Shown here: positions 1-64,000 of the stretch, in pieces
Layout of the letters: each line of letters starts with the position of its first letter
Position numbering within the stretch: position 1 is the first letter of the stretch
Assembly: GCA_019359505.1 (NCBI GenBank)
Contig: JAHHHD010000007.1
Location: 1-64,000 of the forward strand
Reading direction: 5' to 3'
Source: Drouetiella hepatica Uher 2000/2452
Lineage (GTDB): Bacteria; Cyanobacteriota; Cyanobacteriia; Elainellales; Elainellaceae
DNA: 64,000 nt
Translations under genes and position numbers: made by a program
The notes under the pieces: model-generated
The model's database searches: none
Seen by the model: only the letters and a program-made list of their open reading frames with translations
What the model was told of the DNA's origin: nothing

Positions 1-62
1 TCACCGCCTTTAACGGCTTCGATTGCTTTTTGGCGCAGGTCGTAACTGTAAGGAGCAGGCAT
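1..62 (-). CDS. IS630-family transposase, N-terminal fragment cut by window edge
   Basis: Reading leftward from an ATG at 62, the frame gives MPAPYSYDLRQKAIEAVKGG and runs off the window. This opening (short Pro/Tyr start, then YDLRQKAIEAV) is the typical first helix of the helix-turn-helix of cyanobacterial IS630-type transposases. Only 20 residues are visible, so whether the element is complete is unknown. The bases just upstream (114-134) match the flank of a hairpin element at 6503-6524, which hints that this is the outer end of the insertion sequence. Family call is from pattern recall, not a search. Confidence 0.65.
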   Translation of the reverse strand, partial: MPAPYSYDLRQKAIEAVKGG

Positions 63-184
63 AGTCGTATTTGAACGCTTCTCTACCTCTACAATAATGT
101 CCTAACTCGTTCTCGTAGCGCTATACTAATAGACTCATGCTAATGACTCACGCTGATGAGGGTGCGTAACAATCTGCAATCTTT

Positions 185-204
185 GACGAGCTGTCTTTTG
201 ACAG
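185..204. promoter_or_regulatory. Inverted-repeat operator candidate upstream of petJ
   Basis: Two overlapping symmetric motifs lie 53-72 bp before the petJ start: GAC-N5-GTC at 185-195 and CTGTC-tttt-GACAG at 191-204. Cytochrome c6 genes are commonly controlled by copper through a BlaI-type repressor in cyanobacteria, so an operator here is plausible. Which protein binds is inference. Confidence 0.35.
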
Positions 205-256
205 TACCCTTCTCCTTTGACACTCTGGAACAAGTGCTGAGAGGAGAAATCTATCT

Positions 257-589
257 ATGCTGTTTATGAAAAAACTACTTGCGATCGTTCTTATTGTTGT
301 CATCACCTTCTTTAGCAGTCAGTCAGCTTGGGCAGATGCTGAGGGTGCCAAGGTCTTTAGCAGCAATTGTGCAGCCTGTCATATGGGGGGCGGCAACGTC
401 ATTAACTCCCAGAAAACCCTGAAAAAAGATGTGTTGGAAAAGTATGAGATGGCTTCGATCGAGGCGATTACCACGCAGGTAACGAGGGGTAAAAACGCTA
501 TGCCTGCCTTCAAGGGTCGGCTGAGCGATGTTCAAATTGCAGAGGTTGCCGCCTATGTGTTGGAGCAATCGGAAAAAGATTGGAAATAG
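257..589 (+). CDS. petJ: Cytochrome c6 (soluble electron carrier of the thylakoid lumen)
   Basis: Carries electrons from the cytochrome b6f complex to photosystem I, replacing plastocyanin when copper is scarce. The 110-residue product has a signal peptide ending near SAWA-DAEG, the haem-binding motif CAACH at residues 38-42, and the axial methionine in KNAMPAF (Met82). The mature part of about 84 residues is the normal size. I chose ATG 257 because AGGAGA at 242-247 lies 9 bases upstream; the alternative ATG at 266 would be 18 bases away. It stands alone: a 61-bp hairpin at 618-678 separates it from the following TPR gene. Confidence 0.95.
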
Positions 590-617
590 CGCTGTTGCAG
601 TTTCGGCGTTGATGGTT

Positions 618-678
618 TTAGGTATAAATTTTTTGGAAAGGGGCGCGGAGCGCCCCTTTCCAAAAAATTTATACCTAA
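618..678. repeat. Long perfect hairpin H1 (29-bp arms, GGA loop)
   Basis: Arms 618-646 and 650-678 are perfect reverse complements with loop GGA at 647-649. The inner stem is GC-rich (gggcgc/gcgccc), the outer part AT-rich. It is one of ten such hairpins in this window. Its left flank (605-622) matches that of H3 (7222-7239) at 16 of 18 positions although the stems differ. The T run is in the 5' arm and the A run in the 3' arm, opposite to an intrinsic terminator. Confidence 0.9.
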
Positions 679-726
679 GTCTAGGTGGAAGCAATCTAAG
701 TGAAAGCAATCTAAGTGAAAGCGCTA

Positions 727-1647
727 ATGAAATGTAAGCTGCAGAAATTTATTTCAATTCTGAGTGTGACGATCGCGCTGAGCTTTTGCATGAGTTTACT
801 TACGGCTCCAAGTTGGGCAGATACTCTGGCTGCTGAAGAGCTTTCTGCGAAAAGCTTCTTTCGCCAGGGCATAGAAGCGTTTCAATCCGAAAGCTATGAG
901 TCGGCGGTAGAAAACTTCGGTCAAGCCCTTGAGCAAAATGCTGAGTTTGCTGCTGCCTACAGCAATCGCTGTCTAGCACAGATTTATTTAGGCAACTATA
1001 TCGATGCCGTCACTGACTGCGATCGAGCGCTGAGCCTCAACCCTAGCGATACAGAAACCTATCTCAACCGAGGGTTAGCGAACCATCGAGCCAAGCAATA
1101 TGTTGAAGCGATCGCCGACTTTAGCCAGCTCCTACAGATCAAGCCTCACGACTATCGCGCCTACTATAACCGGGGTCTGGCGCAGACCGAGCTATCGGCA
1201 TATCGGGAGGCGATCGTAGACTACGGTGAGGCTTTGCGTCAGGCTTCTCCTCTCAATCGCGTTGCTCAAGCAGAAATCTATACCGATCGTGGCTTGGCGC
1301 AGCTGTTCCTAGAAAATCAGCGGGAGGCGATCGCTGATTTCAGTCAGGCGATTGAATTTAGCCCAGACCTCCGCTCATACTACAATCGCGGCTGTGCTTA
1401 CCATCAGCAGGGCAATTCTGTAGCTGCCCTCAGCGACTTCTCTCAAGCTTTGCAGCGTGATCCTAGCAATGGGCAAGCCTACCTTAGCCGCGGACTGATC
1501 CGTCACGAGATGGGCGAATTGCAGGCGGCGATCGCTGATCTGCAACAGGCGGCAGATTGCTTTTGCCACCAAGGCTTGCTGCTAGCCTACCAACAAACTT
1601 TGAACCTGCTGCAAAAAATTCAGCCTGTGGAAATGGCGATCGGTTGA
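727..1647 (+). CDS. Exported tetratricopeptide-repeat protein
   Basis: A TPR protein of about 306 residues. An N-terminal signal peptide (hydrophobic stretch ILSVTIALSFCMSLLTA, cleavage near SWAD) directs it to the lumen or periplasm. It is followed by about seven TPR units with the usual W/Y-N-RG-A pattern, for example AYYNRGLAQTELSAYREAIVDY-type segments and the recurring EAIADFSQ helix. TPRs form protein-docking superhelices; no catalytic domain is visible, so its partner is unknown. The frame is also open from a GTG at 715; I prefer ATG 727 because it gives a standard signal peptide. Encoded on the same strand as petJ but separated from it by hairpin H1. Confidence 0.8.
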   Translation: MKCKLQKFISILSVTIALSFCMSLLTAPSWADTLAAEELSAKSFFRQGIEAFQSESYESAVENFGQALEQNAEFAAAYSNRCLAQIYLGNYIDAVTDCDRALSLNPSDTETYLNRGLANHRAKQYVEAIADFSQLLQIKPHDYRAYYNRGLAQTELSAYREAIVDYGEALRQASPLNRVAQAEIYTDRGLAQLFLENQREAIADFSQAIEFSPDLRSYYNRGCAYHQQGNSVAALSDFSQALQRDPSNGQAYLSRGLIRHEMGELQAAIADLQQAADCFCHQGLLLAYQQTLNLLQKIQPVEMAIG

Positions 1648-1725
1648 GTTTAGCAGCCTAACCCGTGCTGTCTACCTCTTGCTGTTTCAGACCTCTTCAA
1701 AATATCAAATTTGGTTCAACTGCCC

Positions 1726-2265
1726 ATGAAAACGCTTTTCTTTTTAGCTACTGCGACCTGCACCTGTTTTGCGGTTGGTCTCTATTCGGCGAGTCACGCC
1801 TTCGAGCCTCAATCAAGGCTTGCTGATGAGGTGTATCCTTTTACGATCGCCCATGAAGGGCATGACTCGGCTCCTCATGGTGAAATGCCTACGGGTGCAA
1901 CACAGCCAGAAGGAGCGCACAGCCATGACATGATCGAAGTCCTGTCACCGCTGCCCACCGTCAAACTCATTGCCCATCCTGATGCAAAACAAGGCTGGAA
2001 TCTGGAAGTGCAGGTAACAAATTTCAAGTTTGCTCCAGAGCGTGTCAACCAGGCTAGCGTCCCCACTGAGGGTCATGCTCATCTCTATGTGGATGGTGAA
2101 AAAATCACGCGCCTTTATGGCAACTGGTACTATCTAAGCAGCTTGTCACCTGGAAAGCATGAGATTACGGTAGCGCTCAACGCCAACGGGCATGAGTCTT
2201 TGATGCACAACGGAGAACCCATTCAGGCAAGCGTAATGGTGGAGGCTGCAACTCCTCTCAGATAA
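1726..2265 (+). CDS. Exported histidine-rich hypothetical protein, possibly metal related
   Basis: About 179 residues with a signal peptide (MKTLFFLATATCTCFAVGLYSASHA). The mature N-terminus is rich in His and Asp/Glu (HEGHDSAPHGEMP, GAHSHDM), followed by a beta-sandwich-like domain with TEGHAHLYVDGEKITRLYG and SLSPGKHEITVALNANGH. Such His-Met-rich periplasmic domains often bind copper or other metals, but I recognise no named family with certainty. The frame opens at TTG 1711; ATG 1726 is chosen because it starts the signal peptide. It lies 37 bp before a UreH-type membrane protein and two genes after cytochrome c6, which fits a copper theme; that link is inference. Confidence 0.7.
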   Translation: MKTLFFLATATCTCFAVGLYSASHAFEPQSRLADEVYPFTIAHEGHDSAPHGEMPTGATQPEGAHSHDMIEVLSPLPTVKLIAHPDAKQGWNLEVQVTNFKFAPERVNQASVPTEGHAHLYVDGEKITRLYGNWYYLSSLSPGKHEITVALNANGHESLMHNGEPIQASVMVEAATPLR

Positions 2266-2302
2266 TGAAATCTCAAACGATCAAATCCCAGATAATGAGA
2301 AT

Positions 2303-3589
2303 ATGCTAGATCTATTCTTAATCGCAAGCCTGGGTTTTCTGGGGAGTTTTGGGCACTGTGCGGGGATGTGTGGCCCGATCACAGCGGCTTTTTCGCTATC
2401 CTCTCCTGCCCTACCGTTTTCTGCAAGTCCGATCGCATGGCGGCATCAGCTCCGCTTTCATCTACTGCTAAATTTGGGGCGTATCCTTAGCTATGTGCTG
2501 GTGGGAGCGGCGATCGGGGCGATCGGCTCAGTGCTGGTTTCTGGCGGACAAATGGCAGGAGTCGGCAGTCTGCTGCGGCGAGGCATGGCAATACTCACAG
2601 GTCTGCTGCTGATTGGGTTTGGGCTGTCTCAAATCAATCCGGGGATGCTGCCTCGCCTGCCGTTTTTGCATCCGCTAGCTTCAGGCAAACTGCATCAGCG
2701 ATTGAGTAGCGCTATGGTCAGACTGTCGCTGAAGCCCCAAGTTTGGACTCCGCTACTGCTAGGGCTAGTGTGGGGGCTGATTCCCTGCGGATTTTTGTAC
2801 ACGGCGCAAATCAAGGCAGCAGAGACGGCAAGCCTAAGCCAGGGCGTTGCCACAATGCTGGCGTTTGGGCTAGGAACATTGCCCATGATGTTAGTTGTGG
2901 GTTTGTCTACCTCGCGAGTGAGCGCCGATCGCCGCAGTCAGCTTTTTCGCATGGGCGGCTGGGTCACGCTCACCATCGGCATCCTGACGCTGTGGCGCAC
3001 AGGCGACACTATGGTGGACTACACCGGACATGCAGCGCTGATCTGTCTGCTGCTGGCGCTGATTGCCCGTCCGATCAGCCGCATTTGGGGATTTCCCCTG
3101 CGCTATCGGCGATCGCTGGGCTTAGGGGCATTTGTTCTGTCGGTGGCACACATGGTACACATGGCAGAACATAGTTGGGGCTGGAATTGGGATGCTGTAT
3201 TCTTCATGCTGCCCCAGCATCAACTCGCGATCGCCCTGGGGCTTGCCTCTCTGACTCTGCTGATTCCAGCTGCCATTACCAGCTTTGATCGCGCTCAGCG
3301 GCGGTTAGGGAAAATCTGGCGATCGCTGCACTTACTCAGCATCCCGGCTCTGTGTCTGGCGGTGGGTCATACAATGCTGATTGGCTCTCACTATCTGGGG
3401 GCAATGCAGATTGCCGTCAGCAGCCAGGTCTTGACGGCGGGGTTGGGAGCGATCGCGCTGGGCGTTTTGCTAATTCGATGTCGTTGGGTTTGGTCACTAT
3501 TTTCTTTGGAGAAGTTCTATGTTTCGCCCTATCAAGTTCAGCCCGCTCAACAAGTCGAACAAGATCAGCGGATTGAACAAGTTAAATAG
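2303..3589 (+). CDS. Sulfite exporter TauE/UreH-type membrane protein fused to a ferric-reductase-like membrane domain
   Basis: The N-terminal half (about residues 1-235) is a UreH/TauE-like transmembrane domain with the signature FGHCAGMCGP at residues 16-25 and a second half-repeat containing LVWGLIPCGFLY; these Cys-Gly motifs are typical of the family, which handles metals or sulfur compounds. The C-terminal half (about 240-400) has four or five further membrane helices with conserved His (AHMVHMAEHSWGW, RSLHLLSIPALCLAVGHTM), like the haem-binding ferric-reductase-type bundle. The 428-residue length fits such a fusion. The 3' end overlaps the next gene by 71 bp, suggesting translational coupling. 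Substrate unknown. Confidence 0.7.
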   Translation: MLDLFLIASLGFLGSFGHCAGMCGPITAAFSLSSPALPFSASPIAWRHQLRFHLLLNLGRILSYVLVGAAIGAIGSVLVSGGQMAGVGSLLRRGMAILTGLLLIGFGLSQINPGMLPRLPFLHPLASGKLHQRLSSAMVRLSLKPQVWTPLLLGLVWGLIPCGFLYTAQIKAAETASLSQGVATMLAFGLGTLPMMLVVGLSTSRVSADRRSQLFRMGGWVTLTIGILTLWRTGDTMVDYTGHAALICLLLALIARPISRIWGFPLRYRRSLGLGAFVLSVAHMVHMAEHSWGWNWDAVFFMLPQHQLAIALGLASLTLLIPAAITSFDRAQRRLGKIWRSLHLLSIPALCLAVGHTMLIGSHYLGAMQIAVSSQVLTAGLGAIALGVLLIRCRWVWSLFSLEKFYVSPYQVQPAQQVEQDQRIEQVK

Positions 3590-4019
3590 CGCTTTGCTAG
3601 GAGCGCTGCTGCTGACTGCACCCCTGCTGATCTTGAATCCTCTCCGGGGTACAGCCCATGAGGTAAAGGTTTCAGGAGATATCGGCGGCACTCTGCACAT
3701 TGAGCCAAATGACAATCCGATCGCTGGAACCTCTAGCCTCGCCTGGTTTGCCCTCAATCGGCGAGGCGGGCAGCCTGTCCGCCTTTCCGACTGCAACTGT
3801 TCGCTGGCAGTCTATGCACAGCCGCGCCGACCGGGAGACTCGCCGATTCAGCAGCCCAGCCTGACGGCAAAAGCCGTGGAGGGGCGATCGGGTGTGCCTA
3901 GCGCCAACCTTACCTTTCCCCGTGCCGGAGCCTATGATCTGGTGCTGAAAGGGCAACCCGTCACGTCAGGCGACTTTTCGGCATTTGAGCTGCGGTTTTC
4001 AGTCACGGTGGCGCAGTAG
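3519..4019 (+). CDS. Exported hypothetical protein, third gene of the metal-like cluster
   Basis: A 166-residue protein with a positively charged N-terminus, a hydrophobic segment (ALLGALLLTAPLLILNPL) and a cleavage-like RGTAHE. The mature domain (about 120 residues) is beta-rich, has a DCNCSL Cys pair and ends with YDLVLKGQP...FELRFSVTV, resembling small periplasmic immunoglobulin-like domains of the YtkA/FixH sort; the family is not certain. Its start lies inside the preceding membrane-protein gene, a 71-bp overlap that is unusually long. Downstream starts in frame would shorten the overlap but remove the signal peptide. Probably co-expressed with the two genes before it. Confidence 0.65.
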   Translation: MFRPIKFSPLNKSNKISGLNKLNSALLGALLLTAPLLILNPLRGTAHEVKVSGDIGGTLHIEPNDNPIAGTSSLAWFALNRRGGQPVRLSDCNCSLAVYAQPRRPGDSPIQQPSLTAKAVEGRSGVPSANLTFPRAGAYDLVLKGQPVTSGDFSAFELRFSVTVAQ

Positions 4020-4040
4020 CATCCTGCTGAGATCTAAAAC

Positions 4041-4976
4041 CTAGACCTGCACATTTGCCGCCTTCAGCATATGGTAGGTAATAAATAACTGCGTCAGCGC
4101 CAGAGGATAGCTTTGCAGCGTTTCCCCAGTTGTGCCCACAATTTTGCCGATGTTAGGGTCGCCCTCCAGACTGCAAAACTGACCCAAGTAGGGGACTTCG
4201 TTGCACAGCATTCGCTCTACGGCTAGCACCTGTTCGGCAGTAGCGTGACCGTCAATTTCCAAGACATCTACAGGTTTTCCCATATCGCGATCGAGCACCA
4301 ATCGCACAGCTCCGTTGTTGTCCATGCTAGGAGTGAGGACGCTAAGATCGGGGTGGGGAATGGTGGGACGTAGCACGAGCTTGACATTTAGCAGCAAATC
4401 GTTTTGGGAGTCGCCATTTTTTCCGGGATAAAAGCTGACAACTAAATCTGCCCACTGGCGCTGAGGACGAATGTAGGCATCTGAGTCAGACTCTCGATTG
4501 CGGAGCTGCTCCCTCACCTGGGCTTCGGTGTAGCCACGCTTGCGGGTATCGCGCTTAATTTTCCAGGCATAGCGCAATTCTTCCGGCGGCGCGAGGTAAA
4601 CTCGCACATCGTAGCTGTCTCGCATACCGCGAGTCGAGTAGCCCAGCAGCCCTTCAACGATGACAAACTTACCAGGTTTAATATACTCTGGTGGATCAAA
4701 CTTGCCAGACGTATGGTTATAGATCGGCTTCAAAATCGATTGACCGCTGCGCAGGAGGCTGAGGTGCTGCTGAATGATATCGAGATAGTTGCAGTCTGGA
4801 TGGAGTGCGGAAATCCCCATTTCTACTCGCTGCTGGCGATCGTACCGATGATAGTCATCCGTACAAATAATGGTCACATTTTCTTCGCCCAAGACTTGAG
4901 CAATTCCTTTCGTTAATGTGGTTTTGCCAGCGGCGCTGTCACCAACGATGCCAAGGACAATAGGGCGACTGATCAT
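4041..4976 (-). CDS. Phosphoribulokinase/uridine-kinase family protein (PRK-like paralogue)
   Basis: A P-loop kinase of 311 residues. Walker A is GIVGDSAAGKTT (residues 9-20), followed by CTDDYHRYDR, the substrate loop LHPDCNYLDI and KPIYNHTSGKFDPPE, then VEGLLGYST, all recognisable PRK-family landmarks. In canonical cyanobacterial PRK the P-loop reads GDSGCGKST, with a redox-active Cys; here it is Ala-Ala, so the thioredoxin/CP12-type switch at that site is absent. It may be a second PRK-like enzyme rather than the Calvin-cycle one. The gene converges on the exported-protein cluster to its left with a 21-bp gap and is transcribed away from the dus gene on its right. Confidence 0.75.
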   Translation of the reverse strand: MISRPIVLGIVGDSAAGKTTLTKGIAQVLGEENVTIICTDDYHRYDRQQRVEMGISALHPDCNYLDIIQQHLSLLRSGQSILKPIYNHTSGKFDPPEYIKPGKFVIVEGLLGYSTRGMRDSYDVRVYLAPPEELRYAWKIKRDTRKRGYTEAQVREQLRNRESDSDAYIRPQRQWADLVVSFYPGKNGDSQNDLLLNVKLVLRPTIPHPDLSVLTPSMDNNGAVRLVLDRDMGKPVDVLEIDGHATAEQVLAVERMLCNEVPYLGQFCSLEGDPNIGKIVGTTGETLQSYPLALTQLFITYHMLKAANVQV

Positions 4977-5248
4977 GATTCCTCCTTAGGCGGATGTAGC
5001 GGATGAGAAGCAACAGAAAGATTTAATTTGCTTATCTTAAAGCGAATTGGTATCCATTCGAGAATGAGAGCAGTCGTCAAGAAAGTCAAGTTTTGTATCG
5101 CTCGCTCCAGGTTGTCATCTTAAGTTGCCATCTCTGGAATGTTTCACAGATCGAGAGGGGATTAGATAGGATCAGTGAAGCTAAGGTTTTAGTTGATACA
5201 TTTTCAGTTAATACATTTTTAGATTTAGGCTCTATCCGCGATCGCTCC

Positions 5249-6328
5249 ATGTCCTTACCTTCTCTCCCCTCCCCGCCCGTTCTCTCCTCCAGCCTCCAGG
5301 CTCGACTCTCTACCCCCTTAAGGATCGGCAATGTCGAGGTGAATAGCCGCGTTTTGCAATCGCCGCTGTCGGGTGTGACGGATCTGGTGTTCCGGCGGCT
5401 GGTGCGACGCTATGCGCCCGACTCCATGATGTATACCGAGATGGTGAATGCCACCGGACTGCACTACGTTAAGCAGTTGCCTAGGCTGATGGAAATTGAC
5501 CCCCACGAGCGACCCATCAGCATTCAGCTCTTTGACTGTCGCCCTGATTTTCTGGCGGAGGCGGCTCAGAGGGCGGTTGCAGAAGGAGCCGATACGGTCG
5601 ATATCAATATGGGCTGTCCGGTGAACAAAATTACCAAAAACGGGGGCGGCTCTTCGCTGCTGCGTCAGCCTGAGATTGCCGAAGCCATTGTGCGATCGGT
5701 CGTGCAGGCCGTCAAAGTGCCCGTCACCGTCAAGACCCGCATTGGTTGGTCTGATCAGGAGATTAATGCCGTCGAATTTGCTCAGCGGATGCAGGATGCC
5801 GGGGCGCAAATGCTGACTTTACACGGTCGCACCCGCGCCCAGGGATACAACGGCTCAGCCCGCTGGGAATGGATTGCCCGCGTCAAGGCAGCGCTCACCA
5901 TTCCTGTGATTGCTAACGGCGATATTTTTTCGGTGGATGCTGCCGTGCGCTGCCTAGAAATGACTGGAGCTGACGGAGTCATGTGTTCGCGTGGCACTCT
6001 AGGCTATCCCTTTCTGGTAGGAGAAGTTGATCATTTCCTCAAAACCGGACAACTGCGTCAGTCTCCTACGCCGATCGCCCGGTTGGAATGCGCCAAAGAT
6101 CATTTGCAAATGTTGTGGGCTTACAAAGGCGATCGGGGCATTCGTCAAGCCCGTAAGCATATGACTTGGTATGCCAAAGGGTTTGTAGGGGCAGTTGAAC
6201 TGCGCGGCAAGCTGGCGCAGGTAGAAACGCTGGATCAGGGCGTGGTGATGCTGGATAGGGCGATCGCTCAGCTTGCCCAAAGCGGCTGGCAGACCGAAGA
6301 AGTGCCACCGCAGCTGGTCGAAATTTGA
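5249..6328 (+). CDS. dus: tRNA-dihydrouridine synthase (DusB-like)
   Basis: Reduces uridine to dihydrouridine in the D-loop of tRNAs using FMN. From ATG 5249 the product is 359 residues. Family landmarks: SPLSGVTDLVFRRL (FMN site), DINMGCPVNKITKNGGGSSLL with the catalytic Cys in the GCP motif, VTVKTRIGW, LHGRTRAQGY and VIANGDIF, then GVMCSRGTLGYPF. The frame stays open upstream to 5093, but that extension is low-complexity and unlike the family N-terminus (PLRIGNVEVNSRVLQSP), so I use 5249. It stands alone; a hairpin element separates it from the convergent DUF1361 gene. Confidence 0.9.
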   Translation: MSLPSLPSPPVLSSSLQARLSTPLRIGNVEVNSRVLQSPLSGVTDLVFRRLVRRYAPDSMMYTEMVNATGLHYVKQLPRLMEIDPHERPISIQLFDCRPDFLAEAAQRAVAEGADTVDINMGCPVNKITKNGGGSSLLRQPEIAEAIVRSVVQAVKVPVTVKTRIGWSDQEINAVEFAQRMQDAGAQMLTLHGRTRAQGYNGSARWEWIARVKAALTIPVIANGDIFSVDAAVRCLEMTGADGVMCSRGTLGYPFLVGEVDHFLKTGQLRQSPTPIARLECAKDHLQMLWAYKGDRGIRQARKHMTWYAKGFVGAVELRGKLAQVETLDQGVVMLDRAIAQLAQSGWQTEEVPPQLVEI

Positions 6329-6439
6329 CTTTAGCTAATCTGGAGCTAGTGATTAGGCAAATAATAGTTGGCGGGTGATGGGTAGATGGGTGGATGGATT
6401 CCTTATCTACCCATCCACATCAGGTAATTGAGTTAGGAC

Positions 6440-6525
6440 GAGTTATTTTTTGAGAGCCGCGCTCCGCGCGGCTCTCAAAAAATAACTCATTGGATCTGAG
6501 CGCGTAGCGCTATAACTAATAGACC
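6440..6525. repeat. Hairpin element H2 (23-bp arms, TCC loop) with conserved right flank
   Basis: Arms 6440-6462 and 6466-6488 are perfect complements around TCC. To the right, 6489-6525 carries a small palindrome of the AGCGC-n-GCGCT type and a 22-base tail (6503-6524) that matches 114-134, next to the IS630 transposase start, with one indel. It lies between the convergent dus and DUF1361 genes. Stem core gagagccgcgc is shared with H4 but the outer stem is different. Confidence 0.85.
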
Positions 6526-6527
6526 AC

Positions 6528-7172
6528 CTAATCTGGCACATCAATTCCCATTTGGGCATAATGAATCCGCAGATATATCCCCAGCGTGATTTGCTTCATC
6601 ACCCAATAAAGAACTGTTAGCCCGACAAATGTGATGCCTATGATCAGTAAAGGCTGCCTGCTTGTTAGGGTGTTCACTGTTGTAGTCAGCACATCGCTTG
6701 GTTCAGTCACCAAATCCCAGCTGTTGAATCGGATGAACCTGCCCAAATAAATGCCGATCGCACATAAAGCATGAGCTGCCAACTCAGACCAGAGGACAAA
6801 TTGCCTTGCACTCTGACGCTTCAGGTAATTGCCTTGATTAATGAGCGATATGACGTAGGCTTCAAAGCCGCCTAGAATTGCGATTAAGTGTATCGGAATA
6901 AAAACGAGGGCAATGAGCCAGATGGCATAGCCTGCACGGGTGCCTCGGATCAGGTGAATGATATCCGTCAGCATGTAGGGAGCGTTGGGCAAGAATGCCA
7001 CAAATACAATAAACAGTGCCCACCAGAAAGGCGATCGCTTCTTCACTGCTTTGCGACGAAATAGCCAGAAACTCAGAACTAGAGGAATGAAGGCTAAAAA
7101 CAAATTCCAGAGAATCCAGCCGCTATAAATGCCGGAAAATGCTTCCAATGCCTGAAAAACTCTGCCCTGCAT
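6528..7172 (-). CDS. DUF1361 integral membrane protein
   Basis: A 214-residue polytopic membrane protein with about six hydrophobic segments. It shows the DUF1361 signature: WNLFLAFIPLVLSFWLF near residues 22-38, then FVAFLPNAPYMLTDIIHL (about 57-74), and later IYLGRFIRFNSWDL (about 140-155). No biochemical function is established for the family. The start ATG at 7172 is the first in frame and precedes a short hydrophilic N-terminus. It converges with the dus gene and is divergent from the patatin gene; hairpin elements flank it on both sides (H2 and H3). Confidence 0.85.
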   Translation of the reverse strand: MQGRVFQALEAFSGIYSGWILWNLFLAFIPLVLSFWLFRRKAVKKRSPFWWALFIVFVAFLPNAPYMLTDIIHLIRGTRAGYAIWLIALVFIPIHLIAILGGFEAYVISLINQGNYLKRQSARQFVLWSELAAHALCAIGIYLGRFIRFNSWDLVTEPSDVLTTTVNTLTSRQPLLIIGITFVGLTVLYWVMKQITLGIYLRIHYAQMGIDVPD

Positions 7173-7237
7173 ACCTCAAGTCCTGATTCTAGTAAAATTC
7201 TTTTCCTTAGCTTAACCTTTGGGCGTTGCTGATTTTA

Positions 7238-7294
7238 GGGATGAATTTTTGTGAGAGGGGCGCGGAACACACCCCTCTCACAAAAATTCATCCC
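7238..7294. repeat. Hairpin element H3 (23-bp arms, decayed inner stem)
   Basis: Arms 7238-7260 and 7272-7294 are perfect complements. The central 11 bases (cgcggaacaca) look like a mutated inner stem that in H1 reads gcgc-GGA-gcgc. Weak outer inverted repeats (ttgct near 7226 and agcaa near 7302) bracket it. Located in the divergent promoter region between DUF1361 and the patatin-like gene. Confidence 0.85.
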
Positions 7295-7404
7295 CCGATT
7301 AAGCAATGCCAACCTATGAATAGGTTGGGAAGAATGACAAACTTGCCTCAATTTCATATTAAGCTGGCGTCAAATCATCTCATCTACACATCAGGGGCTT
7401 TGCA

Positions 7405-10400
7405 ATGTCCGAGTTAACGCCAGAAAATCAGCAAACGGTTAGCCATGTAGATTTTAATCAAGAATTTCGCCTGGGCTTAGTGGTGTACGGGGGCGTGTCG
7501 TTAGCCGTCTATATGAATGGAGTTTGCCGCGAATTTTATCATGCAGTGCGCGGCAGAGGCGTCTATAAATTGCTCAAAGCCCTTACTGATTCAGATATTA
7601 TTGTGGATGTTCTTTCGGGCACATCGGCTGGTGGAATTAACGGTATCCTCCTCAGCTATGCCCTGACGAATAGCACTAAAGACGAAGTATTTGATTTCAA
7701 AGATTTTGCGAATATCTGGCGTGAAAGTGGCAGCATTAGTCAACTGCTTCGAACTGCCTCTGAGCCTCCCAGACGATCGCGATCTTTTCGACCTGGCGAA
7801 GAAGTAGACTCTGTATTGGATGGCAAAGAATATTATCAGAATCAGCTCGCCAATGCTTTTCAAACTGTTTGGAAAAATAAAGCTCCTGCGCCTGTAGGCG
7901 AATGGTTTTCACCGAGCAGTGAGCTAGATTTGTTTATTACGGGCACCGATTTGTTGGGCAAGGTCTACAAGGCGTTTGACAACACAGGAAATTTGATTGA
8001 AGTCAAAGAGCATCGCACGGTTTTTCATCTGAAATATCGTGCGGGACGTAAGCATGATTTTGAACCCGCAGAAAATCAGATCCCTCAAAGAGCTTTGGCA
8101 AAACTTTGTCGCATTACTTCCTGTTTTCCCGTGGCTTTTCCAGTTGTCAGCGTCAAGCTTAAAACTGGCATTGGCGCGACTCAATTAGAACCAGAGTTTG
8201 CGATCGATCGGCATCTTGTCTCTTGGGGTCAACTCGAAAATCGAGAGCTGCCTTCAGAGGTACCACCCCAAGGCTACCAGCTTCATTTTGTCGATGGCGG
8301 CGTATTGGATAACCGACCTTTCAGCTATACGATTAACGAAATTTATCGTCGTACTGCCTATCGTCCGGCAAAACGTAAAATGTTTTACATTGATCCGAGT
8401 CCGGATCGATTTTTGGATAGTCCCAAATTTCGCCGTATGGATCGCCCCAATATTTTGCAGGTGGCAACCGATTCTTTGGTAGGAATGCCTCGCTATGAAA
8501 GCATCGCCAATGACTTGAAGGAAATTAACGATCGCAATGAAAAAGTCCGACGCTACAAGTTTTTAAGAGCCACAGCGCAACGGGCTGTAAAGAAGGCTGG
8601 AGAGAAGAATGAAAAGTCTGATAATCATGATGACAACTCAAAGAATGTTTACTTGCGGTGTCGGCTTGTGGGCTTGCGCGATCGCATCCTCCCTCTAATT
8701 CTCCGGCTTGATCAGGTTGCCAATCCTGACAATCAAGATAAAGCGCAGCTTTTGGAGAAAGCTGCTAAACTGCTGACTCAATATGTTGCAGATGAAAGCA
8801 GCCGAAATAAGCGAGAAACTTCTCTTAATCTCCTATCTGCTGAAATTCGCAATTTAGATATTGACTACGCCTTAAGAAAGCACTTCTTTTTTCTAGAAAA
8901 GATCTGTGAATTAATGAGTCAGCCCCAAGAAGATCAGGAGCGCCAGAAGTTAGCCAAACTCGCGGGAGATATGGGGCTTCAAGTTCAGCTTTTAGAAACG
9001 ATCCAAGCAGGTCTAGTGCAGGCTTTACAAATGCAACCGATGAGTCAAGTTTTTTATGACTTGATTCAAAGAGGAGACAGTCAGCCAGAGAACCGTCAGC
9101 AAATCTATGACTATTTACTGAAACTGCATCGCTTTCTGCTGGACAATGATTTGAATGGCGATCAGTTGCCCTCTACTAGAACCTCTGAACGCAGCAGCTC
9201 TGCGATCGCCTCTAACTTTTTTGAAACATTTGATCCTGCTGTTTGCACAAATCCTCAGCGTGTTGGCATTCTCAATCACCTCCTTGAAAAAGCTGAACGA
9301 CTAGGAAAGCTATTTGAGCAAGACGATCGCTTGGGCGATCAGCCTGAAAGCGATGCCTCAAAGCATTTTTGGGAAAACGATCGCTATATTTTTGTTCTAG
9401 GGAGTGAGAATAATAGCCCCCAATACTGTAGCTTCCTTGTGAAAATTGAGGAAGCTTCAGAGCATCTGATTCAGAATTGTCAGCACTCAGAAAACAAAGA
9501 TTTACTCCTTTTATTTGAGCGATTTCGAGATATTGATCAAGCCGTTTATTCCTTTGAATATCTATCCAATATTCAGGCGAAGGAGCAGATTGAAATTATC
9601 CGAGTCAGCCCAAATGATGCCCAGAAAGGGTTGGGAAAAGGTAAAGGTTTGGAGGATAAGCTGGCAGGCGATCAGTTACGGGCTTTTGGCGGATTCTTCA
9701 AGAAATCCTGGCGTTCTAATGACATTCTTTGGGGGCGTTTGGATGGAGTGAATCGCATTGTCGATGCTCTGCTGACTCCAGAGACATTAGCTCATTTCTC
9801 AGGATTTCTAAAGCGACAAATTAAGGCTTTAGAGGAGCAATCCACACCTCGTAAAACGATCGCCCCTCAGGACTATTTGACAGGGCTGATTCAGGAGACT
9901 TTGCCTCACGCGACAGAGACAGAAAAACAGGCAATTCTCGCCTCTTTACTAAAGCTAATCGATCCGGAACAGACGTTAACTGACCAGCAGTTGAAAGAGA
10001 TTTCAGTGGATTTGCAAGAACGGTTAGTTTTGGCAGAGCATCGGGCGATCGTCCGAGCCGAATTGGGCAACGTTTTGGAAGATGCGATCGACGAGCAGTT
10101 TGAGTGGAATCAGCAGCACATTAGAGCAACAAAAGATGCTGCTAAAATTCCGACTAACCTCGCGTACAAGCCTGTCTCAACCAGAAATCTATCAGGAGAT
10201 CAGGTTCATGCTGTGAGTCAACTTAATCACATTATTAAAGGCTTAGTTGATCCTAAATTGCTGGCAGGTGTTGCAAGTTCATTAGTCCCTGGTGCTCAGA
10301 CCATTGATCAAGAGCAATATTTGCAGCAGTTGATGCAAACTACTTTTCCCAAGTCTAGTTTGACCGATCGCCGTAAATTATCTGTTTATTTACTCGCGGC

Positions 10401-11070
10401 TACTCGATCAACTGCACCTACTGATGATCTTTACAGATTTTTTAATCAGCTTCTGGCGGCAACTTCACAAGAGTTGTCTTATCCCACCTTAAGCCAAGAA
10501 TTTAGGAAAGTGCTAGAGGGAATTCAGCAGCAGGTTGAAAAAATTATCCATCAGCTTAAACCCACTTATCAGCCTGTCAGCGGCTATTTCGATCGCGCTA
10601 TCACTCCCTTTGTAGCAACAGAGCTGGCTCGAAATTCCACTCAGACTTTGTTGCAGGACGGCAAAGCAGAAGCCTATTTTCGCAACAGCTACCGCGTGGG
10701 TTCTGAGAGCCTCTCAGATGGCATTCCCTCTATCATTCTGAAAAACTTGGCGGCTCAGACGGGCATGGTTTTACGAAATGTTGTAACCACTTCAGCCGTA
10801 GGCGATCGGGTGAAATCTACCTGGATCTTTCAGATTTTCAACACGGTTCTGAGGCTGTTTTACTGGTCGGTGCGCAGTAAAAACTCCAAATCTCGGCTGG
10901 GTTCAAGTCCGCTCTCGCCGATTTTGGAGCTAATTGCTCTGGTGGCGATCGCGGCAGTTACGGTAATTCTCATTAGCAAGATTCCCTACTGGCTGATGGT
11001 GATTTTGCTCTCTATCCCAGCGCTATGGCTAATTTTCGCAGCTTGGCGGTTCTTTACAAAAGGTCGGTAG
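7405..11070 (+). CDS. Very large patatin-like phospholipase with C-terminal membrane anchor
   Basis: A 1221-residue protein whose N-terminal 350 residues form a patatin (serine lipid acyl hydrolase) domain: oxyanion-type YGGVSLAVYMNG (28-39), nucleophile elbow SGTSAGG with Ser74, and the catalytic Asp of VDGG at Asp297, so the Ser-Asp dyad is intact. The middle 700 residues are helical, charged and not recognised. Near the C-terminus two hydrophobic stretches (about 1170-1215: LIALVAIAAVTVILI, WLMVILLSIPALWLIFAA) suggest anchoring in a membrane. Patatins of this size occur in bacteria with DUF3376-type extensions. It likely cleaves phospholipids; its target is unknown. ATG 7405 is the first start in frame. 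Monocistronic. Confidence 0.8.
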   Translation: MSELTPENQQTVSHVDFNQEFRLGLVVYGGVSLAVYMNGVCREFYHAVRGRGVYKLLKALTDSDIIVDVLSGTSAGGINGILLSYALTNSTKDEVFDFKDFANIWRESGSISQLLRTASEPPRRSRSFRPGEEVDSVLDGKEYYQNQLANAFQTVWKNKAPAPVGEWFSPSSELDLFITGTDLLGKVYKAFDNTGNLIEVKEHRTVFHLKYRAGRKHDFEPAENQIPQRALAKLCRITSCFPVAFPVVSVKLKTGIGATQLEPEFAIDRHLVSWGQLENRELPSEVPPQGYQLHFVDGGVLDNRPFSYTINEIYRRTAYRPAKRKMFYIDPSPDRFLDSPKFRRMDRPNILQVATDSLVGMPRYESIANDLKEINDRNEKVRRYKFLRATAQRAVKKAGEKNEKSDNHDDNSKNVYLRCRLVGLRDRILPLILRLDQVANPDNQDKAQLLEKAAKLLTQYVADESSRNKRETSLNLLSAEIRNLDIDYALRKHFFFLEKICELMSQPQEDQERQKLAKLAGDMGLQVQLLETIQAGLVQALQMQPMSQVFYDLIQRGDSQPENRQQIYDYLLKLHRFLLDNDLNGDQLPSTRTSERSSSAIASNFFETFDPAVCTNPQRVGILNHLLEKAERLGKLFEQDDRLGDQPESDASKHFWENDRYIFVLGSENNSPQYCSFLVKIEEASEHLIQNCQHSENKDLLLLFERFRDIDQAVYSFEYLSNIQAKEQIEIIRVSPNDAQKGLGKGKGLEDKLAGDQLRAFGGFFKKSWRSNDILWGRLDGVNRIVDALLTPETLAHFSGFLKRQIKALEEQSTPRKTIAPQDYLTGLIQETLPHATETEKQAILASLLKLIDPEQTLTDQQLKEISVDLQERLVLAEHRAIVRAELGNVLEDAIDEQFEWNQQHIRATKDAAKIPTNLAYKPVSTRNLSGDQVHAVSQLNHIIKGLVDPKLLAGVASSLVPGAQTIDQEQYLQQLMQTTFPKSSLTDRRKLSVYLLAATRSTAPTDDLYRFFNQLLAATSQELSYPTLSQEFRKVLEGIQQQVEKIIHQLKPTYQPVSGYFDRAITPFVATELARNSTQTLLQDGKAEAYFRNSYRVGSESLSDGIPSIILKNLAAQTGMVLRNVVTTSAVGDRVKSTWIFQIFNTVLRLFYWSVRSKNSKSRLGSSPLSPILELIALVAIAAVTVILISKIPYWLMVILLSIPALWLIFAAWRFFTKGR

Positions 11071-11131
11071 CGATCGGGTTCTCTATTCAATCAGCCTAAT
11101 CAGCTCAATCAGCCTAATCAGCCTAAATTGA

Positions 11132-12025
11132 TCAGCTTATGATTTCAGATAAGGTCACCTCTTGCCGAGCGGTCAAACACAGGGCGATCCCTTTTTCATA
11201 GTAGGCTGCCTCGTTGATAAACACAGGGTAGACAGTAGATGTGCCCTCATAGACGATCGTTTTACCTTCAAAGGTCAGAAACATCGGGTCGCCGGGGTGC
11301 AGCGGTTCATAGTCTCTGTTTTGAAGCTGCGGATGGATCATTGCAGCAATTTCTCCGCCGCGACGGGGATAATCTACGGTTTCAGTGCCTTGATAGAGCG
11401 TCAGAGTGGGGCTAGGTTGCCGGATGCCGCCCTGGTTGTAGGCTTCAAAGTAATCTAGCAAGCTCTGGATCAGCGCTTCGGTCTGCTGAAACAGCTCTGC
11501 CTGGAGAACTCCCTGAGCGATCGCCCCCACCTCAATTGCGCCTCCTAGCGGACAGAGCGATCGCAGAAATGGCGCATCGTGAGCCGGATTTGCCCACCGG
11601 AACACTTTTACCTGGGGATTGAGAGCCGTCAAATAAGCTGCCCACTGCAAATTGAAGGGGTGATTGTTGCTCAAAATCAGCGTTAAGCCCATGTTTGCTG
11701 TGGTGCTGTGCAGATCGATAATGATGTCAACTGGGGGCTGATTTTTCGGTCTTAGCAAAGCATCAATATCTTTGGCGCGTTGTTCTTCGTAGGACAGCAG
11801 CAGGGGATTCTGCAAGTCTTGACTGAGAAAGCAGCGATTCAGATCTTTCTCGGTGTAGCGTCGGTTGACCTTGAAGGCTCTGGGGTTGCCCAAAAGCGTT
11901 AGGGTATTAAAGCTCGATCGCTGAACCAGATGGGGAAACTGCTCAAACTTTTTAACTAAGTAGGCTCCAGTTAATTCGTTGCCGTGGGTGCCTCCGACGA
12001 TCGCGACTTTCTGAATGGGATTCAT
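11132..12025 (-). CDS. Aspartoacylase (succinylglutamate desuccinylase/aspartoacylase family)
   Basis: Zinc-dependent deacylase predicted to hydrolyse N-acetyl-aspartate or a similar acylated amino acid. Zinc ligands are visible as GGTHGNE (His14, Glu17 from the chosen start) and the later DLHST histidine, and NPRAF...R..DLNRCF supplies the substrate-binding Arg/Asn-Arg pair. From ATG 12025 the protein has 297 residues, the family norm. A longer reading starts at 12064, but that ATG overlaps the ATG of the divergent RluA gene in a shared CATG, and its extra 13 residues are atypical, so the shorter start is preferred. Confidence 0.85.
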
Positions 12026-12062
12026 GTCTTTGTGCCTCGTAACGTCAGGCTTTGTATAGGTC

Positions 12063-13787
12063 ATGCTCTATCCAGTATCTCTCTTTTCAGATTTTGCTCT
12101 GTCGAATGCTGACCCAGAGGAAATCCCTGCCTATTGGTATGAGGGCATTTGTCCTCGAAGCGGCGATCGCCTCAAGCTTCCTCGCACCGGATCAGCTGAA
12201 GCGATCGCCCGTCAGCTTATGCAGCATCTAGCCTGTGACGATCGTTACGAGGCTGAAGGCAAAATGTATGGCGTGCTGCTGGTCGAGCTACCTTCTGGAG
12301 AACGGCAGGTGCTGAAGGCTTTTTCGGGATTGCTAAACGGAGCGGGAATCGTTGAAGGGTGGGTGCCGCCTTTGCCGGGACGGGAGCAGGTGGCATTGGA
12401 GGAAGCGATCGCGCTCAACCGTTTGGCAAGCATGAAGCAGGAAATTATGGCGCTGCATAACATTCCAGAGCGGCAGCAGTATGAGGCTTTGTCTCAGGAG
12501 TTTGCCGATCGCCTGCAAGAGCTGGCGAGTCATCATCAGCTGCAAAAACAGCGGCGGCTAGAGCAAAGACATCATGCTTGCGCCACCCTGACCGGAGTGG
12601 CATTGACCGAAGCCCTGGAACATCTAGACAACCAGAGCCGCTGGCAGGGCATGGAACGGCGGCGGCTCAAGCAGGCGCGAGATGAGGCCGTGCGATCGCT
12701 CCAAGAGATGATCACGCAAGCCGATACGCAGATTAGCTTGCTAAAGCAGCAGCGTAAGACCCTTTCCCGGCAGCTTCAGGAACAGCTTTACACCGCCTAT
12801 CGCCTCACCAATTTTGCGGGGGAGTCTGCGTCGCTGCGGCAGTTGATGGCTAGTCTGCATACCTTAATGCCCACGGGTACAGGCGACTGCTGCGCCCCTA
12901 AGCTATTGCACCATGCGGCGACTCTGGGCTTGAAACCTCTGGCAATGGCGGAATTTTGGTGGGGAGCGCCTTCCCCGAACGGCGACAAGATTTCAGGTGA
13001 GTTTTATGGTGCCTGTGCAGAGCGGTGTCAGCCCCTTATGGGATTTCTGCTTTCCGGCTTGCCGACTCCCACTTCCTGCTCTTCACTCCCTCTCTTGTAC
13101 CAAGATGATTTTCTCATGGCTATCAACAAACCCGCAGGGCTACTTTCAGTGCCAGGTCGCTATGGCGATCGCCAAGATAGCGTCCTCAATCGCCTACGCT
13201 GCCAGATGCCGGACGGCAAAATCTTTGCGTTGCATCGGCTAGATCAAGATACGTCGGGCATTTTGCTGTTGGCGCGAGACTTAGCAACCTGCCGCCAACT
13301 GAGCCAGCAGTTTCAGCAGCGGCAGATTCATAAGGTGTATGAGGCAATTCTGTTGGGACGTTTGGAGCCAGACCAAGGCACGATCGATCTGCCATTGTGG
13401 GCAGATCCAGCCGATCGCCCTTACCAAAAAGTCGATGAGCGAGGTAAGCCTAGCCAGACTCATTTTCGGGTAATTGCCCGATCGCAGAGTTTGACGCGAG
13501 TAGAGTTTGTGCCCGTGACGGGGCGATCGCACCAGCTCAGAGTCCATGCTGCCGATCCGAGAGGACTGGGGATGCCGATTTTAGGCGATCGGCTCTATGG
13601 TGGTTCAGAGAATGGTGGCTTAGAGACTGGGGGCTTAGAGACTGGGGATCTGGGGAGCGTGGAAAAAGGCTTGAAGGGCGATCGGCTCTATCTCCATGCG
13701 AAAGAACTTCGCTTGCAGCATCCGCGAACGAGGGAGAGGCTATGTCTGCAAGCCGAAACACCTTTTGCAGGATTCAGAAACATTTGA
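12063..13787 (+). CDS. RluA-family 23S rRNA/tRNA pseudouridine synthase with long N-terminal extension
   Basis: The C-terminal part (about residues 335-574) is an RluA pseudouridine synthase: [12 protein letters not shown], then the catalytic motif [15 protein letters not shown] with Asp394, and GRSHQLRVH. It converts specific uridines of structured RNA to pseudouridine. The first about 330 residues precede it: an alpha/beta region, then a long charged coiled coil (about 110-245) and a Cys-containing segment ([16 protein letters not shown]) that resembles the extension seen on some large RluA proteins. No S4 domain is visible. ATG 12063 leaves only 37 bp to the divergent aspartoacylase start. 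A 21-bp repeat array begins 14 bp after the stop. Confidence 0.85.
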
Positions 13788-13800
13788 TGACCGCAAGTTT

Positions 13801-14136
13801 AGGTTAAAACGCGATCGTTCTTGCTCAAAATGCCAAGATTGCGCTGTTAAGCTCAAAGTTTCTCGTTTGAAACGCGATCGTTCTTGTTTGAAACGAGAAA
13901 CTTTGAGCAAAAAGCAAGAACGTTGTTGTTTAAAGCAGCATCGTTGCTGTTCTGAACTCGGAGTTTGTCGTTTGAAGGGCGATCGTTGCTGTTCTGAACT
14001 CGGAATGTGCTGTTTTGAGGGAGAGCGATCGGGTTCTGGACACAAAGATTGGTGTGTAAAGCTCGAAGGCTGTCGTTTGAGACAAGGAAGGTGCGGTTCA
14101 GAACGCGAAGGCTGTTGTTTATCGACTCAGCTTTTC
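13801..14136. repeat. Degenerate 21-bp tandem repeat array, 16 units
   Basis: The stretch divides into sixteen 21-bp units. Translated in one frame they appear as heptads such as RLKRDRS (twice), CSELGVC, CSELGMC, RLKGDRC. Several units contain GCGATCG. The plus frame 13696-14160 and two minus-strand frames are open across it, simply because the unit length is a multiple of three and lacks stops, so I treat it as non-coding. The units begin 14 bp after the RluA stop. A second array of 21-bp units with a different sequence occurs at 19819-20028. Confidence 0.75.
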
Positions 14137-14148
14137 CCGAATAATCTG

Positions 14149-14247
14149 ATACCAATTTAAGACCTAAACAGGGCAGATGATTTTCGAGAGCCGCGCTCCG
14201 CGCGGCTCTCGAAAATCATCTGCCGCCTCATCAACTTAAATTGGTAT
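14149..14247. repeat. Hairpin element H4 with 13-bp outer inverted repeats
   Basis: Inner hairpin: arms 14172-14196 and 14200-14224, 25 bp perfect, loop TCC. Outer inverted repeats: ATACCAATTTAAG at 14149-14161 and its exact complement at 14235-14247. The 99-bp unit therefore looks like a miniature element with terminal repeats. Its left flank recurs without a hairpin at 47088-47118 with identical spacing. Confidence 0.85.
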
Positions 14248-14306
14248 GAGTTATTTCCGACTGTTGCCCGAAGGCGTAAAATTTAGCTATGTTGAGCCAA
14301 GTTTAT

Positions 14307-14344
14307 AGACTTAGTTTCAAGAACTAGACTTAGTTTCAAGAACT
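14307..14344 (+). promoter_or_regulatory. Perfect tandem 19-bp duplication at toxin-antitoxin start, operator candidate
   Basis: A 19-bp sequence (agacttagtttcaagaact) occurs twice in direct succession at 14307-14325 and 14326-14344, ending one base before the antitoxin ATG. Each copy contains AGTT-n5-AACT, a small inverted repeat. Phd-type antitoxins repress their own promoter through paired operators, so this may be the operator pair; it also overlaps the ribosome-binding region. Confidence 0.45.
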
Positions 14345-14345
14345 C

Positions 14346-14591
14346 ATGGAAACTGTCAATATTCACCAAGCCAAGACAAACCTTTCGCGTCTGTTGTCGC
14401 GTGTAGAACTCGGAGAAGAGATCATTATTTCAAATCGAGGTATTCCTGTAGCAAAGTTGGTTCCCTTTCGTACCATTCACAATCGACAGGATAGCTTGGG
14501 GCTGGATAGAGGGCGTTTTGTCGTGCCTGAAGCCTTTAATGCTCCTTTGCCGGAAGAGATCTTGGCAGCATTCGAGGGAAATGAAGCGTGA
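14346..14591 (+). CDS. Phd/YefM-type antitoxin
   Basis: An 81-residue antitoxin: the N-terminal Phd/YefM DNA-binding fold is evident in METVNIHQAKTNLSRLLSRVELGEEIIISNRGIPVAKLVP (quoted here in parts: NIHQAKTNLSRLL and ISNRGIPVAKLV), followed by an extended acidic tail (LPEEILAAFEGNEA) that would wrap the toxin. It neutralises the adjacent PIN-domain toxin and probably autorepresses the operon. The stop overlaps the toxin GTG start by 4 bp, the normal arrangement for a co-translated pair. No Shine-Dalgarno is obvious because a tandem duplication fills the upstream region. Confidence 0.9.
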   Translation: METVNIHQAKTNLSRLLSRVELGEEIIISNRGIPVAKLVPFRTIHNRQDSLGLDRGRFVVPEAFNAPLPEEILAAFEGNEA

Positions 14592-14989
14592 AGCTCTTGA
14601 TGGATACCCAGTTCTGGTTGTGGTGGTTTGCTCAACCAGAACGCTTGAGTGAAGAGGCGATCGCTTGCCTTGCTGATGAAACCCATGAAGTGTGGTTCTC
14701 TGTAGCTAGCGTTTGGGAAATAGGCATTAAAGTTGCGATCGGAAAACTGCCGCTGCCAGAACCCGTAGACAGCTACATAGCTAGCCGCATGGGGCAATTA
14801 AGGGCACGATCGCTAGAAATTTCGGCAACTCATGCGTTACGAGCGGCTGCTTTGCCTTTGCATCACCAAGACCCGTTTGACAGAATGCTAATCGCACAGT
14901 CGCAGTCGCAAGACATGACAATTGTGAGTGCTGATGCCATGTTCGGGCAATACCGTGACGTCTTCATTCTTTGGGCAGCCCATTCGTGA
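14588..14989 (+). CDS. PIN-domain ribonuclease toxin (VapC-like)
   Basis: A 133-residue PIN-domain protein. The acidic metal-binding residues expected of an active nuclease are all present: Asp6 in LMDTQFWLWW, Glu44 in SVWEIGIK, Asp95/Asp98 in HHQDPFDRML and Asp116 in VSADAMF. The WEI-IK and DPFDR motifs place it with toxins paired to Phd-type antitoxins. It begins with GTG at 14588 inside the antitoxin stop. Such toxins cleave tRNA or rRNA to arrest growth; the exact target cannot be read from sequence. Confidence 0.9.
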   Translation: MKLLMDTQFWLWWFAQPERLSEEAIACLADETHEVWFSVASVWEIGIKVAIGKLPLPEPVDSYIASRMGQLRARSLEISATHALRAAALPLHHQDPFDRMLIAQSQSQDMTIVSADAMFGQYRDVFILWAAHS

Positions 14990-15124
14990 ACGGCTAGGCT
15001 TGTAGCAAGCTTTGCCCGATACCGCTAAGGTAGTGGATGCCTGTAACAAGCTGTTACCGCTGGTGCTTAAAGCTTTGGGAGTCCCTGTATAAACCTTGCG
15101 CCTAGAAATTCTGATCTGCAAATC

Positions 15125-16303
15125 ATGCCTTCCGATCGCTTCACAGTTCCCATGACAGATTCGACCCTAGAAGAAAGTCAGGGCGATCGCCTCACTCCCG
15201 ATCGCTCCCTCTCAGCCTACGATTACGTCTTGCCTGAAACCCACATCGCCCAAAATCCGGTTACGCCGCGAGATAGCTCTCGGCTATTGGCGATCGATTC
15301 CCTCACATCCCACCAGCACCGAATCTTTCGGGAGTTGCCGGAGCTGTTGCGCCCCGGAGATTTGCTGGTGATGAACAACACGCGGGTAATTCCGGCAAGG
15401 CTGTACGGTCGGAAGCCCGATGGCGCGAAAATTGAGATTTTGCTGCTAGAAGAGAAGCCGGAGAACTGCTGGCTGGCGTTGGTGAAGCCTGGAAAACGCA
15501 TGAAGCCCGGTGCGCAAATTGAATTTGGCGGTGCGGAAGCTGGAGATAGTCCCATCTTGACGGCAACCGTGATGGCGATCGATCCGCCCACAGGAGGAAG
15601 GCTGATCCAGTTTGACCTGCCGCCCTCCCAGCCGCTGCTGCCCTTGCTGTCTAAGCTAGGGGTGATGCCGCTGCCGCCCTACATTACAGACTCTCAGGCT
15701 GATCCAGAGCAGTACCAGACCGTATATGCCGATCGCCCCGGAGCCGTGGCTGCCCCCACCGCAGGGCTGCACTTTACGCCAGAATTGCTCGATCGGCTGC
15801 GGGAGGTAAGCATTCAGCAGAGCTTTGTCACCCTGCATGTGGGCGTGGGCACCTTTCGTCCGGTGGAAGTGGAAGATATCACTCAGCACTCTATGCACAG
15901 CGAATGGCTAGAAGTACCGCCAGAAACCGCTGAGAAAGTTCGCCAAACTCAGGCTTCAGGCGGCAGGGTGATCGCGGTAGGCACTACGGCAGTCCGAGCA
16001 CTGGAAGGTGCATCTCAGGACGGCTCTAAAGACGGCACGATTCAGCCCTACTGCGGCAGGACAGAAATTTTCATCTATCCCGGCTATCGGTGGCGCGTGG
16101 TGGATGGGCTAATCACCAACTTTCACCTGCCCAAGTCGAGCCTGCTGATGTTGGTCAGCGCCTTAATTGGACGAGAGCGATTGCTAGATTTATATCAAGA
16201 GGCGATCGCTCAGCAGTACCGCTTCTATTCTTTTGGCGATGCCATGCTAATTCTCCCAGAGGCAAAGCTACAAGCGCCAGAGGCAAAGCTGAGTCAGCCT
16301 TAA
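15125..16303 (+). CDS. queA: S-adenosylmethionine:tRNA ribosyltransferase-isomerase
   Basis: Transfers and isomerises the ribosyl part of SAM onto preQ1 in tRNA to make epoxyqueuosine. The 392-residue product shows the family landmarks: YDYVLPETHIAQNPVTPRDSSRL, LLVMNNTRVIPARLYGRK, the GGLH-type segment AAPTAGLHFTPELL, THLHVGVGTFRPV-like TLHVGVGTFRPVEVEDI, and TNFHLPKSSLLMLVSAL. The usual length is 340-360; the extra residues are a 30-residue N-terminal and a short repeated C-terminal tail. ATG 15125 is the first start; ATG 15152 is an alternative closer to family length. Same strand as the toxin-antitoxin pair, convergent with the lipoprotein gene 3 bp downstream. Confidence 0.95.
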   Translation: MPSDRFTVPMTDSTLEESQGDRLTPDRSLSAYDYVLPETHIAQNPVTPRDSSRLLAIDSLTSHQHRIFRELPELLRPGDLLVMNNTRVIPARLYGRKPDGAKIEILLLEEKPENCWLALVKPGKRMKPGAQIEFGGAEAGDSPILTATVMAIDPPTGGRLIQFDLPPSQPLLPLLSKLGVMPLPPYITDSQADPEQYQTVYADRPGAVAAPTAGLHFTPELLDRLREVSIQQSFVTLHVGVGTFRPVEVEDITQHSMHSEWLEVPPETAEKVRQTQASGGRVIAVGTTAVRALEGASQDGSKDGTIQPYCGRTEIFIYPGYRWRVVDGLITNFHLPKSSLLMLVSALIGRERLLDLYQEAIAQQYRFYSFGDAMLILPEAKLQAPEAKLSQP

Positions 16304-16306
16304 ACG

Positions 16307-18037
16307 CTAGAGGTTAAGAACTTTCACGGGTTCCACATCTGGCTGCGGCTCGATCGCCGGGGGTTCGATCGCCTCTTGAATTTCAGGCGGGAACAACTGA
16401 GGTGCTTTAGCGGTTGGAGAAGGCTCTACAGGAGGAACTGCTTCCGGCTTGGCAATCTGAATCTCTAGCTTTTCGTCAGGCGGCACATCCATGATTTGAG
16501 GCATGGCTTTAGGTAATGCTGGCTCTATGGGTGCCACTGGTTCCTGAATGAAATCAGACGCTTCTGCCCCTCCCAAGAATTCCTTCGCCCGATCGCCCCA
16601 TTGCTTCAAGAAGGGCTGAGTTTCTGAACTAGGCTCCGGCAGCGGCACGACCTGCTTGAGGCGATCGCGCCACTGTCGCAGGAGCGGCTTATCGACTGCG
16701 GGAGCAGGATTTGCGGGGACAGGATTGAGCAGCGGTTTTCCGAGTAAATTAGGGGCGGGATCTTGTACGGGCGGCAGTTCCAGGTCTTGATCTTCTAAAA
16801 ACTCCTCTACGGCATCAGGGAGCTGCTGCTTGATCGACTGATCAATTTTCTCATTCACTTCCTCCTCAGTCTGAAGCGGCACCTCTGGGCTAGGTGCTTC
16901 TAGCTCTGGCGGGGGTTCAATGATTGTGGGGGATTTGACAATCGGCGGTAGCACTTCAGGCGGCAATAAGGCTGGAGCCGGAATCGCCGGAGTTTCTGGG
17001 AGTGGCTCTAGCGTAGGCTCGGCAGAGGGAATTTCAGGGGGTGCTTCGAGCGGGGGAAGATCGTGAGGTTCGGGGTCAATCGGTTCGGGGGCAATCGGTT
17101 CGGGCTGATAAACGTAATCGCGATCGACAATAGCTCGGACTTCTGCCGCCGAGAGATCGCCCCGGATCAGCTTAGATAGTGTGTCAGTGCCACCGGGCTG
17201 GTAGTCAATTAGCCGCACGGTGTTGTTGAAGGTGTTGGGATAGGGATTACCTTTCTCGTCTAGCAGCTCTAGCTGCACCCAAGTTTTACCAGGCTTCAGA
17301 CCCTTGAGGTAGATGGGTTCCCAGCGATCGACGATAAAGCTTTCGCCATTGATGGTGCAGCGCACCTGCCAATCGAGAATGTCATCTTCTGCGTCCTGAT
17401 TAGCAACCAGATGCAGGGGAGCATTTGCTAGATAAAAATCCAGCATAATTGGCTCTGCGCCGTAGCTGCCTTTGGGACGGCTGTAGGTCAACAGAGGCTG
17501 AAGAGTAGGGTTATTCTCAGGGGTCTTGGTAAAGACATGGAAGGTAGTTTGGGCATAGGCTCCCTCGTTTTTGAAGCTTTCGTGCCAGGGACGTGAGGCA
17601 AACGCTCGAATCGTGTGGGTTCCAGGCTCCAGATCTTTAAGGATCATCGGTTCGTCAGCGTCGTACAGAGCGACATAGGGTTGGTTGTCCAGAATCACAT
17701 GGAGATGGGAACCTAGACCAAACTCTTCATTGAGAAATAAGGGAATATCTTTGGTCTGAAAGCGAACCGAGACTTCCGTATTTTGCAGAACTTCATCCGA
17801 TCGCGGGCTGAGAATCTCTACCTGAGGCTGATATTTGTCTAGATCTCGCCGCAGCTCCCGAATGGCGGCTGGAGGCGGTACTTCTGCCAGTTTCACCATC
17901 CGAGGAGGCTTTGCAGCACTGCCCGAAGAACGCGCAATTCCTGGAGCAGCGCTACAGCTTCCCAACCCAAAGCCCAAAACAACCGCCAGCAGAGTTGCCA
18001 ACAGTCTTCGAGTTACGCCAATCCCGTTATTTTTCAT
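16307..18037 (-). CDS. Predicted lipoprotein with long proline/glutamate-rich tail
   Basis: From ATG 18037 the product is 576 residues. A hydrophobic N-terminus ends in a lipobox (LGFGLGSC), so it is probably lipid-anchored. Residues about 45-310 form two beta-sandwich-like modules with repeated phrases (ILKDLEPGTHTIRAFASRP and LKGLKPGKTWVQLELLDEKGNP). The rest is Pro/Glu/Ala-rich and probably disordered. I do not recognise a named family; cyanobacterial genomes commonly encode such proteins of unknown role. The frame is open to 18112, but only the later start gives a proper lipoprotein signal. Convergent with queA. Confidence 0.75.
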   Translation of the reverse strand: MKNNGIGVTRRLLATLLAVVLGFGLGSCSAAPGIARSSGSAAKPPRMVKLAEVPPPAAIRELRRDLDKYQPQVEILSPRSDEVLQNTEVSVRFQTKDIPLFLNEEFGLGSHLHVILDNQPYVALYDADEPMILKDLEPGTHTIRAFASRPWHESFKNEGAYAQTTFHVFTKTPENNPTLQPLLTYSRPKGSYGAEPIMLDFYLANAPLHLVANQDAEDDILDWQVRCTINGESFIVDRWEPIYLKGLKPGKTWVQLELLDEKGNPYPNTFNNTVRLIDYQPGGTDTLSKLIRGDLSAAEVRAIVDRDYVYQPEPIAPEPIDPEPHDLPPLEAPPEIPSAEPTLEPLPETPAIPAPALLPPEVLPPIVKSPTIIEPPPELEAPSPEVPLQTEEEVNEKIDQSIKQQLPDAVEEFLEDQDLELPPVQDPAPNLLGKPLLNPVPANPAPAVDKPLLRQWRDRLKQVVPLPEPSSETQPFLKQWGDRAKEFLGGAEASDFIQEPVAPIEPALPKAMPQIMDVPPDEKLEIQIAKPEAVPPVEPSPTAKAPQLFPPEIQEAIEPPAIEPQPDVEPVKVLNL

Positions 18038-18287
18038 GCCTACTCCTGGACGATCGCCAATCCCACACTTGTTGCTACTCAGATTGCTACTCAGATTGCC
18101 ACTCAGACCCAATCACTATTCAAACCTAATCATCCTTTCAAAAACCTGTCCCTAGGGAACTATATCGAATTCCGGTGCTATTCGTATCTCTTGAAACTAA
18201 AGCCTGATGCTTTCAGTATCTTTAGGTATACAGATTCAAGGATCAAATAAAGATAAGCTGGAAAAATGTGCTTTATCTCTTGCGTCC

Positions 18288-19790
18288 ATGCCTCCAAGCC
18301 AGCCTGTTTCCACCCTTGTTTCCACACTTCAGAATTACATTAACGGCGAGTGGTGCGACTCGATCGCCTGTGAATTTTTAGACATCCTCAATCCAGCTAC
18401 GGCAGAAAAGCTTGCCCGCGTACCGCTTTCGCCAGAGGCTGAGATTAACCGAGCAACCGAAGCCGCCGCGATCGCCTTCAAATCTTGGCGGCGCACCCCG
18501 CCCACCCAGCGCGTTCAGTATCTTTTTCGGCTAAAGGTGCTGATGGACGAGCATTTTGAGGAGCTGTCCCAGACAGTGACGATCGAGTGTGGCAAAACCC
18601 TAGACGAGGCGAGGGGCGAAATTCGGCGGGCGATCGAAAACGTAGAGACAGCCTGCGGCATTCCCATGATGATGCAGGGCGCAAACCTCGAAGATATTGC
18701 TTCCGGCATTGACGAGTCCATGATTCGGCAGCCGTTAGGCGTAGCAGCCGTGATTGCCCCCTTCAACTTTCCCGGCATGATTCCCTTCTGGTTTATGCCC
18801 TACGCGATCGCTTGCGGCAACACCTACATCGTCAAGCCCTCCGAGAAAGTGCCCCTGACCATGCAGAAAGTGTTTCAGCTGCTCGATCAGACCGGCTTAC
18901 CCAAAGGCGTAATTAACCTGGTAAATGGGGGCAAAGCTGCCGTCGATGCCATTCTCGACCATCCACAGATTCGCGCCATCAGCTTCGTAGGCTCTTCCCC
19001 CGTCGCCAAGTATGTCTACAGCCGTGCTGCCGCCCAAGGCAAGCGAGTTCAGTGCCAAGGCGGAGCCAAGAACCCCGTGATTATCCTGCCCGACGCCGAC
19101 CTCGAAATGACCACCCGCATCACCGCCGACAGCGCCTTTGGCTGTGCCGGACAGCGTTGCCTCGCCGCCTCGATCGCCATCACCGTCGGCGAAGCCCAGC
19201 AGCCCTATACGGAAGCGATCGCCGAAGCCGCCACCAGCCGTGTTGTTGGCTTCGGACTAGAGACAGGCGTACAAATGGGTCCCGTCATTAGCGCCCAGAG
19301 CCGAACGCGAATCGAGCAGCTCATCCAGCAGGGAGCCGACGAAGGCGCAAAAGTGCTGATTGACGGACGCAACCCCTCTATTTCCGGCTACGAACACGGC
19401 AACTTCATCCGCCCCACCCTGCTGCAAAACGTCAATCCGCGCAGCCAGACCGCCCAGACCGAAATCTTTGGTCCCGTCCTTAGCCTCATGCATGTCGAAA
19501 CCCTCGACGAAGCGATCGCCCTCGTCAACAACAGCCCTTGGGGCAACATGGCTTGCCTCTTCACCAGCAGCGGCGCAGCAGCCCGCAAATTCCGTTATGA
19601 AGCCGAAGCCGGGAACATCGGCATCAACATCGGCGTTGCCGCCCCCATGGCATTCTTCCCCTTCAGCGGCTGGAAAGAAAGCTTCTACGGCGACCTGCAC
19701 GGACAAGGACAACAGGCGATCGAATTCTTCACCCAAACCAAAGTCGTCGTAGAGCGATGGAGCCAAAAAGACTGGTCACGCAAATTCTAA
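18288..19790 (+). CDS. Aldehyde dehydrogenase, methylmalonate-semialdehyde dehydrogenase type
   Basis: NAD-dependent aldehyde dehydrogenase of 500 residues. Landmarks of the MmsA/IolA branch: YINGEWCDS start, [38 protein letters not shown] and the catalytic Cys in [10 protein letters not shown] (codon near 19158), then [10 protein letters not shown] and [17 protein letters not shown]. In this branch an Arg pair and GQRC replace the common GQxC context and the enzyme is often CoA-acylating; substrate is inferred. An in-frame ATG at 18207 would add 27 residues without family similarity, so 18288 is preferred. Followed by a repeat-filled gap. Confidence 0.85.
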
Positions 19791-19818
19791 GCAGACCCAC
19801 ACCACAATAACGTCCGCT

Positions 19819-20028
19819 CATTCCTGACTAATGTTCAAGCACTCCTGACTAACGCCCAAGCGTTCGTTAGTAACACCCGATCGCTCCTCATTACTACCCA
19901 AGCGCTCCTGACTAACGCCCGATCGTTCCTGACTCGCGTTCAAGCACTCCTAACCAATGCTCAAGCGTTCGTTAGTAACACCCGATCGCTCCTCATTACC
20001 GCCTGAACGCTCCTGACTAACGCCCGAT
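19819..20028. repeat. Degenerate 21-bp tandem repeat array, 10 units with 5-unit higher-order repeat
   Basis: Ten contiguous 21-bp units, consensus close to CGCTCCTGACTAACGCCCGAT. Units 3 and 8 are identical, as are units 5 and 10, and 1/6, 2/7 and 4/9 are close, so the array is a duplication of a 105-bp block. HIP1-like CGATCG junctions occur between units. It lies just after the aldehyde dehydrogenase stop. From 20029 to 20160 the sequence is a C/G-rich stretch with short inverted segments and no gene. Confidence 0.85.
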
Positions 20029-20183
20029 CCCCCACCCATGCGAAGCGCTTCCTCCCGCCCATCCATCATCCCTTGCGCAGGGGGCGTGGGGGAGGCGCCT
20101 CGTCCCCCACCGGGGGTTTGGGGGAGACCCCCAAGGCTGTTGGCTGCTCCCTAGGCTTAACGCAAAAATCGGTAGTCCTCAAA

Positions 20184-20238
20184 ATGTAATGATTTTTTAT
20201 TGGGCGGGCTTCGCCCGCCCAATAAAAAATCATTACAT
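20184..20238. repeat. Hairpin element H5 (26-bp arms, TTC loop)
   Basis: Arms 20184-20209 and 20213-20238 are perfect complements around TTC. Short outer repeats AGTCCT (20174-20179) and AGGACT (20246-20251) bracket it. The left flank (about 20165-20179) recurs without a hairpin at 52146-52160. It lies 20 bp past the end of the ABA4-like gene on the opposite strand. Confidence 0.9.
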
Positions 20239-20258
20239 GAATACCAGGACTCCAAAAC

Positions 20259-20714
20259 CTAACCCGAAACCGTCTCACCCTCCACAACTCCCCCCGCAAA
20301 AAACCGCCGAGACACCCACTGCGTCACAATGTGAGACAGCAAACCCATCGGCCCCGCAAACAAGCAAATAATCAGCGAATGCCTCGTCCAAACCCCCGAT
20401 CGCTGCCCCTCCCAATAAATCCATCGCCCCACAAACAGATCCATCACCAGAAAATGCACCCAGCCCGTAGCCGCCACCTTTTCATTGGCAAATAGACGAG
20501 CAATATCTGCCAAAGACGGATTGGCGAACGACTGAGCCGCTTCAGGATCTAAGCTCATGCCAAACAAATACACATAGACCCCAGCAAGCAGCAAAAACGG
20601 CAAAAACGATTCCATCACCTTGCGGGTCACACTCCAATTGGGTAAGCCAATCATCAGCAGCCAGAAAGGTAGAACAAAAAAATTGGCGCTGTCGAACAAG
20701 AGAGAAGGTGTCAT
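20259..20714 (-). CDS. ABA4-like (DUF4281) membrane protein
   Basis: A 151-residue protein with four membrane segments. Typical DUF4281 features: an N-terminal NFFVLPFWLLMIGLPNW segment, then DIARLFANEKVAATGWVHFLVMDLFVGRWIYWEGQR and a final FAGPMGLLSHI segment. Plant ABA4 is needed for neoxanthin formation, and cyanobacterial homologues are suspected in carotenoid or lipid metabolism; no reaction is proven. Transcribed leftward, 24 bp downstream of the phosphoribosyltransferase gene, so the two may form an operon. Confidence 0.85.
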   Translation of the reverse strand: MTPSLLFDSANFFVLPFWLLMIGLPNWSVTRKVMESFLPFLLLAGVYVYLFGMSLDPEAAQSFANPSLADIARLFANEKVAATGWVHFLVMDLFVGRWIYWEGQRSGVWTRHSLIICLFAGPMGLLSHIVTQWVSRRFFAGGVVEGETVSG

Positions 20715-20738
20715 GGGGAGTAGGGAATAGAGAGTAAA

Positions 20739-21275
20739 TCAGCTTGATGTTTGACGAGTCGAAAGCGCCGCATGGGATGCAGCCAATTCAGCAATGCTGA
20801 TATTTTCGTACGTATCAAAAGGTTGGTGAATCCAGGGATTATCTGACAAATGATCCACGTAATAATCTGGAGCGATCGCCGAACAAGCCTTATACCACAG
20901 CACCCCCGTCCGAACCTCTTCAATATAGAAACCGTAGTAGCGATCGAGCCAAGCCAGCGTCTTTTGCAAACTCACCCCCGAATCGACCAGATCATCCACC
21001 AGCAGCACATGGCTACCCAGGCTAGGCGTAGTCATCGTCAAATCACGCGAAAACACAATATTGCCTCGCGTCTTTCCCCCCGTCCCTCGATAGGAAGCGG
21101 TTGCCAGAATCGCCAAGGGCTGGTCAAAAATGCGAGACAGCAGATCCCCAACCCGCAATCCGCCCCTAGCTAGGCAGATAATTTGGTTGAATTCCCAATT
21201 AGATTCATAAACTTTGACGGCAAGCTGTTCAATCTTATGGTGGTAGTCAGTCCAAGAGACATGCAGGTCTGGCAT
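20739..21275 (-). CDS. Phosphoribosyltransferase (xanthine/guanine type)
   Basis: A 178-residue type-I phosphoribosyltransferase. The PRPP-binding loop is clear in HVLLVDDLVDSGVSL (about residues 90-104), preceded by QIICLARGGLRVGDLLS. It would transfer phosphoribose to a purine base in salvage; the base cannot be deduced, though the layout resembles bacterial xanthine-guanine enzymes. ATG 21275 is the first plausible start. Followed on the same strand by the ABA4-like gene; divergent from cysA with hairpin element H6 in between. Confidence 0.85.
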   Translation of the reverse strand: MPDLHVSWTDYHHKIEQLAVKVYESNWEFNQIICLARGGLRVGDLLSRIFDQPLAILATASYRGTGGKTRGNIVFSRDLTMTTPSLGSHVLLVDDLVDSGVSLQKTLAWLDRYYGFYIEEVRTGVLWYKACSAIAPDYYVDHLSDNPWIHQPFDTYENISIAELAASHAALSTRQTSS

Positions 21276-21421
21276 AGCTGGATTAGTCTGGAGATAATTG
21301 CAGAGATGAGATGAAAAGCATCATACGGCAATGTTCTAGCGTTGTTGCCTATTTTTTTGAAAGGAGCGCGATATTTCACGTAATTCACTTTTACGCGATT
21401 CACTTTTACGCAATGTATGGC

Positions 21422-21487
21422 AACCGCCAAGGCGGTTAGGGCGGGGACATTTTGGGTGGGGCGCTTCGCGCCCCACCCAAAATGTCC
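21422..21487. repeat. Double-hairpin element H6 (20-bp arms, TTC loop)
   Basis: A small hairpin (AACCGCC at 21422-21428, GGCGGTT at 21431-21437) is followed by a long one with perfect arms 21445-21464 and 21468-21487 around TTC. The same two-hairpin layout with the same spacing is found at 36663-36727 (H9), where a G-C pair of the small stem is replaced by changes on both sides. Just left, 21378-21412 holds short direct repeats of ttcacttttacgc. The rest of 21276-21619 shows no gene. Confidence 0.85.
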
Positions 21488-21619
21488 TGAGCAACTGGCG
21501 ACAGCGCGATTTCTAAAAGAGCAGTCTACAAAGATGTAAAGTACAGTAATTACGTAGACAAATTGGGGATGACGACATTTTGAGAGACTATCCCCTCACT
21601 CCTCAAGAGGCTATTGGTC

Positions 21620-22633
21620 GTGGGCATTATTGTTGAGCATGTATCCAAGCGGTTTGATGATTTTCAGGCAGTCGATCAGGTGAGCTTGGAGATCAAGACC
21701 GGATCTTTAGTCGCGCTGTTGGGTCCTTCTGGATCAGGAAAATCAACCCTGCTGCGGCTGATTTCGGGGTTAGAGATGCCCGATTCTGGCAGAATTTTGC
21801 TCACAGGACAAGACGCCACCTACAAGAGCGTTCAGGAGCGCAACATCGGCTTTGTATTCCAGCACTACGCCCTGTTCAAGCATCTGACCGTGCGCAAAAA
21901 TATCGCATTTGGCTTAGAAATTAGTAAAGCACCCAAAGCCAAAATTAAAGCGCGCGTCGAAGAATTGCTAGAGCTAGTGCAGTTGGGGGGACTAGGCGAT
22001 CGCTATCCCTCCCAGCTTTCCGGCGGTCAGCGTCAGCGCGTCGCTCTTGCCAGGGCACTAGCAGTCGAGCCAAAAGTGCTGTTGCTAGATGAACCCTTTG
22101 GGGCATTGGATGCCAAGGTACGCAAGGATCTTCGTGTCTGGCTACGGCGGCTCCATGACGAAGTCCATGTCACTACCGTATTCGTCACCCACGACCAAGA
22201 AGAAGCGATGGAAGTCTCTGATGAAATCGTCGTGATGAATCAGGGCAAAGTTGAGCAGGTGGGTACCCCCGCCGAAATTTATGACCACCCTGCTAGCGCC
22301 TTCGTCATGAGCTTTATTGGTCCAGTCAACGTGCTGTCCAGCAGCTCCAAGATCTTTGCCAACAGCTTTGAGTCGCCGCATCCTGAAGTGTTTGTGCGTC
22401 CGCAAGATGTGGTGATTGAGCTGGAGCCAGGTGAGTCCACAGTCCCCGCACGCGTTGACCGGATTATTCATCTCGGCTGGGAAGTGCAAGCTGAACTGGC
22501 GCTAGATGACGGACAAATCGTCATGGCAAACCTGACCCGCGATCGCTATGACCAGATCAAGATTCAGCCCCAGCAGCGCGTCTACGTCCGTCCTAGAGAG
22601 GCAAAGGCATTTCCGATTTTCTACTCAATCTAA
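21620..22633 (+). CDS. cysA: Sulfate/thiosulfate ABC transporter ATPase
   Basis: ATP-hydrolysing subunit of an import system for sulfate or thiosulfate. From GTG 21620 the protein starts [12 protein letters not shown], the family N-terminus, and AGAGG at 21606-21610 lies 9 bases upstream; the TTG at 21614 is less likely. Walker [10 protein letters not shown] (about residues 36-44), Q-loop QHYALF, signature [15 protein letters not shown], Walker [13 protein letters not shown] and the switch His of [13 protein letters not shown] are all intact, followed by a C-terminal regulatory domain ([10 protein letters not shown]). No cysT/cysW permease genes are next to it. Confidence 0.9.
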
Positions 22634-22730
22634 CGATCGCTCCCGGCACGTTATAAAGTATGGGTTGAACAGCTCGATCGTGAGTCGTTTGACAAGCTGC
22701 GGCTGGTTTGGAATTGTGAGGGATCAGAGA

Positions 22731-24380
22731 ATGAAAGTTTGGCAAGTTGGGAAAGGGCGATCGCTGCTGCAATGGGTCAGCCTGTTTAGCCTGTGTGTGT
22801 TTCTAGTCGTAAGCTGCGGCGCACCTAAAACGACGCCCAGCTCTGGGGCAACTAATGGGGCTGGTAGCGGGGCAAATAACGGGCGCATCACCATCGGCAC
22901 CACCCTAAAAGCCGAAACCGTTGACCCTGCCGATGCCTACGAGCTGTTTCCGGGGATCTTGCTGTACAACCTGGGCGATCGGCTTTACACCTACAAAACG
23001 GGCACTACCGAGCTAGAACCTCAGTTAGCCACCGCCTTGCCCACCATCAGCGCTGATGGGCTGATCTATAAAATTCCGCTCCGCACAGGCGTAACCTTTC
23101 ATGACGGCTCTCCCTTTAACGCTGAAGCTATGGCGTTTTCCATCCAGCGGTTCATGCAAAATGGCGGTCGTCCTGCCTTCCTGCTGTCCGATAAAATCGC
23201 GGAAGTCACGGCAACAGGCGACTCTGAGCTGACCATTACCCTGAAGTCTCCCTTTGCTGCTTTCCCCGCGCTGCTGGCTTTTTCCGGCGTGACTCCCGTG
23301 CAGCCCAAGGCGTATGCGATCGGCGCAGGCAAATTTAAGCCCAAAGAATTCATCGGCACAGGACCTTACAAGCTGGCAAAATTTGGCACTGACTCCATTC
23401 GCCTCGATGCCTACGAAGGCTACTGGGGTACAAAACCCGCTAATAAAGGGATTGATATTCAGCTCGTCACCAGTCCGGCAAACCTCTACAACGCCTTTCG
23501 TACAGGAGGTTTGGACATTGCCTACCAAACCCTTGACCCTGACCAAATCCGCAACCTGGAGCAGGGGGCAAAGCAGAACGGCTGGCAGGTGATTCAGTCG
23601 GGAACCAACACCGTCAATTACATGGTGTTGAATGCCAAAAGTGAGCCTCTGAACAACGTCAAGGTGCGCCAAGCAATCGCAGCCTCTATCGATCGCAATC
23701 TGCTCAATCAGCGCGTTTTTCAAGGTCAGGCTGAACCGCTTTACAGCCTTTTGCCCACGACCTTTCCCCTCTACAAGCCTGTCTTCAAAGATAAGTATGG
23801 AGATGGTCAGTATGAAAAAGCCAAGCAGCTTTTGACGGAAGCCGGATTTTCTCCAGCCAAGCCGCTGCCGCTAGAAATCTGGTATTCCTCTAGCTCGACC
23901 ACACGCGGATTAGTCGCCAGCACGGTGAAAGCGGCGATCGATCAAAACCTTCCTGGTCTAGTCAATGTCAAGCTCAACAGCGTCGAAACGGGCACTCTAT
24001 TCGACAATCTGGATAAAGGCACTTATCCTGCCACCATTCTCGACTGGTATCCCGACTATTACGATGCCGAAACCTTTATCGATCCCTTTCTAAGCTGTGA
24101 GAAAGGCTCTGTTGAGAAAGGCTGCGAATCGGGGCAAAGTCAGGCAGGCGGGTCTTTTTATTACAGCGATCGCGCCAACAGCCTGCTCAAAAAACAGCGC
24201 AGCGAAAAAGACCTGAAGGCGCGGGATGCTGACTTTATCCAGCTCCAGGACTTATTGGGCGAAGATGTACCTTACATTCCCCTTTGGCAGAACAAGGACT
24301 ATGTCTTCGCCCAAGGCACAGTTCAGGGTGTTGCCATTCAGCCCAGTCAGCAGTTTCTGTTTGGGCAAATCAAAAAATAG
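22731..24380 (+). CDS. ABC transporter substrate-binding lipoprotein, peptide/nickel (SBP family 5) type
   Basis: A 549-residue family-5 solute-binding protein. ATG 22731 gives a lipoprotein signal with the lipobox at FLVVSCG; the long upstream reading into cysA is not real. Characteristic phrases: TIGTTLKAETVDPADAYE, PQLATALPTISADGLIYKIPLRTGVTFHDGSPFNAEA, FIGTGPYKLAKF, NVKVRQAIAASIDRN and PYIPLWQNKDYV. It captures oligopeptides, dipeptides or a nickel chelate outside the membrane; which one is not clear. Followed 76 bp later by one permease gene of the same system, but no second permease or ATPase is present nearby. Confidence 0.9.
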   Translation: MKVWQVGKGRSLLQWVSLFSLCVFLVVSCGAPKTTPSSGATNGAGSGANNGRITIGTTLKAETVDPADAYELFPGILLYNLGDRLYTYKTGTTELEPQLATALPTISADGLIYKIPLRTGVTFHDGSPFNAEAMAFSIQRFMQNGGRPAFLLSDKIAEVTATGDSELTITLKSPFAAFPALLAFSGVTPVQPKAYAIGAGKFKPKEFIGTGPYKLAKFGTDSIRLDAYEGYWGTKPANKGIDIQLVTSPANLYNAFRTGGLDIAYQTLDPDQIRNLEQGAKQNGWQVIQSGTNTVNYMVLNAKSEPLNNVKVRQAIAASIDRNLLNQRVFQGQAEPLYSLLPTTFPLYKPVFKDKYGDGQYEKAKQLLTEAGFSPAKPLPLEIWYSSSSTTRGLVASTVKAAIDQNLPGLVNVKLNSVETGTLFDNLDKGTYPATILDWYPDYYDAETFIDPFLSCEKGSVEKGCESGQSQAGGSFYYSDRANSLLKKQRSEKDLKARDADFIQLQDLLGEDVPYIPLWQNKDYVFAQGTVQGVAIQPSQQFLFGQIKK

Positions 24381-24456
24381 CCTCCTATTTGTGTTGGGTT
24401 CGGCGCACTTGCAACCCATAAGTCACTCTTGAGTCACACTCTCCCCCTCGTCTTCC

Positions 24457-25482
24457 ATGTCTCGCTCCTCCGCTCTTCGCTACTACGTCTTCTCCCGTCT
24501 GCTGCTTGCCCCACTGATGATCTGGACAATCACCACCCTGATTTTCCTGCTGATGCGGGCGACTCCTGGCGATCCGATCGACGTATTGCTGGGGCCGCGT
24601 GCCCCTGAAACTGCTAAGCAAGATTTGCGGCATACCCTAGGGCTAGATGTGCCGCTGTGGCTCCAGTATCTTCGCTACATGGGCAGCCTGTTGCAGCTAG
24701 ACTTGGGCACCTCGATCGCTACCCAGGGCGAAACCGTTTGGCAAATTATCCAGGCGCATTTTCCAGCAACCGTAGAGCTAACGGTGTTTAGCATGACGAT
24801 CGCCGTTTTAGTTGGCGTAGGAGTTGGAGCCTTGGCAGCCTCTAAACCCAATACCGGATATGACGTAGGCGGCAGGCTATTCGGCATCTTCACCTATGCG
24901 GTGCCCATGTACTGGTTTGGGATGATTTTGCAGCTGATCTTTTCGGTGCAGTTAGGTTGGTTTCCCTTGGGCGCACGGTTTCCGCTTTCCCTATCGCCTC
25001 CCCAGGGCTTCACAGGGCTATATGTGGTCGATAGTCTCCTCAGCGCTGACTTTAGCGCCTTGTCGGTCAGCCTTTACTATCTGGCGCTGCCCAGCCTAAC
25101 TCAAGGCGTATTAATTAGCGGTATTTTTGAGCGCATGGTGCGCGTTAACCTGAAGCAAACTCTGAAGTCAGACTATGTAGAGGCAGCACGGGCACGAGGT
25201 ATCCCCGAACGGCAAATTGTGGTATCTCATGCGCTCAAGAATGCGTTAATTCCAGTCATCACTATTTTGGGACTCACCTTTGCTTCGCTGCTGGCAGGTG
25301 TGGTGCTGACGGAAGTTACTTTTTCATGGCCAGGGCTGGGCAGTCGTTTCTATGATGCCATTCTCAAGCGCGACTATCCGGTAGTGCAGGGCATCATGGT
25401 CTTTCTGTCGGTAATTGTAGCGATCGCCAGCATCCTCATTGATATTCTCAATGCCTACATTGACCCGCGCATCCGTTACTAG
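24457..25482 (+). CDS. ABC transporter permease, DppB/OppB/NikB type
   Basis: A 341-residue integral membrane permease with six hydrophobic helices. It has the family N-terminus (RLLLAPLMIWTITTLIFLLMRATPGDP), GTSIATQGETVWQII, and the cytoplasmic EAA loop (YVEAARARGIPERQIVVSHALKNALIPVI) that docks the ATPase. Paired with the preceding substrate-binding protein as half of a peptide/nickel importer. The final 4 bases overlap the end of the convergent slr1601-type gene. Confidence 0.9.
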   Translation: MSRSSALRYYVFSRLLLAPLMIWTITTLIFLLMRATPGDPIDVLLGPRAPETAKQDLRHTLGLDVPLWLQYLRYMGSLLQLDLGTSIATQGETVWQIIQAHFPATVELTVFSMTIAVLVGVGVGALAASKPNTGYDVGGRLFGIFTYAVPMYWFGMILQLIFSVQLGWFPLGARFPLSLSPPQGFTGLYVVDSLLSADFSALSVSLYYLALPSLTQGVLISGIFERMVRVNLKQTLKSDYVEAARARGIPERQIVVSHALKNALIPVITILGLTFASLLAGVVLTEVTFSWPGLGSRFYDAILKRDYPVVQGIMVFLSVIVAIASILIDILNAYIDPRIRY

Positions 25483-25952
25483 GGAACTGCCGGAAGGACT
25501 GCCGGAGGATAGAAGGCTGGATTGGTTTGAGCCGATCGCCCATAGGTTGCATTGGCTTCCTGCGCCGTCTGAGCCAGTGAATCTGTGGGAGTAATCCAAA
25601 CAATCTGGCGCTGTCTGGGATCAACTCGGATGCTTTCCTCCTGCATCACGCTCATCGCCTGCTGAGGATCAAATTGACGGTTGAGATCTGCCTGTAGGCG
25701 ATCGACTCGACCTTCTACCTCTGAAACCTCAACCCGAATTTCTTTGAGCTTCGCCTGCTGCGCTAGGTTGTAGGGCACCAGCTTCACCAGAGCCGACAGA
25801 GCAATCACAGACAGTAGGCAGTTGACTCCTAGCTTAAAGCCATTTTCAAGAATAACAGCCTGATGAGGATTGCGTCGCGGACGACGGCGCACCATTTTCC
25901 GACGGGTCGGGTCGGGTGGTTGGGGATAGTTGTAGCGTGGAAGTGCATTCAT
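25479..25952 (-). CDS. slr1601-family putative cell division protein
   Basis: A cyanobacteria-specific membrane protein of 157 residues from ATG 25952. It has a short Arg/Pro-rich cytoplasmic N-terminus (RRKMVRRRPRRNPHQ), one transmembrane segment (GVNCLLSVIALSALVKLVPY), and a coiled-coil periplasmic part ending in the family motif QFDPQQAMSVMQEESIRVDPRQRQIVW. The family is annotated as a putative cell-division factor by similarity to the Synechocystis protein; direct evidence here is only the sequence pattern. A longer reading from 25991 adds 13 residues. Convergent and 4-bp overlapping with the permease gene. Confidence 0.75.
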   Translation of the reverse strand: MNALPRYNYPQPPDPTRRKMVRRRPRRNPHQAVILENGFKLGVNCLLSVIALSALVKLVPYNLAQQAKLKEIRVEVSEVEGRVDRLQADLNRQFDPQQAMSVMQEESIRVDPRQRQIVWITPTDSLAQTAQEANATYGRSAQTNPAFYPPAVLPAVP

Positions 25953-26271
25953 AAAATGATCCGATCTTGCTCTGACGAAGGGCATCCCCAAATCCGAAGA
26001 AATCCCCCAAATTAGCGGTAGGTGACCCTATTTTGCCCGTATCGGCTATCTGTCTATCTGATTGAGGAATACTCTAAAAACAGAAGCAGCCAGACAAAAG
26101 ATTACACGATAAATAGGTTTCTGCACGCGCCTGACAAGAAAAATACAGAAGCTTCTCATGCAGTTCTAGCATCTTTTAGACATTTGTCCGTAATTTTCCT
26201 CCAATTGGCTGAAATCAGCCGTCTTTTGAGGAGTACAGGCGATCGCCTCCTGCCAAACCTGAGAACCTGCC

Positions 26272-26315
26272 AAAAAAATAGCAGAGAGTTCAGTCTAGGC
26301 TGAACTCTCTGCTAT
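26272..26315 (-). terminator. Rho-independent terminator of psaM
   Basis: On the minus strand a 16-bp perfect stem (arms 26300-26315 and 26278-26293, 6-base loop) is followed directly by a T run (26272-26277 read as A on the plus strand). It lies 32 bp after the psaM stop. This is a textbook intrinsic terminator and contrasts with the intergenic hairpin family, which has no T tail. From 25992 to 26271 I see no gene. Confidence 0.85.
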
Positions 26316-26347
26316 GAATTGAAAGCGGTTGAAAGCCCCTAGAGAGA

Positions 26348-26443
26348 CTACTTGTATAGCTCAGTAGACAGACGGAACGCCAAAACGGCGGGAATCAATG
26401 CCACAACCATTGCCACGTAGACTTGAGTATCTGATAAAGACAT
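26348..26443 (-). CDS. psaM: Photosystem I reaction centre subunit XII
   Basis: A 31-residue single-helix membrane protein beginning MSLSDTQVYVAMVVALIPAV and ending AFRLSTELYK, a near-perfect match to known PsaM. It sits in the thylakoid membrane at the monomer interface of photosystem I and helps trimer stability. It is monocistronic, with its own terminator 32 bp downstream. It is short enough to be missed by automatic length cut-offs. Confidence 0.95.
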   Translation of the reverse strand: MSLSDTQVYVAMVVALIPAVLAFRLSTELYK

Positions 26444-26813
26444 AAGTTTAGAAACTCCTGATGTCATAGATTCAAAGTTGGAAGCTTCGATCGCCACAGC
26501 ACTAATGGTTAGTCTGAATCACTAACATTAATGACTCTAGCGCCGCTACCCCAACGTTCACTAATTTCGGCTAAATCCTGACGCTGTGGAACTCTTCGTC
26601 ACATGATGTAACAGAAAATGTCGCTTCTTATCGAAAATCTATACCGCAATGGTGATCAAGATTGCTTGCACGACCCAGTGATCCGGGCTAAGTTAATAGC
26701 TCATGCAACGGGCAAAAGCCTCCGCAAGTTCTATAGCCTTGCGCCGCTTCGCTTTTCTGCCCTGCTTTTCTGCTCTATGGTTGGCTCCTTCTCTAACTGG
26801 TGTCTGACTCTAT
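26444..26813. other. Gap between psaM and phoU
   Basis: Holds the divergent promoters of psaM and phoU. A 74-residue plus frame at 26618-26842 (starting MSLLIENLYRNGD) overlaps the phoU start; it has no family I recognise and I do not call it. Confidence 0.5.
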
Positions 26814-27482
26814 TTGGAGAGTGTTTCATTGGAAAGTTCTAAATCTACCCCTATTCAGTTGGAACGCCAAATTAGGCGAGTTCAAAGAGACGTGCTGAGA
26901 ATGGGGGCTTTGGTTGAAAATTCCTGCTGGCTGGCTCGTAAATCGCTGTTTGAGCGCGATCTGGAAGCTGCCCGTCAAATTGCAGTTCAAGATAAGCAGA
27001 TTGATCAGCTGTATCGGCAAATAGAGCTGGATTGCGTCGATCTGATTTCGCTGCAAATGCATGTCACTCAAGATTTGCGTCTGCTCAGCGCTCTGATGCA
27101 GCTTATTCGCGATTTAGAGCGCATTGGCGACTATGCGGAAGATCTAGGCGAGATTGCCGTGAAGCTATTTCCCTATCCTGTTCACAGCTGCATGGAGGAT
27201 GTGCAACTCATGCTCGATCGCTGTCGGGCAATGCTGGCAATGAGTTTGGCGGCTTTGTCTGACTTGGATGCAGAGTCGGGGCTAGATATTAAAATCAAAG
27301 ACGATGCTGTTGATTCTGACTACGAAGCGCTCTACAACCTTCTCGCACACCAGACCGATGTGAAAGGAACGATCGAGCCAATCGTCTTGTTGGTTCTGGT
27401 GATTCGGCATCTAGAACGCATGGCGGATCATGCTACCAATATTGGCAAGCGAGTCGCCTACATTGTTACAGGGCAGCGTTAA
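26814..27482 (+). CDS. phoU: Phosphate signalling complex protein PhoU
   Basis: Negative regulator linking the Pst phosphate transporter to the PhoR/SphS kinase. The 222-residue all-helical protein has two PhoU repeats with the metal-binding E/DxxxD patterns, seen as DLERIGDYAEDLGEIAVKL near residues 100-118 and RHLERMADHATNIGKRVAYI at about 198-217. No ATG is available: the frame starts at TTG 26814 (MESVSLES) or TTG 26829; the true start is uncertain. No pst genes are adjacent. Confidence 0.9.
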   Translation: MESVSLESSKSTPIQLERQIRRVQRDVLRMGALVENSCWLARKSLFERDLEAARQIAVQDKQIDQLYRQIELDCVDLISLQMHVTQDLRLLSALMQLIRDLERIGDYAEDLGEIAVKLFPYPVHSCMEDVQLMLDRCRAMLAMSLAALSDLDAESGLDIKIKDDAVDSDYEALYNLLAHQTDVKGTIEPIVLLVLVIRHLERMADHATNIGKRVAYIVTGQR

Positions 27483-28231
27483 ATTTCTGGCTGGCTGAAT
27501 TTCTGGCGCACAGTTTTCTAGCTGATTCATTTTCTAAAAACCTGCGACCTAGAGAACTGCGACCTTGCTAATTCAGCAATGTCAAAATTTTCAGGTTTAA
27601 AAAACATTTTTTCTAAGAAAGTTTGAATAGAATAGGGAAAGTGCAAAAATAGAGGAAACCCTTCCGCTTCTCTCCAAGCGCTATCCATTCAACTCGGTCT
27701 TTGCCGCGTCGCGTGGCTTTAACCCAAGACTTGTTGCCCAAGGGTTAGATCTCAAAAGTTTCAGCCCTTTTACACAAGAGTCTGCAAGAGCGATTGGCAT
27801 AGAGATAGCGTCAGAGTAGCCAAGTGAAGAGCAAAAGAGTGAAGAGCAAAAGAGCAACTGTCTCTCAACGGCACTGCCTCTGCGCTCTTTCCTTCAGCGA
27901 TTCTTGGGGAGAGAAGCTTGAGTTTTGCAAGACGGTTGTTCGGGCATACATTCGGTTGGCGGGTTATGTTTTCAGCCAAATTGTTCGTTAGAGCGATCGC
28001 TGAGCGCACCGAAGTAGAAGTCTAGAGTCTTCTCTGAGTATGGAACACAGTTTGCCCTTGTTCGGCATAGCCAGAGTAGATAAGGCTCTCTGTAGATGAC
28101 GTACAGATTGCGAAAGACTACAAGGACTGTGAATCCTACGGTGATTCATCTGATGAATTACCCTAGCGATTGGCTCAGGAGCAACGGTAAGGGCGAGGAG
28201 TTAAGACAATCAACTAAGGATCAGTCGCTAC
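27483..28231. other. 750-bp gap upstream of the RNase R-like gene
   Basis: No supported gene. It contains a 15-bp perfect direct duplication (27824-27838 and 27839-27853, gtgaagagcaaaaga) and an A/T-rich block near 27590-27650 that could be a promoter. The length suggests a long 5' leader for the exonuclease gene, which would fit post-transcriptional control; this is inference. Confidence 0.4.
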
Positions 28232-30700
28232 ATGGAATTCTCGATTGCAACGCTGCTAGCAAACTTTGCAGAGGACAAGTTGGTTGCCCCCAAGGCGCTG
28301 GAGAAGAAGCTGAATTGCAAAGATGATGTCAGCCTTCGTAAGCTACAAATTGCTCTAGATGCCTTAGAGCGTACGGGTGTCTTGATGAAGGAGCGAGGAA
28401 AATATCGCCGTGCGCCCGAAGAAGACATCGTAGAAGGTAAGCTGCGCTGTTCTAGCAAGGGTTTTTGCTTTGCCATTCAGGATGTGGAAGGATCGGAGGA
28501 TGTCTACATTCGGGAAAGCCATCTGCACAGCGCCTGGAATGGCGATCGCGTTTTGGTGCGAGTTACCAAAGAGGGCACAAGGCGGCGCAGTCCTGAAGGT
28601 GAGGTGCGGCTGATTCTCGATCGCGCCAATTCATCGGTGCTGGCGCGGGTGAAGCAGGTCGAGGAGCAGTATCGAGCGACTCCCCTAGACGATCGCTTGC
28701 TGTTTGAAGTCGAGCTGCTGCCGGAGGCAAGCGTCGATTTGCAGGAGGCCGTTGATCAGCTGGTTCATGTCGAGATTCTACGCTATCCCTTGGGTAACCA
28801 CTTGCCGATGGGCAGAGTGGCGCAAGTTTTAGGTAGCGATGCCGAAGCAGCCTCTGAATTTGATATTGTCTGCTGCAAGTATGATTTGCCCCGTCAGTTT
28901 CCAGAGGAAGTGCTGGCGGCAGCTGATTTGCTCTCGCCTAAGCTGCGCAAAGGCGATTTGAAGAACCGCTTGGACTTGCGCAAGTTGCCAACCATTACTA
29001 TTGATGGCCCGCCTACGCCTACGGGACCCGCGATCGATGATGCCCTCACCTTGAAGGATCTACACAACGGCAACTGGCAGCTCGGCGTTCACATTGCCGA
29101 TGTCTCGTCCTATATTGAACCCAACTCGCCGCTTGACCTAGAAGCCCGTAAGCGAAGTAACTCCATTTACCTAGCCGATGTCGCGATTCCCATGCTGCCT
29201 GAGCAGGTACACCGCTGCTGTGCCTTGGCAGTAGATCAGGATCGGCTGGCGGTTTCCGTGCTCATCACGCTGGATGATCAGGGACAGGTCGTTAAGTTTG
29301 AGCTGGAGCCGACGGTGATTCAGGTGAATCATCGCCTTGACTATCAGCAGGCTCAGGCGATCTTGCAGCGAAACGAGGCTTCTGACATAGAAGTCACGCC
29401 TGCCTATCCGCTGCCGTCGCTGGAGGAGCTACAGGAGTTTGAGCCTGTGTTTACGATGTTGGACAATCTGTATACGATTAGCCAATCCATTCGTACTCAA
29501 CGCTTAAACCGGGGCGCATTTGACCTGAATTTGCCTGAAAAAATCTTCCCTGACGAGGCAAACCCAGAGCTGAGCAAGTTCCTTTCGACCAAGTTTCAGT
29601 ATGATGACGAGGGCGCTTTGGGGGCAATGGTGGTGTCTTCACTGCTGCCAGCGCGATCGATCGTCACCGAATTAATGCTGCTGGCAAATCAGCTTGTTGC
29701 CTCTCATCTGCTGGCGTTGCAGGTGCCTGCCGTCTATCGGGTGCATCGCACGCCTGATCCCAGCGATGTGCAGGAGTTGCTAAAGCTGGTCAGCAATATG
29801 GGCATCGACTCTCACATGGAGCAGGAAGATGTCGTGCATCCGCGAGACTATCAGCGTTTGGTCAATCACTTTGCGGAGTCCAAAACCGAAAAGGTGCTGA
29901 CCTATTTGCTGCTGTCTACCTTCAAGCCTGCTGTCTACAGCACCACCCCCGGCACTCATTTTGGTCTAGCGCTCGATCAGGCTTATACCCATTTCACCTC
30001 GCCGCTGCGTCGCTACCCCGATCTGCTGCTGCATCGAGTGCTGCATGCGGTGTTTGAGCAAGGTCGCGATCGCCGCACCACGCGCTCTAAAGACAGGGTT
30101 GACCTGCGAAACAGCTCTTGCCATGGGCAAATCAACTGGAATGTCTTGCCAACCGACATTCATGCCGAGCTAGAAGAAACCTTCACTACGCTGGTCGTGC
30201 ATCTCACTGAGCAGGAGAAGCTGGCGCAAGAGGCTGAATCTGATCTGGAAGGTCTGAAGAAAGCTGAGTTTATGCAGCAGCATACGGGCAAGGTTTTCCA
30301 CGGCTTGATTACGGGCGTGCAGTCCTACGGCTTCTTTGTCGAAATTGAGGAGCTATTGGTTGAAGGGTTGGTGCATGTCAGCTCGCTCAAAGATGACTGG
30401 TATGAGTATCGATCGCGCCAGCAAAAGCTGGTAGGGCGCAAAAATCGTAGACAGTATAAGCTGGGTGATCGAGTAGAGGTACAGGTCAAGAGCGTCGATT
30501 ACTACCGTCAGCAAATTGATTTGGTGGCTGTGGGTGGCGGCAGCGAAGCCTCTGAGGACGACGATGCGGATGACCATAACGACGAGCACCTGGATGATCA
30601 CAATGGCGACCGCGATGACCTGAATAGGGATCGCAATGATCACAATGGCGATGATGAAGCTCTGGAACTCAACGGGCATGAATCAGAGGCCTATGATTAA
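28232..30700 (+). CDS. RNase II/RNase R-family 3'-5' exoribonuclease with altered Asp loop
   Basis: An 822-residue exoribonuclease: N-terminal winged helix and cold-shock-like region (1-200), RNB catalytic domain (about 240-600) with LGVHIADVSSYI and FTSPLRRYPDLLLHRVL, and an S1 RNA-binding domain (about 690-775, GKVFHGLITGVQSYGFFVEI). The tail (about 780-822) is a low-complexity Asp/His/Asn stretch. In E. coli RNase R the metal loop reads TIDGEDARDFDDA; here it is TIDGPPTPTGPAIDDA (residues 256-271), keeping Asp258, Asp269 and Asp270 but with Ala at the position of the Asp two before the pair, and three extra residues. Degrades or trims structured RNA if active. Monocistronic. Confidence 0.85.
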   Translation: MEFSIATLLANFAEDKLVAPKALEKKLNCKDDVSLRKLQIALDALERTGVLMKERGKYRRAPEEDIVEGKLRCSSKGFCFAIQDVEGSEDVYIRESHLHSAWNGDRVLVRVTKEGTRRRSPEGEVRLILDRANSSVLARVKQVEEQYRATPLDDRLLFEVELLPEASVDLQEAVDQLVHVEILRYPLGNHLPMGRVAQVLGSDAEAASEFDIVCCKYDLPRQFPEEVLAAADLLSPKLRKGDLKNRLDLRKLPTITIDGPPTPTGPAIDDALTLKDLHNGNWQLGVHIADVSSYIEPNSPLDLEARKRSNSIYLADVAIPMLPEQVHRCCALAVDQDRLAVSVLITLDDQGQVVKFELEPTVIQVNHRLDYQQAQAILQRNEASDIEVTPAYPLPSLEELQEFEPVFTMLDNLYTISQSIRTQRLNRGAFDLNLPEKIFPDEANPELSKFLSTKFQYDDEGALGAMVVSSLLPARSIVTELMLLANQLVASHLLALQVPAVYRVHRTPDPSDVQELLKLVSNMGIDSHMEQEDVVHPRDYQRLVNHFAESKTEKVLTYLLLSTFKPAVYSTTPGTHFGLALDQAYTHFTSPLRRYPDLLLHRVLHAVFEQGRDRRTTRSKDRVDLRNSSCHGQINWNVLPTDIHAELEETFTTLVVHLTEQEKLAQEAESDLEGLKKAEFMQQHTGKVFHGLITGVQSYGFFVEIEELLVEGLVHVSSLKDDWYEYRSRQQKLVGRKNRRQYKLGDRVEVQVKSVDYYRQQIDLVAVGGGSEASEDDDADDHNDEHLDDHNGDRDDLNRDRNDHNGDDEALELNGHESEAYD

Positions 30701-30756
30701 ACGCTTATGATGAAGAAGGGCGAATTCAACCTCACAAACGCCCGTTAAAGACACCT

Positions 30757-31404
30757 GTGAACACTCCTTCTCTTCCGCTCATCTTGGGCATCACGGGTGC
30801 GTCAGGTCTAATTTACGCTGTACGTGCCCTGAAGTTTTTGCTAGAAGCAGACTATGCGATCGAGCTAGTCGCTTCTAAATCAACCTACATGGTTTGGCAA
30901 GCCGAGGAAAATATTCGGATGCCTGTCGAAGGCATCCAGCAGGAGCAGTTTTGGCGGCAGCAGGCTGGGGTAGATCTGGGCGGCAAACTGCACTGCCATC
31001 CTTGGGGCGACGTAGGGGCAAATATTGCTAGTGGCTCCTTTAGAGCGATCGGCATGGTGATTATGCCCTGTAGTATGAGTACAGTGGGCAAGCTAGCCGC
31101 TGGGCTAAGTGGCGATTTGCTAGAACGGGCAGCCGACGTGCAGCTTAAAGAAGGGCGTAAACTGGTGCTGGTGCCTCGCGAAACGCCTTTCAGCCTAATT
31201 CATCTCCGCAACTTGACCACCCTTGCTGAAGCGGGAGCTAGGATTGTACCCGCCATTCCTGCCTGGTATCATCATCCTCAGACGATCGAAGATCTAGTTG
31301 ATTTTGTCGTGGCGCGTGCCCTAGATCAGCTCAACATTGACTGTGTGCCTCTCAAACGTTGGCAAGGACATTTGGGAAAGGACGAATTGCATGAAGAGAT
31401 TTAA
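30757..31404 (+). CDS. ubiX: Flavin prenyltransferase UbiX
   Basis: Adds a dimethylallyl group to FMN to make the prenyl-FMN cofactor of UbiD decarboxylases. The 215-residue product has the flavoprotein start LILGITGASGLIYAVRALKFLL, SGSFRAIGMVIMPCSMSTVGKLAAGLSGDLLERAADVQLKEGRKLVLVPRETPFSLIHLRNL (recognised in parts: VIMPCSMSTVGKLAAG and VLVPRETPFS) typical of the family. Start is GTG 30757. Same strand as the exonuclease gene, 56 bp downstream of its stop, so possibly co-transcribed. The next gap holds hairpin H7. Confidence 0.95.
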   Translation: MNTPSLPLILGITGASGLIYAVRALKFLLEADYAIELVASKSTYMVWQAEENIRMPVEGIQQEQFWRQQAGVDLGGKLHCHPWGDVGANIASGSFRAIGMVIMPCSMSTVGKLAAGLSGDLLERAADVQLKEGRKLVLVPRETPFSLIHLRNLTTLAEAGARIVPAIPAWYHHPQTIEDLVDFVVARALDQLNIDCVPLKRWQGHLGKDELHEEI

Positions 31405-31423
31405 CCCAGAGACTCAGCACAGG

Positions 31424-31535
31424 ACTTACAGCAATTTTCAATTGCCTAAGCCACAGATTTTTTGTTGTGTGCTGCGCGGAGCGCAGCACACAACAAAAAA
31501 TCTAAATAGACTCAAGCGCAAAGCGCTGTAGCACG
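31424..31535. repeat. Hairpin element H7 with conserved flanks
   Basis: Hairpin arms 31455-31477 and 31481-31503, 23 bp perfect, loop GGA. Left flank 31425-31456 matches the reverse complement of 56586-56617 (H10) at 30 of 32 positions; right flank holds AAGCGCAAAGCGCT (a small palindrome) also shared with H10. The stems of H7 and H10 are otherwise unrelated in sequence. Confidence 0.9.
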
Positions 31536-31547
31536 GAGACTTAAACC

Positions 31548-32465
31548 ATGTCCGCAATCCGAATTGTCCCTGTATTGCTCATTCTTGGCGGACTGGTGAT
31601 GTTTGCCCTACAAAATATGTCGCCCGCACTGCCGCTCGTGATTTTGGGAACTGCCACTCAGCCGCTTCCTTTAGCGCTGTGGATTGGGGGGGCGATCGCC
31701 TCTGGAGCCGTAACGACCCTGCTGATTTCCGGGCTATCCGGTCTAGGTCGCTCTACTCGACGCGCACCCAACCGCCCAGCCGCCAATCGGTTCTCTAGCA
31801 GCTCGGCTCCGCGCAATCCTTTCGCTCGCGCTGCTGGAAGCGCTCCTGGCAGCCCCTCTAGAGGGGCTTCTGCCAGCACCAGCACCCGCCTCCAGGATGA
31901 CTGGGAAAACAGAGGGCAAGCCAAGGACGAATGGGATGATTGGGAGGAGCCACAGACGGCTAGACCCAGCAGCTTTAATGACTCTAGCGGCTCTTCAAGC
32001 AGCTCCAGCTTTCGCAACCCCCAGCCCGAAATTCGAGATCGCACTGACGATGACTGGCGAAACTGGGATGGCTATGAGGACTCCCGCAGAGACGATCGCC
32101 GTGAAAGCCCCAACCCTGAACCTCGCGTTCCTCGCCGCACAGATTTTGAGGTTAAGCGCGATCCGGCAACCCGCTACCAGTCTGGTTCTGTCTATTCCTA
32201 CGGCTACAATCAACCTGATAATCCTGATTTTGAAGATATAGATTCGCGAGAAGACCCACGTAAAGAGGAAGCGCCGGGGCGTCCAGGGGTCTATGATGCC
32301 GAATACCGAGTAATCACTCCGCCCTACAGACCTGATCCTGAAGTCGCCCCTGCGCACCAAGATGATTGGGAGGCTGTAGAGGAGGAGCTAGCAGATAAAC
32401 CTTTTGATTCTGATCTGGACGGCTCTAATCTCGACAGAAATCAGCGCGATCGCAGAACTCCATGA
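31548..32465 (+). CDS. Two-helix membrane protein with long acidic disordered tail
   Basis: A 305-residue protein. Residues 1-65 carry two hydrophobic helices separated by a short loop (IVPVLLILGGLVMFALQN and LALWIGGAIASGAVTTLLISGL), the arrangement of LapA-domain proteins. The remainder is Ser/Pro/Arg and then Asp/Glu/Arg rich (DDWENRGQAKDEWDDWEE), predicted disordered, possibly for peripheral interaction. Function unknown. The stop overlaps the next ATG by 4 bp, so it is translationally coupled to the TPR gene. Confidence 0.75.
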   Translation: MSAIRIVPVLLILGGLVMFALQNMSPALPLVILGTATQPLPLALWIGGAIASGAVTTLLISGLSGLGRSTRRAPNRPAANRFSSSSAPRNPFARAAGSAPGSPSRGASASTSTRLQDDWENRGQAKDEWDDWEEPQTARPSSFNDSSGSSSSSSFRNPQPEIRDRTDDDWRNWDGYEDSRRDDRRESPNPEPRVPRRTDFEVKRDPATRYQSGSVYSYGYNQPDNPDFEDIDSREDPRKEEAPGRPGVYDAEYRVITPPYRPDPEVAPAHQDDWEAVEEELADKPFDSDLDGSNLDRNQRDRRTP

Positions 32466-32962
32466 ATACCTCAAGCTTTCTCATCTGGATTATCTTTGTG
32501 GGGGCGATCGCCGCCTTTGCCGTCATCAATATGTCTCAAGCCTATGTTGGGTCAGGCAGCCTAGCCGTAGTCTTTTCAGAGCCGATTTTGCCCACACCAC
32601 CTTCTGCCGCAGACTCAGAAGTAGCTCTCTCACCATCAGTTTTCTTACAGCAGAGTCAAGAAGTGCAGCAGGGCAATGAGGCATTTCAAGCCGGGAACTA
32701 CCGCAAAGCCGCCGATCGCTTCGCCGCAGCTATTCAGCTCCATCCCAATTTTGCTGAAGCCTATCACAATCGAGGACGGGCGATCGCAAACCTTCGCAGC
32801 GACAATGAAGCGGCTAGCATCCTCGTCAAGGCAGGGGAACTTTACCTTCAGCAGGACAATACTACAGGCTATGAGCAGGTGAAGCAAGATTTGAAGCTGC
32901 TAAAAGAAAAAAGAATAGAAGATAAAGCGCTGAAGGAAAAAACGCCTCCAGAGCAAGGGTGA
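32462..32962 (+). CDS. Membrane-anchored small TPR protein
   Basis: 166 residues: an N-terminal hydrophobic helix (SSFLIWIIFVGAIAAFAVINM) anchors the protein, followed by a spacer and about two TPR units (EVQQGNEAFQAGNYRKAADRFAAAIQLHPNFAEAYHNRGRA). Charged C-terminal tail. It starts within the stop of the preceding membrane protein (ATGA overlap), so the two probably act together. No catalytic motif; a scaffolding role is inferred. Confidence 0.8.
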   Translation: MNTSSFLIWIIFVGAIAAFAVINMSQAYVGSGSLAVVFSEPILPTPPSAADSEVALSPSVFLQQSQEVQQGNEAFQAGNYRKAADRFAAAIQLHPNFAEAYHNRGRAIANLRSDNEAASILVKAGELYLQQDNTTGYEQVKQDLKLLKEKRIEDKALKEKTPPEQG

Positions 32963-33160
32963 ACGCTCCAATTTCAAGGAACTTCAAAGGATTCTCACTT
33001 CCTGATCTGAAGGTCACAAGTGGGACGTTTTGAAGCTCTCTTAACGGTTTTGGTCGGCGATCGCTCGGTTCTTTACATCTTACCCAAGCGGTTTCGGTCA
33101 ATCCGCTGCACCCGAATTGTTAGACCTAGGGACAACAACGTAAAACCCGAACACAGCACA

Positions 33161-34099
33161 CTACTCATCACTTGCCAGAGCCGCAACATCAGCAATACGT
33201 TCTTGATCCCACTGATTATAAGTTTGGTTAGTATTCTTCACCCTCCAAAACTCTCTACCATTAACTGATGTTCCAGTGATTATACTTGCAGCACCAGTTG
33301 GACTAGAAACTGAAACATCTGCTGTAAGCTGAAAGCTTATTTCGTCTACTGTTTCTACCAATGTTCCATCTTGAATAAATTGCTCTCTCATCTCCGTGTA
33401 TGTTGCTCTAAGAGAATTTTTAGTTTCTTTTTTAATTGTTGAACCTTTCAATATTACAAACTGCCCGTCTATTTCTTGAGCCGTTGCATTGTAGTCAGAA
33501 CTACTAGCTGTAAAAATTGGTGAAGTAATTTTCGAAACTGTTGGAACTGTCCGGTCTGTCTGGGTTGACAAGCTTATTGAAATAGTTGGGGCAGGAGTTG
33601 CAAAAGGAAGATTAAGTACTGGTAAGAGAATCAACAGTTGCTCAAGAAAATACTCCATATCTGCAACGTCCGGCTCTGGTAAGCTAGGTATTTCAGGCGA
33701 TGTACCATTTTCCAAAATTGCTCGACCAGCCTGTGCAGTAATGTCAATTAAGCGGCTTTCTAAGTACCGTACATGAGCCTTTGTCAAATTCTCATCTTTG
33801 CTAATAACAATGACTGTGCGACTCCAAAAATCTTTAGCAGGATCGCTATTATGTTGTGTTAAACGCTTTAAAACATTATCGCTTTCCCCAATGTACACTT
33901 TATCTTTAAGTGGGCTGCTAGGATCTTCACCGACCAATACATATATGCCTGTTCGCTTGGTTTCACTACGTTGGGCTAGGCTAACTAGCTGAGATCTAGG
34001 AGATGCAATCACCTTTCCCGTCCAATTCATAATCTCAGTTGTCATGATACCTGTAGCTGTTCCATCTACAAGAAAAATACGAATCGATCGTCCAGGCAT
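33161..34099 (-). CDS. GIY-YIG nuclease-domain protein with C-terminal DUF4357
   Basis: 312 residues. The GIY-YIG core lies at about residues 50-140: TGIYVLVGED...KVYIGESDNVLKRLTQH with conserved GIY and YIG, then the Arg of LKRL and a Glu in the YLESRL helix. The C-terminal region ends with SVNGREFWRVKNTNQTYNQW, the signature of DUF4357. The N-terminal 35 residues (IRIFLVDGTATGIMTTEI) form a small leading motif seen in this subgroup. Possible restriction, repair or defence nuclease; no methylase or helicase gene is adjacent. AT-rich compared with neighbours, perhaps horizontally acquired. Confidence 0.8.
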   Translation of the reverse strand: MPGRSIRIFLVDGTATGIMTTEIMNWTGKVIASPRSQLVSLAQRSETKRTGIYVLVGEDPSSPLKDKVYIGESDNVLKRLTQHNSDPAKDFWSRTVIVISKDENLTKAHVRYLESRLIDITAQAGRAILENGTSPEIPSLPEPDVADMEYFLEQLLILLPVLNLPFATPAPTISISLSTQTDRTVPTVSKITSPIFTASSSDYNATAQEIDGQFVILKGSTIKKETKNSLRATYTEMREQFIQDGTLVETVDEISFQLTADVSVSSPTGAASIITGTSVNGREFWRVKNTNQTYNQWDQERIADVAALASDE

Positions 34100-34356
34100 A
34101 GGGAAATTTTTATATGGAGGAGTTTCTTATAAGTTTTCCCAAAGAGAGCAGGGTCTAACTTCTTTTTAGAGAGAAAGATTCTGCATATCCACCCAAAATG
34201 AGGAGGATCTGTAGAATCTTTCCGTAGAATACTCAATTGGGATGGATTGGCAAAATCCTTCTGCCTATTTTCAGGTTTGATACGAATGTTTCCCCTAGGT
34301 GTGATTGAACCTATACCGTTTCCACAATATCCGTCCGATCGCCTCCTTTTCCATCC

Positions 34357-34908
34357 TTAACTCTGTTCTTTCAACCATGCCTCAGCGGCTTGGGGCGATC
34401 GCAATTCTACGATCGTCAAATGCGCCGCTTCTGGCTGCTGAAACCAAATGGGATACTGCTGCTGTCTCTTTTTATAGGTTTTGAGCATCCAAACAATCAT
34501 TGAATCTTTGCTGAAGGCAGTCCGCAAGCTTTCCCGGTTGCCATTCCAAAGTTCTTGTCGAGTCAAGCCTCGCCATAGGGTTCGTTGGACAATGCGGCTG
34601 AAGACCAGCCAAAAGGGGTAGTTCAACCAAACTACCGTATCGGCGCGGCTCCAAACTAGATCACGGACACGGCTGTAGTTGCCATCTATGACCCAGCGAT
34701 CGCCCACCAAAACTTGCTCCAACCGCTGCCGAAACACCTCTGTAGAAACGTTTGTCCAGTTGGCATCCCAATGCAGAGCATCCATTTCAATGTGCTGTAT
34801 CTGAAGCTGTGCTGCAATTTGTTTTGCCAAAGTCGTTTTGCCTGAACCGCTCGTGCCGACGACATGAATTCGTTTGCCTACATCTTTTCTTACATTCATA
34901 GTCTGCAC
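34357..34908 (-). CDS. P-loop nucleoside kinase, adenylate-kinase-like ('topology modulation' type)
   Basis: 183 residues with Walker A HVVGTSGSGKTTLAKQIA (about residues 15-32), the substrate motif MDALHWDANW, and WVIDGNYSRVRDLVWSRADTVVWLNYP, the pattern of bacterial proteins annotated as DNA topology modulation protein/AAA kinases. Likely phosphorylates a nucleotide or small molecule; substrate unknown. Starts MQTMNVRKDVGKR; a second ATG four codons in is possible. Monocistronic, with hairpin H8 about 40 bp upstream. Confidence 0.75.
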   Translation of the reverse strand: MQTMNVRKDVGKRIHVVGTSGSGKTTLAKQIAAQLQIQHIEMDALHWDANWTNVSTEVFRQRLEQVLVGDRWVIDGNYSRVRDLVWSRADTVVWLNYPFWLVFSRIVQRTLWRGLTRQELWNGNRESLRTAFSKDSMIVWMLKTYKKRQQQYPIWFQQPEAAHLTIVELRSPQAAEAWLKEQS

Positions 34909-34949
34909 TTCTGTATTGAGTCTTATAGTGCTTCGTGCTCGATTAGAAC

Positions 34950-35000
34950 CAGATTACTTTTTGAAAGTTTTGCTCTGCAAAACTTTCAAAAAGTAATCTG
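34950..35000. repeat. Hairpin element H8 (24-bp arms, TCT loop)
   Basis: Arms 34950-34973 and 34977-35000 are perfect complements around TCT. Unlike the other copies its inner stem is AT-rich (gttttgc/gcaaaac) with only a GC pair next to the loop. Between the P-loop kinase and the broken DUF gene, both on the minus strand. Confidence 0.9.
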
Positions 35001-35066
35001 TACCTCGCTCCAATAAGAAATATATTAGAGTTTTGGGATTAGGTTGGGTCGATGTGCAGCTCTAAC

Positions 35067-35672
35067 CTAATTTGCAAGAGGTTGATTCTCAAATTCTTTA
35101 TCCTCAACTCCTTTCCAATACTGTTTAAGGGTAATTTCCACAGCACTCTCGTCATTGCCTCTGCAATACTTTCTCCAGTATTGCTCCAAAGCTCTTTGAG
35201 CGCTCTTGCTATCTGCGTGATCTTTGCCATAGCTCATGATGAAGTAGAGAAACTGGCAAACAGCATGAGACTGAGCCTGATCTAAAGATGTGAATCGCTC
35301 TAGCTTATGCTTCTTAAGATCTTCGTAGATCTTAAGCTGGTAAATTGTCGCATCAACAGACGTAGAGTCACTGGTTTCATAGTGGTTGAGCGTCCAGGTC
35401 ATGTAGGCAAGAATGTAGTAGCAGAAACCGAAGCAATCTAGGAAGCTAAGACTTGAAGAATGGCGTTCAATATCGATTTCAGGGACTTCTTGCTAACGGC
35501 GATCGGTGTCTTTGAGTCGAGCTGTGAAACGCAATTCATCCGAGCCGTAGCTATCAATTACATCTGCTTCGTGGAGTGTGACTCCACGACCTCGAATAAC
35601 GCCGTTAAATGCTGTGGCAATGGATTGCAAAGCGGCTGTGCGGGCAGTTTCAACGTATCTAAAGGTTGCCAC
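35067..35672 (-). pseudogene. DUF6714-like gene interrupted by an in-frame TAG
   Basis: Reading leftward from GTG 35672 (or TTG 35630) the frame gives FNGVIRGRGVTLHEADVIDS, YGSDELRFTARLKDTDRR and then TAG at 35493-35495; the same frame continues QEVPEIDIERHSSSLSFLDC and FGFCYYILAYMTWTLNHYET to a stop at 35067. GVTLHEADVID-YGS...DTD-W-EVP...F-D--GF-FY-PAYM is the pattern I associate with this small family, where a Trp usually follows DTDRR, so the TAG is probably a TGG change. The 3' part alone (35067-35402) is a 111-residue open frame. The gene overlaps the CPCC gene by 115 bp. A sequencing error would restore it. Confidence 0.7.
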
Positions 35673-35896
35673 TGCTCGACCCGACGATCGCTAACATCGG
35701 GAAGACGCACATCATGACGAAATACAGGATCGCAGGCACCCAAGGTCAGAAAATTGCGCTGTGCATAGCGCAGGCTAGATAAGGATTGCTCTCCCCCATC
35801 TTCCCAAAAGCAGATTTCACAAAACTGCAAAGTGTAAGGTGGAGCAGCTGTAAAGGTGAAATAGCCGCAGCATGGGCAAGGATGTAAAGGTTCCAT
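35558..35896 (-). CDS. CPCC-family cysteine-rich protein
   Basis: 112 residues with the defining motif HPCPCCGYFTF (residues 5-15) and the second Cys pair FCEICFWEDGGEQ (about 25-37), a predicted zinc-binding CPCC domain. The middle matches the usual continuation (AQRNFLTLGACDPVF...VRLPDVSDRRVEQWQPLD). The last 35 residues run through the start of the broken DUF6714-like gene in another frame and look unlike the family, so either the gene normally ends earlier or a frameshift has joined it to the neighbour. Function unknown. Confidence 0.75.
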   Translation of the reverse strand: MEPLHPCPCCGYFTFTAAPPYTLQFCEICFWEDGGEQSLSSLRYAQRNFLTLGACDPVFRHDVRLPDVSDRRVEQWQPLDTLKLPAQPLCNPLPQHLTALFEVVESHSTKQM

Positions 35897-36049
35897 ATTA
35901 TTCCTCTCCGTCTATCGCTAGGGTTGCCGCCACAACTTATGCTACATTTTGTAGTATAGTGTAATTATGCGTTTGCTGCCATTCCCTAGCGTTCTCTGTC
36001 TTGCTTAAGGCGGTAAGATATACGTACCGCTCTTCTGCTGGAATATCCT

Positions 36050-36271
36050 ATGGAACCTCTAATCATTACGCTAGGTGTGTATGTTGCCCTAGGTGGAGCC
36101 TACCTTCTGGTTCTGCCAGCCCTGACTTTGCTTTACCTAAAGCAGCGCTGGTATACCTGTAGCGCTGTAGAGCGAGTGCTGATGTATTTCTTGGTGTTTC
36201 TTTTCTTCCCAGGTTTGCTGTTGCTTAGCCCCTTCATCAACCTACGCCCTCAACCTCGGCAGATGACGTAG
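36050..36271 (+). CDS. ndhL: NAD(P)H-quinone oxidoreductase subunit L
   Basis: 73-residue thylakoid membrane protein of the NDH-1 complex (respiration, cyclic electron flow, CO2 uptake). Two helices: [21 protein letters not shown] and [20 protein letters not shown], ending in INLRPQPRQ, all typical of NdhL. Upstream, GCGGTA (36010-36015) and TACCGC (36025-36030) form an inverted repeat in the promoter region. The next gene begins 1 bp after its stop, the common ndhL-DUF3007 order in cyanobacteria. Confidence 0.95.
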
Positions 36272-36272
36272 T

Positions 36273-36593
36273 ATGCGGCGGATTGATGTAATTGGCATTG
36301 GCATCGGCATTTTTGCGATCGGCGGCATCGCCTATCTGGTTTTCCGGCAGGTGGGACTGGATGACATTACTGCTGGGATTTGGAGTCAGGTCTTACTGGT
36401 AGGCGGTCTAATCGTCTGGCTAATCACCTATCTGACGAGAGCCTTCACGCAAAACATGACTCTAAATCAGCAGCTCAAAGACTACGAAGATGCAGTTCTA
36501 CAGAAGCGTCTAGAGGAGTTAACGCCTGAAGAGCTTGAGAAACTGCAATCAGAGGTGGAGCTTGAGAGACAAAAAACTAAGGACAAAGGGTAG
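36273..36593 (+). CDS. DUF3007 membrane protein
   Basis: 106 residues with two transmembrane helices (VIGIGIGIFAIGGIAYLVF and IWSQVLLVGGLIVWLITYL) and a charged coiled-coil C-terminus (LTPEELEKLQSEVELERQK). The family is restricted to cyanobacteria and plastids and its gene usually follows ndhL, often with trpA after it; here trpA is absent and an htrA gene converges instead. Probably acts in the thylakoid membrane, perhaps with NDH-1; this rests on gene order only. Confidence 0.9.
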   Translation: MRRIDVIGIGIGIFAIGGIAYLVFRQVGLDDITAGIWSQVLLVGGLIVWLITYLTRAFTQNMTLNQQLKDYEDAVLQKRLEELTPEELEKLQSEVELERQKTKDKG

Positions 36594-36662
36594 GGCTGGA
36601 GCTACTTCTTGATCTGAGCCAGAGCCGCTTGTTGAAAAGTGACCCAGGCTAGAAAATATAGC

Positions 36663-36727
36663 AACTGCCAAGGTAGTTAGGACGGAGACATTTTGGGTGG
36701 GGCGATTCGCGCCCCACCCAAAATGTC
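36663..36727. repeat. Double-hairpin element H9 (18-bp arms)
   Basis: Second copy of the H6 arrangement. Small hairpin 36663-36669/36672-36678, then arms 36687-36704 and 36710-36727 with a 5-base loop (attcg) because the innermost pair is lost by one C-to-A change. Relative to H6 the small stem has changed on both strands (one compensated pair, one G-T wobble). Between the convergent DUF3007 and htrA genes. Confidence 0.85.
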
Positions 36728-36762
36728 ATAAGCAAACTGACGAAAGCTATAGTTTGGATACT

Positions 36763-38055
36763 CTAGCCTGCGGGCTGAGCCGGAAGCACTCCAGGCTTTA
36801 CGCCGATCGTCAGAGTCTGTCCATCTCGTCGAAGCTCGATCGGTAAATCTTCACCAATTTTGCTGGCTTCTACCGTGCTTTGCACCGTGTCGGCTGTGGT
36901 GACAGTCGTGCCGCCAATTTTTTGGATTACGTCTCCTGCTCGAATGCCTGCTTGAGCCGCCGGGGAGCCTTCCATCACCTTCAGCACCACAATTCCCTGA
37001 TCTTCTTGAACACTAACAGGGCTATCGGGATCATTATTTAGGCTTGTCTTCAGATCTGGCGTAATAGTTGCCATTTGCACTCCCAGATAGGGATGCTCCA
37101 CTTTTCCAGTGGCGATTAGCTGATCGCCAATCCTCTTTGCCGTGTTGATGGGTACAGCAAAGCCCAAGCCCTGAGCACCGTCAATAATAGCTGTGTTGAT
37201 GCCAATGACTTCGCCCCGCTCATTCAACAACGGCCCCCCAGAGTTGCCCGGATTAATGGCGGCATCGGTTTGAATAAAGCCAACTCGGCGATCGGGTACG
37301 CCAATCTCAGAGCTAGAGCGACCCGTGGCGCTAATAATACCTGCCGTCACGGTATTATCTAGTCCTAGAGGATTGCCAATGGCGATCGCCCATTCTCCAG
37401 GCTTCAGCTGGTCAGAATTGCCCACCGTAATAATCGGTAAATCAGTTGCCTCGATTTTGATGACGGCTACGTCTGTTGTCGGGTCTTCACCCATCACTTT
37501 GCCGCTAAACGATCGCCCGTCTGTCAGCGTTACCGAAACTTCGTCGGCACCATCAACCACATGAGCGTTAGTTAGCACAATGCCTTTAGAGTCAATGATG
37601 AAACCTGATCCGGTGCCTTCCTCAATGCGCCTAGGAGACTCCGTTGGCGAATCACCGCCAAAAAATCGGTTGAATGCCGGATCGTCAGGGAAAATGCTGG
37701 GCGATCGCCTAGCGAGGGTGCGCTTCGAATTAATACGAACAACCGCAGGCCCTACTTTCTGCACGGCATCCGCGATAAAGTTTGGGTTAGCGCTGAGCAA
37801 GCGGCTTGTTCCACCCGTAGGATTGGGCGTGACATCAGCCGGACTAGCGGATTGCGTGAGTCGAAGAGCTGGCGATTGAACGGGTGACTGAGCAGATGAC
37901 TGAGTAGGTGACTGGGTAACTGTAGCATTGGGGCTAGCAGCTATCCGGCTACCCATCATGACTCCCCCGGCACCCAGGAGAACAAGCGATAGATAAACCG
38001 CCGATTGCTGGATAGAAAACTTGCGGACGGCAGAATAGGGTTCGGGGTTAGTCAT
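36763..38055 (-). CDS. HtrA/Deg-type serine protease with PDZ domain
   Basis: 430 residues. A membrane anchor or signal (VYLSLVLLGAGGVMMGS, about 20-36) and a Ser/Gln/Pro linker lead into a trypsin-like domain with the intact triad: His165 (TNAHVV), Asp195 (TTDVAVIK) and Ser272 (NPGNSGGPL). One PDZ domain follows (about 320-425, GIVVLKVMEGSPAAQAGIRAGDVIQKIGG). Degrades damaged periplasmic or lumenal proteins; it belongs with cyanobacterial HhoA/HhoB/HtrA, which I cannot tell apart here. ATG 38055 chosen as the first start. Confidence 0.9.
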   Translation of the reverse strand: MTNPEPYSAVRKFSIQQSAVYLSLVLLGAGGVMMGSRIAASPNATVTQSPTQSSAQSPVQSPALRLTQSASPADVTPNPTGGTSRLLSANPNFIADAVQKVGPAVVRINSKRTLARRSPSIFPDDPAFNRFFGGDSPTESPRRIEEGTGSGFIIDSKGIVLTNAHVVDGADEVSVTLTDGRSFSGKVMGEDPTTDVAVIKIEATDLPIITVGNSDQLKPGEWAIAIGNPLGLDNTVTAGIISATGRSSSEIGVPDRRVGFIQTDAAINPGNSGGPLLNERGEVIGINTAIIDGAQGLGFAVPINTAKRIGDQLIATGKVEHPYLGVQMATITPDLKTSLNNDPDSPVSVQEDQGIVVLKVMEGSPAAQAGIRAGDVIQKIGGTTVTTADTVQSTVEASKIGEDLPIELRRDGQTLTIGVKPGVLPAQPAG

Positions 38056-39065
38056 GACAAGCTGGATTCCTGATGAATACGAGAAAATATTTGGATCTGT
38101 CTAACTCAATTTTATCGGGCTGACTCTTCTTAGAATAGAAGTCCTGTATGGCGAAGGAGTGACAAGCTTCTCACAGATCTATGAAACTTTTGTCAACTCT
38201 CCCTCTAACCGCTTTGTTCAGGCTGTCAATTCTTGCTGTCTAGTGTTGATTTGCTCCCGCCTATGCTTTTCCAGCTTTGTCATCTCAACTTCATCTCACC
38301 CTAACAAGATTGACAAACTCGGTTGATAGATTTATTTCACAGGTGAATGAATGCTGCGGAGGGGTGGTTGCTAGCCGCTCCTCCTTTTTCCTTTCTATGC
38401 TTCATCCCTGCCGTAAGACTGCTCAACTTGGAATTAGCAGAATCAGCCAAAAAAAGATCTGGCACTTCTATCTCTCCATTCTCATCTAATTGCTGGATCT
38501 ATTTAAGGATTTTGACTTAGTGAAGGCTAGAGATAGAGTCAAGCCTATGTATTTATACCTTTGGCTAGCTTTGGCTTGACTAATTTTATTAACAAGTTTG
38601 TGTCTTATACGAATGGGGCTGTCTAGAATAGACGGATTAGGGTTGATCGGTGAAAAGCTGCGCTGCTCTCTACGAACTGCAAAGTCGCTTTTAGAAATGG
38701 CACATCTTGACAAATTAGATTTGCCAAATCTGACTAGGTTAGTGAACGATTTCGATGGATTAGCAAGGTTGAATAGGGAATTTCCAAAGACATAGATTGT
38801 GTTGGAAACTTAACTTAGAAATGCTTCAGTTTGTAGATTGTATGCTTTAAGTAAAGGAGTAAATTAAACTAGAACATCCAATCTACTCCTTGCGACAGTC
38901 TGCCGTAACTGCACAAGAGCTAGAGATAGGCAAAAAATAGGCGAAGATTGATAGCACTCTAGAGCAAAGCGAGTAAAGCATTCAGCGTTCGACGATGAAT
39001 CTATCTCCTCTCTCCTAGCTCTAAAAGCATTGGCGATATTTTAAGAAATTATGCTGACTAGAAAC
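38056..39065. other. 1-kb gap between htrA and hicB
   Basis: The largest gap in the window. It must hold the htrA promoter near 38060-38160. Short frames at 38277-38489 and 38598-38795 have no recognisable family, and I call no gene. No tRNA clover-leaf or long repeat was seen. Base composition is more AT-rich than neighbours, suggesting decayed genes. Confidence 0.4.
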
Positions 39066-39272
39066 ATGGCTGAATATAGAGGATACATTGCCGAAATAAC
39101 TCAGGATAAGACGACTCATCTCTTTCGAGGTTACGTCACAGAAGTCAAAGATATTGTCGTTTTTGAAGCAAAAACCCTAGAACTTGCTAAGCAAGAGTTT
39201 TATCTATCGATCGATGTTTATTTAGAGTTTTGTCAGAAGATTGGTAAGCAGCCAGATACATCTTTCGACTAG
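39066..39272 (+). CDS. HicB-family antitoxin, apparently orphan
   Basis: From ATG 39066 (MAEYRGYIAEI) the 68-residue protein follows the HicB pattern: Y-G-I-EI...LFRGYVTEVKDIVVFEAKTLELAKQEFYLSIDVYLEFCQKIGKQPDTS, i.e. a partial RNase-H fold domain with the closing VYLEFC segment. No HicA toxin frame is visible on either side, so it is either an orphan or belongs to the HicB-like group annotated without toxin. ATG 39051 is an alternative start. Confidence 0.75.
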   Translation: MAEYRGYIAEITQDKTTHLFRGYVTEVKDIVVFEAKTLELAKQEFYLSIDVYLEFCQKIGKQPDTSFD

Positions 39273-39630
39273 CGGCTATAGGATAGCTCTGTGCAATATT
39301 TAGCCAGTCAAAAATACGTACAGGCATCTATTAATTGTGAAATGCTGACCTCAAAGTTAATTTTGATTTCTCATTCATAAATTTTGTTTAAGCAAAATCT
39401 GATTACGCCTGAGCAAAACCCAATGCTAGGAACGGCTTACCTGATTTTGAGCTGAGGCTTTTTGATCTGGTTCGAGCATTATTGGGTTGTGTCTCAAGGA
39501 TAATCAACTTGAGATAGCGATCGGTCGGTGTTTGGGCAGCGATCGCAAATGATGCCGATTTCAATTCAAATCATTTCTTTTGCGATCGCCTCTCTAGCTC
39601 CATTCATCTACAGGTGCGACAGATGCAAAT

Positions 39631-39662
39631 GTCCGTTTGCCGCATTGAAGGAGCAAACGGAC
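39631..39662 (-). terminator. Stem-loop downstream of the transketolase-like gene
   Basis: Perfect 10-bp arms (39631-39640 and 39653-39662) with a 12-base loop, 16 bp after the stop of the minus-strand transketolase-like gene. There is no strong T run after it, so termination is a guess. The remaining part of 39273-39678 has several GCGATCGC octamers and no gene. Confidence 0.4.
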
Positions 39663-39678
39663 GTAGAGGTACCGCCTC

Positions 39679-41874
39679 CTATGCCACCAGCCCGATCGCC
39701 CGTTCAACTAATGTATCTGCTGTAATGCCGTTAAACGCCATTAGCTCCCCGGCGCTAGAGGTTGTTTCGCCTCGCTTCCAGGCGATCGTATCTCGCTTGA
39801 TTGCGCTTCGCAGCATAATCGGTTCCAGCATGCCGCTGGCTCCACCAATAACGCCAATCAGGGCATCGCCGCCAAACATTGCCTCAAATCCAGCATCGTC
39901 TAGGAAGCCGCCATCGGGTTCGGAGCAGGTATCCCACGCTACGTCGCTGGGGCGATAGAGTCGGCGTGGACTGACAACAGAGACAATGCGTACGCCGTAG
40001 CCTTGGGCTTCTAGAGCCTTAGCCGCTTCAAATACGGGCATGAGGATCATGTCGCCTACGACTGCAAAGACGATCGTCTGGCTACCCGAAGAGTCATGCA
40101 GAATAATTGCCCCATCCTGGAGCGCCTGACGGGTTTGAGCTAACGTCGTGCGAATCGGCAAAGGCGACTTGCTAGCAGTTATCACCACGCCTTTGTTGAC
40201 GGTAGACAAGCCCCACTCGTAGCAAGCCTGAATGCTGTTGGCATCGGGCGGAAACAGGGGAAAGACATTGCCGTTACGCATCATTGCCGCAAAGTAAGCT
40301 TCGATTTCGGGGCGTTGGTGCGTCCAGCCGTTGCGTCCTTGTTCTAGTGCGCCAGCGGTAAACAAAGTCAGGGTAGAAGGGGTGGGGCGGCGCAGTTCTG
40401 CCATGGCTTGCGTTACGGTTTGCCAGATGGGTAAACCGTTGATAGCAAAGGATTCATAGGAACACCAAAGGCTGCGAGAACCCATCAGCGCCAGCCCCAC
40501 GGCAAGTCCGGCACAAGCATCTTCGCTGAGCGGCTCGTAGACCTGTCCTTTGGGACTTTGGTTATAGAGCGGATCTTCGGTAGGGTGAATAATTTTCAAG
40601 CCCTGGTTGATATTGGCAATACCGGATGCCTCGTTGCCGTCGGCATTGGTGACGAGATACTGCGCGTCTTTTTGCCCCACATACGCCACCAGCTGACCCA
40701 TTGCCGTTGTCGAAACTTTGGCTTCGGCGATCGCATACTCCTCTAGCGGCAGCTCCCCCAAATCGGTCAAAGGCAATACCGCTTCTGTCACCGAAACCTG
40801 ACTTGCCGAACCGCCTGTCGATCGCTCACAGTTGGCACGCACTAGCTCCCAGGCGGCGATTGGCAGCGATCGCGATTTTAGCCCCGCCACGATTTCAGCA
40901 TTGTCGAGGGTGTGGTGTCCATAGAGGTTATGAGACTTTGCCCCGCGGGCATGGACTCCGGCTCCCTTCAGCTGCTTGATGATGAAGACTGTCAGCTTAC
41001 CGCCCAGCGCCGATTTTGCCGCTTTGTCCACCCCAGCGAGAACGGCTTGGGTGAAGGCAAGCCGCTGTTCGGGGGAGAAGGCGGTGCTGTCTACGTAGGC
41101 TCCAGCTTGGTTTTGATCGTCGTAGTCTTTGGCATCAATCAGCACCACTTCCTCAAAGCCATTGCCCTGCCAGTAGGCGGTCATGCTGGCGTTGGTGTGC
41201 AGGGAAACCATGCTGTGATGCTCCTGCGAGTAGCCGTTCCACACCAGCACGGGCAGGAAGTTTGTGACGCTCGGAAAAGCCGTGTGAAAATGCGCCATGC
41301 TGCTCATGGGATAGGGTTCGCCCATGCCGCCATCGCCCATGGTGAAAGGAAAGAGCGTCCCTTTGTGCAGCAGAGCTGCCGCCATCGCGAAGTGCTGTCC
41401 TTGCCCAAGCGGCCCAGCTGGAGCCAGAATTCCTGGAATGTAGCCGGAGAGATGCCCTAGCAAGCCGTGCTTCTCGCGGAAGCGATCGCGCAATTCCTGC
41501 ACGGTGCTAATGCCCATTGCCTCTAGCGATCGATCGAGAAACATGGCGCTGTAAAATCCGGGCGCATGGTGCCCCACTTCAGTGAGAATGTTTTTGTGAC
41601 CCAGCATCACGAGAGCAGCATAGGCTTCGGTTTGGCTGGCGAAGCCTCCCGGATGTCCTGATGCTTTACTGGCGGTGACTTGCAGCGTCAGGTAGCGCAG
41701 GGCATCGGCGTAGAGCAGCGTTTGGTAAACGGCAGCGGGATCGGTGGGATCGGCGATCGCCTTACTGCCTTCAGCGATAGCTGGAGTCTTGCCATAGGTC
41801 TCGAACCCTGGCGGAGCCTCGCCAAAATACTGAATTCCTTCACAAAAAGCGGGGATCTGAGTAACAGCAGCCAT
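39679..41874 (-). CDS. Transketolase-like thiamine-diphosphate enzyme
   Basis: From ATG 41874 a 731-residue TPP-dependent enzyme. Features: KASGHPGGFASQTEAYAAL (about 75-95), GLLGHLSGYIPGILAPAGPLGQG, the TPP motif MGDGGMGEPYPM with the Mg-binding Asp, a central pyrimidine-binding domain (YEPLSEDACAGLAVGLALMG, conserved catalytic Glu), and a C-terminal domain (IVFAVVGDMILMPVFEAAKAL). It is longer than classic transketolase and differs from it at several motifs, so it may be a paralogue with another ketol substrate. Monocistronic; the earlier ATG at 41910 is less likely. Confidence 0.8.
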   Translation of the reverse strand: MAAVTQIPAFCEGIQYFGEAPPGFETYGKTPAIAEGSKAIADPTDPAAVYQTLLYADALRYLTLQVTASKASGHPGGFASQTEAYAALVMLGHKNILTEVGHHAPGFYSAMFLDRSLEAMGISTVQELRDRFREKHGLLGHLSGYIPGILAPAGPLGQGQHFAMAAALLHKGTLFPFTMGDGGMGEPYPMSSMAHFHTAFPSVTNFLPVLVWNGYSQEHHSMVSLHTNASMTAYWQGNGFEEVVLIDAKDYDDQNQAGAYVDSTAFSPEQRLAFTQAVLAGVDKAAKSALGGKLTVFIIKQLKGAGVHARGAKSHNLYGHHTLDNAEIVAGLKSRSLPIAAWELVRANCERSTGGSASQVSVTEAVLPLTDLGELPLEEYAIAEAKVSTTAMGQLVAYVGQKDAQYLVTNADGNEASGIANINQGLKIIHPTEDPLYNQSPKGQVYEPLSEDACAGLAVGLALMGSRSLWCSYESFAINGLPIWQTVTQAMAELRRPTPSTLTLFTAGALEQGRNGWTHQRPEIEAYFAAMMRNGNVFPLFPPDANSIQACYEWGLSTVNKGVVITASKSPLPIRTTLAQTRQALQDGAIILHDSSGSQTIVFAVVGDMILMPVFEAAKALEAQGYGVRIVSVVSPRRLYRPSDVAWDTCSEPDGGFLDDAGFEAMFGGDALIGVIGGASGMLEPIMLRSAIKRDTIAWKRGETTSSAGELMAFNGITADTLVERAIGLVA

Positions 41875-42191
41875 GAATTCAAAGACCTCTTGACAAGTAG
41901 TACAGAGCAATTAACGCAGCGTAGCGGATAGGAGCTGATTAAGATTCGTTTAATTCTTAAATCCTATCGCCAGATGGTCTTGCAGAACGTGCGATCGCTT
42001 CATTTCATCTCCCTAGAACTTCTGAGGGGTGCCATTAGGATTGCTGATAGCGATCGCCTCAGCCAGAAATCTGCTCTTTTGACCTGCCCCAAATCGACAG
42101 TTCCTTATTTTTGAACAGTTTTTTTTATTTGAAAAGGCTAGGCTTTTAGCAGAAGCAATAGATGTAGAAACATAAAGCAGCAGTTGCGATT

Positions 42192-42893
42192 GTGAAAAAA
42201 GTTTTAGTGATTGTTCATCAAGAGTCTTCAGAGCCAGGTTTGGTGGGGCAGGTATTGCAGGAAAACGGCTACGCGCTAGACATTCGGTGCCCGGCGATCG
42301 GGGCAGACTTGCCTAAGACAATGGAGGATCATGCCGGGGTCGTGGTGTTCGGCGGCCCGATGAGCGCCAATGACGATGATTTACCGTTTATTCGGGCTGA
42401 ATTAGAGTGGATTCCGATCGCCCTTGACTCTGGCAAGCCCTACCTGGGAATTTGTCTGGGGGCGCAGCTTTTGGCGCGAGTGCTAGGGGCAAAGGTCGCT
42501 CCCCATCCTCACGATCTGCGAGAAATTGGATATGTGCCGATTCAGCCCATATCCATTGCTCACAACCCGCTATCAGAACTGACCGAGGTTTATCAATGGC
42601 ACAAAGAAGGCTTTGAGCTGCCCTCTGGCGCAACGCTATTAGCTACAGGCAAAACTTTTCCCCATCAGGCGTTTCAGTATGGGGCAGCCTACGGCACGCA
42701 GTTTCATCCAGAAATTACCCGCGCCATGATCGATCGGTGGATTGCTAAAGTACCGGAGCAGCTTAGTTTACCGGGCGCACAGCCCTATGAAGCTCACGTG
42801 GCAGGAAACGATCGTCATGCCGCCAAGATTGAACAATGGCTACGGAGATTCCTGTTGCAGAAATGGCTGAAGCTAGAACAGGTTGCTGCATAG
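42192..42893 (+). CDS. Class-I glutamine amidotransferase (GMP synthase-like)
   Basis: 233 residues, GTG start at 42192. The amidotransferase triad is complete: Cys88 in YLGICLGAQL and His172/Glu174 in GTQFHPEIT. VVFGGPMSAND precedes it as in stand-alone GuaA-type amidotransferases. These hydrolyse glutamine or gamma-glutamyl compounds; the partner or true substrate is unknown. Last chromosomal-looking gene before the cassette region. Confidence 0.85.
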   Translation: MKKVLVIVHQESSEPGLVGQVLQENGYALDIRCPAIGADLPKTMEDHAGVVVFGGPMSANDDDLPFIRAELEWIPIALDSGKPYLGICLGAQLLARVLGAKVAPHPHDLREIGYVPIQPISIAHNPLSELTEVYQWHKEGFELPSGATLLATGKTFPHQAFQYGAAYGTQFHPEITRAMIDRWIAKVPEQLSLPGAQPYEAHVAGNDRHAAKIEQWLRRFLLQKWLKLEQVAA

Positions 42894-43147
42894 CAATGCG
42901 CTTGTCCAAGCCCGCATTCACACCGTCACTCTGCGCTTAAACCTTAAGCCTGTCTGTTGGCAAGTTGCACCCGTTCGGGAAAGCACAAGGTAAAAGCGCG
43001 ATCAATGTCAGAGTGCTGAGAGATTTTTTACGGCTTTTGTCAGGATTCTTTGATGTTGGAGAAGGGGCGCGATCGGGCAGATTAGGTCGAGATAGCGCCC
43101 AGTCTCATCAGTCCCATCTAGGAAGATATCTTGAAAATAGTTAGAAG

Positions 43148-43267
43148 GATTTTGCCTATCTCGCTAAATCGGCATACTATACGCAAAGATTCTGCCTATC
43201 TACCCAAATTGGGATGTTATACAGAAACTTTCGGTACATCTTCCTCCTCTGGGATGTTATGCGGAAA
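43148..43267. repeat. Three-unit 40-bp degenerate tandem repeat
   Basis: Units 43148-43187, 43188-43227 and 43228-43267. Each ends in a similar segment (for example gggatgttatacagaaa). Unit 2 resembles a single copy at 34174-34204 near the GIY-YIG gene. It ends 18 bp before a GTTAGAC (43285-43291), a possible left boundary of the cassette island. The rest of 42894-43147 shows no gene. Confidence 0.7.
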
Positions 43268-43328
43268 CTTTCAGCCTAATAATAGTTAGACCTCTAGATA
43301 GTGAAATTGTTTTTCAAACCGTAGTTTT

Positions 43329-44054
43329 ATGGCTTTTAGTGAAAAGACAAAACTGCTCGCAAAACATAAGTCGGCATTTAGATGCTGTCTCTGCCATAAG
43401 CCCTTTGTGGAGATCCACCACATCACTCCTCAAGCAGAGGGTGGAGCGGACAAACTGGATAATGCTGCTCCTTTATGTTCTTCCTGTCATGATCTTTACG
43501 GAGGTAATCCAGAGAAGAGAAAGACGATTCGGCAGATGAGGGATTATTGGTGGGATTTGATCGAGAAGAGGCGCAAAAACCTTACAGAAACACTCGACAT
43601 AGAAAAATTCTGCGAAGTTTCAACAGATAAAAACTGGGAAGGAGTACTTCGGTCACAAGGAATTGTGCTCTATCATGCAGTGTTTGAAGAGGAAGGTTTT
43701 GAGGATAGCGCTGGGCATATCCACAGGTTGCTCAAAAGTGCTCAGGATAATACTCCCAATCAGAAAAGATTTTTATTCCTTGACATAGATAGTCATAGAA
43801 ATGAGAATGGAGGGTTTGATCATGATATGTACGAACTTCAAAGACATTTTCTGTTGGGCTTTCTAGCTCCGTACTTCACTGAGATTTATATGCCTTTAGG
43901 GGTTATTAAAAATGAGAAGGCACAGAGGAATGATATTCCAGAAAGAATTGAGATTTTTGAAGACCTAAACCAGGAATCCATCAATGAAGCAATTGATAAA
44001 GGTGTATCTAGTATTTGGGTTGCAGATAAGGATAAATTGATGACATTTGAATAA
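43329..44054 (+). CDS. HNH endonuclease-domain protein (cassette gene)
   Basis: 241 residues. The N-terminal HNH fold is clear: CCLCHKPFVEIHHITPQAEGGADKLDNAAPLCSSCH (read in parts), with His30/His31, Asn45 and the zinc Cys19/22 and Cys50/53, His54. The C-terminal 170 residues are unlike known nucleases and may recognise substrate or act as an effector. Lower GC and no HIP1 octamer. It lies between GTTAGAC (43285) and attC-like site 1 (44070-44158), as expected for an integron cassette carrying one gene. Confidence 0.8.
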   Translation: MAFSEKTKLLAKHKSAFRCCLCHKPFVEIHHITPQAEGGADKLDNAAPLCSSCHDLYGGNPEKRKTIRQMRDYWWDLIEKRRKNLTETLDIEKFCEVSTDKNWEGVLRSQGIVLYHAVFEEEGFEDSAGHIHRLLKSAQDNTPNQKRFLFLDIDSHRNENGGFDHDMYELQRHFLLGFLAPYFTEIYMPLGVIKNEKAQRNDIPERIEIFEDLNQESINEAIDKGVSSIWVADKDKLMTFE

Positions 44055-44069
44055 TGTTGATTAAAAGAG

Positions 44070-44158
44070 GTCTAACAATCCCGTTGCACACCGACCGTAT
44101 AGAGACCATTGGTTGAGTCTGAGAGGTTACTAGCGGCGGGTGAACGGGGGCGTTAGAT
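44070..44158. other. attC-like recombination site 1
   Basis: 89 bp beginning with GTCTAAC (R'' box, 44070-44076) and ending with GTTAGAT (R' box, 44152-44158). The inner boxes pair: CCCGTT(g)CAC-CCG on the left with its complement GGGTGAACGGG on the right, leaving the unpaired bases typical of attC strand recognition. Located between the HNH and SDR genes. Confidence 0.75.
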
Positions 44159-44188
44159 TTTAGAAGGCGCATATTTCAAGAGTTGGAT

Positions 44189-44878
44189 ATGGAATCTGAA
44201 AAAAGAAAAATTGTTGTGGTAGGAGCTAGTCGTGGTATTGGTTCGGCTGTAGCGCAGCACTTTGCCCAAAAAGGTGATTCTGTATTCTCAATTTCTAGAG
44301 GTCAGCCTATCGCAGGAAAGTGGATTCAAGCAGATATTTCCACTCCAGAAGGACTCAAATCAATTGTCAGTAGCATTGGTGAATCAACTGTCGATGCTTT
44401 CTTGTTTATGGGGGGAGTTTGGGAGAACGGCGCATTTACCGAGCAATATGACTTTATGACAAGCCCTGATCAAGAAACTCGCTTTGTGATAGCTGTAAAT
44501 ACTATTGCACCGATTGAATTGACCAAGCAGCTTGCTAAAAATCTTGCTAAATCTAACAACCCAAGAGCCATATTTATCGGCGCATTATCAGGATTAGATA
44601 ACTCTCCAACGATCGAGGTAGCCAATACAGCATCTAAATTTGGGTTAAGGGGAGCAGCCCAGGCATTGAAACTAGCTCTCCGCGATTACAAGATTGGTAT
44701 TACGGTCATTAACCCAGGTAATATCGCTACAGAAGAAGTAATGGCAGATATTGAACAGGGTAGATTTACAGCACAAGTTCCAATTTTGCTTACAGATATA
44801 ATTTCTTCAATTGAATGGATTTTAACACTTTCAAATGCTGTGGATATTGGGGAGATAAATATGTATCAGAAAGGTTGA
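44189..44878 (+). CDS. Short-chain dehydrogenase/reductase (cassette gene)
   Basis: 229 residues from ATG 44189 with the NAD(P) motif GASRGIG (residues 12-18), NTIAPIELT and the active-site Tyr position replaced: in the usual S...YxxxK pattern the region reads GALSGLDNSPTIEVANTASKFGLRGAAQALK, where TASK takes the place of YxxxK, so the catalytic Tyr seems to be missing or shifted. It may be a non-catalytic or divergent SDR. AT-rich; lies between attC-like sites 1 and 2. Confidence 0.8.
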   Translation: MESEKRKIVVVGASRGIGSAVAQHFAQKGDSVFSISRGQPIAGKWIQADISTPEGLKSIVSSIGESTVDAFLFMGGVWENGAFTEQYDFMTSPDQETRFVIAVNTIAPIELTKQLAKNLAKSNNPRAIFIGALSGLDNSPTIEVANTASKFGLRGAAQALKLALRDYKIGITVINPGNIATEEVMADIEQGRFTAQVPILLTDIISSIEWILTLSNAVDIGEINMYQKG

Positions 44879-44943
44879 TCGAGAAATATTCCAAGCAGAT
44901 ACAGGTTACAAATGTTGCCCAGAAACTGCGAAAAAACTGTGAC

Positions 44944-45029
44944 ATCTAACGATCCTGGTGCAGCGTACTGATCAAAGCCGCTTGTCTTATTGCACAGTTC
45001 TCGGCAACCGCTGACCAGAACCGTTAGCA
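44944..45029. other. attC-like recombination site 2
   Basis: 86 bp from ATCTAAC (44944-44950) to GTTAGCA (45023-45029). The left arm CTAACGATCCTGGTGCAGCG pairs with the right arm CGCTGACCAGAACCGTTAG apart from an unpaired G and two mismatches. Between the SDR and GFA genes. The remaining sequence up to 45169 has no other gene. Confidence 0.75.
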
Positions 45030-45169
45030 GTCATTGTACGTGCCATCCTAGGCTTGGCAGCCTTCTTTCTCCCGGCATCAGTAGCGGCATCCACGAATAC
45101 ACCGTGAGAAACATATTAGTGTTGTTCGGGGTAACCCTTCCGACCGTTCCATTTTAGAGGAGACGCAGC

Positions 45170-45562
45170 ATGGATCGATTCATCGGCGGTTGCCTGTGCG
45201 GCAATGTTCGACTTGTGGCAACAGGACTTCCATATCGGGTCGGACTTTGTCACTGCCTCGACTGCCGCAAGCATCATGGGGCGCTTTTTCACGCTTCCGC
45301 AGTGTTCCCTCAAAAGGCCGTAACGATCGATGGCGAAACACGCGACTACGGCGGGCGGTTTTTCTGTCCCCGCTGCGGCTCATCCATTTTTGCACGCACC
45401 GCAGACGAAATCGAAGTGAACCTAGGCTCCCTGGATGCCCCTGATCAATTGATGCCAACCTACGAAAACTGGATCGTCCGCCGTGAGTCTTGGTTACCGT
45501 CGTTTCCGCTCACGAGACGATACGATCGCGATCGAGACGCCACGAGTCGCTTTGAGGAGTAA
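45170..45562 (+). CDS. GFA-family zinc protein (S-hydroxymethyl-glutathione/CENP-V type)
   Basis: 130 residues with the full Cys set of the GFA fold: GCLCGNVRL (Cys8, Cys10), CHCLDCRKHHGA (Cys27, 29, 32) and FCPRCGSSIF (Cys66, Cys69). GAGGAG 8 bases upstream supports ATG 45170. The family binds two zincs and is linked to glutathione-formaldehyde adducts, though many members have unknown roles. It is a common passenger in integron cassettes. It follows attC-like site 2. Confidence 0.9.
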   Translation: MDRFIGGCLCGNVRLVATGLPYRVGLCHCLDCRKHHGALFHASAVFPQKAVTIDGETRDYGGRFFCPRCGSSIFARTADEIEVNLGSLDAPDQLMPTYENWIVRRESWLPSFPLTRRYDRDRDATSRFEE

Positions 45563-45755
45563 GTTCCACAATAAGATCTCTATCTCCAGAAGGCGAAGCG
45601 CAACGAATACCGCGCAATTCTCTGAGACCTTCAATGACTGCTAAAAATTCGTTTGGAGTGGACTGCCGAAAGATTTTGGTATGGATTTCAAGGTCATCTG
45701 CTGTTCCAGAGAACCGTTGGGCTGCTTGAACGGCGGTGAAGGAGTAACCTGAATC
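45510..45755 (-). pseudogene. Possible gene remnant, opposite strand, no start codon
   Basis: An 81-codon stop-free frame reading leftward (AVQAAQRFSGTADDLEIHTK, then IFRQSTPNEFLAVIEGLREL and RGIRCASPSGDRDLIVEL) looks protein-like but has no ATG and no GTG or TTG near its start; it overlaps the GFA 3' end by 53 bp. It may be the inside of a gene cut by cassette rearrangement. No attC-like site is visible between the GFA gene and the next one, which fits a rearranged junction. Speculative. Confidence 0.25.
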
Positions 45756-45776
45756 TCAAGGTAACGTATTTGAAAA

Positions 45777-46307
45777 ATGATGAAGAGCTTACTTGTTGTA
45801 AACTATCCAACGATTTCTGCTGAAAATTTTGATTGGATCCAATGTCTACGAAAGCAGCACGATCAACTGTATTGGGAGGTCATTGACCCTCATTTCACAA
45901 TTGTGTTTCCCGTCTTCAATCTCGAAGAAAAAGCGTTCATTCATCATATTACGCAGGTAGCCAAAGAAATTGAGGCTTTTGACTTTGTGCTTCGGTGTGC
46001 AGTACTGGGTGACGATGCCTTCAGTGATTTCACCCATGTCTTTCTAGTTCCTGACGAGGGTTACAGCAGAATTGTGAAGTTACACGATCGCCTGTACACT
46101 GGCCTCTTAACCCACGAATTGCGCCTTGACATTCCGTTTGTTCCTCACATCGGAATTGCAAGTTCTCGTAAAGCGCAAATATGTAAGTGTGTGGTTGATG
46201 AATTAAATGCAAACCCTTTTGAAATTAGGGGGAGAGTGGAGAAGCTGGATGTGATTTGGTCTAAGGAGAATCAAGTGGAGACAATTAAACAAATCTCCTT
46301 GATGTAA
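45777..46307 (+). CDS. 2'-5' RNA ligase superfamily protein (cassette gene)
   Basis: 176 residues with two paired motifs of the 2H phosphodiesterase fold: DPHFTIVFPV (His39, Thr41) and FVPHIGIASS (His124, where Thr of HxT is replaced by Gly). Members cleave or ligate 2',5' or cyclic phosphate ends of RNA or nucleotides; with the second motif altered its activity is uncertain. Start ATG 45777. It precedes attC-like site 3. Confidence 0.8.
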   Translation: MMKSLLVVNYPTISAENFDWIQCLRKQHDQLYWEVIDPHFTIVFPVFNLEEKAFIHHITQVAKEIEAFDFVLRCAVLGDDAFSDFTHVFLVPDEGYSRIVKLHDRLYTGLLTHELRLDIPFVPHIGIASSRKAQICKCVVDELNANPFEIRGRVEKLDVIWSKENQVETIKQISLM

Positions 46308-46352
46308 ATGCCTTAAATTTTAAGCTCATACTGAAGTACGAGCAGTTCAATA

Positions 46353-46438
46353 GCTCAACAGCCCAGATGAAGCGTACTTTTAAGATTGTCGTATAATAGC
46401 GAAACGTAACTCACAGCCGCTCATCTAGAACGTTAAGC
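46353..46438. other. attC-like recombination site 3
   Basis: 86 bp from GCTCAAC (46353-46359) to GTTAAGC (46432-46438). The left AGATGAAGCG pairs with CCGCTCATCT on the right, with an extra A, again leaving unpaired bases. Between the 2'-5' RNA ligase-like gene and the P-loop gene. Same size as site 2 and nearly that of site 1. Confidence 0.7.
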
Positions 46439-46475
46439 TTACTAAGTAAATTTGACAACATAAGGATGATGGATC

Positions 46476-46970
46476 ATGAAAACAGATCCCGTTCTGCACT
46501 TTTTTTGCGGAAAGATGGCATCAGGCAAGACAACGTTGTCGAAAAAATTGGCATCAGACCATAGTGCTATTCTTATCAGTGAAGATATCTGGTTGTCAAA
46601 GTTGTACCCAATAGAGATTAGTACCTTCGATGATTACCTGAAATACTCGTCACGCTTAAAACCTGTAGTCTCACAGCACGTGCAAGATATCCTTGCACAA
46701 GGGATATCTGTTGTTCTAGATTTTCCAGGCAACGTTCCTTCTCAGCGACAATGGTTCCGTTCAATATTTGAAGCAGCTAGAGTGAACCATGTGCTTCATC
46801 ACATTGTTGCTTCTGACTCACTATGCAAAGCGCAATTGCATAAACGAAACGCTGAACAGCCTGAAGGTTCAATGATTATGTCTGAGGAGGAGTTCGACCA
46901 TATCACGGCATATTTTCAACCACCAACTGATGACGAAGACTTTAACGTCACTAGATATGAATTTAGTTAA
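46476..46970 (+). CDS. P-loop kinase-like ATPase (last cassette gene)
   Basis: 164 residues with Walker A CGKMASGKTTLSKKLA (residues 11-26), VVLDFPGNVPSQRQWF and a lid-like KAQLHKRNAEQPEG, as in zeta-toxin-like and nucleoside kinase-like AAA proteins of unknown substrate. AAGGA 9 bases upstream of ATG 46476 supports the start. It follows attC-like site 3 but no fourth site is visible after it, so the array end is lost or lies undetected before 47088. Confidence 0.8.
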   Translation: MKTDPVLHFFCGKMASGKTTLSKKLASDHSAILISEDIWLSKLYPIEISTFDDYLKYSSRLKPVVSQHVQDILAQGISVVLDFPGNVPSQRQWFRSIFEAARVNHVLHHIVASDSLCKAQLHKRNAEQPEGSMIMSEEEFDHITAYFQPPTDDEDFNVTRYEFS

Positions 46971-47087
46971 TTAGGTTTATTAAGGCTTGCAGCGATCAAG
47001 CCACCCGCAAATAAGCTTTTAGCCGTAGATAGCAGAGTGCTTGCAGGGCAAAGATTTGAGGCATTTGTGTCAGGTAGTCAGCTTGTA

Positions 47088-47118
47088 ATACCAATTTAAA
47101 CTGGTTATGGGGCAGATG
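47088..47118. repeat. Solo flank of hairpin element H4
   Basis: ATACCAATTTAA followed 10 bases later by GGGCAGATG, identical in sequence and spacing to 14149-14179, but no hairpin follows. It may be a remnant or a deletion product of an element. The rest of 46971-47321 shows no gene. Confidence 0.6.
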
Positions 47119-47321
47119 CAGCACAGAAATTTTATCAAGCCTAGGTTATACCGAAACGCAAGGCTGCCCAAGCTATCAGTCCGATCGCCTTTCTAGTTCA
47201 GAGGTACGATCGCTCCGCCTCCAGCAATTGACATCCTACACTCAGCAGCTAAGGATTAGGCTCAGAATGCGTCAAGATAAGGAAAGACCTTTCGTTTGAC
47301 CTGAATTCAGGCTAAGTTCTT

Positions 47322-47819
47322 ATGGGGCAGCGATCGCTGGGACAGGCAATAGCGTTAGGGATGGCGATCGTCCTTTTCTGGAGTACGCCGATCGCTTGGG
47401 CAGATTGGACAGTGCCGATGTCTTATAGCAATGCCGACTTGCGAGGACAAAACTTTTCTGGGCAGGAGTTGCAGGGTTCCGAGTTTTCTAACGCCAATTT
47501 AGAACTGACCAATTTTTCCCATGCAGATGTGCGGGGCACTGTATTTAGCGCTTCGGTGATGACAAAGGCAAACTTCCGGGGCGCAGATTTCACAAACGCC
47601 ATGGTAGATCAAGTGAAGTTTACCGGGTCTGATCTCAGCGATGCGGTCTTCGCTGAAGCAATTTTGCTTAGGTCTACCTTTGAAGATGTAGACATTACCG
47701 GAGCTGATTTCAGCGATGCCATTTTAGATAGAGCGCAGGTCAAGCAGCTCTGTAACGTGGCAAGCGGCGTCAATTCTAAAACGGGAGTGGAGACACGAGA
47801 ATCCTTGGGGTGTCGATAA
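47322..47819 (+). CDS. Lumenal or periplasmic pentapeptide-repeat protein
   Basis: 165 residues. A signal peptide ([24 protein letters not shown]) is followed by about 90 residues of A(D/N)LXX pentapeptide repeats ([24 protein letters not shown] and similar), which fold into a right-handed beta-helix. The C-terminus ([23 protein letters not shown]) has a Cys pair, as in thylakoid lumen pentapeptide proteins. Role unknown. Its end overlaps the GTG reading of purK, but the purK ATG lies 8 bp beyond. Confidence 0.85.
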
Positions 47820-47827
47820 TTAATACG

Positions 47828-48967
47828 ATGGAAAGATCAGTCAAACGGGTGGGAGTCATTGGTGGCGGACAGTTGGCGTGGATGATGGCAAAAGCAGCCC
47901 AAAAGCTGGGGCTAGATCTCGTCATTCAAACTCCCTCTCCAGACGATCCGGCAGTGACGATCGCCACTCAAACTCTCTTTGCTGCCGTTGATGATGCAGA
48001 GGCAACCGCAAAGCTAGCTTGCGATGTGATCACGTTTGAGAATGAGTTTGTCAATCTGGCGGCACTAGAGCAGATTCAGCCTATGCCCAGGTTTTATCCT
48101 ACGTTGCGATCGCTCACTCCCCTGCTAGACAAATTTCATCAGCGCTGCTGCCTGCAAGAGCTAGGGCTGCCAACTCCCCGCTTTGCCGCACTGGATACTA
48201 CCGCACTGGATACCATAGATACTGCGACCCTGAGCCAGTTTGGTTTTCCAGTTGTCCTCAAAGCCCGCCGCCTGGGGTACGACGGACGGGGAACGATCGT
48301 CCTTAAGGATTTGGCGGCGCTAGAGGCGGTTCTAGCATCCCAGACTTTTGAGCCAGGAATGTGGCTATTGGAGCAATTCGTGCCGTTTGAACGGGAGCTG
48401 GCGGTGATGGCAGCACGATCGCCCCAGGGTGAGATGGCAATCTATCCTGTTGTGGAAACACAGCAGGTTAATCAGGTCTGTCAGCGGGTGTTTGTTACGC
48501 AAGATTTTGGCAAGACGGCAGAAGTAGGGGCGATCGCTACAGCGTTGCTGACTCACTTAGATTATGTGGGCATCATGGGCATTGAGTTTTTTCTCACCCG
48601 CGAAGGCGACGTGCTGGTTAACGAAACGGCTCCTCGTACCCACAACTCAGGGCATTACAGCCTGGATGCCTGCGAAACCTCACAGTTTGAGCAACAGCTA
48701 CGCGCTGTCAGCGGTTTGCCGTTAGGGAGTCCGGCATTGACCTGCGCTGGAGCAGTCATGGTGAATTTATTGGGCTATGAATCTGCAGAAAGTGACTACC
48801 TGGAGCAGCGGCAAAAGCTGGTCGAGATAGAGCGATCGCATCTCTATTGGTATGGTAAAACCTCGCGTCCGGGACGAAAGCTAGGGCATATCACGGTATT
48901 GCTAGAGGTGGATGGAGAGAAGGCAGAAGCGATCGCCCAAAAAATTGAGGCAATCTGGTATCCGTAG
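47828..48967 (+). CDS. purK: N5-carboxyaminoimidazole ribonucleotide synthase
   Basis: ATP-dependent conversion of AIR to N5-CAIR in purine synthesis. 379 residues from ATG 47828 (MERSVKRVGVIGGGQLAWMM); a GTG at 47810 would add six residues. ATP-grasp features: VVLKARRLGYDGRGTIVL, LLEQFVPFERELAVMAARS, and EFFLTREGDVLVNETAPRTHNSGHYSLDAC with the Mg-binding Glu and Asn. Normal length. A 15-bp tandem repeat follows the stop. Confidence 0.95.
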   Translation: MERSVKRVGVIGGGQLAWMMAKAAQKLGLDLVIQTPSPDDPAVTIATQTLFAAVDDAEATAKLACDVITFENEFVNLAALEQIQPMPRFYPTLRSLTPLLDKFHQRCCLQELGLPTPRFAALDTTALDTIDTATLSQFGFPVVLKARRLGYDGRGTIVLKDLAALEAVLASQTFEPGMWLLEQFVPFERELAVMAARSPQGEMAIYPVVETQQVNQVCQRVFVTQDFGKTAEVGAIATALLTHLDYVGIMGIEFFLTREGDVLVNETAPRTHNSGHYSLDACETSQFEQQLRAVSGLPLGSPALTCAGAVMVNLLGYESAESDYLEQRQKLVEIERSHLYWYGKTSRPGRKLGHITVLLEVDGEKAEAIAQKIEAIWYP

Positions 48968-48970
48968 GGC

Positions 48971-49045
48971 GTTGGGCAAAAAAGCACTGGGCAAAAAAGC
49001 ACTGGGCAAAAAGGTGCTGGGCAAAAAGGTGCTGGGCAAAGTAGT
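48971..49045. repeat. Five-unit 15-bp tandem repeat after purK
   Basis: Five 15-bp units of the form (g/a)(t/c)tgggcaaaaa(a/g)gx. Three bases follow the purK stop before it begins. The unit length is a multiple of three so no stops arise. Between purK and dnaB; possibly a slipped-strand tract affecting the dnaB promoter. Confidence 0.8.
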
Positions 49046-49263
49046 ACATTTGTACGATAATAAGGTCAGGTTCTAAAACCACTGTTTTTTGAAACGCGAG
49101 GATAGAACCTGTAGATTGTCCTTCGTTTCCTCTTGCATCCGTGAAAAAGCAAGCTAAAATACTCAGCACTCAGGCTATTGTTCACGCTGATTTAATCCCT
49201 AATTCAGAAGCGACTAGCCTTGAGTTAAGCAGCCCTCAGCATCGCCCTACACAGCGCCATCCA

Positions 49264-52098
49264 ATGGTTCAAGAACTTAACTTTCAGGCTTACAGCGATC
49301 GCATTCCTCCCCAAAACATTGATGCTGAGGAGGCAATTTTGGGCGGTATTTTGCTTGATCCTGAGGCGATCGGGCGAGTCATGGAGCTGTTGCGTCCGGA
49401 GGTGTTTTACATCAGCGCCCATCAGGAAATTTTTCGGGCGGCGGTTGGGCTTCAGGCGCAGGGCAGACCTACTGATCTAATGTCGGTCACAAGCTGGCTG
49501 AGCGATCGCGGTTTGCTCGAAAAAGTGGGCGGACAAAGCCAGTTGGCGCAGTTGGTCGATCGCACCATTAGCGCTGTCAACATTGACCAATACGCCCAGT
49601 TGGTTAACGACAAATATCTGCGGCGCAAGCTGATTCAGGTGGGCACAGAAATTACCCAGATGGGCTACCAGGCGGAAACGCCGATTGAGAAAGTCCTGGA
49701 TCAGTCTGAGCAGAAGATTTTTGGCATCACTCAATCCCGCCCAAATCAGAGCTTAATCGCCACATCAGATATTCTTACCTCGACTTTTTCAGACATTGAG
49801 AGTCGATCGCTGGGTCTGGTACTGCCCGGAATTTCCTGCGGTTTCTATGATCTAGACGCTATGACTCAGGGTTTCCAGCGATCGGATTTGATCATTGCGG
49901 CTGGGCGACCGTCAATGGGCAAATGTCTAGCCTATGATTCGGAAATTCTATTGCAGGATGGCTCGATCGCCACGATTCAAGAAATTTATTATCGCCGTCA
50001 GGCGAACTTGCTGACATTAGCAGACAATTGGAAATTTCAGTTCACTCAGCCCTCTGCCTTCGTGGATGACGGTATTAAACCTGTCTTCCGAGTTGCGACC
50101 CGGCTAGGGCGATCGATTGAGACAACTCTAACGCATCCCTATCTCACAGTTCAAGGCTGGCGCAAGCTGTCAGAGTTGCAGCCAACCGACAAAATTGCTG
50201 TTCCCCGCCAGTTGCCGATTTTTGGGGCAGATACGTTGCGCCTCTGCGAAGTGAAGCTGCTTGCCTACTTGATTGGTGATGGTTGCCTAACGCACACTTG
50301 CCCAAGCTTTACCAATACTCATCCTAGAATTCAGGAAGATTTTATTGAAGCGATCGATCAGTTTGGCGATCTCAAGCTGCGAATTGAAACCTATGGTGGT
50401 AAACGCGCTACAAGCTACTATGTTTCAGCAAATCGGGAAGTCTCAGCCATCCATCGCCAAGACTTTGGCGATCGCCTAACCCAGCTTATCCAGCGCCAAG
50501 GCTTGTCTACCAGAAAAGTAGCAGAGTCGATTGGTGTTTCCCCTCCTCTCTTGTGCCAATGGAAGCAGGGGCTATGTTCACCGAATCTGGTTCTGTTTCA
50601 ATCTCTCTGTCAAATCTTAGGAGTAGATGCCGTTGAACTTGCGCCACAGGGACATTCCTCTCTGGTTGCCGAAAATTGCCTAACTCAATGGCTGAGAACG
50701 CTAGATTTATGGGGTAAGGACGCTCATGCTAAAACTGTCCCACCACAGATTTTCAGGCTGGAGCGATCGCAGCTTTCGCTCTTCCTAAATCGGCTGTTCT
50801 CAACGGATGGCTGGGCTTCTGTCTTGGCAAGCGGTCAGGCTCAACTAGGGTTCGCAACGGTTAGCGAGAAACTGGCGCGGCAGGTGCAGCATTTACTCTT
50901 AAGATTTGGTGTTATTGCTGCCTTAAAACATCGATCGGTGAAGTATAAAGAGGGTCGTCGCTCAGCTTGGCAGCTTGATATTACAGATGCCATTTCTATT
51001 CAAACCTTCATTGCCGAAATTGGCATCTTTGGGAAAGAATCTGCTGTTTCTAAAGTGCAGGTCGCACTACAGAGCAAGCGTTATCAGACTAATCGCGATC
51101 TGATTCCTATCGAAGTATGGCAGCAGATTACAGCTGCTAAAGGTACTGAAAGTTGGAAATCTCTGGCGCTTCGAGCAGGCATTGCGGGGCATAGCAATAT
51201 CCATGTGGGGAAACGGGCACCTACTCGCGATCGCCTCCAGACTCTAGCCATGGCATTAGAGCATTCTGAGTTGACTGCACTGGCAGCTAGCGAGATCTAT
51301 TGGGATGAAATTGTTTCAATTGAGTTAGTGGGCTATAAGCAGGTCTATGACTTAACTATTCCTGGAACCCACAACTTTGTTGCAAACGATATTTGCGTTC
51401 ACAACACTAGCTTCGTTTTGAACATTGCTCGCAACATCGCCGCTTTTCACAAACTGCCGATCGCCGTTTTTAGCCTGGAAATGTCCAAAGAGCAGTTGGT
51501 CTATCGCTTACTGTCTAGCGAGGCGCAAATCGAGAGCGGTCGGTTGCGATCGGGACGAATTAGTCAGGCGGAGTGGGAGCCTTTGGGCAACGCCATCAGC
51601 GTTTTGTCGCAGGTGCCAATTTTTATTGACGATACGCCCAACATTGCGGTTGCCGAGATGCGATCGAAAGCGCGACGGCTCCAAGCTGAGCAAGGCGGCG
51701 CATTGGGGCTAATTTTAATTGACTATTTGCAGCTCATGGAGGGCAGCGGCAGCGACAACCGAGTGCAGGAATTGTCGAAAGTGACGCGATCGCTCAAAGG
51801 ATTAGCCCGTGAGCTGAACGTGCCCATCATTGCCCTATCTCAGCTCAGTCGTGGCGTGGAGTCTCGCACCAACAAGCGCCCGATGATGTCCGATTTGAGA
51901 GAGTCGGGTTCCATCGAGCAGGATGCGGATCTGATCATGATGCTCTATCGCGAAGAGTATTACAACGCTGATACGCCCGATCGCGGCATCACGGAAGTCA
52001 TTATCAACAAACATCGCAATGGCCCGGTGGGTACGGTCAAGCTGCTGTTTGAGCCGCAGTTTACCCGCTTCCGCAATATGGCATCGGGCGATCGATAG
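49264..52098 (+). CDS. dnaB: Replicative DNA helicase DnaB, interrupted by an intein
   Basis: Hexameric helicase at the replication fork. From ATG 49264 ([20 protein letters not shown]) the N-terminal domain matches cyanobacterial DnaB ([23 protein letters not shown]); an earlier GTG at 49141 would add 41 residues. The Walker A motif is split: GRPSMGK before and TSFVLN after a 494-residue intein (49924-51405). After splicing the helicase is about 450 residues, the normal size, with [22 protein letters not shown] (Walker B) and [19 protein letters not shown] intact. Loss of splicing would block replication. Monocistronic. Confidence 0.95.
49924..51405 (+). mobile_element. DnaB intein with homing endonuclease and embedded HTH domain
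   Basis: 494 residues beginning with Cys ([14 protein letters not shown]) and ending with His-Asn before Thr (NDICVHN|T), the expected splicing residues. N-terminal and C-terminal Hint blocks are intact ([26 protein letters not shown]). The centre carries LAGLIDADG-type motifs [12 protein letters not shown] (about 50258-50290) and [13 protein letters not shown] (about 50781-50820). Between them (about 50471-50631) lies an XRE-like HTH ([20 protein letters not shown] then [12 protein letters not shown]), which is not part of the minimal endonuclease. It is longer than the well-known Synechocystis DnaB intein (429 residues). Confidence 0.9.
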
Positions 52099-52676
52099 GG
52101 AGCGGCGAACCCGTACTTGTGCCTTGGCAGAAGGCGCACCTCAGAAATCGGGTAGTCCTTACCTAAATACTGTCACCAGAAATTATTGTACTATTTTACA
52201 CTTCTATGTATACTAAAGGAGTATTTATACGTAGGAAAGATCAACTTGCGGACTATCGTCAGTGATGTTTTCTCGTACAAGTATTCGTCAGCTTTGTTTC
52301 GTCAGCTTTGTAAGGTTCCCCCCCTTCATTCGCTCTACGCATCATTTCTAACCGCCTCCAACCCTCTTAGCATTTATTCTCCCTAAAGCTGAGATGTGGT
52401 CTTGTGAATTTAGCTAAGCCTAAACTCAGTATTTTTGCTGAAAAATTAAGTTGACAAAGTTGATGCAATAAGCCTCTGCTTTCTAAAGACCCCTACTTTA
52501 TGAAAGACGCTTGTTCTCGCACATATAGCGATCGCTGTATGTCGATGGCTTGCGCTCAATTTTTCATGCCGAATTTTATACGTCTTTCAATGACAGAACA
52601 ATTATGTTTTTCAAAAACATGATGTTTTTGATTAATCCAGCTTAAGGCAGCAACACAATTTTTTAGAGGCTAATGC
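52099..52676. other. 578-bp gap before the polysaccharide genes
   Basis: Strongly AT-rich, no supported gene. At 52146-52160 it has a near copy (aaatcgggtagtcct) of the left flank of hairpin H5 without a hairpin. A likely promoter region for the glycosyltransferase operon. Confidence 0.45.
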
Positions 52677-53762
52677 ATGATGTCTACTCATGAAATGGAT
52701 AATGAAGCAGTGAGTCATGAAGCTAGGGATTTACAAATCTCTATTTGTATTTCTACATACCAACGTCCTGAAGGTTTAAGACGTTTGCTAGATGGACTCG
52801 ATCGCCTAACATTTACGCAGATTAGCCCACCTGCAATTGAAGTAATCGTCGTTGATAATGATGCATCTCGATCGGCAAATGAGTTTTGCGAAAACAGAAA
52901 ACATAGCTTTAAATGGTCATTGAAATATGATCACGAGCTGCAACAAGGTGTCTCTTATACTCGGAATCGAACTATTGCTAACACTTCAGAAGACTCAGAT
53001 TTCATCGTCATCATTGATGATGATGAGGTACCCGTTGCTGAATGGCTTGAAGAACTTTTGCTAACACAGCAGCAATACAATGCAGATGTTGTTTCAGGAC
53101 CCGTTCTTGCCCATTTTGAAGGAGATAATGTTCCTCAATGGATTGAACAAGGAAAATTCTTTGAGCCTCATCGCTATCCTACAGGGCAGCCAATAAATGT
53201 TGCTTTCACCAACAATGTGCTAATCCGAAGCAGCATTTTGAAAGGGTTAGAACAGGTATTTGACGAGCGTTTGGCTATTAAGGGAGCAGAGGATACCTAT
53301 TTATTTATGCGATTACGCAAGGACGGATATCATATTGTTTGGTCGGATGAAGCGATCGTCTATGAATGGATACCTCAATCGCGCACGAATCTAAAGTGGT
53401 TACTCCAGAGAGGCTACTGGGGCTGGAGTTCCTACAGTCTTTTCGAGAAAGAACTTTATCCTTCTCTTTATCTTCAAACCCTGCGCTTTATCAAAGGCTG
53501 TGGGCTGATTGTAGCTGGCGCTCTAGCTCTTATTCCATCTGCCTTCAAGGGAAAGTATAAATTGAGTCAAGCTTTGCTGAATCTCTACAGAGGGGCAGGC
53601 ACTTTGTCGGGATTATTGGGCTTCCAGGGAGAATGGCTAAACGCAGAAGAGACATCAGGACTTCTCTCGTATATCTTGACGTTGAGAACTCTGGTTTCTA
53701 GAGCAAAGCTATGGGCGTTGAAGCTCAGTCCACTCAATGTGAAAGCCACGCGAGGGATCTAG
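52677..53762 (+). CDS. Family-2 glycosyltransferase
   Basis: 361 residues with a GT-A fold: ISICISTYQRPEGLRRLLDGL (nucleotide-binding start), VIVVDNDAS, the metal-binding IIDDDE (DxD-like, about residues 116-121) and IKGAEDTYLFMRLRKDG. A hydrophobic stretch near residues 270-285 could contact the membrane. Transfers a sugar in exopolysaccharide or O-antigen assembly; donor and acceptor unknown. First gene of a rightward block of polysaccharide genes with short gaps. Confidence 0.85.
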   Translation: MMSTHEMDNEAVSHEARDLQISICISTYQRPEGLRRLLDGLDRLTFTQISPPAIEVIVVDNDASRSANEFCENRKHSFKWSLKYDHELQQGVSYTRNRTIANTSEDSDFIVIIDDDEVPVAEWLEELLLTQQQYNADVVSGPVLAHFEGDNVPQWIEQGKFFEPHRYPTGQPINVAFTNNVLIRSSILKGLEQVFDERLAIKGAEDTYLFMRLRKDGYHIVWSDEAIVYEWIPQSRTNLKWLLQRGYWGWSSYSLFEKELYPSLYLQTLRFIKGCGLIVAGALALIPSAFKGKYKLSQALLNLYRGAGTLSGLLGFQGEWLNAEETSGLLSYILTLRTLVSRAKLWALKLSPLNVKATRGI

Positions 53763-53862
53763 CGAAGTTAGCGAACAAACAAACTTTGGATGAGGATTGC
53801 GGGAACATTCCCTAACTCTGCGACAATCTCTGAACAGGAGAGCAGGTGTGGGAGTGTTTGGT

Positions 53863-55032
53863 ATGGACAGCTTTGAGAGCGGCATTAGGAGCAACAGCAT
53901 TAAAACCGCTCTGATTCATGAGTGGCTGGTGACATACGCCGGATCAGAGCGAGTGGTTGAGCAAATTCTCGGACTGCATCCTCATGCCGACTTGTTTAGT
54001 CTGGTAGAGTTTTTACCCAGCCATCTGCGGGAATTTATTCAGCACAAGTCGGTTAACACCTCTTTTTTGCAACATTTGCCCTTTGCCCAGCGCCATTTTC
54101 GGGCGTACCTGCCCTTGATGCCTTTGGCGATCGAGCAGCTTGATGTGTCTCCCTATGAGCTGATTCTCTCCAGCAGCCATGCGGTTGCCAAAGGCGTAAT
54201 TACTCGACCTGATCAGCTTCACCTCTGCTATGTGCATACGCCCATGCGCTATGCCTGGGATCTTCAGCAGCAGTATCTCCAGGGGGCAAGGCTCGATCGC
54301 GGCGTTAAGTCTCTTCTGGCTCAAGCTATTCTTCACTACCTGCGGCTTTGGGATTTGGCAAGCGCCAATCGGGTCGATCATTTTGCAGCAAACTCCCGGT
54401 ATGTGGCGCAGCGCATCTGGAAAACCTATCGGCGATCGGCTCAGGTCATCTATCCCCCTGTGTCGGTCGATCGCTTCTACCCCAAGACGCAGCGCGAGGA
54501 TTTCTACTTTACGCTGGCTCGGTTTGTGCCCTACAAGCGCGTAGATTTGATTGTGGAAGCCTTTAACCGACTGGGGCTGCCGCTAGTGGTGATGGGCGAT
54601 GGAGCCGACTGGTCAAGAATTGCGGCGATCGCCCAACCCAACATTCACCTGATGCGGCACCAGTCTGAGGAGGTTGTCGTCAACTATATGCAGCGCTGCA
54701 AGGCATTTGTCTATGCGGCAGCTGAGGATTTTGGCATTGCTGCCGTAGAGGCTCAGGCTGCCGGAGCACCCGTGATTGCCTACGGCAGAGGCGGCATTAC
54801 CGAAACTGTGATTTCTGAGAAAACAGGGCTGTTTTTTCCGGAACAAACCGTGGAGAGCTTGATGGCATCTGTGCGCTTGTTTGAGTCGGGGGCATATTCC
54901 TTCAGTGCTGATCTGCTGCGACAAAATGCCGAAAAATTTGCTCCAGAGCGATTCCGTGACCAGTTTTCTGGCTTTGTGGAAACGAAATGGACAAAATTTC
55001 AGCAGAGGAACGGCAGACATGGCATACAGTAG
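53863..55032 (+). CDS. Family-4 glycosyltransferase
   Basis: 389 residues from ATG 53863 (MDSFESGIRSNSIKTALIHE); TTG 53797 would add 22 unlikely residues. GT-B fold: N-terminal HEWLVTYAGSERVVEQIL, LCYVHTPMRYAWDLQQQYL, linker YPPVSVDRFYP, and the C-terminal nucleotide-sugar site FTLARFVPYKRVDLIVEAFN...EDFGIAAVEAQAAGAPVIAYGRGG. Adds a hexose, often mannose, during polysaccharide assembly. 23 bp before the initiating glycosylphosphotransferase gene, so probably one operon. Confidence 0.9.
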   Translation: MDSFESGIRSNSIKTALIHEWLVTYAGSERVVEQILGLHPHADLFSLVEFLPSHLREFIQHKSVNTSFLQHLPFAQRHFRAYLPLMPLAIEQLDVSPYELILSSSHAVAKGVITRPDQLHLCYVHTPMRYAWDLQQQYLQGARLDRGVKSLLAQAILHYLRLWDLASANRVDHFAANSRYVAQRIWKTYRRSAQVIYPPVSVDRFYPKTQREDFYFTLARFVPYKRVDLIVEAFNRLGLPLVVMGDGADWSRIAAIAQPNIHLMRHQSEEVVVNYMQRCKAFVYAAAEDFGIAAVEAQAAGAPVIAYGRGGITETVISEKTGLFFPEQTVESLMASVRLFESGAYSFSADLLRQNAEKFAPERFRDQFSGFVETKWTKFQQRNGRHGIQ

Positions 55033-55055
55033 TAGCGTGAGGAAAATGTACTGCA

Positions 55056-56498
55056 ATGCAACTTAATCGCGCGTTACAGCCTGCTATTTTGGCGATCTCC
55101 ATATCCACTCGCTCCTGGCCGACCTTTGCTCTCATGATCGGTTCAGATGTGCTGGCACTCAGCCTTGCCTGGATCGGCAGCGTTCAGATGCGAATGCTGG
55201 CTGAAGAACAGTTTCATCCCTCGGTTTACTGGCAGCTGTGCCCGATGCTGGCTCTGTTTATTTTGGCTTATGCGATCGTCGGTCTTTACCCCGGTGTTGC
55301 CAATAGCCCCGTAGACGAGCTGCGCTGGACAAGCCTCTCGACCACGCTGATCTACATGGCTTTGGTGGCAACTTTGTTTCTGCGCCGCGAGGGAGAGATC
55401 TACTCGCGGGAAGTGTTTATCATTGCCTGGGTGCTATCGATCGTCCTAGTTCTCACCTTTCGGGCGCTGGTACGGCTAATTTTTGCCCCCTGTCGCTGGT
55501 GGGGCTATCCCGTCATGGTGCTGGGAGCTGGAAAAACGGGGGCGATGGTGATCCAGACCTTAAAGCAGCGTCCGGGAATCGGGCTGAAGCCTGTACTGGT
55601 GCTGGATGATAACCCCGAAAAGCATGGCTTGCTCCAGGGTGTGCCTGTCGTAGGCGGCGTAGAGATGGCTCCAGCTTTGGCACGCACCCGCAAGATTCCC
55701 TATGCGATCGTAGCAATGCCAGGAGTGCCGCGCGATCGCCTGATTCGGCTAATTGAGGATTACGGCATCGCCTTTGCCCACCTGCTGATCATCCCCGATT
55801 TATTTGAGTTTTCTAGCCTCTGGGTTTCCGCTAAAGATATGGGCGGTGTCCTGGGGCTAGAAGTGCGCCAACGGCTGCTGATGCCAGGGCCGCGTTTTGC
55901 TAAGTTTTCCATTGATCTCGCCGCTACGCTGGTGGGTGGTTTGCTCATCCTGCCGCTGATTTTCCTGATCGCCATTCTGATTAAGCTGGACTCGCCCGGA
56001 TCAATTTTTTACCGACAGACTCGTATTGGGCTAGGCGGCAAGCACTTCAGGGCATGGAAGTTTCGCACGATGGTTCCTAACGCCTCCAAAATACTGGAAG
56101 AGTACCTGAGCAAGCATCCTGAGCTGCGAGAAAACTGGACAAAAGATCACAAGCTTCGCTACGACCCGCGCGTGACCCGCATCGGCAAGTTTTTACGGCG
56201 GACTAGCCTGGATGAACTGCCGCAGCTCTGGAATATCCTTCGAGGCGAGATGAGTTTGGTCGGCCCTAGACCGATCGTCGATGAGGAGATCGATCGCTAC
56301 GGCGACAAATTCCCACTTTACACAAAAGTCATTCCTGGATTGACCGGGTTATGGCAGGTGTCGGGGCGCAACAATATCACTTATCAAGAGCGGGTGAATT
56401 TGGATGCCTACTATGTGCGAAACTGGTCAGTCTGGCTAGATATCTACATTTTGACTCGAACGATTTGGGTAGTCGTGACTGGAGAGGGCGCCTATTAA
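55056..56498 (+). CDS. Polyprenyl glycosylphosphotransferase (exopolysaccharide initiation)
   Basis: 480 residues: about five N-terminal membrane helices, a nucleotide-binding-like domain ([20 protein letters not shown], about 155-175), a further helix ([11 protein letters not shown]) and the C-terminal sugar-phosphate transferase domain ([68 protein letters not shown]). It puts the first sugar phosphate onto undecaprenyl phosphate to begin polysaccharide synthesis. It sits inside the glycosyltransferase/ligase operon, as expected. Confidence 0.95.
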
Positions 56499-56510
56499 AA
56501 GGGATATGAG

Positions 56511-56617
56511 CTTGTAGCGCTTTGCGCTTAGTCAAGTGTGGGTTATTTTTCAGAAGCCACACTCCGCGCGGCTTCTGAAAAATAACTGTGGTTTATGCAA
56601 TTGAAAATTGCTGTAAG
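56511..56617. repeat. Hairpin element H10 with conserved flanks, reverse copy of H7 flanks
   Basis: Arms 56542-56558 and 56570-56586 (17 bp, perfect); the 11-base loop region (acactccgcgc) shows a decayed inner stem. Right flank 56586-56617 is the reverse complement of the H7 left flank (30 of 32), and the AGCGCTTTGCGCTT palindrome at about 56516-56529 matches the H7 right flank. It separates the transferase and the O-antigen ligase genes. Confidence 0.9.
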
Positions 56618-56638
56618 GGTGACATCAGCAAAGGCGAC

Positions 56639-57952
56639 ATGAGCGAACAGCCGCATCAATTGAGGGGGAAACAGCTTAGGCTGTACGATCGCTTCTTTCA
56701 AGCAGGTCTGATTGCCCTGCCCTACCTGACTTACCTCGGTCTTGTCGGCATTGGGGTAGCTCTGATCTATCTGCTGATTACCTTTAGGCGATCGCGCCTT
56801 GACTCGTTTACCCGCAATGGGCTACTGCTCATCAGCGGATTGATGGTGCTTAGCGGGCTATTTGCCTTCGATCGAGGCGAAGCTTTTTTGCAGCTCACGA
56901 ACTACCTGCCCTTCTTCCTGCTGTTTGCCTTTCTGCCCTATCTGCTGAGGGGAGCCGAGCGATTAGAAGAGCTGGCTTTTAGCATGGTAGTGACCGCCAT
57001 TCCGCTCAACTTGATGGCGCTAGGAGATTATCTGCTCAGAGCGGGCTGGATTCCGCGCCAGATTCGCCGTGTTCCCTTCGTGAAGTGGATTCGCAGCCGT
57101 CCCCATGAGGGTAGAGCGCTGGCGACTTTTGGACATCCCAACGCGCTAGCAGCATACCTGGTGATTCTGTTTGGGCTGGGGCTGGGGCTAATTGTTTGCC
57201 ATAACCTGCGGCGGCAGGCGATCGCTCGCCCAAGAAGATTCTCCTATCCTGCATGGCTCTACTGCGGCACTTTTATCAATCTGCTGGGCATCTTTTGCTC
57301 TGGCTCCCGCAACGGTCTGCTGGTGGCAGTTTCACAGCTTGTGCTTTTCGGTATTTTTACCAAAGCCAGTCGAGCGATCGTTTTGGGAGGACTGCTGGGC
57401 ATTGGCGGTCTTGGGGTAGGTGTGACTTGGCTGGGCGTGGGAGGGCGATCGCAGTGGGGCAACTGGACGGATGAATCGCGGCTGGTCATCTGGAGAATTG
57501 CGTTGGATTTGATCCGAGAGCGTCCGCTGCTAGGCTGGGGCTTGGGCAACTACAAGTTTCTCTACCCCTCCCGAATTGTGGGGCTGAATCTTCAAGAAAC
57601 CTATGTGGGGCATCCCCATAATCTGTGGCTGATGCTGGGCTGTGAGGGCGGTATTGTGCTGATGTTTGCCTTTAGTCTTTGGGTGGGCTACCTCTGCTTT
57701 CGCGGAGTCAAAGCCTTGATTTTGCAGCAGCTAAAACCAATCGATCGCGCAGTTTTGCTGGGCTACCTAGCGGCATTTTGGGGTTGCGTTGCGTTTGCCT
57801 TCTTTGATGTGCCGATCTTTGACGCCCGACTCAATGTGATGGGCTGGGTGCTGCTGGCAGGAATTTACACGTTGGTAAGCGATGCATCAGATCCGTCGAG
57901 CAATATGATGAGTAAAAATGAGAATCGGGGAGTCATTGACCAAGATGAATAA
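56639..57952 (+). CDS. O-antigen ligase/Wzy-type polymerase membrane protein
   Basis: 437 residues with about ten membrane helices. From ATG 56639; the earlier in-frame starts lie within the hairpin element. The Wzy_C/WaaL pattern is present: FGHPNALAAYLVILFGLGL (about 165), ICSGSRNGLLVAVSQLV-like region, a large loop with ERPLLGWGLGNYKFLYP and THNxxL-type HPHNLWLMLGCEGGIVLM (about 340-360). Polymerises or ligates lipid-linked glycan units outside the membrane. It overlaps the Cfa gene start by 8 bp. Confidence 0.85.
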   Translation: MSEQPHQLRGKQLRLYDRFFQAGLIALPYLTYLGLVGIGVALIYLLITFRRSRLDSFTRNGLLLISGLMVLSGLFAFDRGEAFLQLTNYLPFFLLFAFLPYLLRGAERLEELAFSMVVTAIPLNLMALGDYLLRAGWIPRQIRRVPFVKWIRSRPHEGRALATFGHPNALAAYLVILFGLGLGLIVCHNLRRQAIARPRRFSYPAWLYCGTFINLLGIFCSGSRNGLLVAVSQLVLFGIFTKASRAIVLGGLLGIGGLGVGVTWLGVGGRSQWGNWTDESRLVIWRIALDLIRERPLLGWGLGNYKFLYPSRIVGLNLQETYVGHPHNLWLMLGCEGGIVLMFAFSLWVGYLCFRGVKALILQQLKPIDRAVLLGYLAAFWGCVAFAFFDVPIFDARLNVMGWVLLAGIYTLVSDASDPSSNMMSKNENRGVIDQDE

Positions 57953-59231
57953 TGCTGCCAGTAATTTGCCTAACACCCGTGACTTGCCTAACAACTTACC
58001 CAGCGGCGAACTCTATCTCTACCAACTTCTTAGCCTGATTGAAACAGGATATTTGACGGTTGTTAATCCCCAGGGCAAAGAATTTAACTTTGGCACGATC
58101 GGCACTGTGCCTGAGCTACGGCTGATTATTCACAATCAAAACACCTACGATCGCATTCTCACCTTTGGGTCGCTGGGCTTTTGTGAAGCCTACATGGAAG
58201 GCTGGTGGGATGAAGCCAGCAATAATCTGGTGGGGCTAACTCAGCTCTTCTTTCGCAATGGTGTGTATAAAAAAGCGCGGGATAAGGCGACCTTGCCGCT
58301 GATGATAAGAGTAGTATCGCAGCGGTTGCGAACGCTGCCCACTCAGGTGCAAAACAGTCGAAAAAATGTCCAGCATCATTACGATTTAGGCAACGATTTC
58401 TACCAGCAGTTTCTCGATCGCACCCTCACCTATTCCTGCGGCTATCAGATGCGAGAAACCGATTCGCTGGAAGAGATGCAGCTTCAAAAGTATGAATTGA
58501 TTTGCCGAAAATTGGCTTTGCAGCCTGGAGAGTCTTTGATCGACATCGGCTGTGGCTGGGGCGGGATGCTGATCTATGCTGCCGAGCATTACGGCATTTC
58601 TGGAACAGGAATTACGCTGAGCAAGGAGCAAGGCAAACTTGCCCAAGAACGGATTGAGCAGAAGGGATTGGGCGATCGCCTCAAGATTGTCCTATCAGAC
58701 TATCGAGAAATTCAGGGTGAATATGACAAGTTCGTGAGTATCGGCATGTTTGAACATGTGGGCAAGGACAGTTTTGGCACCTTTATGGGCAAAGCTAAAT
58801 CGCTGCTGAAACCCAACGGCATTGGCTTACTCCACACGATCGTCACGGAAGGCGTTGAGAGAAACGGAGCCTGGGTTGACAAATATATTTTCCCAGGGGG
58901 CTGCCTGCCGCACCTATACGAGATTGCTCAGGCCATGCGGGCAGAGCGGCTGACGATCGCCCACTGCGAAAACCTGCGCCCCCACTATGCTGAAACTCTA
59001 AGACAATGGGGCATCAACTTCACCAAAAATAAGGATGAGATTAAGGCACTCTCTCCTGCGTATGACGATCGCTTTCTCCGTATGTGGGATCTCTACCTGC
59101 AAACCTCCGAAGCTTCGTTCCGGGATGGTGCTCTACAAGTCCATCAGATTTTGTTCTATAAAGACAAGCAGTGGCCGCTCACTATTCCTCTAGATTTTTC
59201 CGTGCCTCATGAAAAACCCTCGCCAATTTGA
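57945..59231 (+). CDS. Cyclopropane-fatty-acyl-phospholipid synthase family methyltransferase
   Basis: 428 residues from ATG 57945 (ATG 57918 is an alternative). The SAM-binding motif LIDIGCGWGGMLIYAAEHYG is clear, preceded by NVQHHYDLGNDFYQQFLDRTLTYSCGY and followed by GITLSKEQ, FVSIGMFEHVGKDSFGTFMGKAKSLL and YIFPGGCLPHL, the full Cfa pattern. It methylenates unsaturated acyl chains of phospholipids, or adds a methyl group to other lipids. Translationally close to the O-antigen ligase. A CCCTCG/CGAGGG stem (59217-59237) at the end may help termination. Confidence 0.9.
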   Translation: MNNAASNLPNTRDLPNNLPSGELYLYQLLSLIETGYLTVVNPQGKEFNFGTIGTVPELRLIIHNQNTYDRILTFGSLGFCEAYMEGWWDEASNNLVGLTQLFFRNGVYKKARDKATLPLMIRVVSQRLRTLPTQVQNSRKNVQHHYDLGNDFYQQFLDRTLTYSCGYQMRETDSLEEMQLQKYELICRKLALQPGESLIDIGCGWGGMLIYAAEHYGISGTGITLSKEQGKLAQERIEQKGLGDRLKIVLSDYREIQGEYDKFVSIGMFEHVGKDSFGTFMGKAKSLLKPNGIGLLHTIVTEGVERNGAWVDKYIFPGGCLPHLYEIAQAMRAERLTIAHCENLRPHYAETLRQWGINFTKNKDEIKALSPAYDDRFLRMWDLYLQTSEASFRDGALQVHQILFYKDKQWPLTIPLDFSVPHEKPSPI

Positions 59232-59442
59232 CGAGGGCACATGATTGTGTGACGTGGGTGAATTATGATAGTTCAATTGTACTATATTTCTAGCGCTTTG
59301 GCAAACGCTTTAGTAAATACTTTGGCAAACAGTCCCGGATAGGATCTGTCCCAACCTGCAAAATGAACAAAAGCAGATTGTGCGAAAGTAGGCTGTGCGC
59401 AACCCAACGTTGAACAACTTTTGGTAAAAATTAGGTAAAAAT

Positions 59443-59904
59443 ATGAACCGTTTTTCTTTTGCAGCTTTAATGGCGATTGCGTCTGTGGCGCTAGGCTTGC
59501 CTTTTATTGCTCAAGCTCAGACCGCATCCCCCGAAGCTCCCTTTTCGATCACGCCCACTAATCCACTCAATCTGCAAATCCAGAACTCGGCGGCTCAGGC
59601 AGGCAACCTGAATCGAGCAAAGAATCTGGCGCGACAAACGGCAGAGAAAGCCAACGGAGGTTTGGGACTCTACCGAGCCGAAGCGTCAATGCATGGCCCG
59701 GCGGCTGAGGCTCCCTTTTTCGACAATGGTGATGGCACTTTCACATTTACCTTTTTGGGTGGAAAACCGGGTTACACAACGCCCAGCGTTCAGTCGGTTG
59801 TAATAGTCAACACAACAGATTGGTCAACTCGCCTGGGCTACAATGGTGCCATCCGCACTCTTGTTGTGCCTCCATCTATTGTGCCTTCTCAAACACCCAG
59901 ATAG
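59443..59904 (+). CDS. Exported hypothetical protein
   Basis: 153 residues with a signal peptide (AALMAIASVALGLPFIAQAQ). The mature part has NGGLGLYRAEASMHGPAAEA and a beta-rich segment (FDNGDGTFTFTFLGGKPGYT, VQSVVIVNTTDWSTRLGYNG). No family recognised; the pattern resembles small secreted proteins of cyanobacteria. Convergent with the histidine kinase gene 13 bp after its stop. Confidence 0.75.
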   Translation: MNRFSFAALMAIASVALGLPFIAQAQTASPEAPFSITPTNPLNLQIQNSAAQAGNLNRAKNLARQTAEKANGGLGLYRAEASMHGPAAEAPFFDNGDGTFTFTFLGGKPGYTTPSVQSVVIVNTTDWSTRLGYNGAIRTLVVPPSIVPSQTPR

Positions 59905-59917
59905 AAATGGCTGTGCT

Positions 59918-62900
59918 CTAGCGCTTCTCACGTTTGATCCGTACCACATTTTCCTGTTTGGCAAGAACGTGATTAATTTCCGCGAGTAAATCAGACATTG
60001 CGACGCAAGGCGGCAAAATCTGGGAGGCGATCGCCCCCCACCGCTCATTGAACTCCTCTGCTGCTCCAGAGGCAGTTGCAGGATAAGCGTTACAGTGCCA
60101 AATCAAGGTGAAGGGCTTGATGCTAAGCTGCTGCAAGTCTTGCGAGATTCTAGCGAATAGCGGATGCGGCTCGGTGCCATGGACATAAAGCAGCATCAGA
60201 TCAACGCTCTGATGCTGCAACTGCCGCAAAATCGATCGCCAAGAGCTGCCGATGGTGCTGCGAAACCCCGCCGTGTTGATGTATTGTGTCAATGCCTGCA
60301 ATCCACTGGGGTTAGCACTGGGGTTAGCGCGATCGCTCGTACCGTCTTCTCCACCTGAATTGAGCCATTCTGCCTCCAGAATCGAGAAGTCTGCCACCAA
60401 AATGTTGGGCTTCCACTGAATGCCTGCCGCAATTTGAATCACTTGTAGCAGGGTGGAGTCTTGAGAATGATGACGCATTGAGTTTTCAGCTTCGCTCATC
60501 ACGTGACTTTCTTCGGAAGCGATCGCTGCTTCTGACTGCGCTGCTGCAAAACAGGGAAAAATCGCAAGCCCCGCCACTTGGTTAGCCGCCTGCGTGATCT
60601 CTGGGGTCATCGTCACTAAGGGCAGAGCCGCTAAAAACGCAGACTGGCTCAATTGCTTCATACAAGCCAATGGATTGGCAAGCCCCCCGTCAATCAACAT
60701 TACGTCAGGCTGCCAGACTCTAGCCAGAAGATCTGCCTGCTCTAGATCATCTACCTCCAACACCCGATATTGATAAGGGTGAAGCAGTTGAGTGATATCA
60801 GAGGTTGCCCCCCACTCTGAAGTCTGTTCTCGCAGGTGCAATACGGTCAAGCTCCTCAGTGCTTTAACTTCCTGCGGACGAATCGATCGCTCTAAGCAAT
60901 GCTCTAGAGCAGCCACCTGTACAGGTAGACTCAAAAAACCATCGGCACCGTTTTGATAGGCCAGGTTTTTTTCCAAGCGGATTGCGGTTACGACCGTTGG
61001 AATCTGCCGAGTTGCGTCATCTGCCTTCAACAAGGTCAGCAAATCCCAACCCGATAGTAGCGGCAAGATGGGGTTCAAGAAAATGGCGCAGGGCTGGAGC
61101 CTTCGCGCTTTTTCCAAGGCTTCTGTACCAGAACGGGCGATCGCCACTCGATAGCCTAAGTCGGTGAGGTGGTGAGTCAAACTCTCGATCGCATGAGAAT
61201 CCGCTTCTACGATCAAAACCAGATGATTATTGGAGGTCGTTGTGAGTGGGGCTGGGACTTCCTTAAAGCTTTGAGCGGGGGAATGTTCAGTCGATCGTTC
61301 GCGATTTCCCTCCGAGGGATGCGATCGCATCTGAGGCGGGCTAGGTGGCAAGAGCAATGTAAACTCGCTGCCTCGATTCTCTTGTGAGATAAAAGTGACA
61401 TCACCCCCATGCATTCGTGCCAGTCGTTGAGTCAGCACTAACCCCAAACCTGTGCCATCAAACCGTCGAGTCAGCGGATTTTCGAGCTGCTGGAACTTCT
61501 GAAAAATTAAGTGCTGCTTGTCTGCCGGAATGCCAATCCCGGTGTCCCAAACCGTAAAGGCAATCCAACCTTCCCAGGCTTCTACCCTCAGCCCGATATC
61601 GCCTACTGGCGTGAACTTAATTGCATTAGAGAGCAGATTGGTGAGCATTTGCCGAAGCCGCATTTCGTCAGCCACCAGATGCTCAAGCCCAGGCTGAATC
61701 TTTAAATCAAATTGAAGGGTTGTCGATTGATCGCCCTCAGCTTTGCTGCTTGCCTCCGTCTTGTAATTCTGCTGAGCCTGGTCATAAGCTCGCACGCAAA
61801 CTGCCTCAATCTCAACAGAATGGAAGCTCAGGTCAAGCTGACCCGTCTCAATCTGAGTTAGATCGAGAATATTGTTCACAATTAAGACCAAATGCCGACT
61901 GCTCTGATGAATTAGCTGCGCGTAGCGAGATTGGCGATCGTTGAGTTTGCCTAACATCTGCTCTTTGAGCAAGCTCGATAGACCTAAAACTGCCGTCAGA
62001 GGGGTCTTCAGCTCGTGGCTCACGCAGGCTAAAAATTCATCTTTGAGGCGATTAAGCTGCACCAGATCAGCATTTTTTGCGGTTAGCTCCTTTGCCACCT
62101 GATGCTGCTCAGTCATATCTTGAGCCAGCACTAGCCAAAGGGACTCGGTTTGCATGAGCGATCGCCACTCTGGATCAGGATGAAAATTCAGAGTGGCTAG
62201 CTTAAATAATGACGGCACTTCTAAAGAGGGCATCTCTGATAAGTGGAGACTTGACGCAGGAACAGTTCCCATAGAAATTTTGACGAACTGCCAAACCTGA
62301 TCCTGTCCATCTTTCATGGGGCAAGTACAAACACAGGCTCCTGGCTCAGCGCTGAGACGGCAGGCTCCGTCATAGCGCGATCCCTCCAATAGACTGCTGG
62401 CGTGATCCCAACTACCTGTGTAGAATTCGGGCAACTGGGCGCTATCGACCTGCTGCTGCGCTAAGGCAGCATCTAACGCTGAGTATCTGCTGACTGCCGT
62501 ATATTGCTCAAGTGGGGCGATCGTCTCCAACAACAGCGCCGCTTCTTGACGAATTTGTCCAGGATCTTGCAGCCCTCCCACCTGTCGCCGCCAAACCAAA
62601 TTTTGGGTGATAATGCGCCCTGTGCTGGTTTGCAGCATCAGCGGAATGGGAAGCCGCTCTAATAAGTCAACCAAGGGATCGAGCAGGGGGACAGAAGAGG
62701 AGTCTGGCTGTACGCTTGTTGCGGGCTGCACAACCGGGTTGGGCGGTATGACCCAACTTAGATCAGTGGTCAGTCGTTGCAGTAAAGCAAGGCGATCGAG
62801 TAATCCGACATATTGACCCTGATGATCCACCAGCACCCAGTTTTGCTGAGCCGCAGTGTCTAGATAGGGCTGAAGCTGCTGTAGCGTTGAGTCAATGGAA

Positions 62901-63187
62901 AGAGAGGCGATCGGCTCTAGTAAAGTCTGACCTTCAGTCTTCATCTGGTTCAGCAGGCTCTCGGTAGAGATTTGATCGCCAGCACTCTGAGAAATGTACG
63001 GCATGAAGCGATGCAGGGACAAAACACCCAAAGCAACATGCAGCCGATCGGTCACAACAATTTGGGAGCAGCTCGTTTGCAGAAAGGTTTGCCAAACCTG
63101 CGACAGAGATTCTGTTTCAGCGCAAGCCGGAACATCTATCAAAAAATCTCTGAGTGAGAGAATATCCATTCGCAGTACAAAGGGCAA
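59918..63187 (-). CDS. Large hybrid histidine kinase with N-terminal CBS-like region and degenerate receivers
   Basis: 1089 residues. N-terminus: CBS-like pair (about 1-150), then a PAS-like region (about 170-370). HisKA with phospho-acceptor His391 (FLACVSHELKTPLTAVLGL) and HATPase with LLSNAIKFTP, DTGIGIPADKQHLIFQKFQQ and GTGLGLVLT, so kinase activity is likely. Three receiver-like modules follow: the first (from about 650) has Asn705 in FLNPILP in place of the phospho-Asp and Leu in place of the conserved Lys; the second (about 785-885) keeps Asp in DVMLIDGG but lacks other landmarks; the third (about 935-1060) is faint. It is divergent from the apparent kaiA gene. Signal unknown. Confidence 0.85.
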   Translation of the reverse strand: MPFVLRMDILSLRDFLIDVPACAETESLSQVWQTFLQTSCSQIVVTDRLHVALGVLSLHRFMPYISQSAGDQISTESLLNQMKTEGQTLLEPIASLSIDSTLQQLQPYLDTAAQQNWVLVDHQGQYVGLLDRLALLQRLTTDLSWVIPPNPVVQPATSVQPDSSSVPLLDPLVDLLERLPIPLMLQTSTGRIITQNLVWRRQVGGLQDPGQIRQEAALLLETIAPLEQYTAVSRYSALDAALAQQQVDSAQLPEFYTGSWDHASSLLEGSRYDGACRLSAEPGACVCTCPMKDGQDQVWQFVKISMGTVPASSLHLSEMPSLEVPSLFKLATLNFHPDPEWRSLMQTESLWLVLAQDMTEQHQVAKELTAKNADLVQLNRLKDEFLACVSHELKTPLTAVLGLSSLLKEQMLGKLNDRQSRYAQLIHQSSRHLVLIVNNILDLTQIETGQLDLSFHSVEIEAVCVRAYDQAQQNYKTEASSKAEGDQSTTLQFDLKIQPGLEHLVADEMRLRQMLTNLLSNAIKFTPVGDIGLRVEAWEGWIAFTVWDTGIGIPADKQHLIFQKFQQLENPLTRRFDGTGLGLVLTQRLARMHGGDVTFISQENRGSEFTLLLPPSPPQMRSHPSEGNRERSTEHSPAQSFKEVPAPLTTTSNNHLVLIVEADSHAIESLTHHLTDLGYRVAIARSGTEALEKARRLQPCAIFLNPILPLLSGWDLLTLLKADDATRQIPTVVTAIRLEKNLAYQNGADGFLSLPVQVAALEHCLERSIRPQEVKALRSLTVLHLREQTSEWGATSDITQLLHPYQYRVLEVDDLEQADLLARVWQPDVMLIDGGLANPLACMKQLSQSAFLAALPLVTMTPEITQAANQVAGLAIFPCFAAAQSEAAIASEESHVMSEAENSMRHHSQDSTLLQVIQIAAGIQWKPNILVADFSILEAEWLNSGGEDGTSDRANPSANPSGLQALTQYINTAGFRSTIGSSWRSILRQLQHQSVDLMLLYVHGTEPHPLFARISQDLQQLSIKPFTLIWHCNAYPATASGAAEEFNERWGAIASQILPPCVAMSDLLAEINHVLAKQENVVRIKREKR

Positions 63188-63584
63188 ATTCCCAAAGATT
63201 GGAGAGCATTAGACGGATTGGCGGATAAATCTTTCAAAACCTGCCCCTAGAGCGATATCTAGGATGAGGGTTGAGGTCAGTCAACCTAAGAACTTGAATG
63301 GGCAGGTGCCATAGACGCAAATGCAGGAAATGGCAAAATTGCTCTGGGATGAATCTTTAGGATAATCTCTTGAAAATCAGGACAGATTATTGTGGAAATT
63401 GGGTTAGTCAGGGTAGGGGGGATCGATCGCACAGCACTATCTCAATTATGATGACACCCCTACAGAAGCCAAGCCGTTTTCAATTACAATAATCATTAAG
63501 TATTTTTATGAAATTTGACGTTCGTGCAAAGATCTTATCCTTTGCTCCTACTGAATCATCCACATTTAGCAGATATTTAAGGCT

Positions 63585-64000
63585 TTGCGCTCCCCATTAG
63601 TAATTTGCATCATTGACTTTTCGGGTAACCTGACTCGGTCTGTTGGGCAATATATAAAAAATGATTCGAGTGCTGAAGAGCCAGGTCGATATACGCTAAC
63701 TCAATTCGATTCCGAGGTGCAGTTCTTAGGCTTTGTCAATCAGGAGAATCTGCACATTGATTGCCTTATTTTTCAAAACAGTCCTGTCTTACAGGCGCTG
63801 CTCAACCAGCTTCGGCATCAGGCTGTCTTTCTGCCAGCGGTTGTCCTGAATCTTAGCTTACAAGACCCGATTTCTGAAGGCGCAATTCTAACGAAATTCG
63901 ATACATCTCAAGAATTTGCCTACTCTAAACTGATTTACCACCCGGCTGTGGTAGAACTACCCTTTGAAAAGATTAGTCTGATTGAGTGGGCTATCGAAAC
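63585..64000 (+). CDS. kaiA: KaiA, circadian clock activator, N-terminal part (cut by window edge)
   Basis: A TTG at 63585 opens RSPLVICIIDFSGNLTRSVG and continues to the end: YTLTQFDSEVQFLGFVNQEN, HIDCLIFQNSPVLQALLNQL, FLPAVVLN, then YHPAVVELPFEKISLIEWAI. This matches the pseudo-receiver domain of cyanobacterial KaiA, which stimulates KaiC autophosphorylation. No ATG or good Shine-Dalgarno is visible, so the start is uncertain; a stop lies 15 bp upstream. kaiB and kaiC are expected outside the window. The 397 bp between it and the histidine kinase shows no gene. Confidence 0.65.
   Translation, partial: MRSPLVICIIDFSGNLTRSVGQYIKNDSSAEEPGRYTLTQFDSEVQFLGFVNQENLHIDCLIFQNSPVLQALLNQLRHQAVFLPAVVLNLSLQDPISEGAILTKFDTSQEFAYSKLIYHPAVVELPFEKISLIEWAIE

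Follow-up and report, generated by a model that had tools for sequence, protein, structure and literature searches.

The REP and BIME elements of enterobacteria are short non-coding repeats, with longer palindromes, found close to the 3′ ends of genes and between convergent genes, and the STRR of cyanobacteria are heptanucleotide tandem repeats of intergenic DNA. A further class, made up of constant-size repeats of 20–21 nt, was reportedly covered by an earlier survey of Subirana and Messeguer (J. Bacteriol. 2020). According to a paper by the same authors (PMC8161180), bacterial tandem repeats can keep a constant size of 20–21 or 52 nt with a variable sequence, and Cyanobacteria are one of several groups that have them. 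The paper describes the constant-size repeats as generally non-coding, with several families per genome and a dominant size in repeat-rich species; the repeat length equals two helix turns, and small RNAs or a protein that forms polymers along the DNA are proposed. Cyanobacterial repeats of the heptamer TAACTGA are described in PMC4679880.

The window analysed here is the whole stretch of 64,000 nucleotides from Drouetiella hepatica Uher 2000/2452 (contig JAHHHD010000007.1). It contains two arrays of 21-bp units, termed A and B, the second of which lies between two convergent genes (positions are those of the window).

13798..14133, read on the − strand: array A, built of 21-bp units that belong to the widespread A-type family.
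18207..19790, + strand: gene for an aldehyde dehydrogenase (PF00171; Pfam Aldedh, E 7.9e-138), left neighbour of array B, with its stop 18 bp ahead of the array.
19808..20029, no strand assigned: array B, tandem 21-bp units with a consensus of about CTAACGCCCGATCGCTCCTGA and no coding signal found (TRF, lag profile, shuffle significance, stop counts).
19819..19923, no strand assigned: block 1 of array B (units 1–5).
19924..20028, no strand assigned: block 2 of array B (units 6–10), agreeing with block 1 at 92 of 105 positions (86% over a slightly shifted frame in a repeat search).
20019..20140, no strand assigned: dispersed repeat of intergenic DNA that overlaps the right end of array B (blastn).
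20184..20238, no strand assigned: perfect 26-bp inverted repeat with a 3-nt loop, a possible terminator of both convergent genes.
20259..20714, − strand: gene for an ABA4-like protein (PF14108; Pfam), right neighbour of array B, convergent.

Array B is a block duplication on top of a tandem repeat. Its ten units, counted from 19819, form two 105-bp blocks in which the corresponding units 1/6, 2/7, 3/8, 4/9 and 5/10 agree at 17, 17, 21, 16 and 21 of 21 positions, units 3 and 8 and units 5 and 10 being identical. TRF reports 2.1 copies of period 105 at 19808–20029 (87% match, 0% indels) and, in a second row, 9.7 copies of period 21 at 19822–20025; one extra degenerate unit extends the array leftward to 19808. 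The best composite periodicity over periods 9–60 is 0.653, whereas 2,000 Markov shuffles average 0.33 and do not exceed 0.405, and the strongest lags are 105, 63, 126, 21, 42 and 84. An earlier note, made from the letters of the sequence, had described ten 21-bp units in two five-unit copies with the same identical pairs, and unit alignment, TRF and shuffles all confirm this. The units abut and thus lack the unique spacers that separate the repeats of a CRISPR.

With these features array B fits the known, unexplained class of constant-size 20–21-nt repeats. The class is defined by at least four regular tandem repeats, and array B has ten units free of indels. The gene caller placed no gene in its gap, and stops occur in all six frames with just one in the best frame, which agrees with the non-coding nature of the class without being absolute proof of it. 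Several families of one dominant size are present as well in our sample of the genome, where eight of nine long gap arrays repeat at a multiple of 21 bp and unit consensuses differ. Units of the class are species-specific, and at E ≤ 1e-4 array B matches only itself in 291 genomes of the taxonomic class, its own included; within its own genome it matches only itself, apart from short chance-level hits, yet a similar array exists in the relative G033. Unlike such species-specific units, the A-type unit is common to several genera and families; the size here is exactly 21, with multiples of 42–105, rather than 20–21, and orthologous arrays can be compared. Most arrays of a genome in the described class have a short sequence in common. 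Here the A-type arrays share a consensus, array B and several others have different ones although array B weakly resembles some A-type arrays, and a search for a short motif present in every array found none. Like REP and BIME, the 21-bp repeats are short and non-coding and occur close to the 3′ ends of genes and between convergent genes, but their 21-bp units abut instead of forming longer palindromes. With the heptanucleotide repeats of cyanobacteria they share the intergenic tandem arrangement and, in A-type units, a 7-bp purine/pyrimidine pattern; the period is 21 rather than 7, and array B is devoid of that pattern.

The last dozen bases of array B fall within the dispersed repeat at 20019–20140, and the homologous stretch in the sister species G003 (L121:1963-2085) also matches the D. 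hepatica contigs C35 (91%) and C57 (84%). Growth of array B from a single unit in G003 was considered and then abandoned, since the stretch in common belongs to a dispersed repeat that has further copies and since G003 has no aldehyde dehydrogenase next to its ABA4-like gene; array B has no traceable ortholog there. Hairpins like that at 20184–20238, with partly different sequences, were seen by eye at about 86596–86650 of C57 and 34460–34510 of C40, and a long hairpin occupies another window gap at about 14172–14224. After array A, at 14346–14989, lie two small genes that by eye resemble a pair of antitoxin and PIN-domain toxin.

The period shared by arrays A and B is not a coincidence. The earlier note had reported another array with a 21-bp unit at 13801, which is real (array A), and had reasoned that the shared period would be accidental if further 21-bp arrays did not exist and a random model gave two such arrays. 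Periods 9–60 were scored in 671 gaps (213 kb) of a 1.264-Mb sample of the genome (20%, window included), with genes called by a simple hexamer model. At the array threshold of 0.5 these gaps contain 28 arrays, five of period 21 and five of period 42, with nine loci for these two periods, compared with 1.4 arrays per replicate in shuffled gaps and none at 21 or 42 in five replicates. The nine gap arrays of at least 90 bp have TRF periods of 105, 84, 84, 84, 63, 42, 42, 21 and 17, so that the count of such arrays in non-coding sequence that the note had proposed does single out 21, as far as this 20% sample goes. In a 400-kb sample of G019, from another genus, which excluded two 20-kb stretches holding listed A-type matches, all three long gap arrays (63, 63 and 42) are multiples of 21; periodicity scoring recovered the same three loci at period 21, plus one array of period 14. 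Coincidence was therefore rejected.

The pattern is not shared by every relative: 200 kb sampled from each of two family members, G005 and G011, yielded no 21-bp arrays, and 286 kb of G003 (partly masked; three N-masked contigs, the source of 24 false period-60 calls, were dropped) yielded one weak array of three units. Short duplications also lack the 21-bp size. Gap TRF rows with fewer than three copies have periods mostly of 10–18 bp, with period 21 in 1 of 182 in the D. hepatica sample, where seven rows have periods of 42–105 and are at least partly the long arrays themselves, and in 1 of 24 in G019. With no 21-bp peak among them, the way in which short duplications form does not by itself account for the size. 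Inside genes, short tandem repeats of period 15 are frequent (71 of 247 coding TRF rows in our sample, with fewer than three copies).

The proposal of the earlier note that 21-bp arrays are kept irrespective of sequence is true only partly. Several unit types do occur: consensuses differ among the arrays of the genome, and array B and several others differ from the A type. However, many arrays share one consensus. A-type arrays have about CTTnnAACnnGAA in common, and the unit of array A (about CGATCGCnCTTcaAACacGAA on the − strand) is found at ten or more other places in the same genome. At E ≤ 0.01 it has matches in 33 of 59 relatives, with 27 of the 35 from the same family among them, and at E ≤ 0.001 a sample across the phylum gives 18 of 290 other genomes. 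Even among 11 arrays found by period alone (eight of the nine loci of the genome, the C57 array being left out of this likeness test, and three from G019), 7 of the 55 pairs resemble one another more than chance allows, with at most 3 of 300 permutations reaching the same likeness. Array B has weak matches at E ≤ 0.01 in 3 of 59 relatives, one of them inside the 21-bp array of G033, whose unit is similar (z 5.2, 0 of 300 permutations), and in a comparison with 39 other arrays it also weakly resembles C40a and four A-type arrays (L227, L221, L232 and C78) at no more than 1 of 300. Judged by this likeness of units, array B may be distantly related to the A type.

A two-unit A-type pattern scanned over a collection of 84,980 species gave at least 109 stretches, compared with about two expected by chance on our own estimate. 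Among the 80 loci listed, 65 are titled cyanobacteria, mostly Nostocales and Leptolyngbya-like, and 15 are titled other or unspecified bacteria; 73 overlap a 21-bp periodic segment, and the remaining seven were left out of the array sets. Four of the 15 (L267, L285, L297 and L326) resemble long non-coding arrays, and the others appear coding, weak or due to chance, the labels of these metagenome-assembled genomes (MAGs) being perhaps contaminated. Positions 29–741 of L326, in a MAG titled Streptococcaceae, are a 712-bp array of 21-bp units with two unit types one after another, and the arrays of L267 and L285 (Bacteroidetes) and L297 (Acidobacteriota) have stops in every frame. No description of the A-type unit was found in the literature searched, which covered few subscription papers.

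The arrays tend to lie near gene ends; a check of their position after stop codons had been proposed in the earlier note. Five of the nine loci in our sample are between convergent genes, compared with 46 of the 317 gaps that are 250 bp or longer, a background that contains the array gaps (p 0.006). Among the listed A-type arrays of the collection, divergent gaps are rarer than in the background (3 of 49 versus 21 of 99, p 0.019), and convergent gaps, at 15 of 49 versus 17 of 99 (p 0.09), are not significantly in excess; the 49 classifiable arrays are a set of 61 minus 12 without a flanking gene, the 61 being the listed collection arrays, of 73, minus those too short.

A-type arrays keep their register over many units. 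Identity at lag 21 and at lag 126 is the same in 29 arrays (0.55 and 0.55) and nearly so in the set of 61 (0.72 and 0.71). Neighbouring A-type units on the same strand are exactly in register in 165 of 187 cases in the D. hepatica genome, 239 of 267 in its relatives and 1,315 of 1,414 in the collection loci listed (both strands counted), counts that are biased upward since the sets were gathered with 21-periodic scores or in-register multi-unit patterns. Of the 149 out-of-register steps, 79 are off by 7 bp and 19 by 1 bp, the latter divided as 2 of 187, 9 of 267 and 8 of 1,414 listed pairs. An apparent one-base slip is present in the G019 array at C73:99186.

In alignable interiors, orthologous A-type arrays change by whole units. 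A-type arrays adjoin the same sequence in congeners, and wherever the interiors of orthologous arrays could be anchored, net differences are 21, 42 or 63 bp or zero. Compared with L077 of D. hepatica, L361 shows net shifts of 42 and 21 bp, L362 of 42 bp, and L365 of zero except for a compensating pair of single bases; L364 and L368 differ by a net 63 bp, and L360 and L371 by zero as far as the edge, at which a 28-bp gap ends the alignable part. Outside the genus, L275 and L317 differ by net shifts of 21 and 21 bp, L292 and L307 by a single 21-bp gap inside the array, and the pairs L253/L315 and L256/L287 are gap-free inside the array with gaps at an edge. Array edges carry gaps of other lengths too (28, 35 and 107 bp). 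In L253 and L315 (Fischerella and Pelatocladus) the unit patterns differ in spite of the gap-free interior, and the two species seem to have homogenised their units independently. Elsewhere in non-coding DNA, alignments of D. hepatica with its congeners show 63 gap events for 1,004 mismatches, and a single one of these gaps is a multiple of 21. A plain count of gap pieces in the arrays gives 6 events per 144 mismatches over 834 aligned bases, none of them alone a multiple of 21, and thus misses the whole-unit constraint, which is seen only after split gaps are summed to net shifts. These comparisons exclude three self-matches in whole-genome loci (L220/L362 and, twice, L222/L366) and L227/L272, which are identical and probably the same genome; L289/L349, L289/L334, L334/L349 and L294/L318 were too divergent to be judged, and L359/L072, L361/L365 and L358/L071 had no anchored interiors.

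Several explanations other than selection on spacing have to be weighed. Divisible by three, the 21-bp period could reflect a peptide repeat of seven residues, in a protein that is small or has decayed. An open frame of 154 aa runs through array A; array B has a frame with a single stop, and 36 of the 73 listed collection arrays have at least one stop-free frame, the other 37 having stops in all six. Genes are called inside 13 of 49 A-type arrays of other genomes (among the loci listed), so some A-type arrays may be coding, and the 21-bp arrays L145 of the relative G038 and C25:119676 of D. hepatica lie within long open frames, so that period 21 by itself is no proof of non-coding DNA. However, pooled profiles of 37 arrays are without period-3 power (0.04–0.07 versus 0.1), although the eight non-A arrays by themselves reach 0.13 versus 0.1 for purines, and a Pfam search with two open frames of array A gave no match. 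Array B has neither the open frame nor the codon-position pattern of a heptapeptide repeat; given its stops in six frames and the lack of pooled period-3 power, coding heptapeptides were set aside as unlikely for it, and the peptide explanation as a whole is very improbable. We also consider it improbable that 21 is inherited as 3 × 7 from a unit of three STRR-like heptamers. The purine/pyrimidine power of A-type arrays at 7 bp is 0.45–0.48 of the total, the commonest register error noted above is 7 bp, and heptamer repeats are known in cyanobacteria (PMC4679880), but A-type identity at lag 7 is low (0.36–0.37, versus 0.55–0.72 at 21) and the 7-bp pattern is missing from C25, C52a, G033 and array B, whose 7-bp purine power of 0.07 separates it from the heptanucleotide STRR. 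Somewhat less improbable, and still unlikely, are transcribed RNAs: close to the 3′ ends of genes the arrays would give rise to small RNAs or series of hairpins that act, for example, as terminators or protein sponges. The position of the arrays beside gene ends speaks for them, as does the frequent two-fold symmetry of A-type units (69% of 29 and 75% of 61 arrays). Many arrays fold better than dinucleotide shuffles, array B somewhat so (z −2.2 and −2.9), and 15 of 29 and 17 of 31 A-type arrays, the 31 being every second of the 61, fold beyond column-permuted controls on at least one strand, C25 on both. Judged by the same controls, only 9 of 29 and 7 of 31 fold well on both strands, array B is ordinary on either (z −0.3 and −1.1), and an Rfam search of the window returned no family at gathering scores. 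RNA structure was dropped as a general feature of the arrays because it is inconsistent across arrays and controls. A universal dyad was ruled out, as two-fold symmetry is found in only 2 of the 8 non-A arrays of one set (B and C35) and 1 of the 3 of another and is weak in array B (5 of 300). Phased curvature was likewise rejected: A/T power at 10.5 bp shows no excess (0.109 versus 0.1 by chance) and hence no sign of phased intrinsic curvature.

The main rival to selection on phase is a copying mechanism with a 21-bp step, by which slippage or recombination would add units to a functionless satellite and recombination between units would keep them alike. Whole-unit gains and losses between species, units homogenised separately, block duplications of 42, 63, 84 and 105 bp and the lack of a DNA match to array B in the 290 other genomes of the class (E ≤ 1e-4) speak for neutral copying. 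Yet such a step is not apparent in the short gap duplications (period 21 in 1 of 182), register is retained though units differ by 30–45%, and A-type arrays remain next to the same sequence in sister species. We thus view neutral copying as a serious but rather doubtful account of the arrays.

At a probability of roughly 0.5, we favour the reading that array B is a non-coding satellite of the constant-size 21-bp class, grown by whole-unit block duplication and kept in register, with a 21-bp step that is presumably selected. Array B would have grown by duplicating blocks of whole units, the latest step having doubled the five-unit block. The 21-bp step, equal to two helix turns, may be held by selection, for which the simplest cause would be a protein that occupies adjacent units along the same face of the double helix; the arrays, with this putative bound protein, would sit in gaps, mostly beside gene ends. 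The likeliest cause of the fixed size, we infer, is selection that acts through a binding protein and favours a length of two helix turns. The missing 10.5-bp A/T signal and the lack of an all-array motif for one sequence-specific protein count against selection on phase. So do the upward bias of the register counts, the one-base slips, the plain gap count and the edge gaps of other lengths, the samples of G005 and G011 without 21-bp arrays, the gene calls inside some A-type arrays, the untraced array B and its folding beyond dinucleotide shuffles.

A broader and distinctly more tentative proposal is that in filamentous cyanobacteria the 21-bp phase of intergenic satellites, not their sequence, is selected, and that the arrays might be helically phased platforms for a protein assembling along DNA near gene ends. 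The A-type unit, often two-fold symmetric, with its 7-bp purine/pyrimidine beat and its occurrence across families (some loci being titled other phyla), might then be the ancestral or best-bound form, and B-like arrays might be new or have drifted, with the spacing as the main feature conserved.

A fixed size with changing sequence is poorly explained by ordinary slippage and hints at a physical constraint on DNA phase. The present case makes this testable, with many arrays, aligned orthologous arrays in sister species, a unit that crosses genera and short duplications without the 21-bp size. The contrast of long arrays with short duplications, the changes by entire units between orthologous arrays and the occurrence of one unit type across families go beyond the available parts of PMC8161180. 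If selection is not the cause of the fixed size, a copying mechanism with a 21-bp step is required. A nucleoid protein that reads phase, if the proposal is true, would add a new component to the way cyanobacterial chromosomes are organised.
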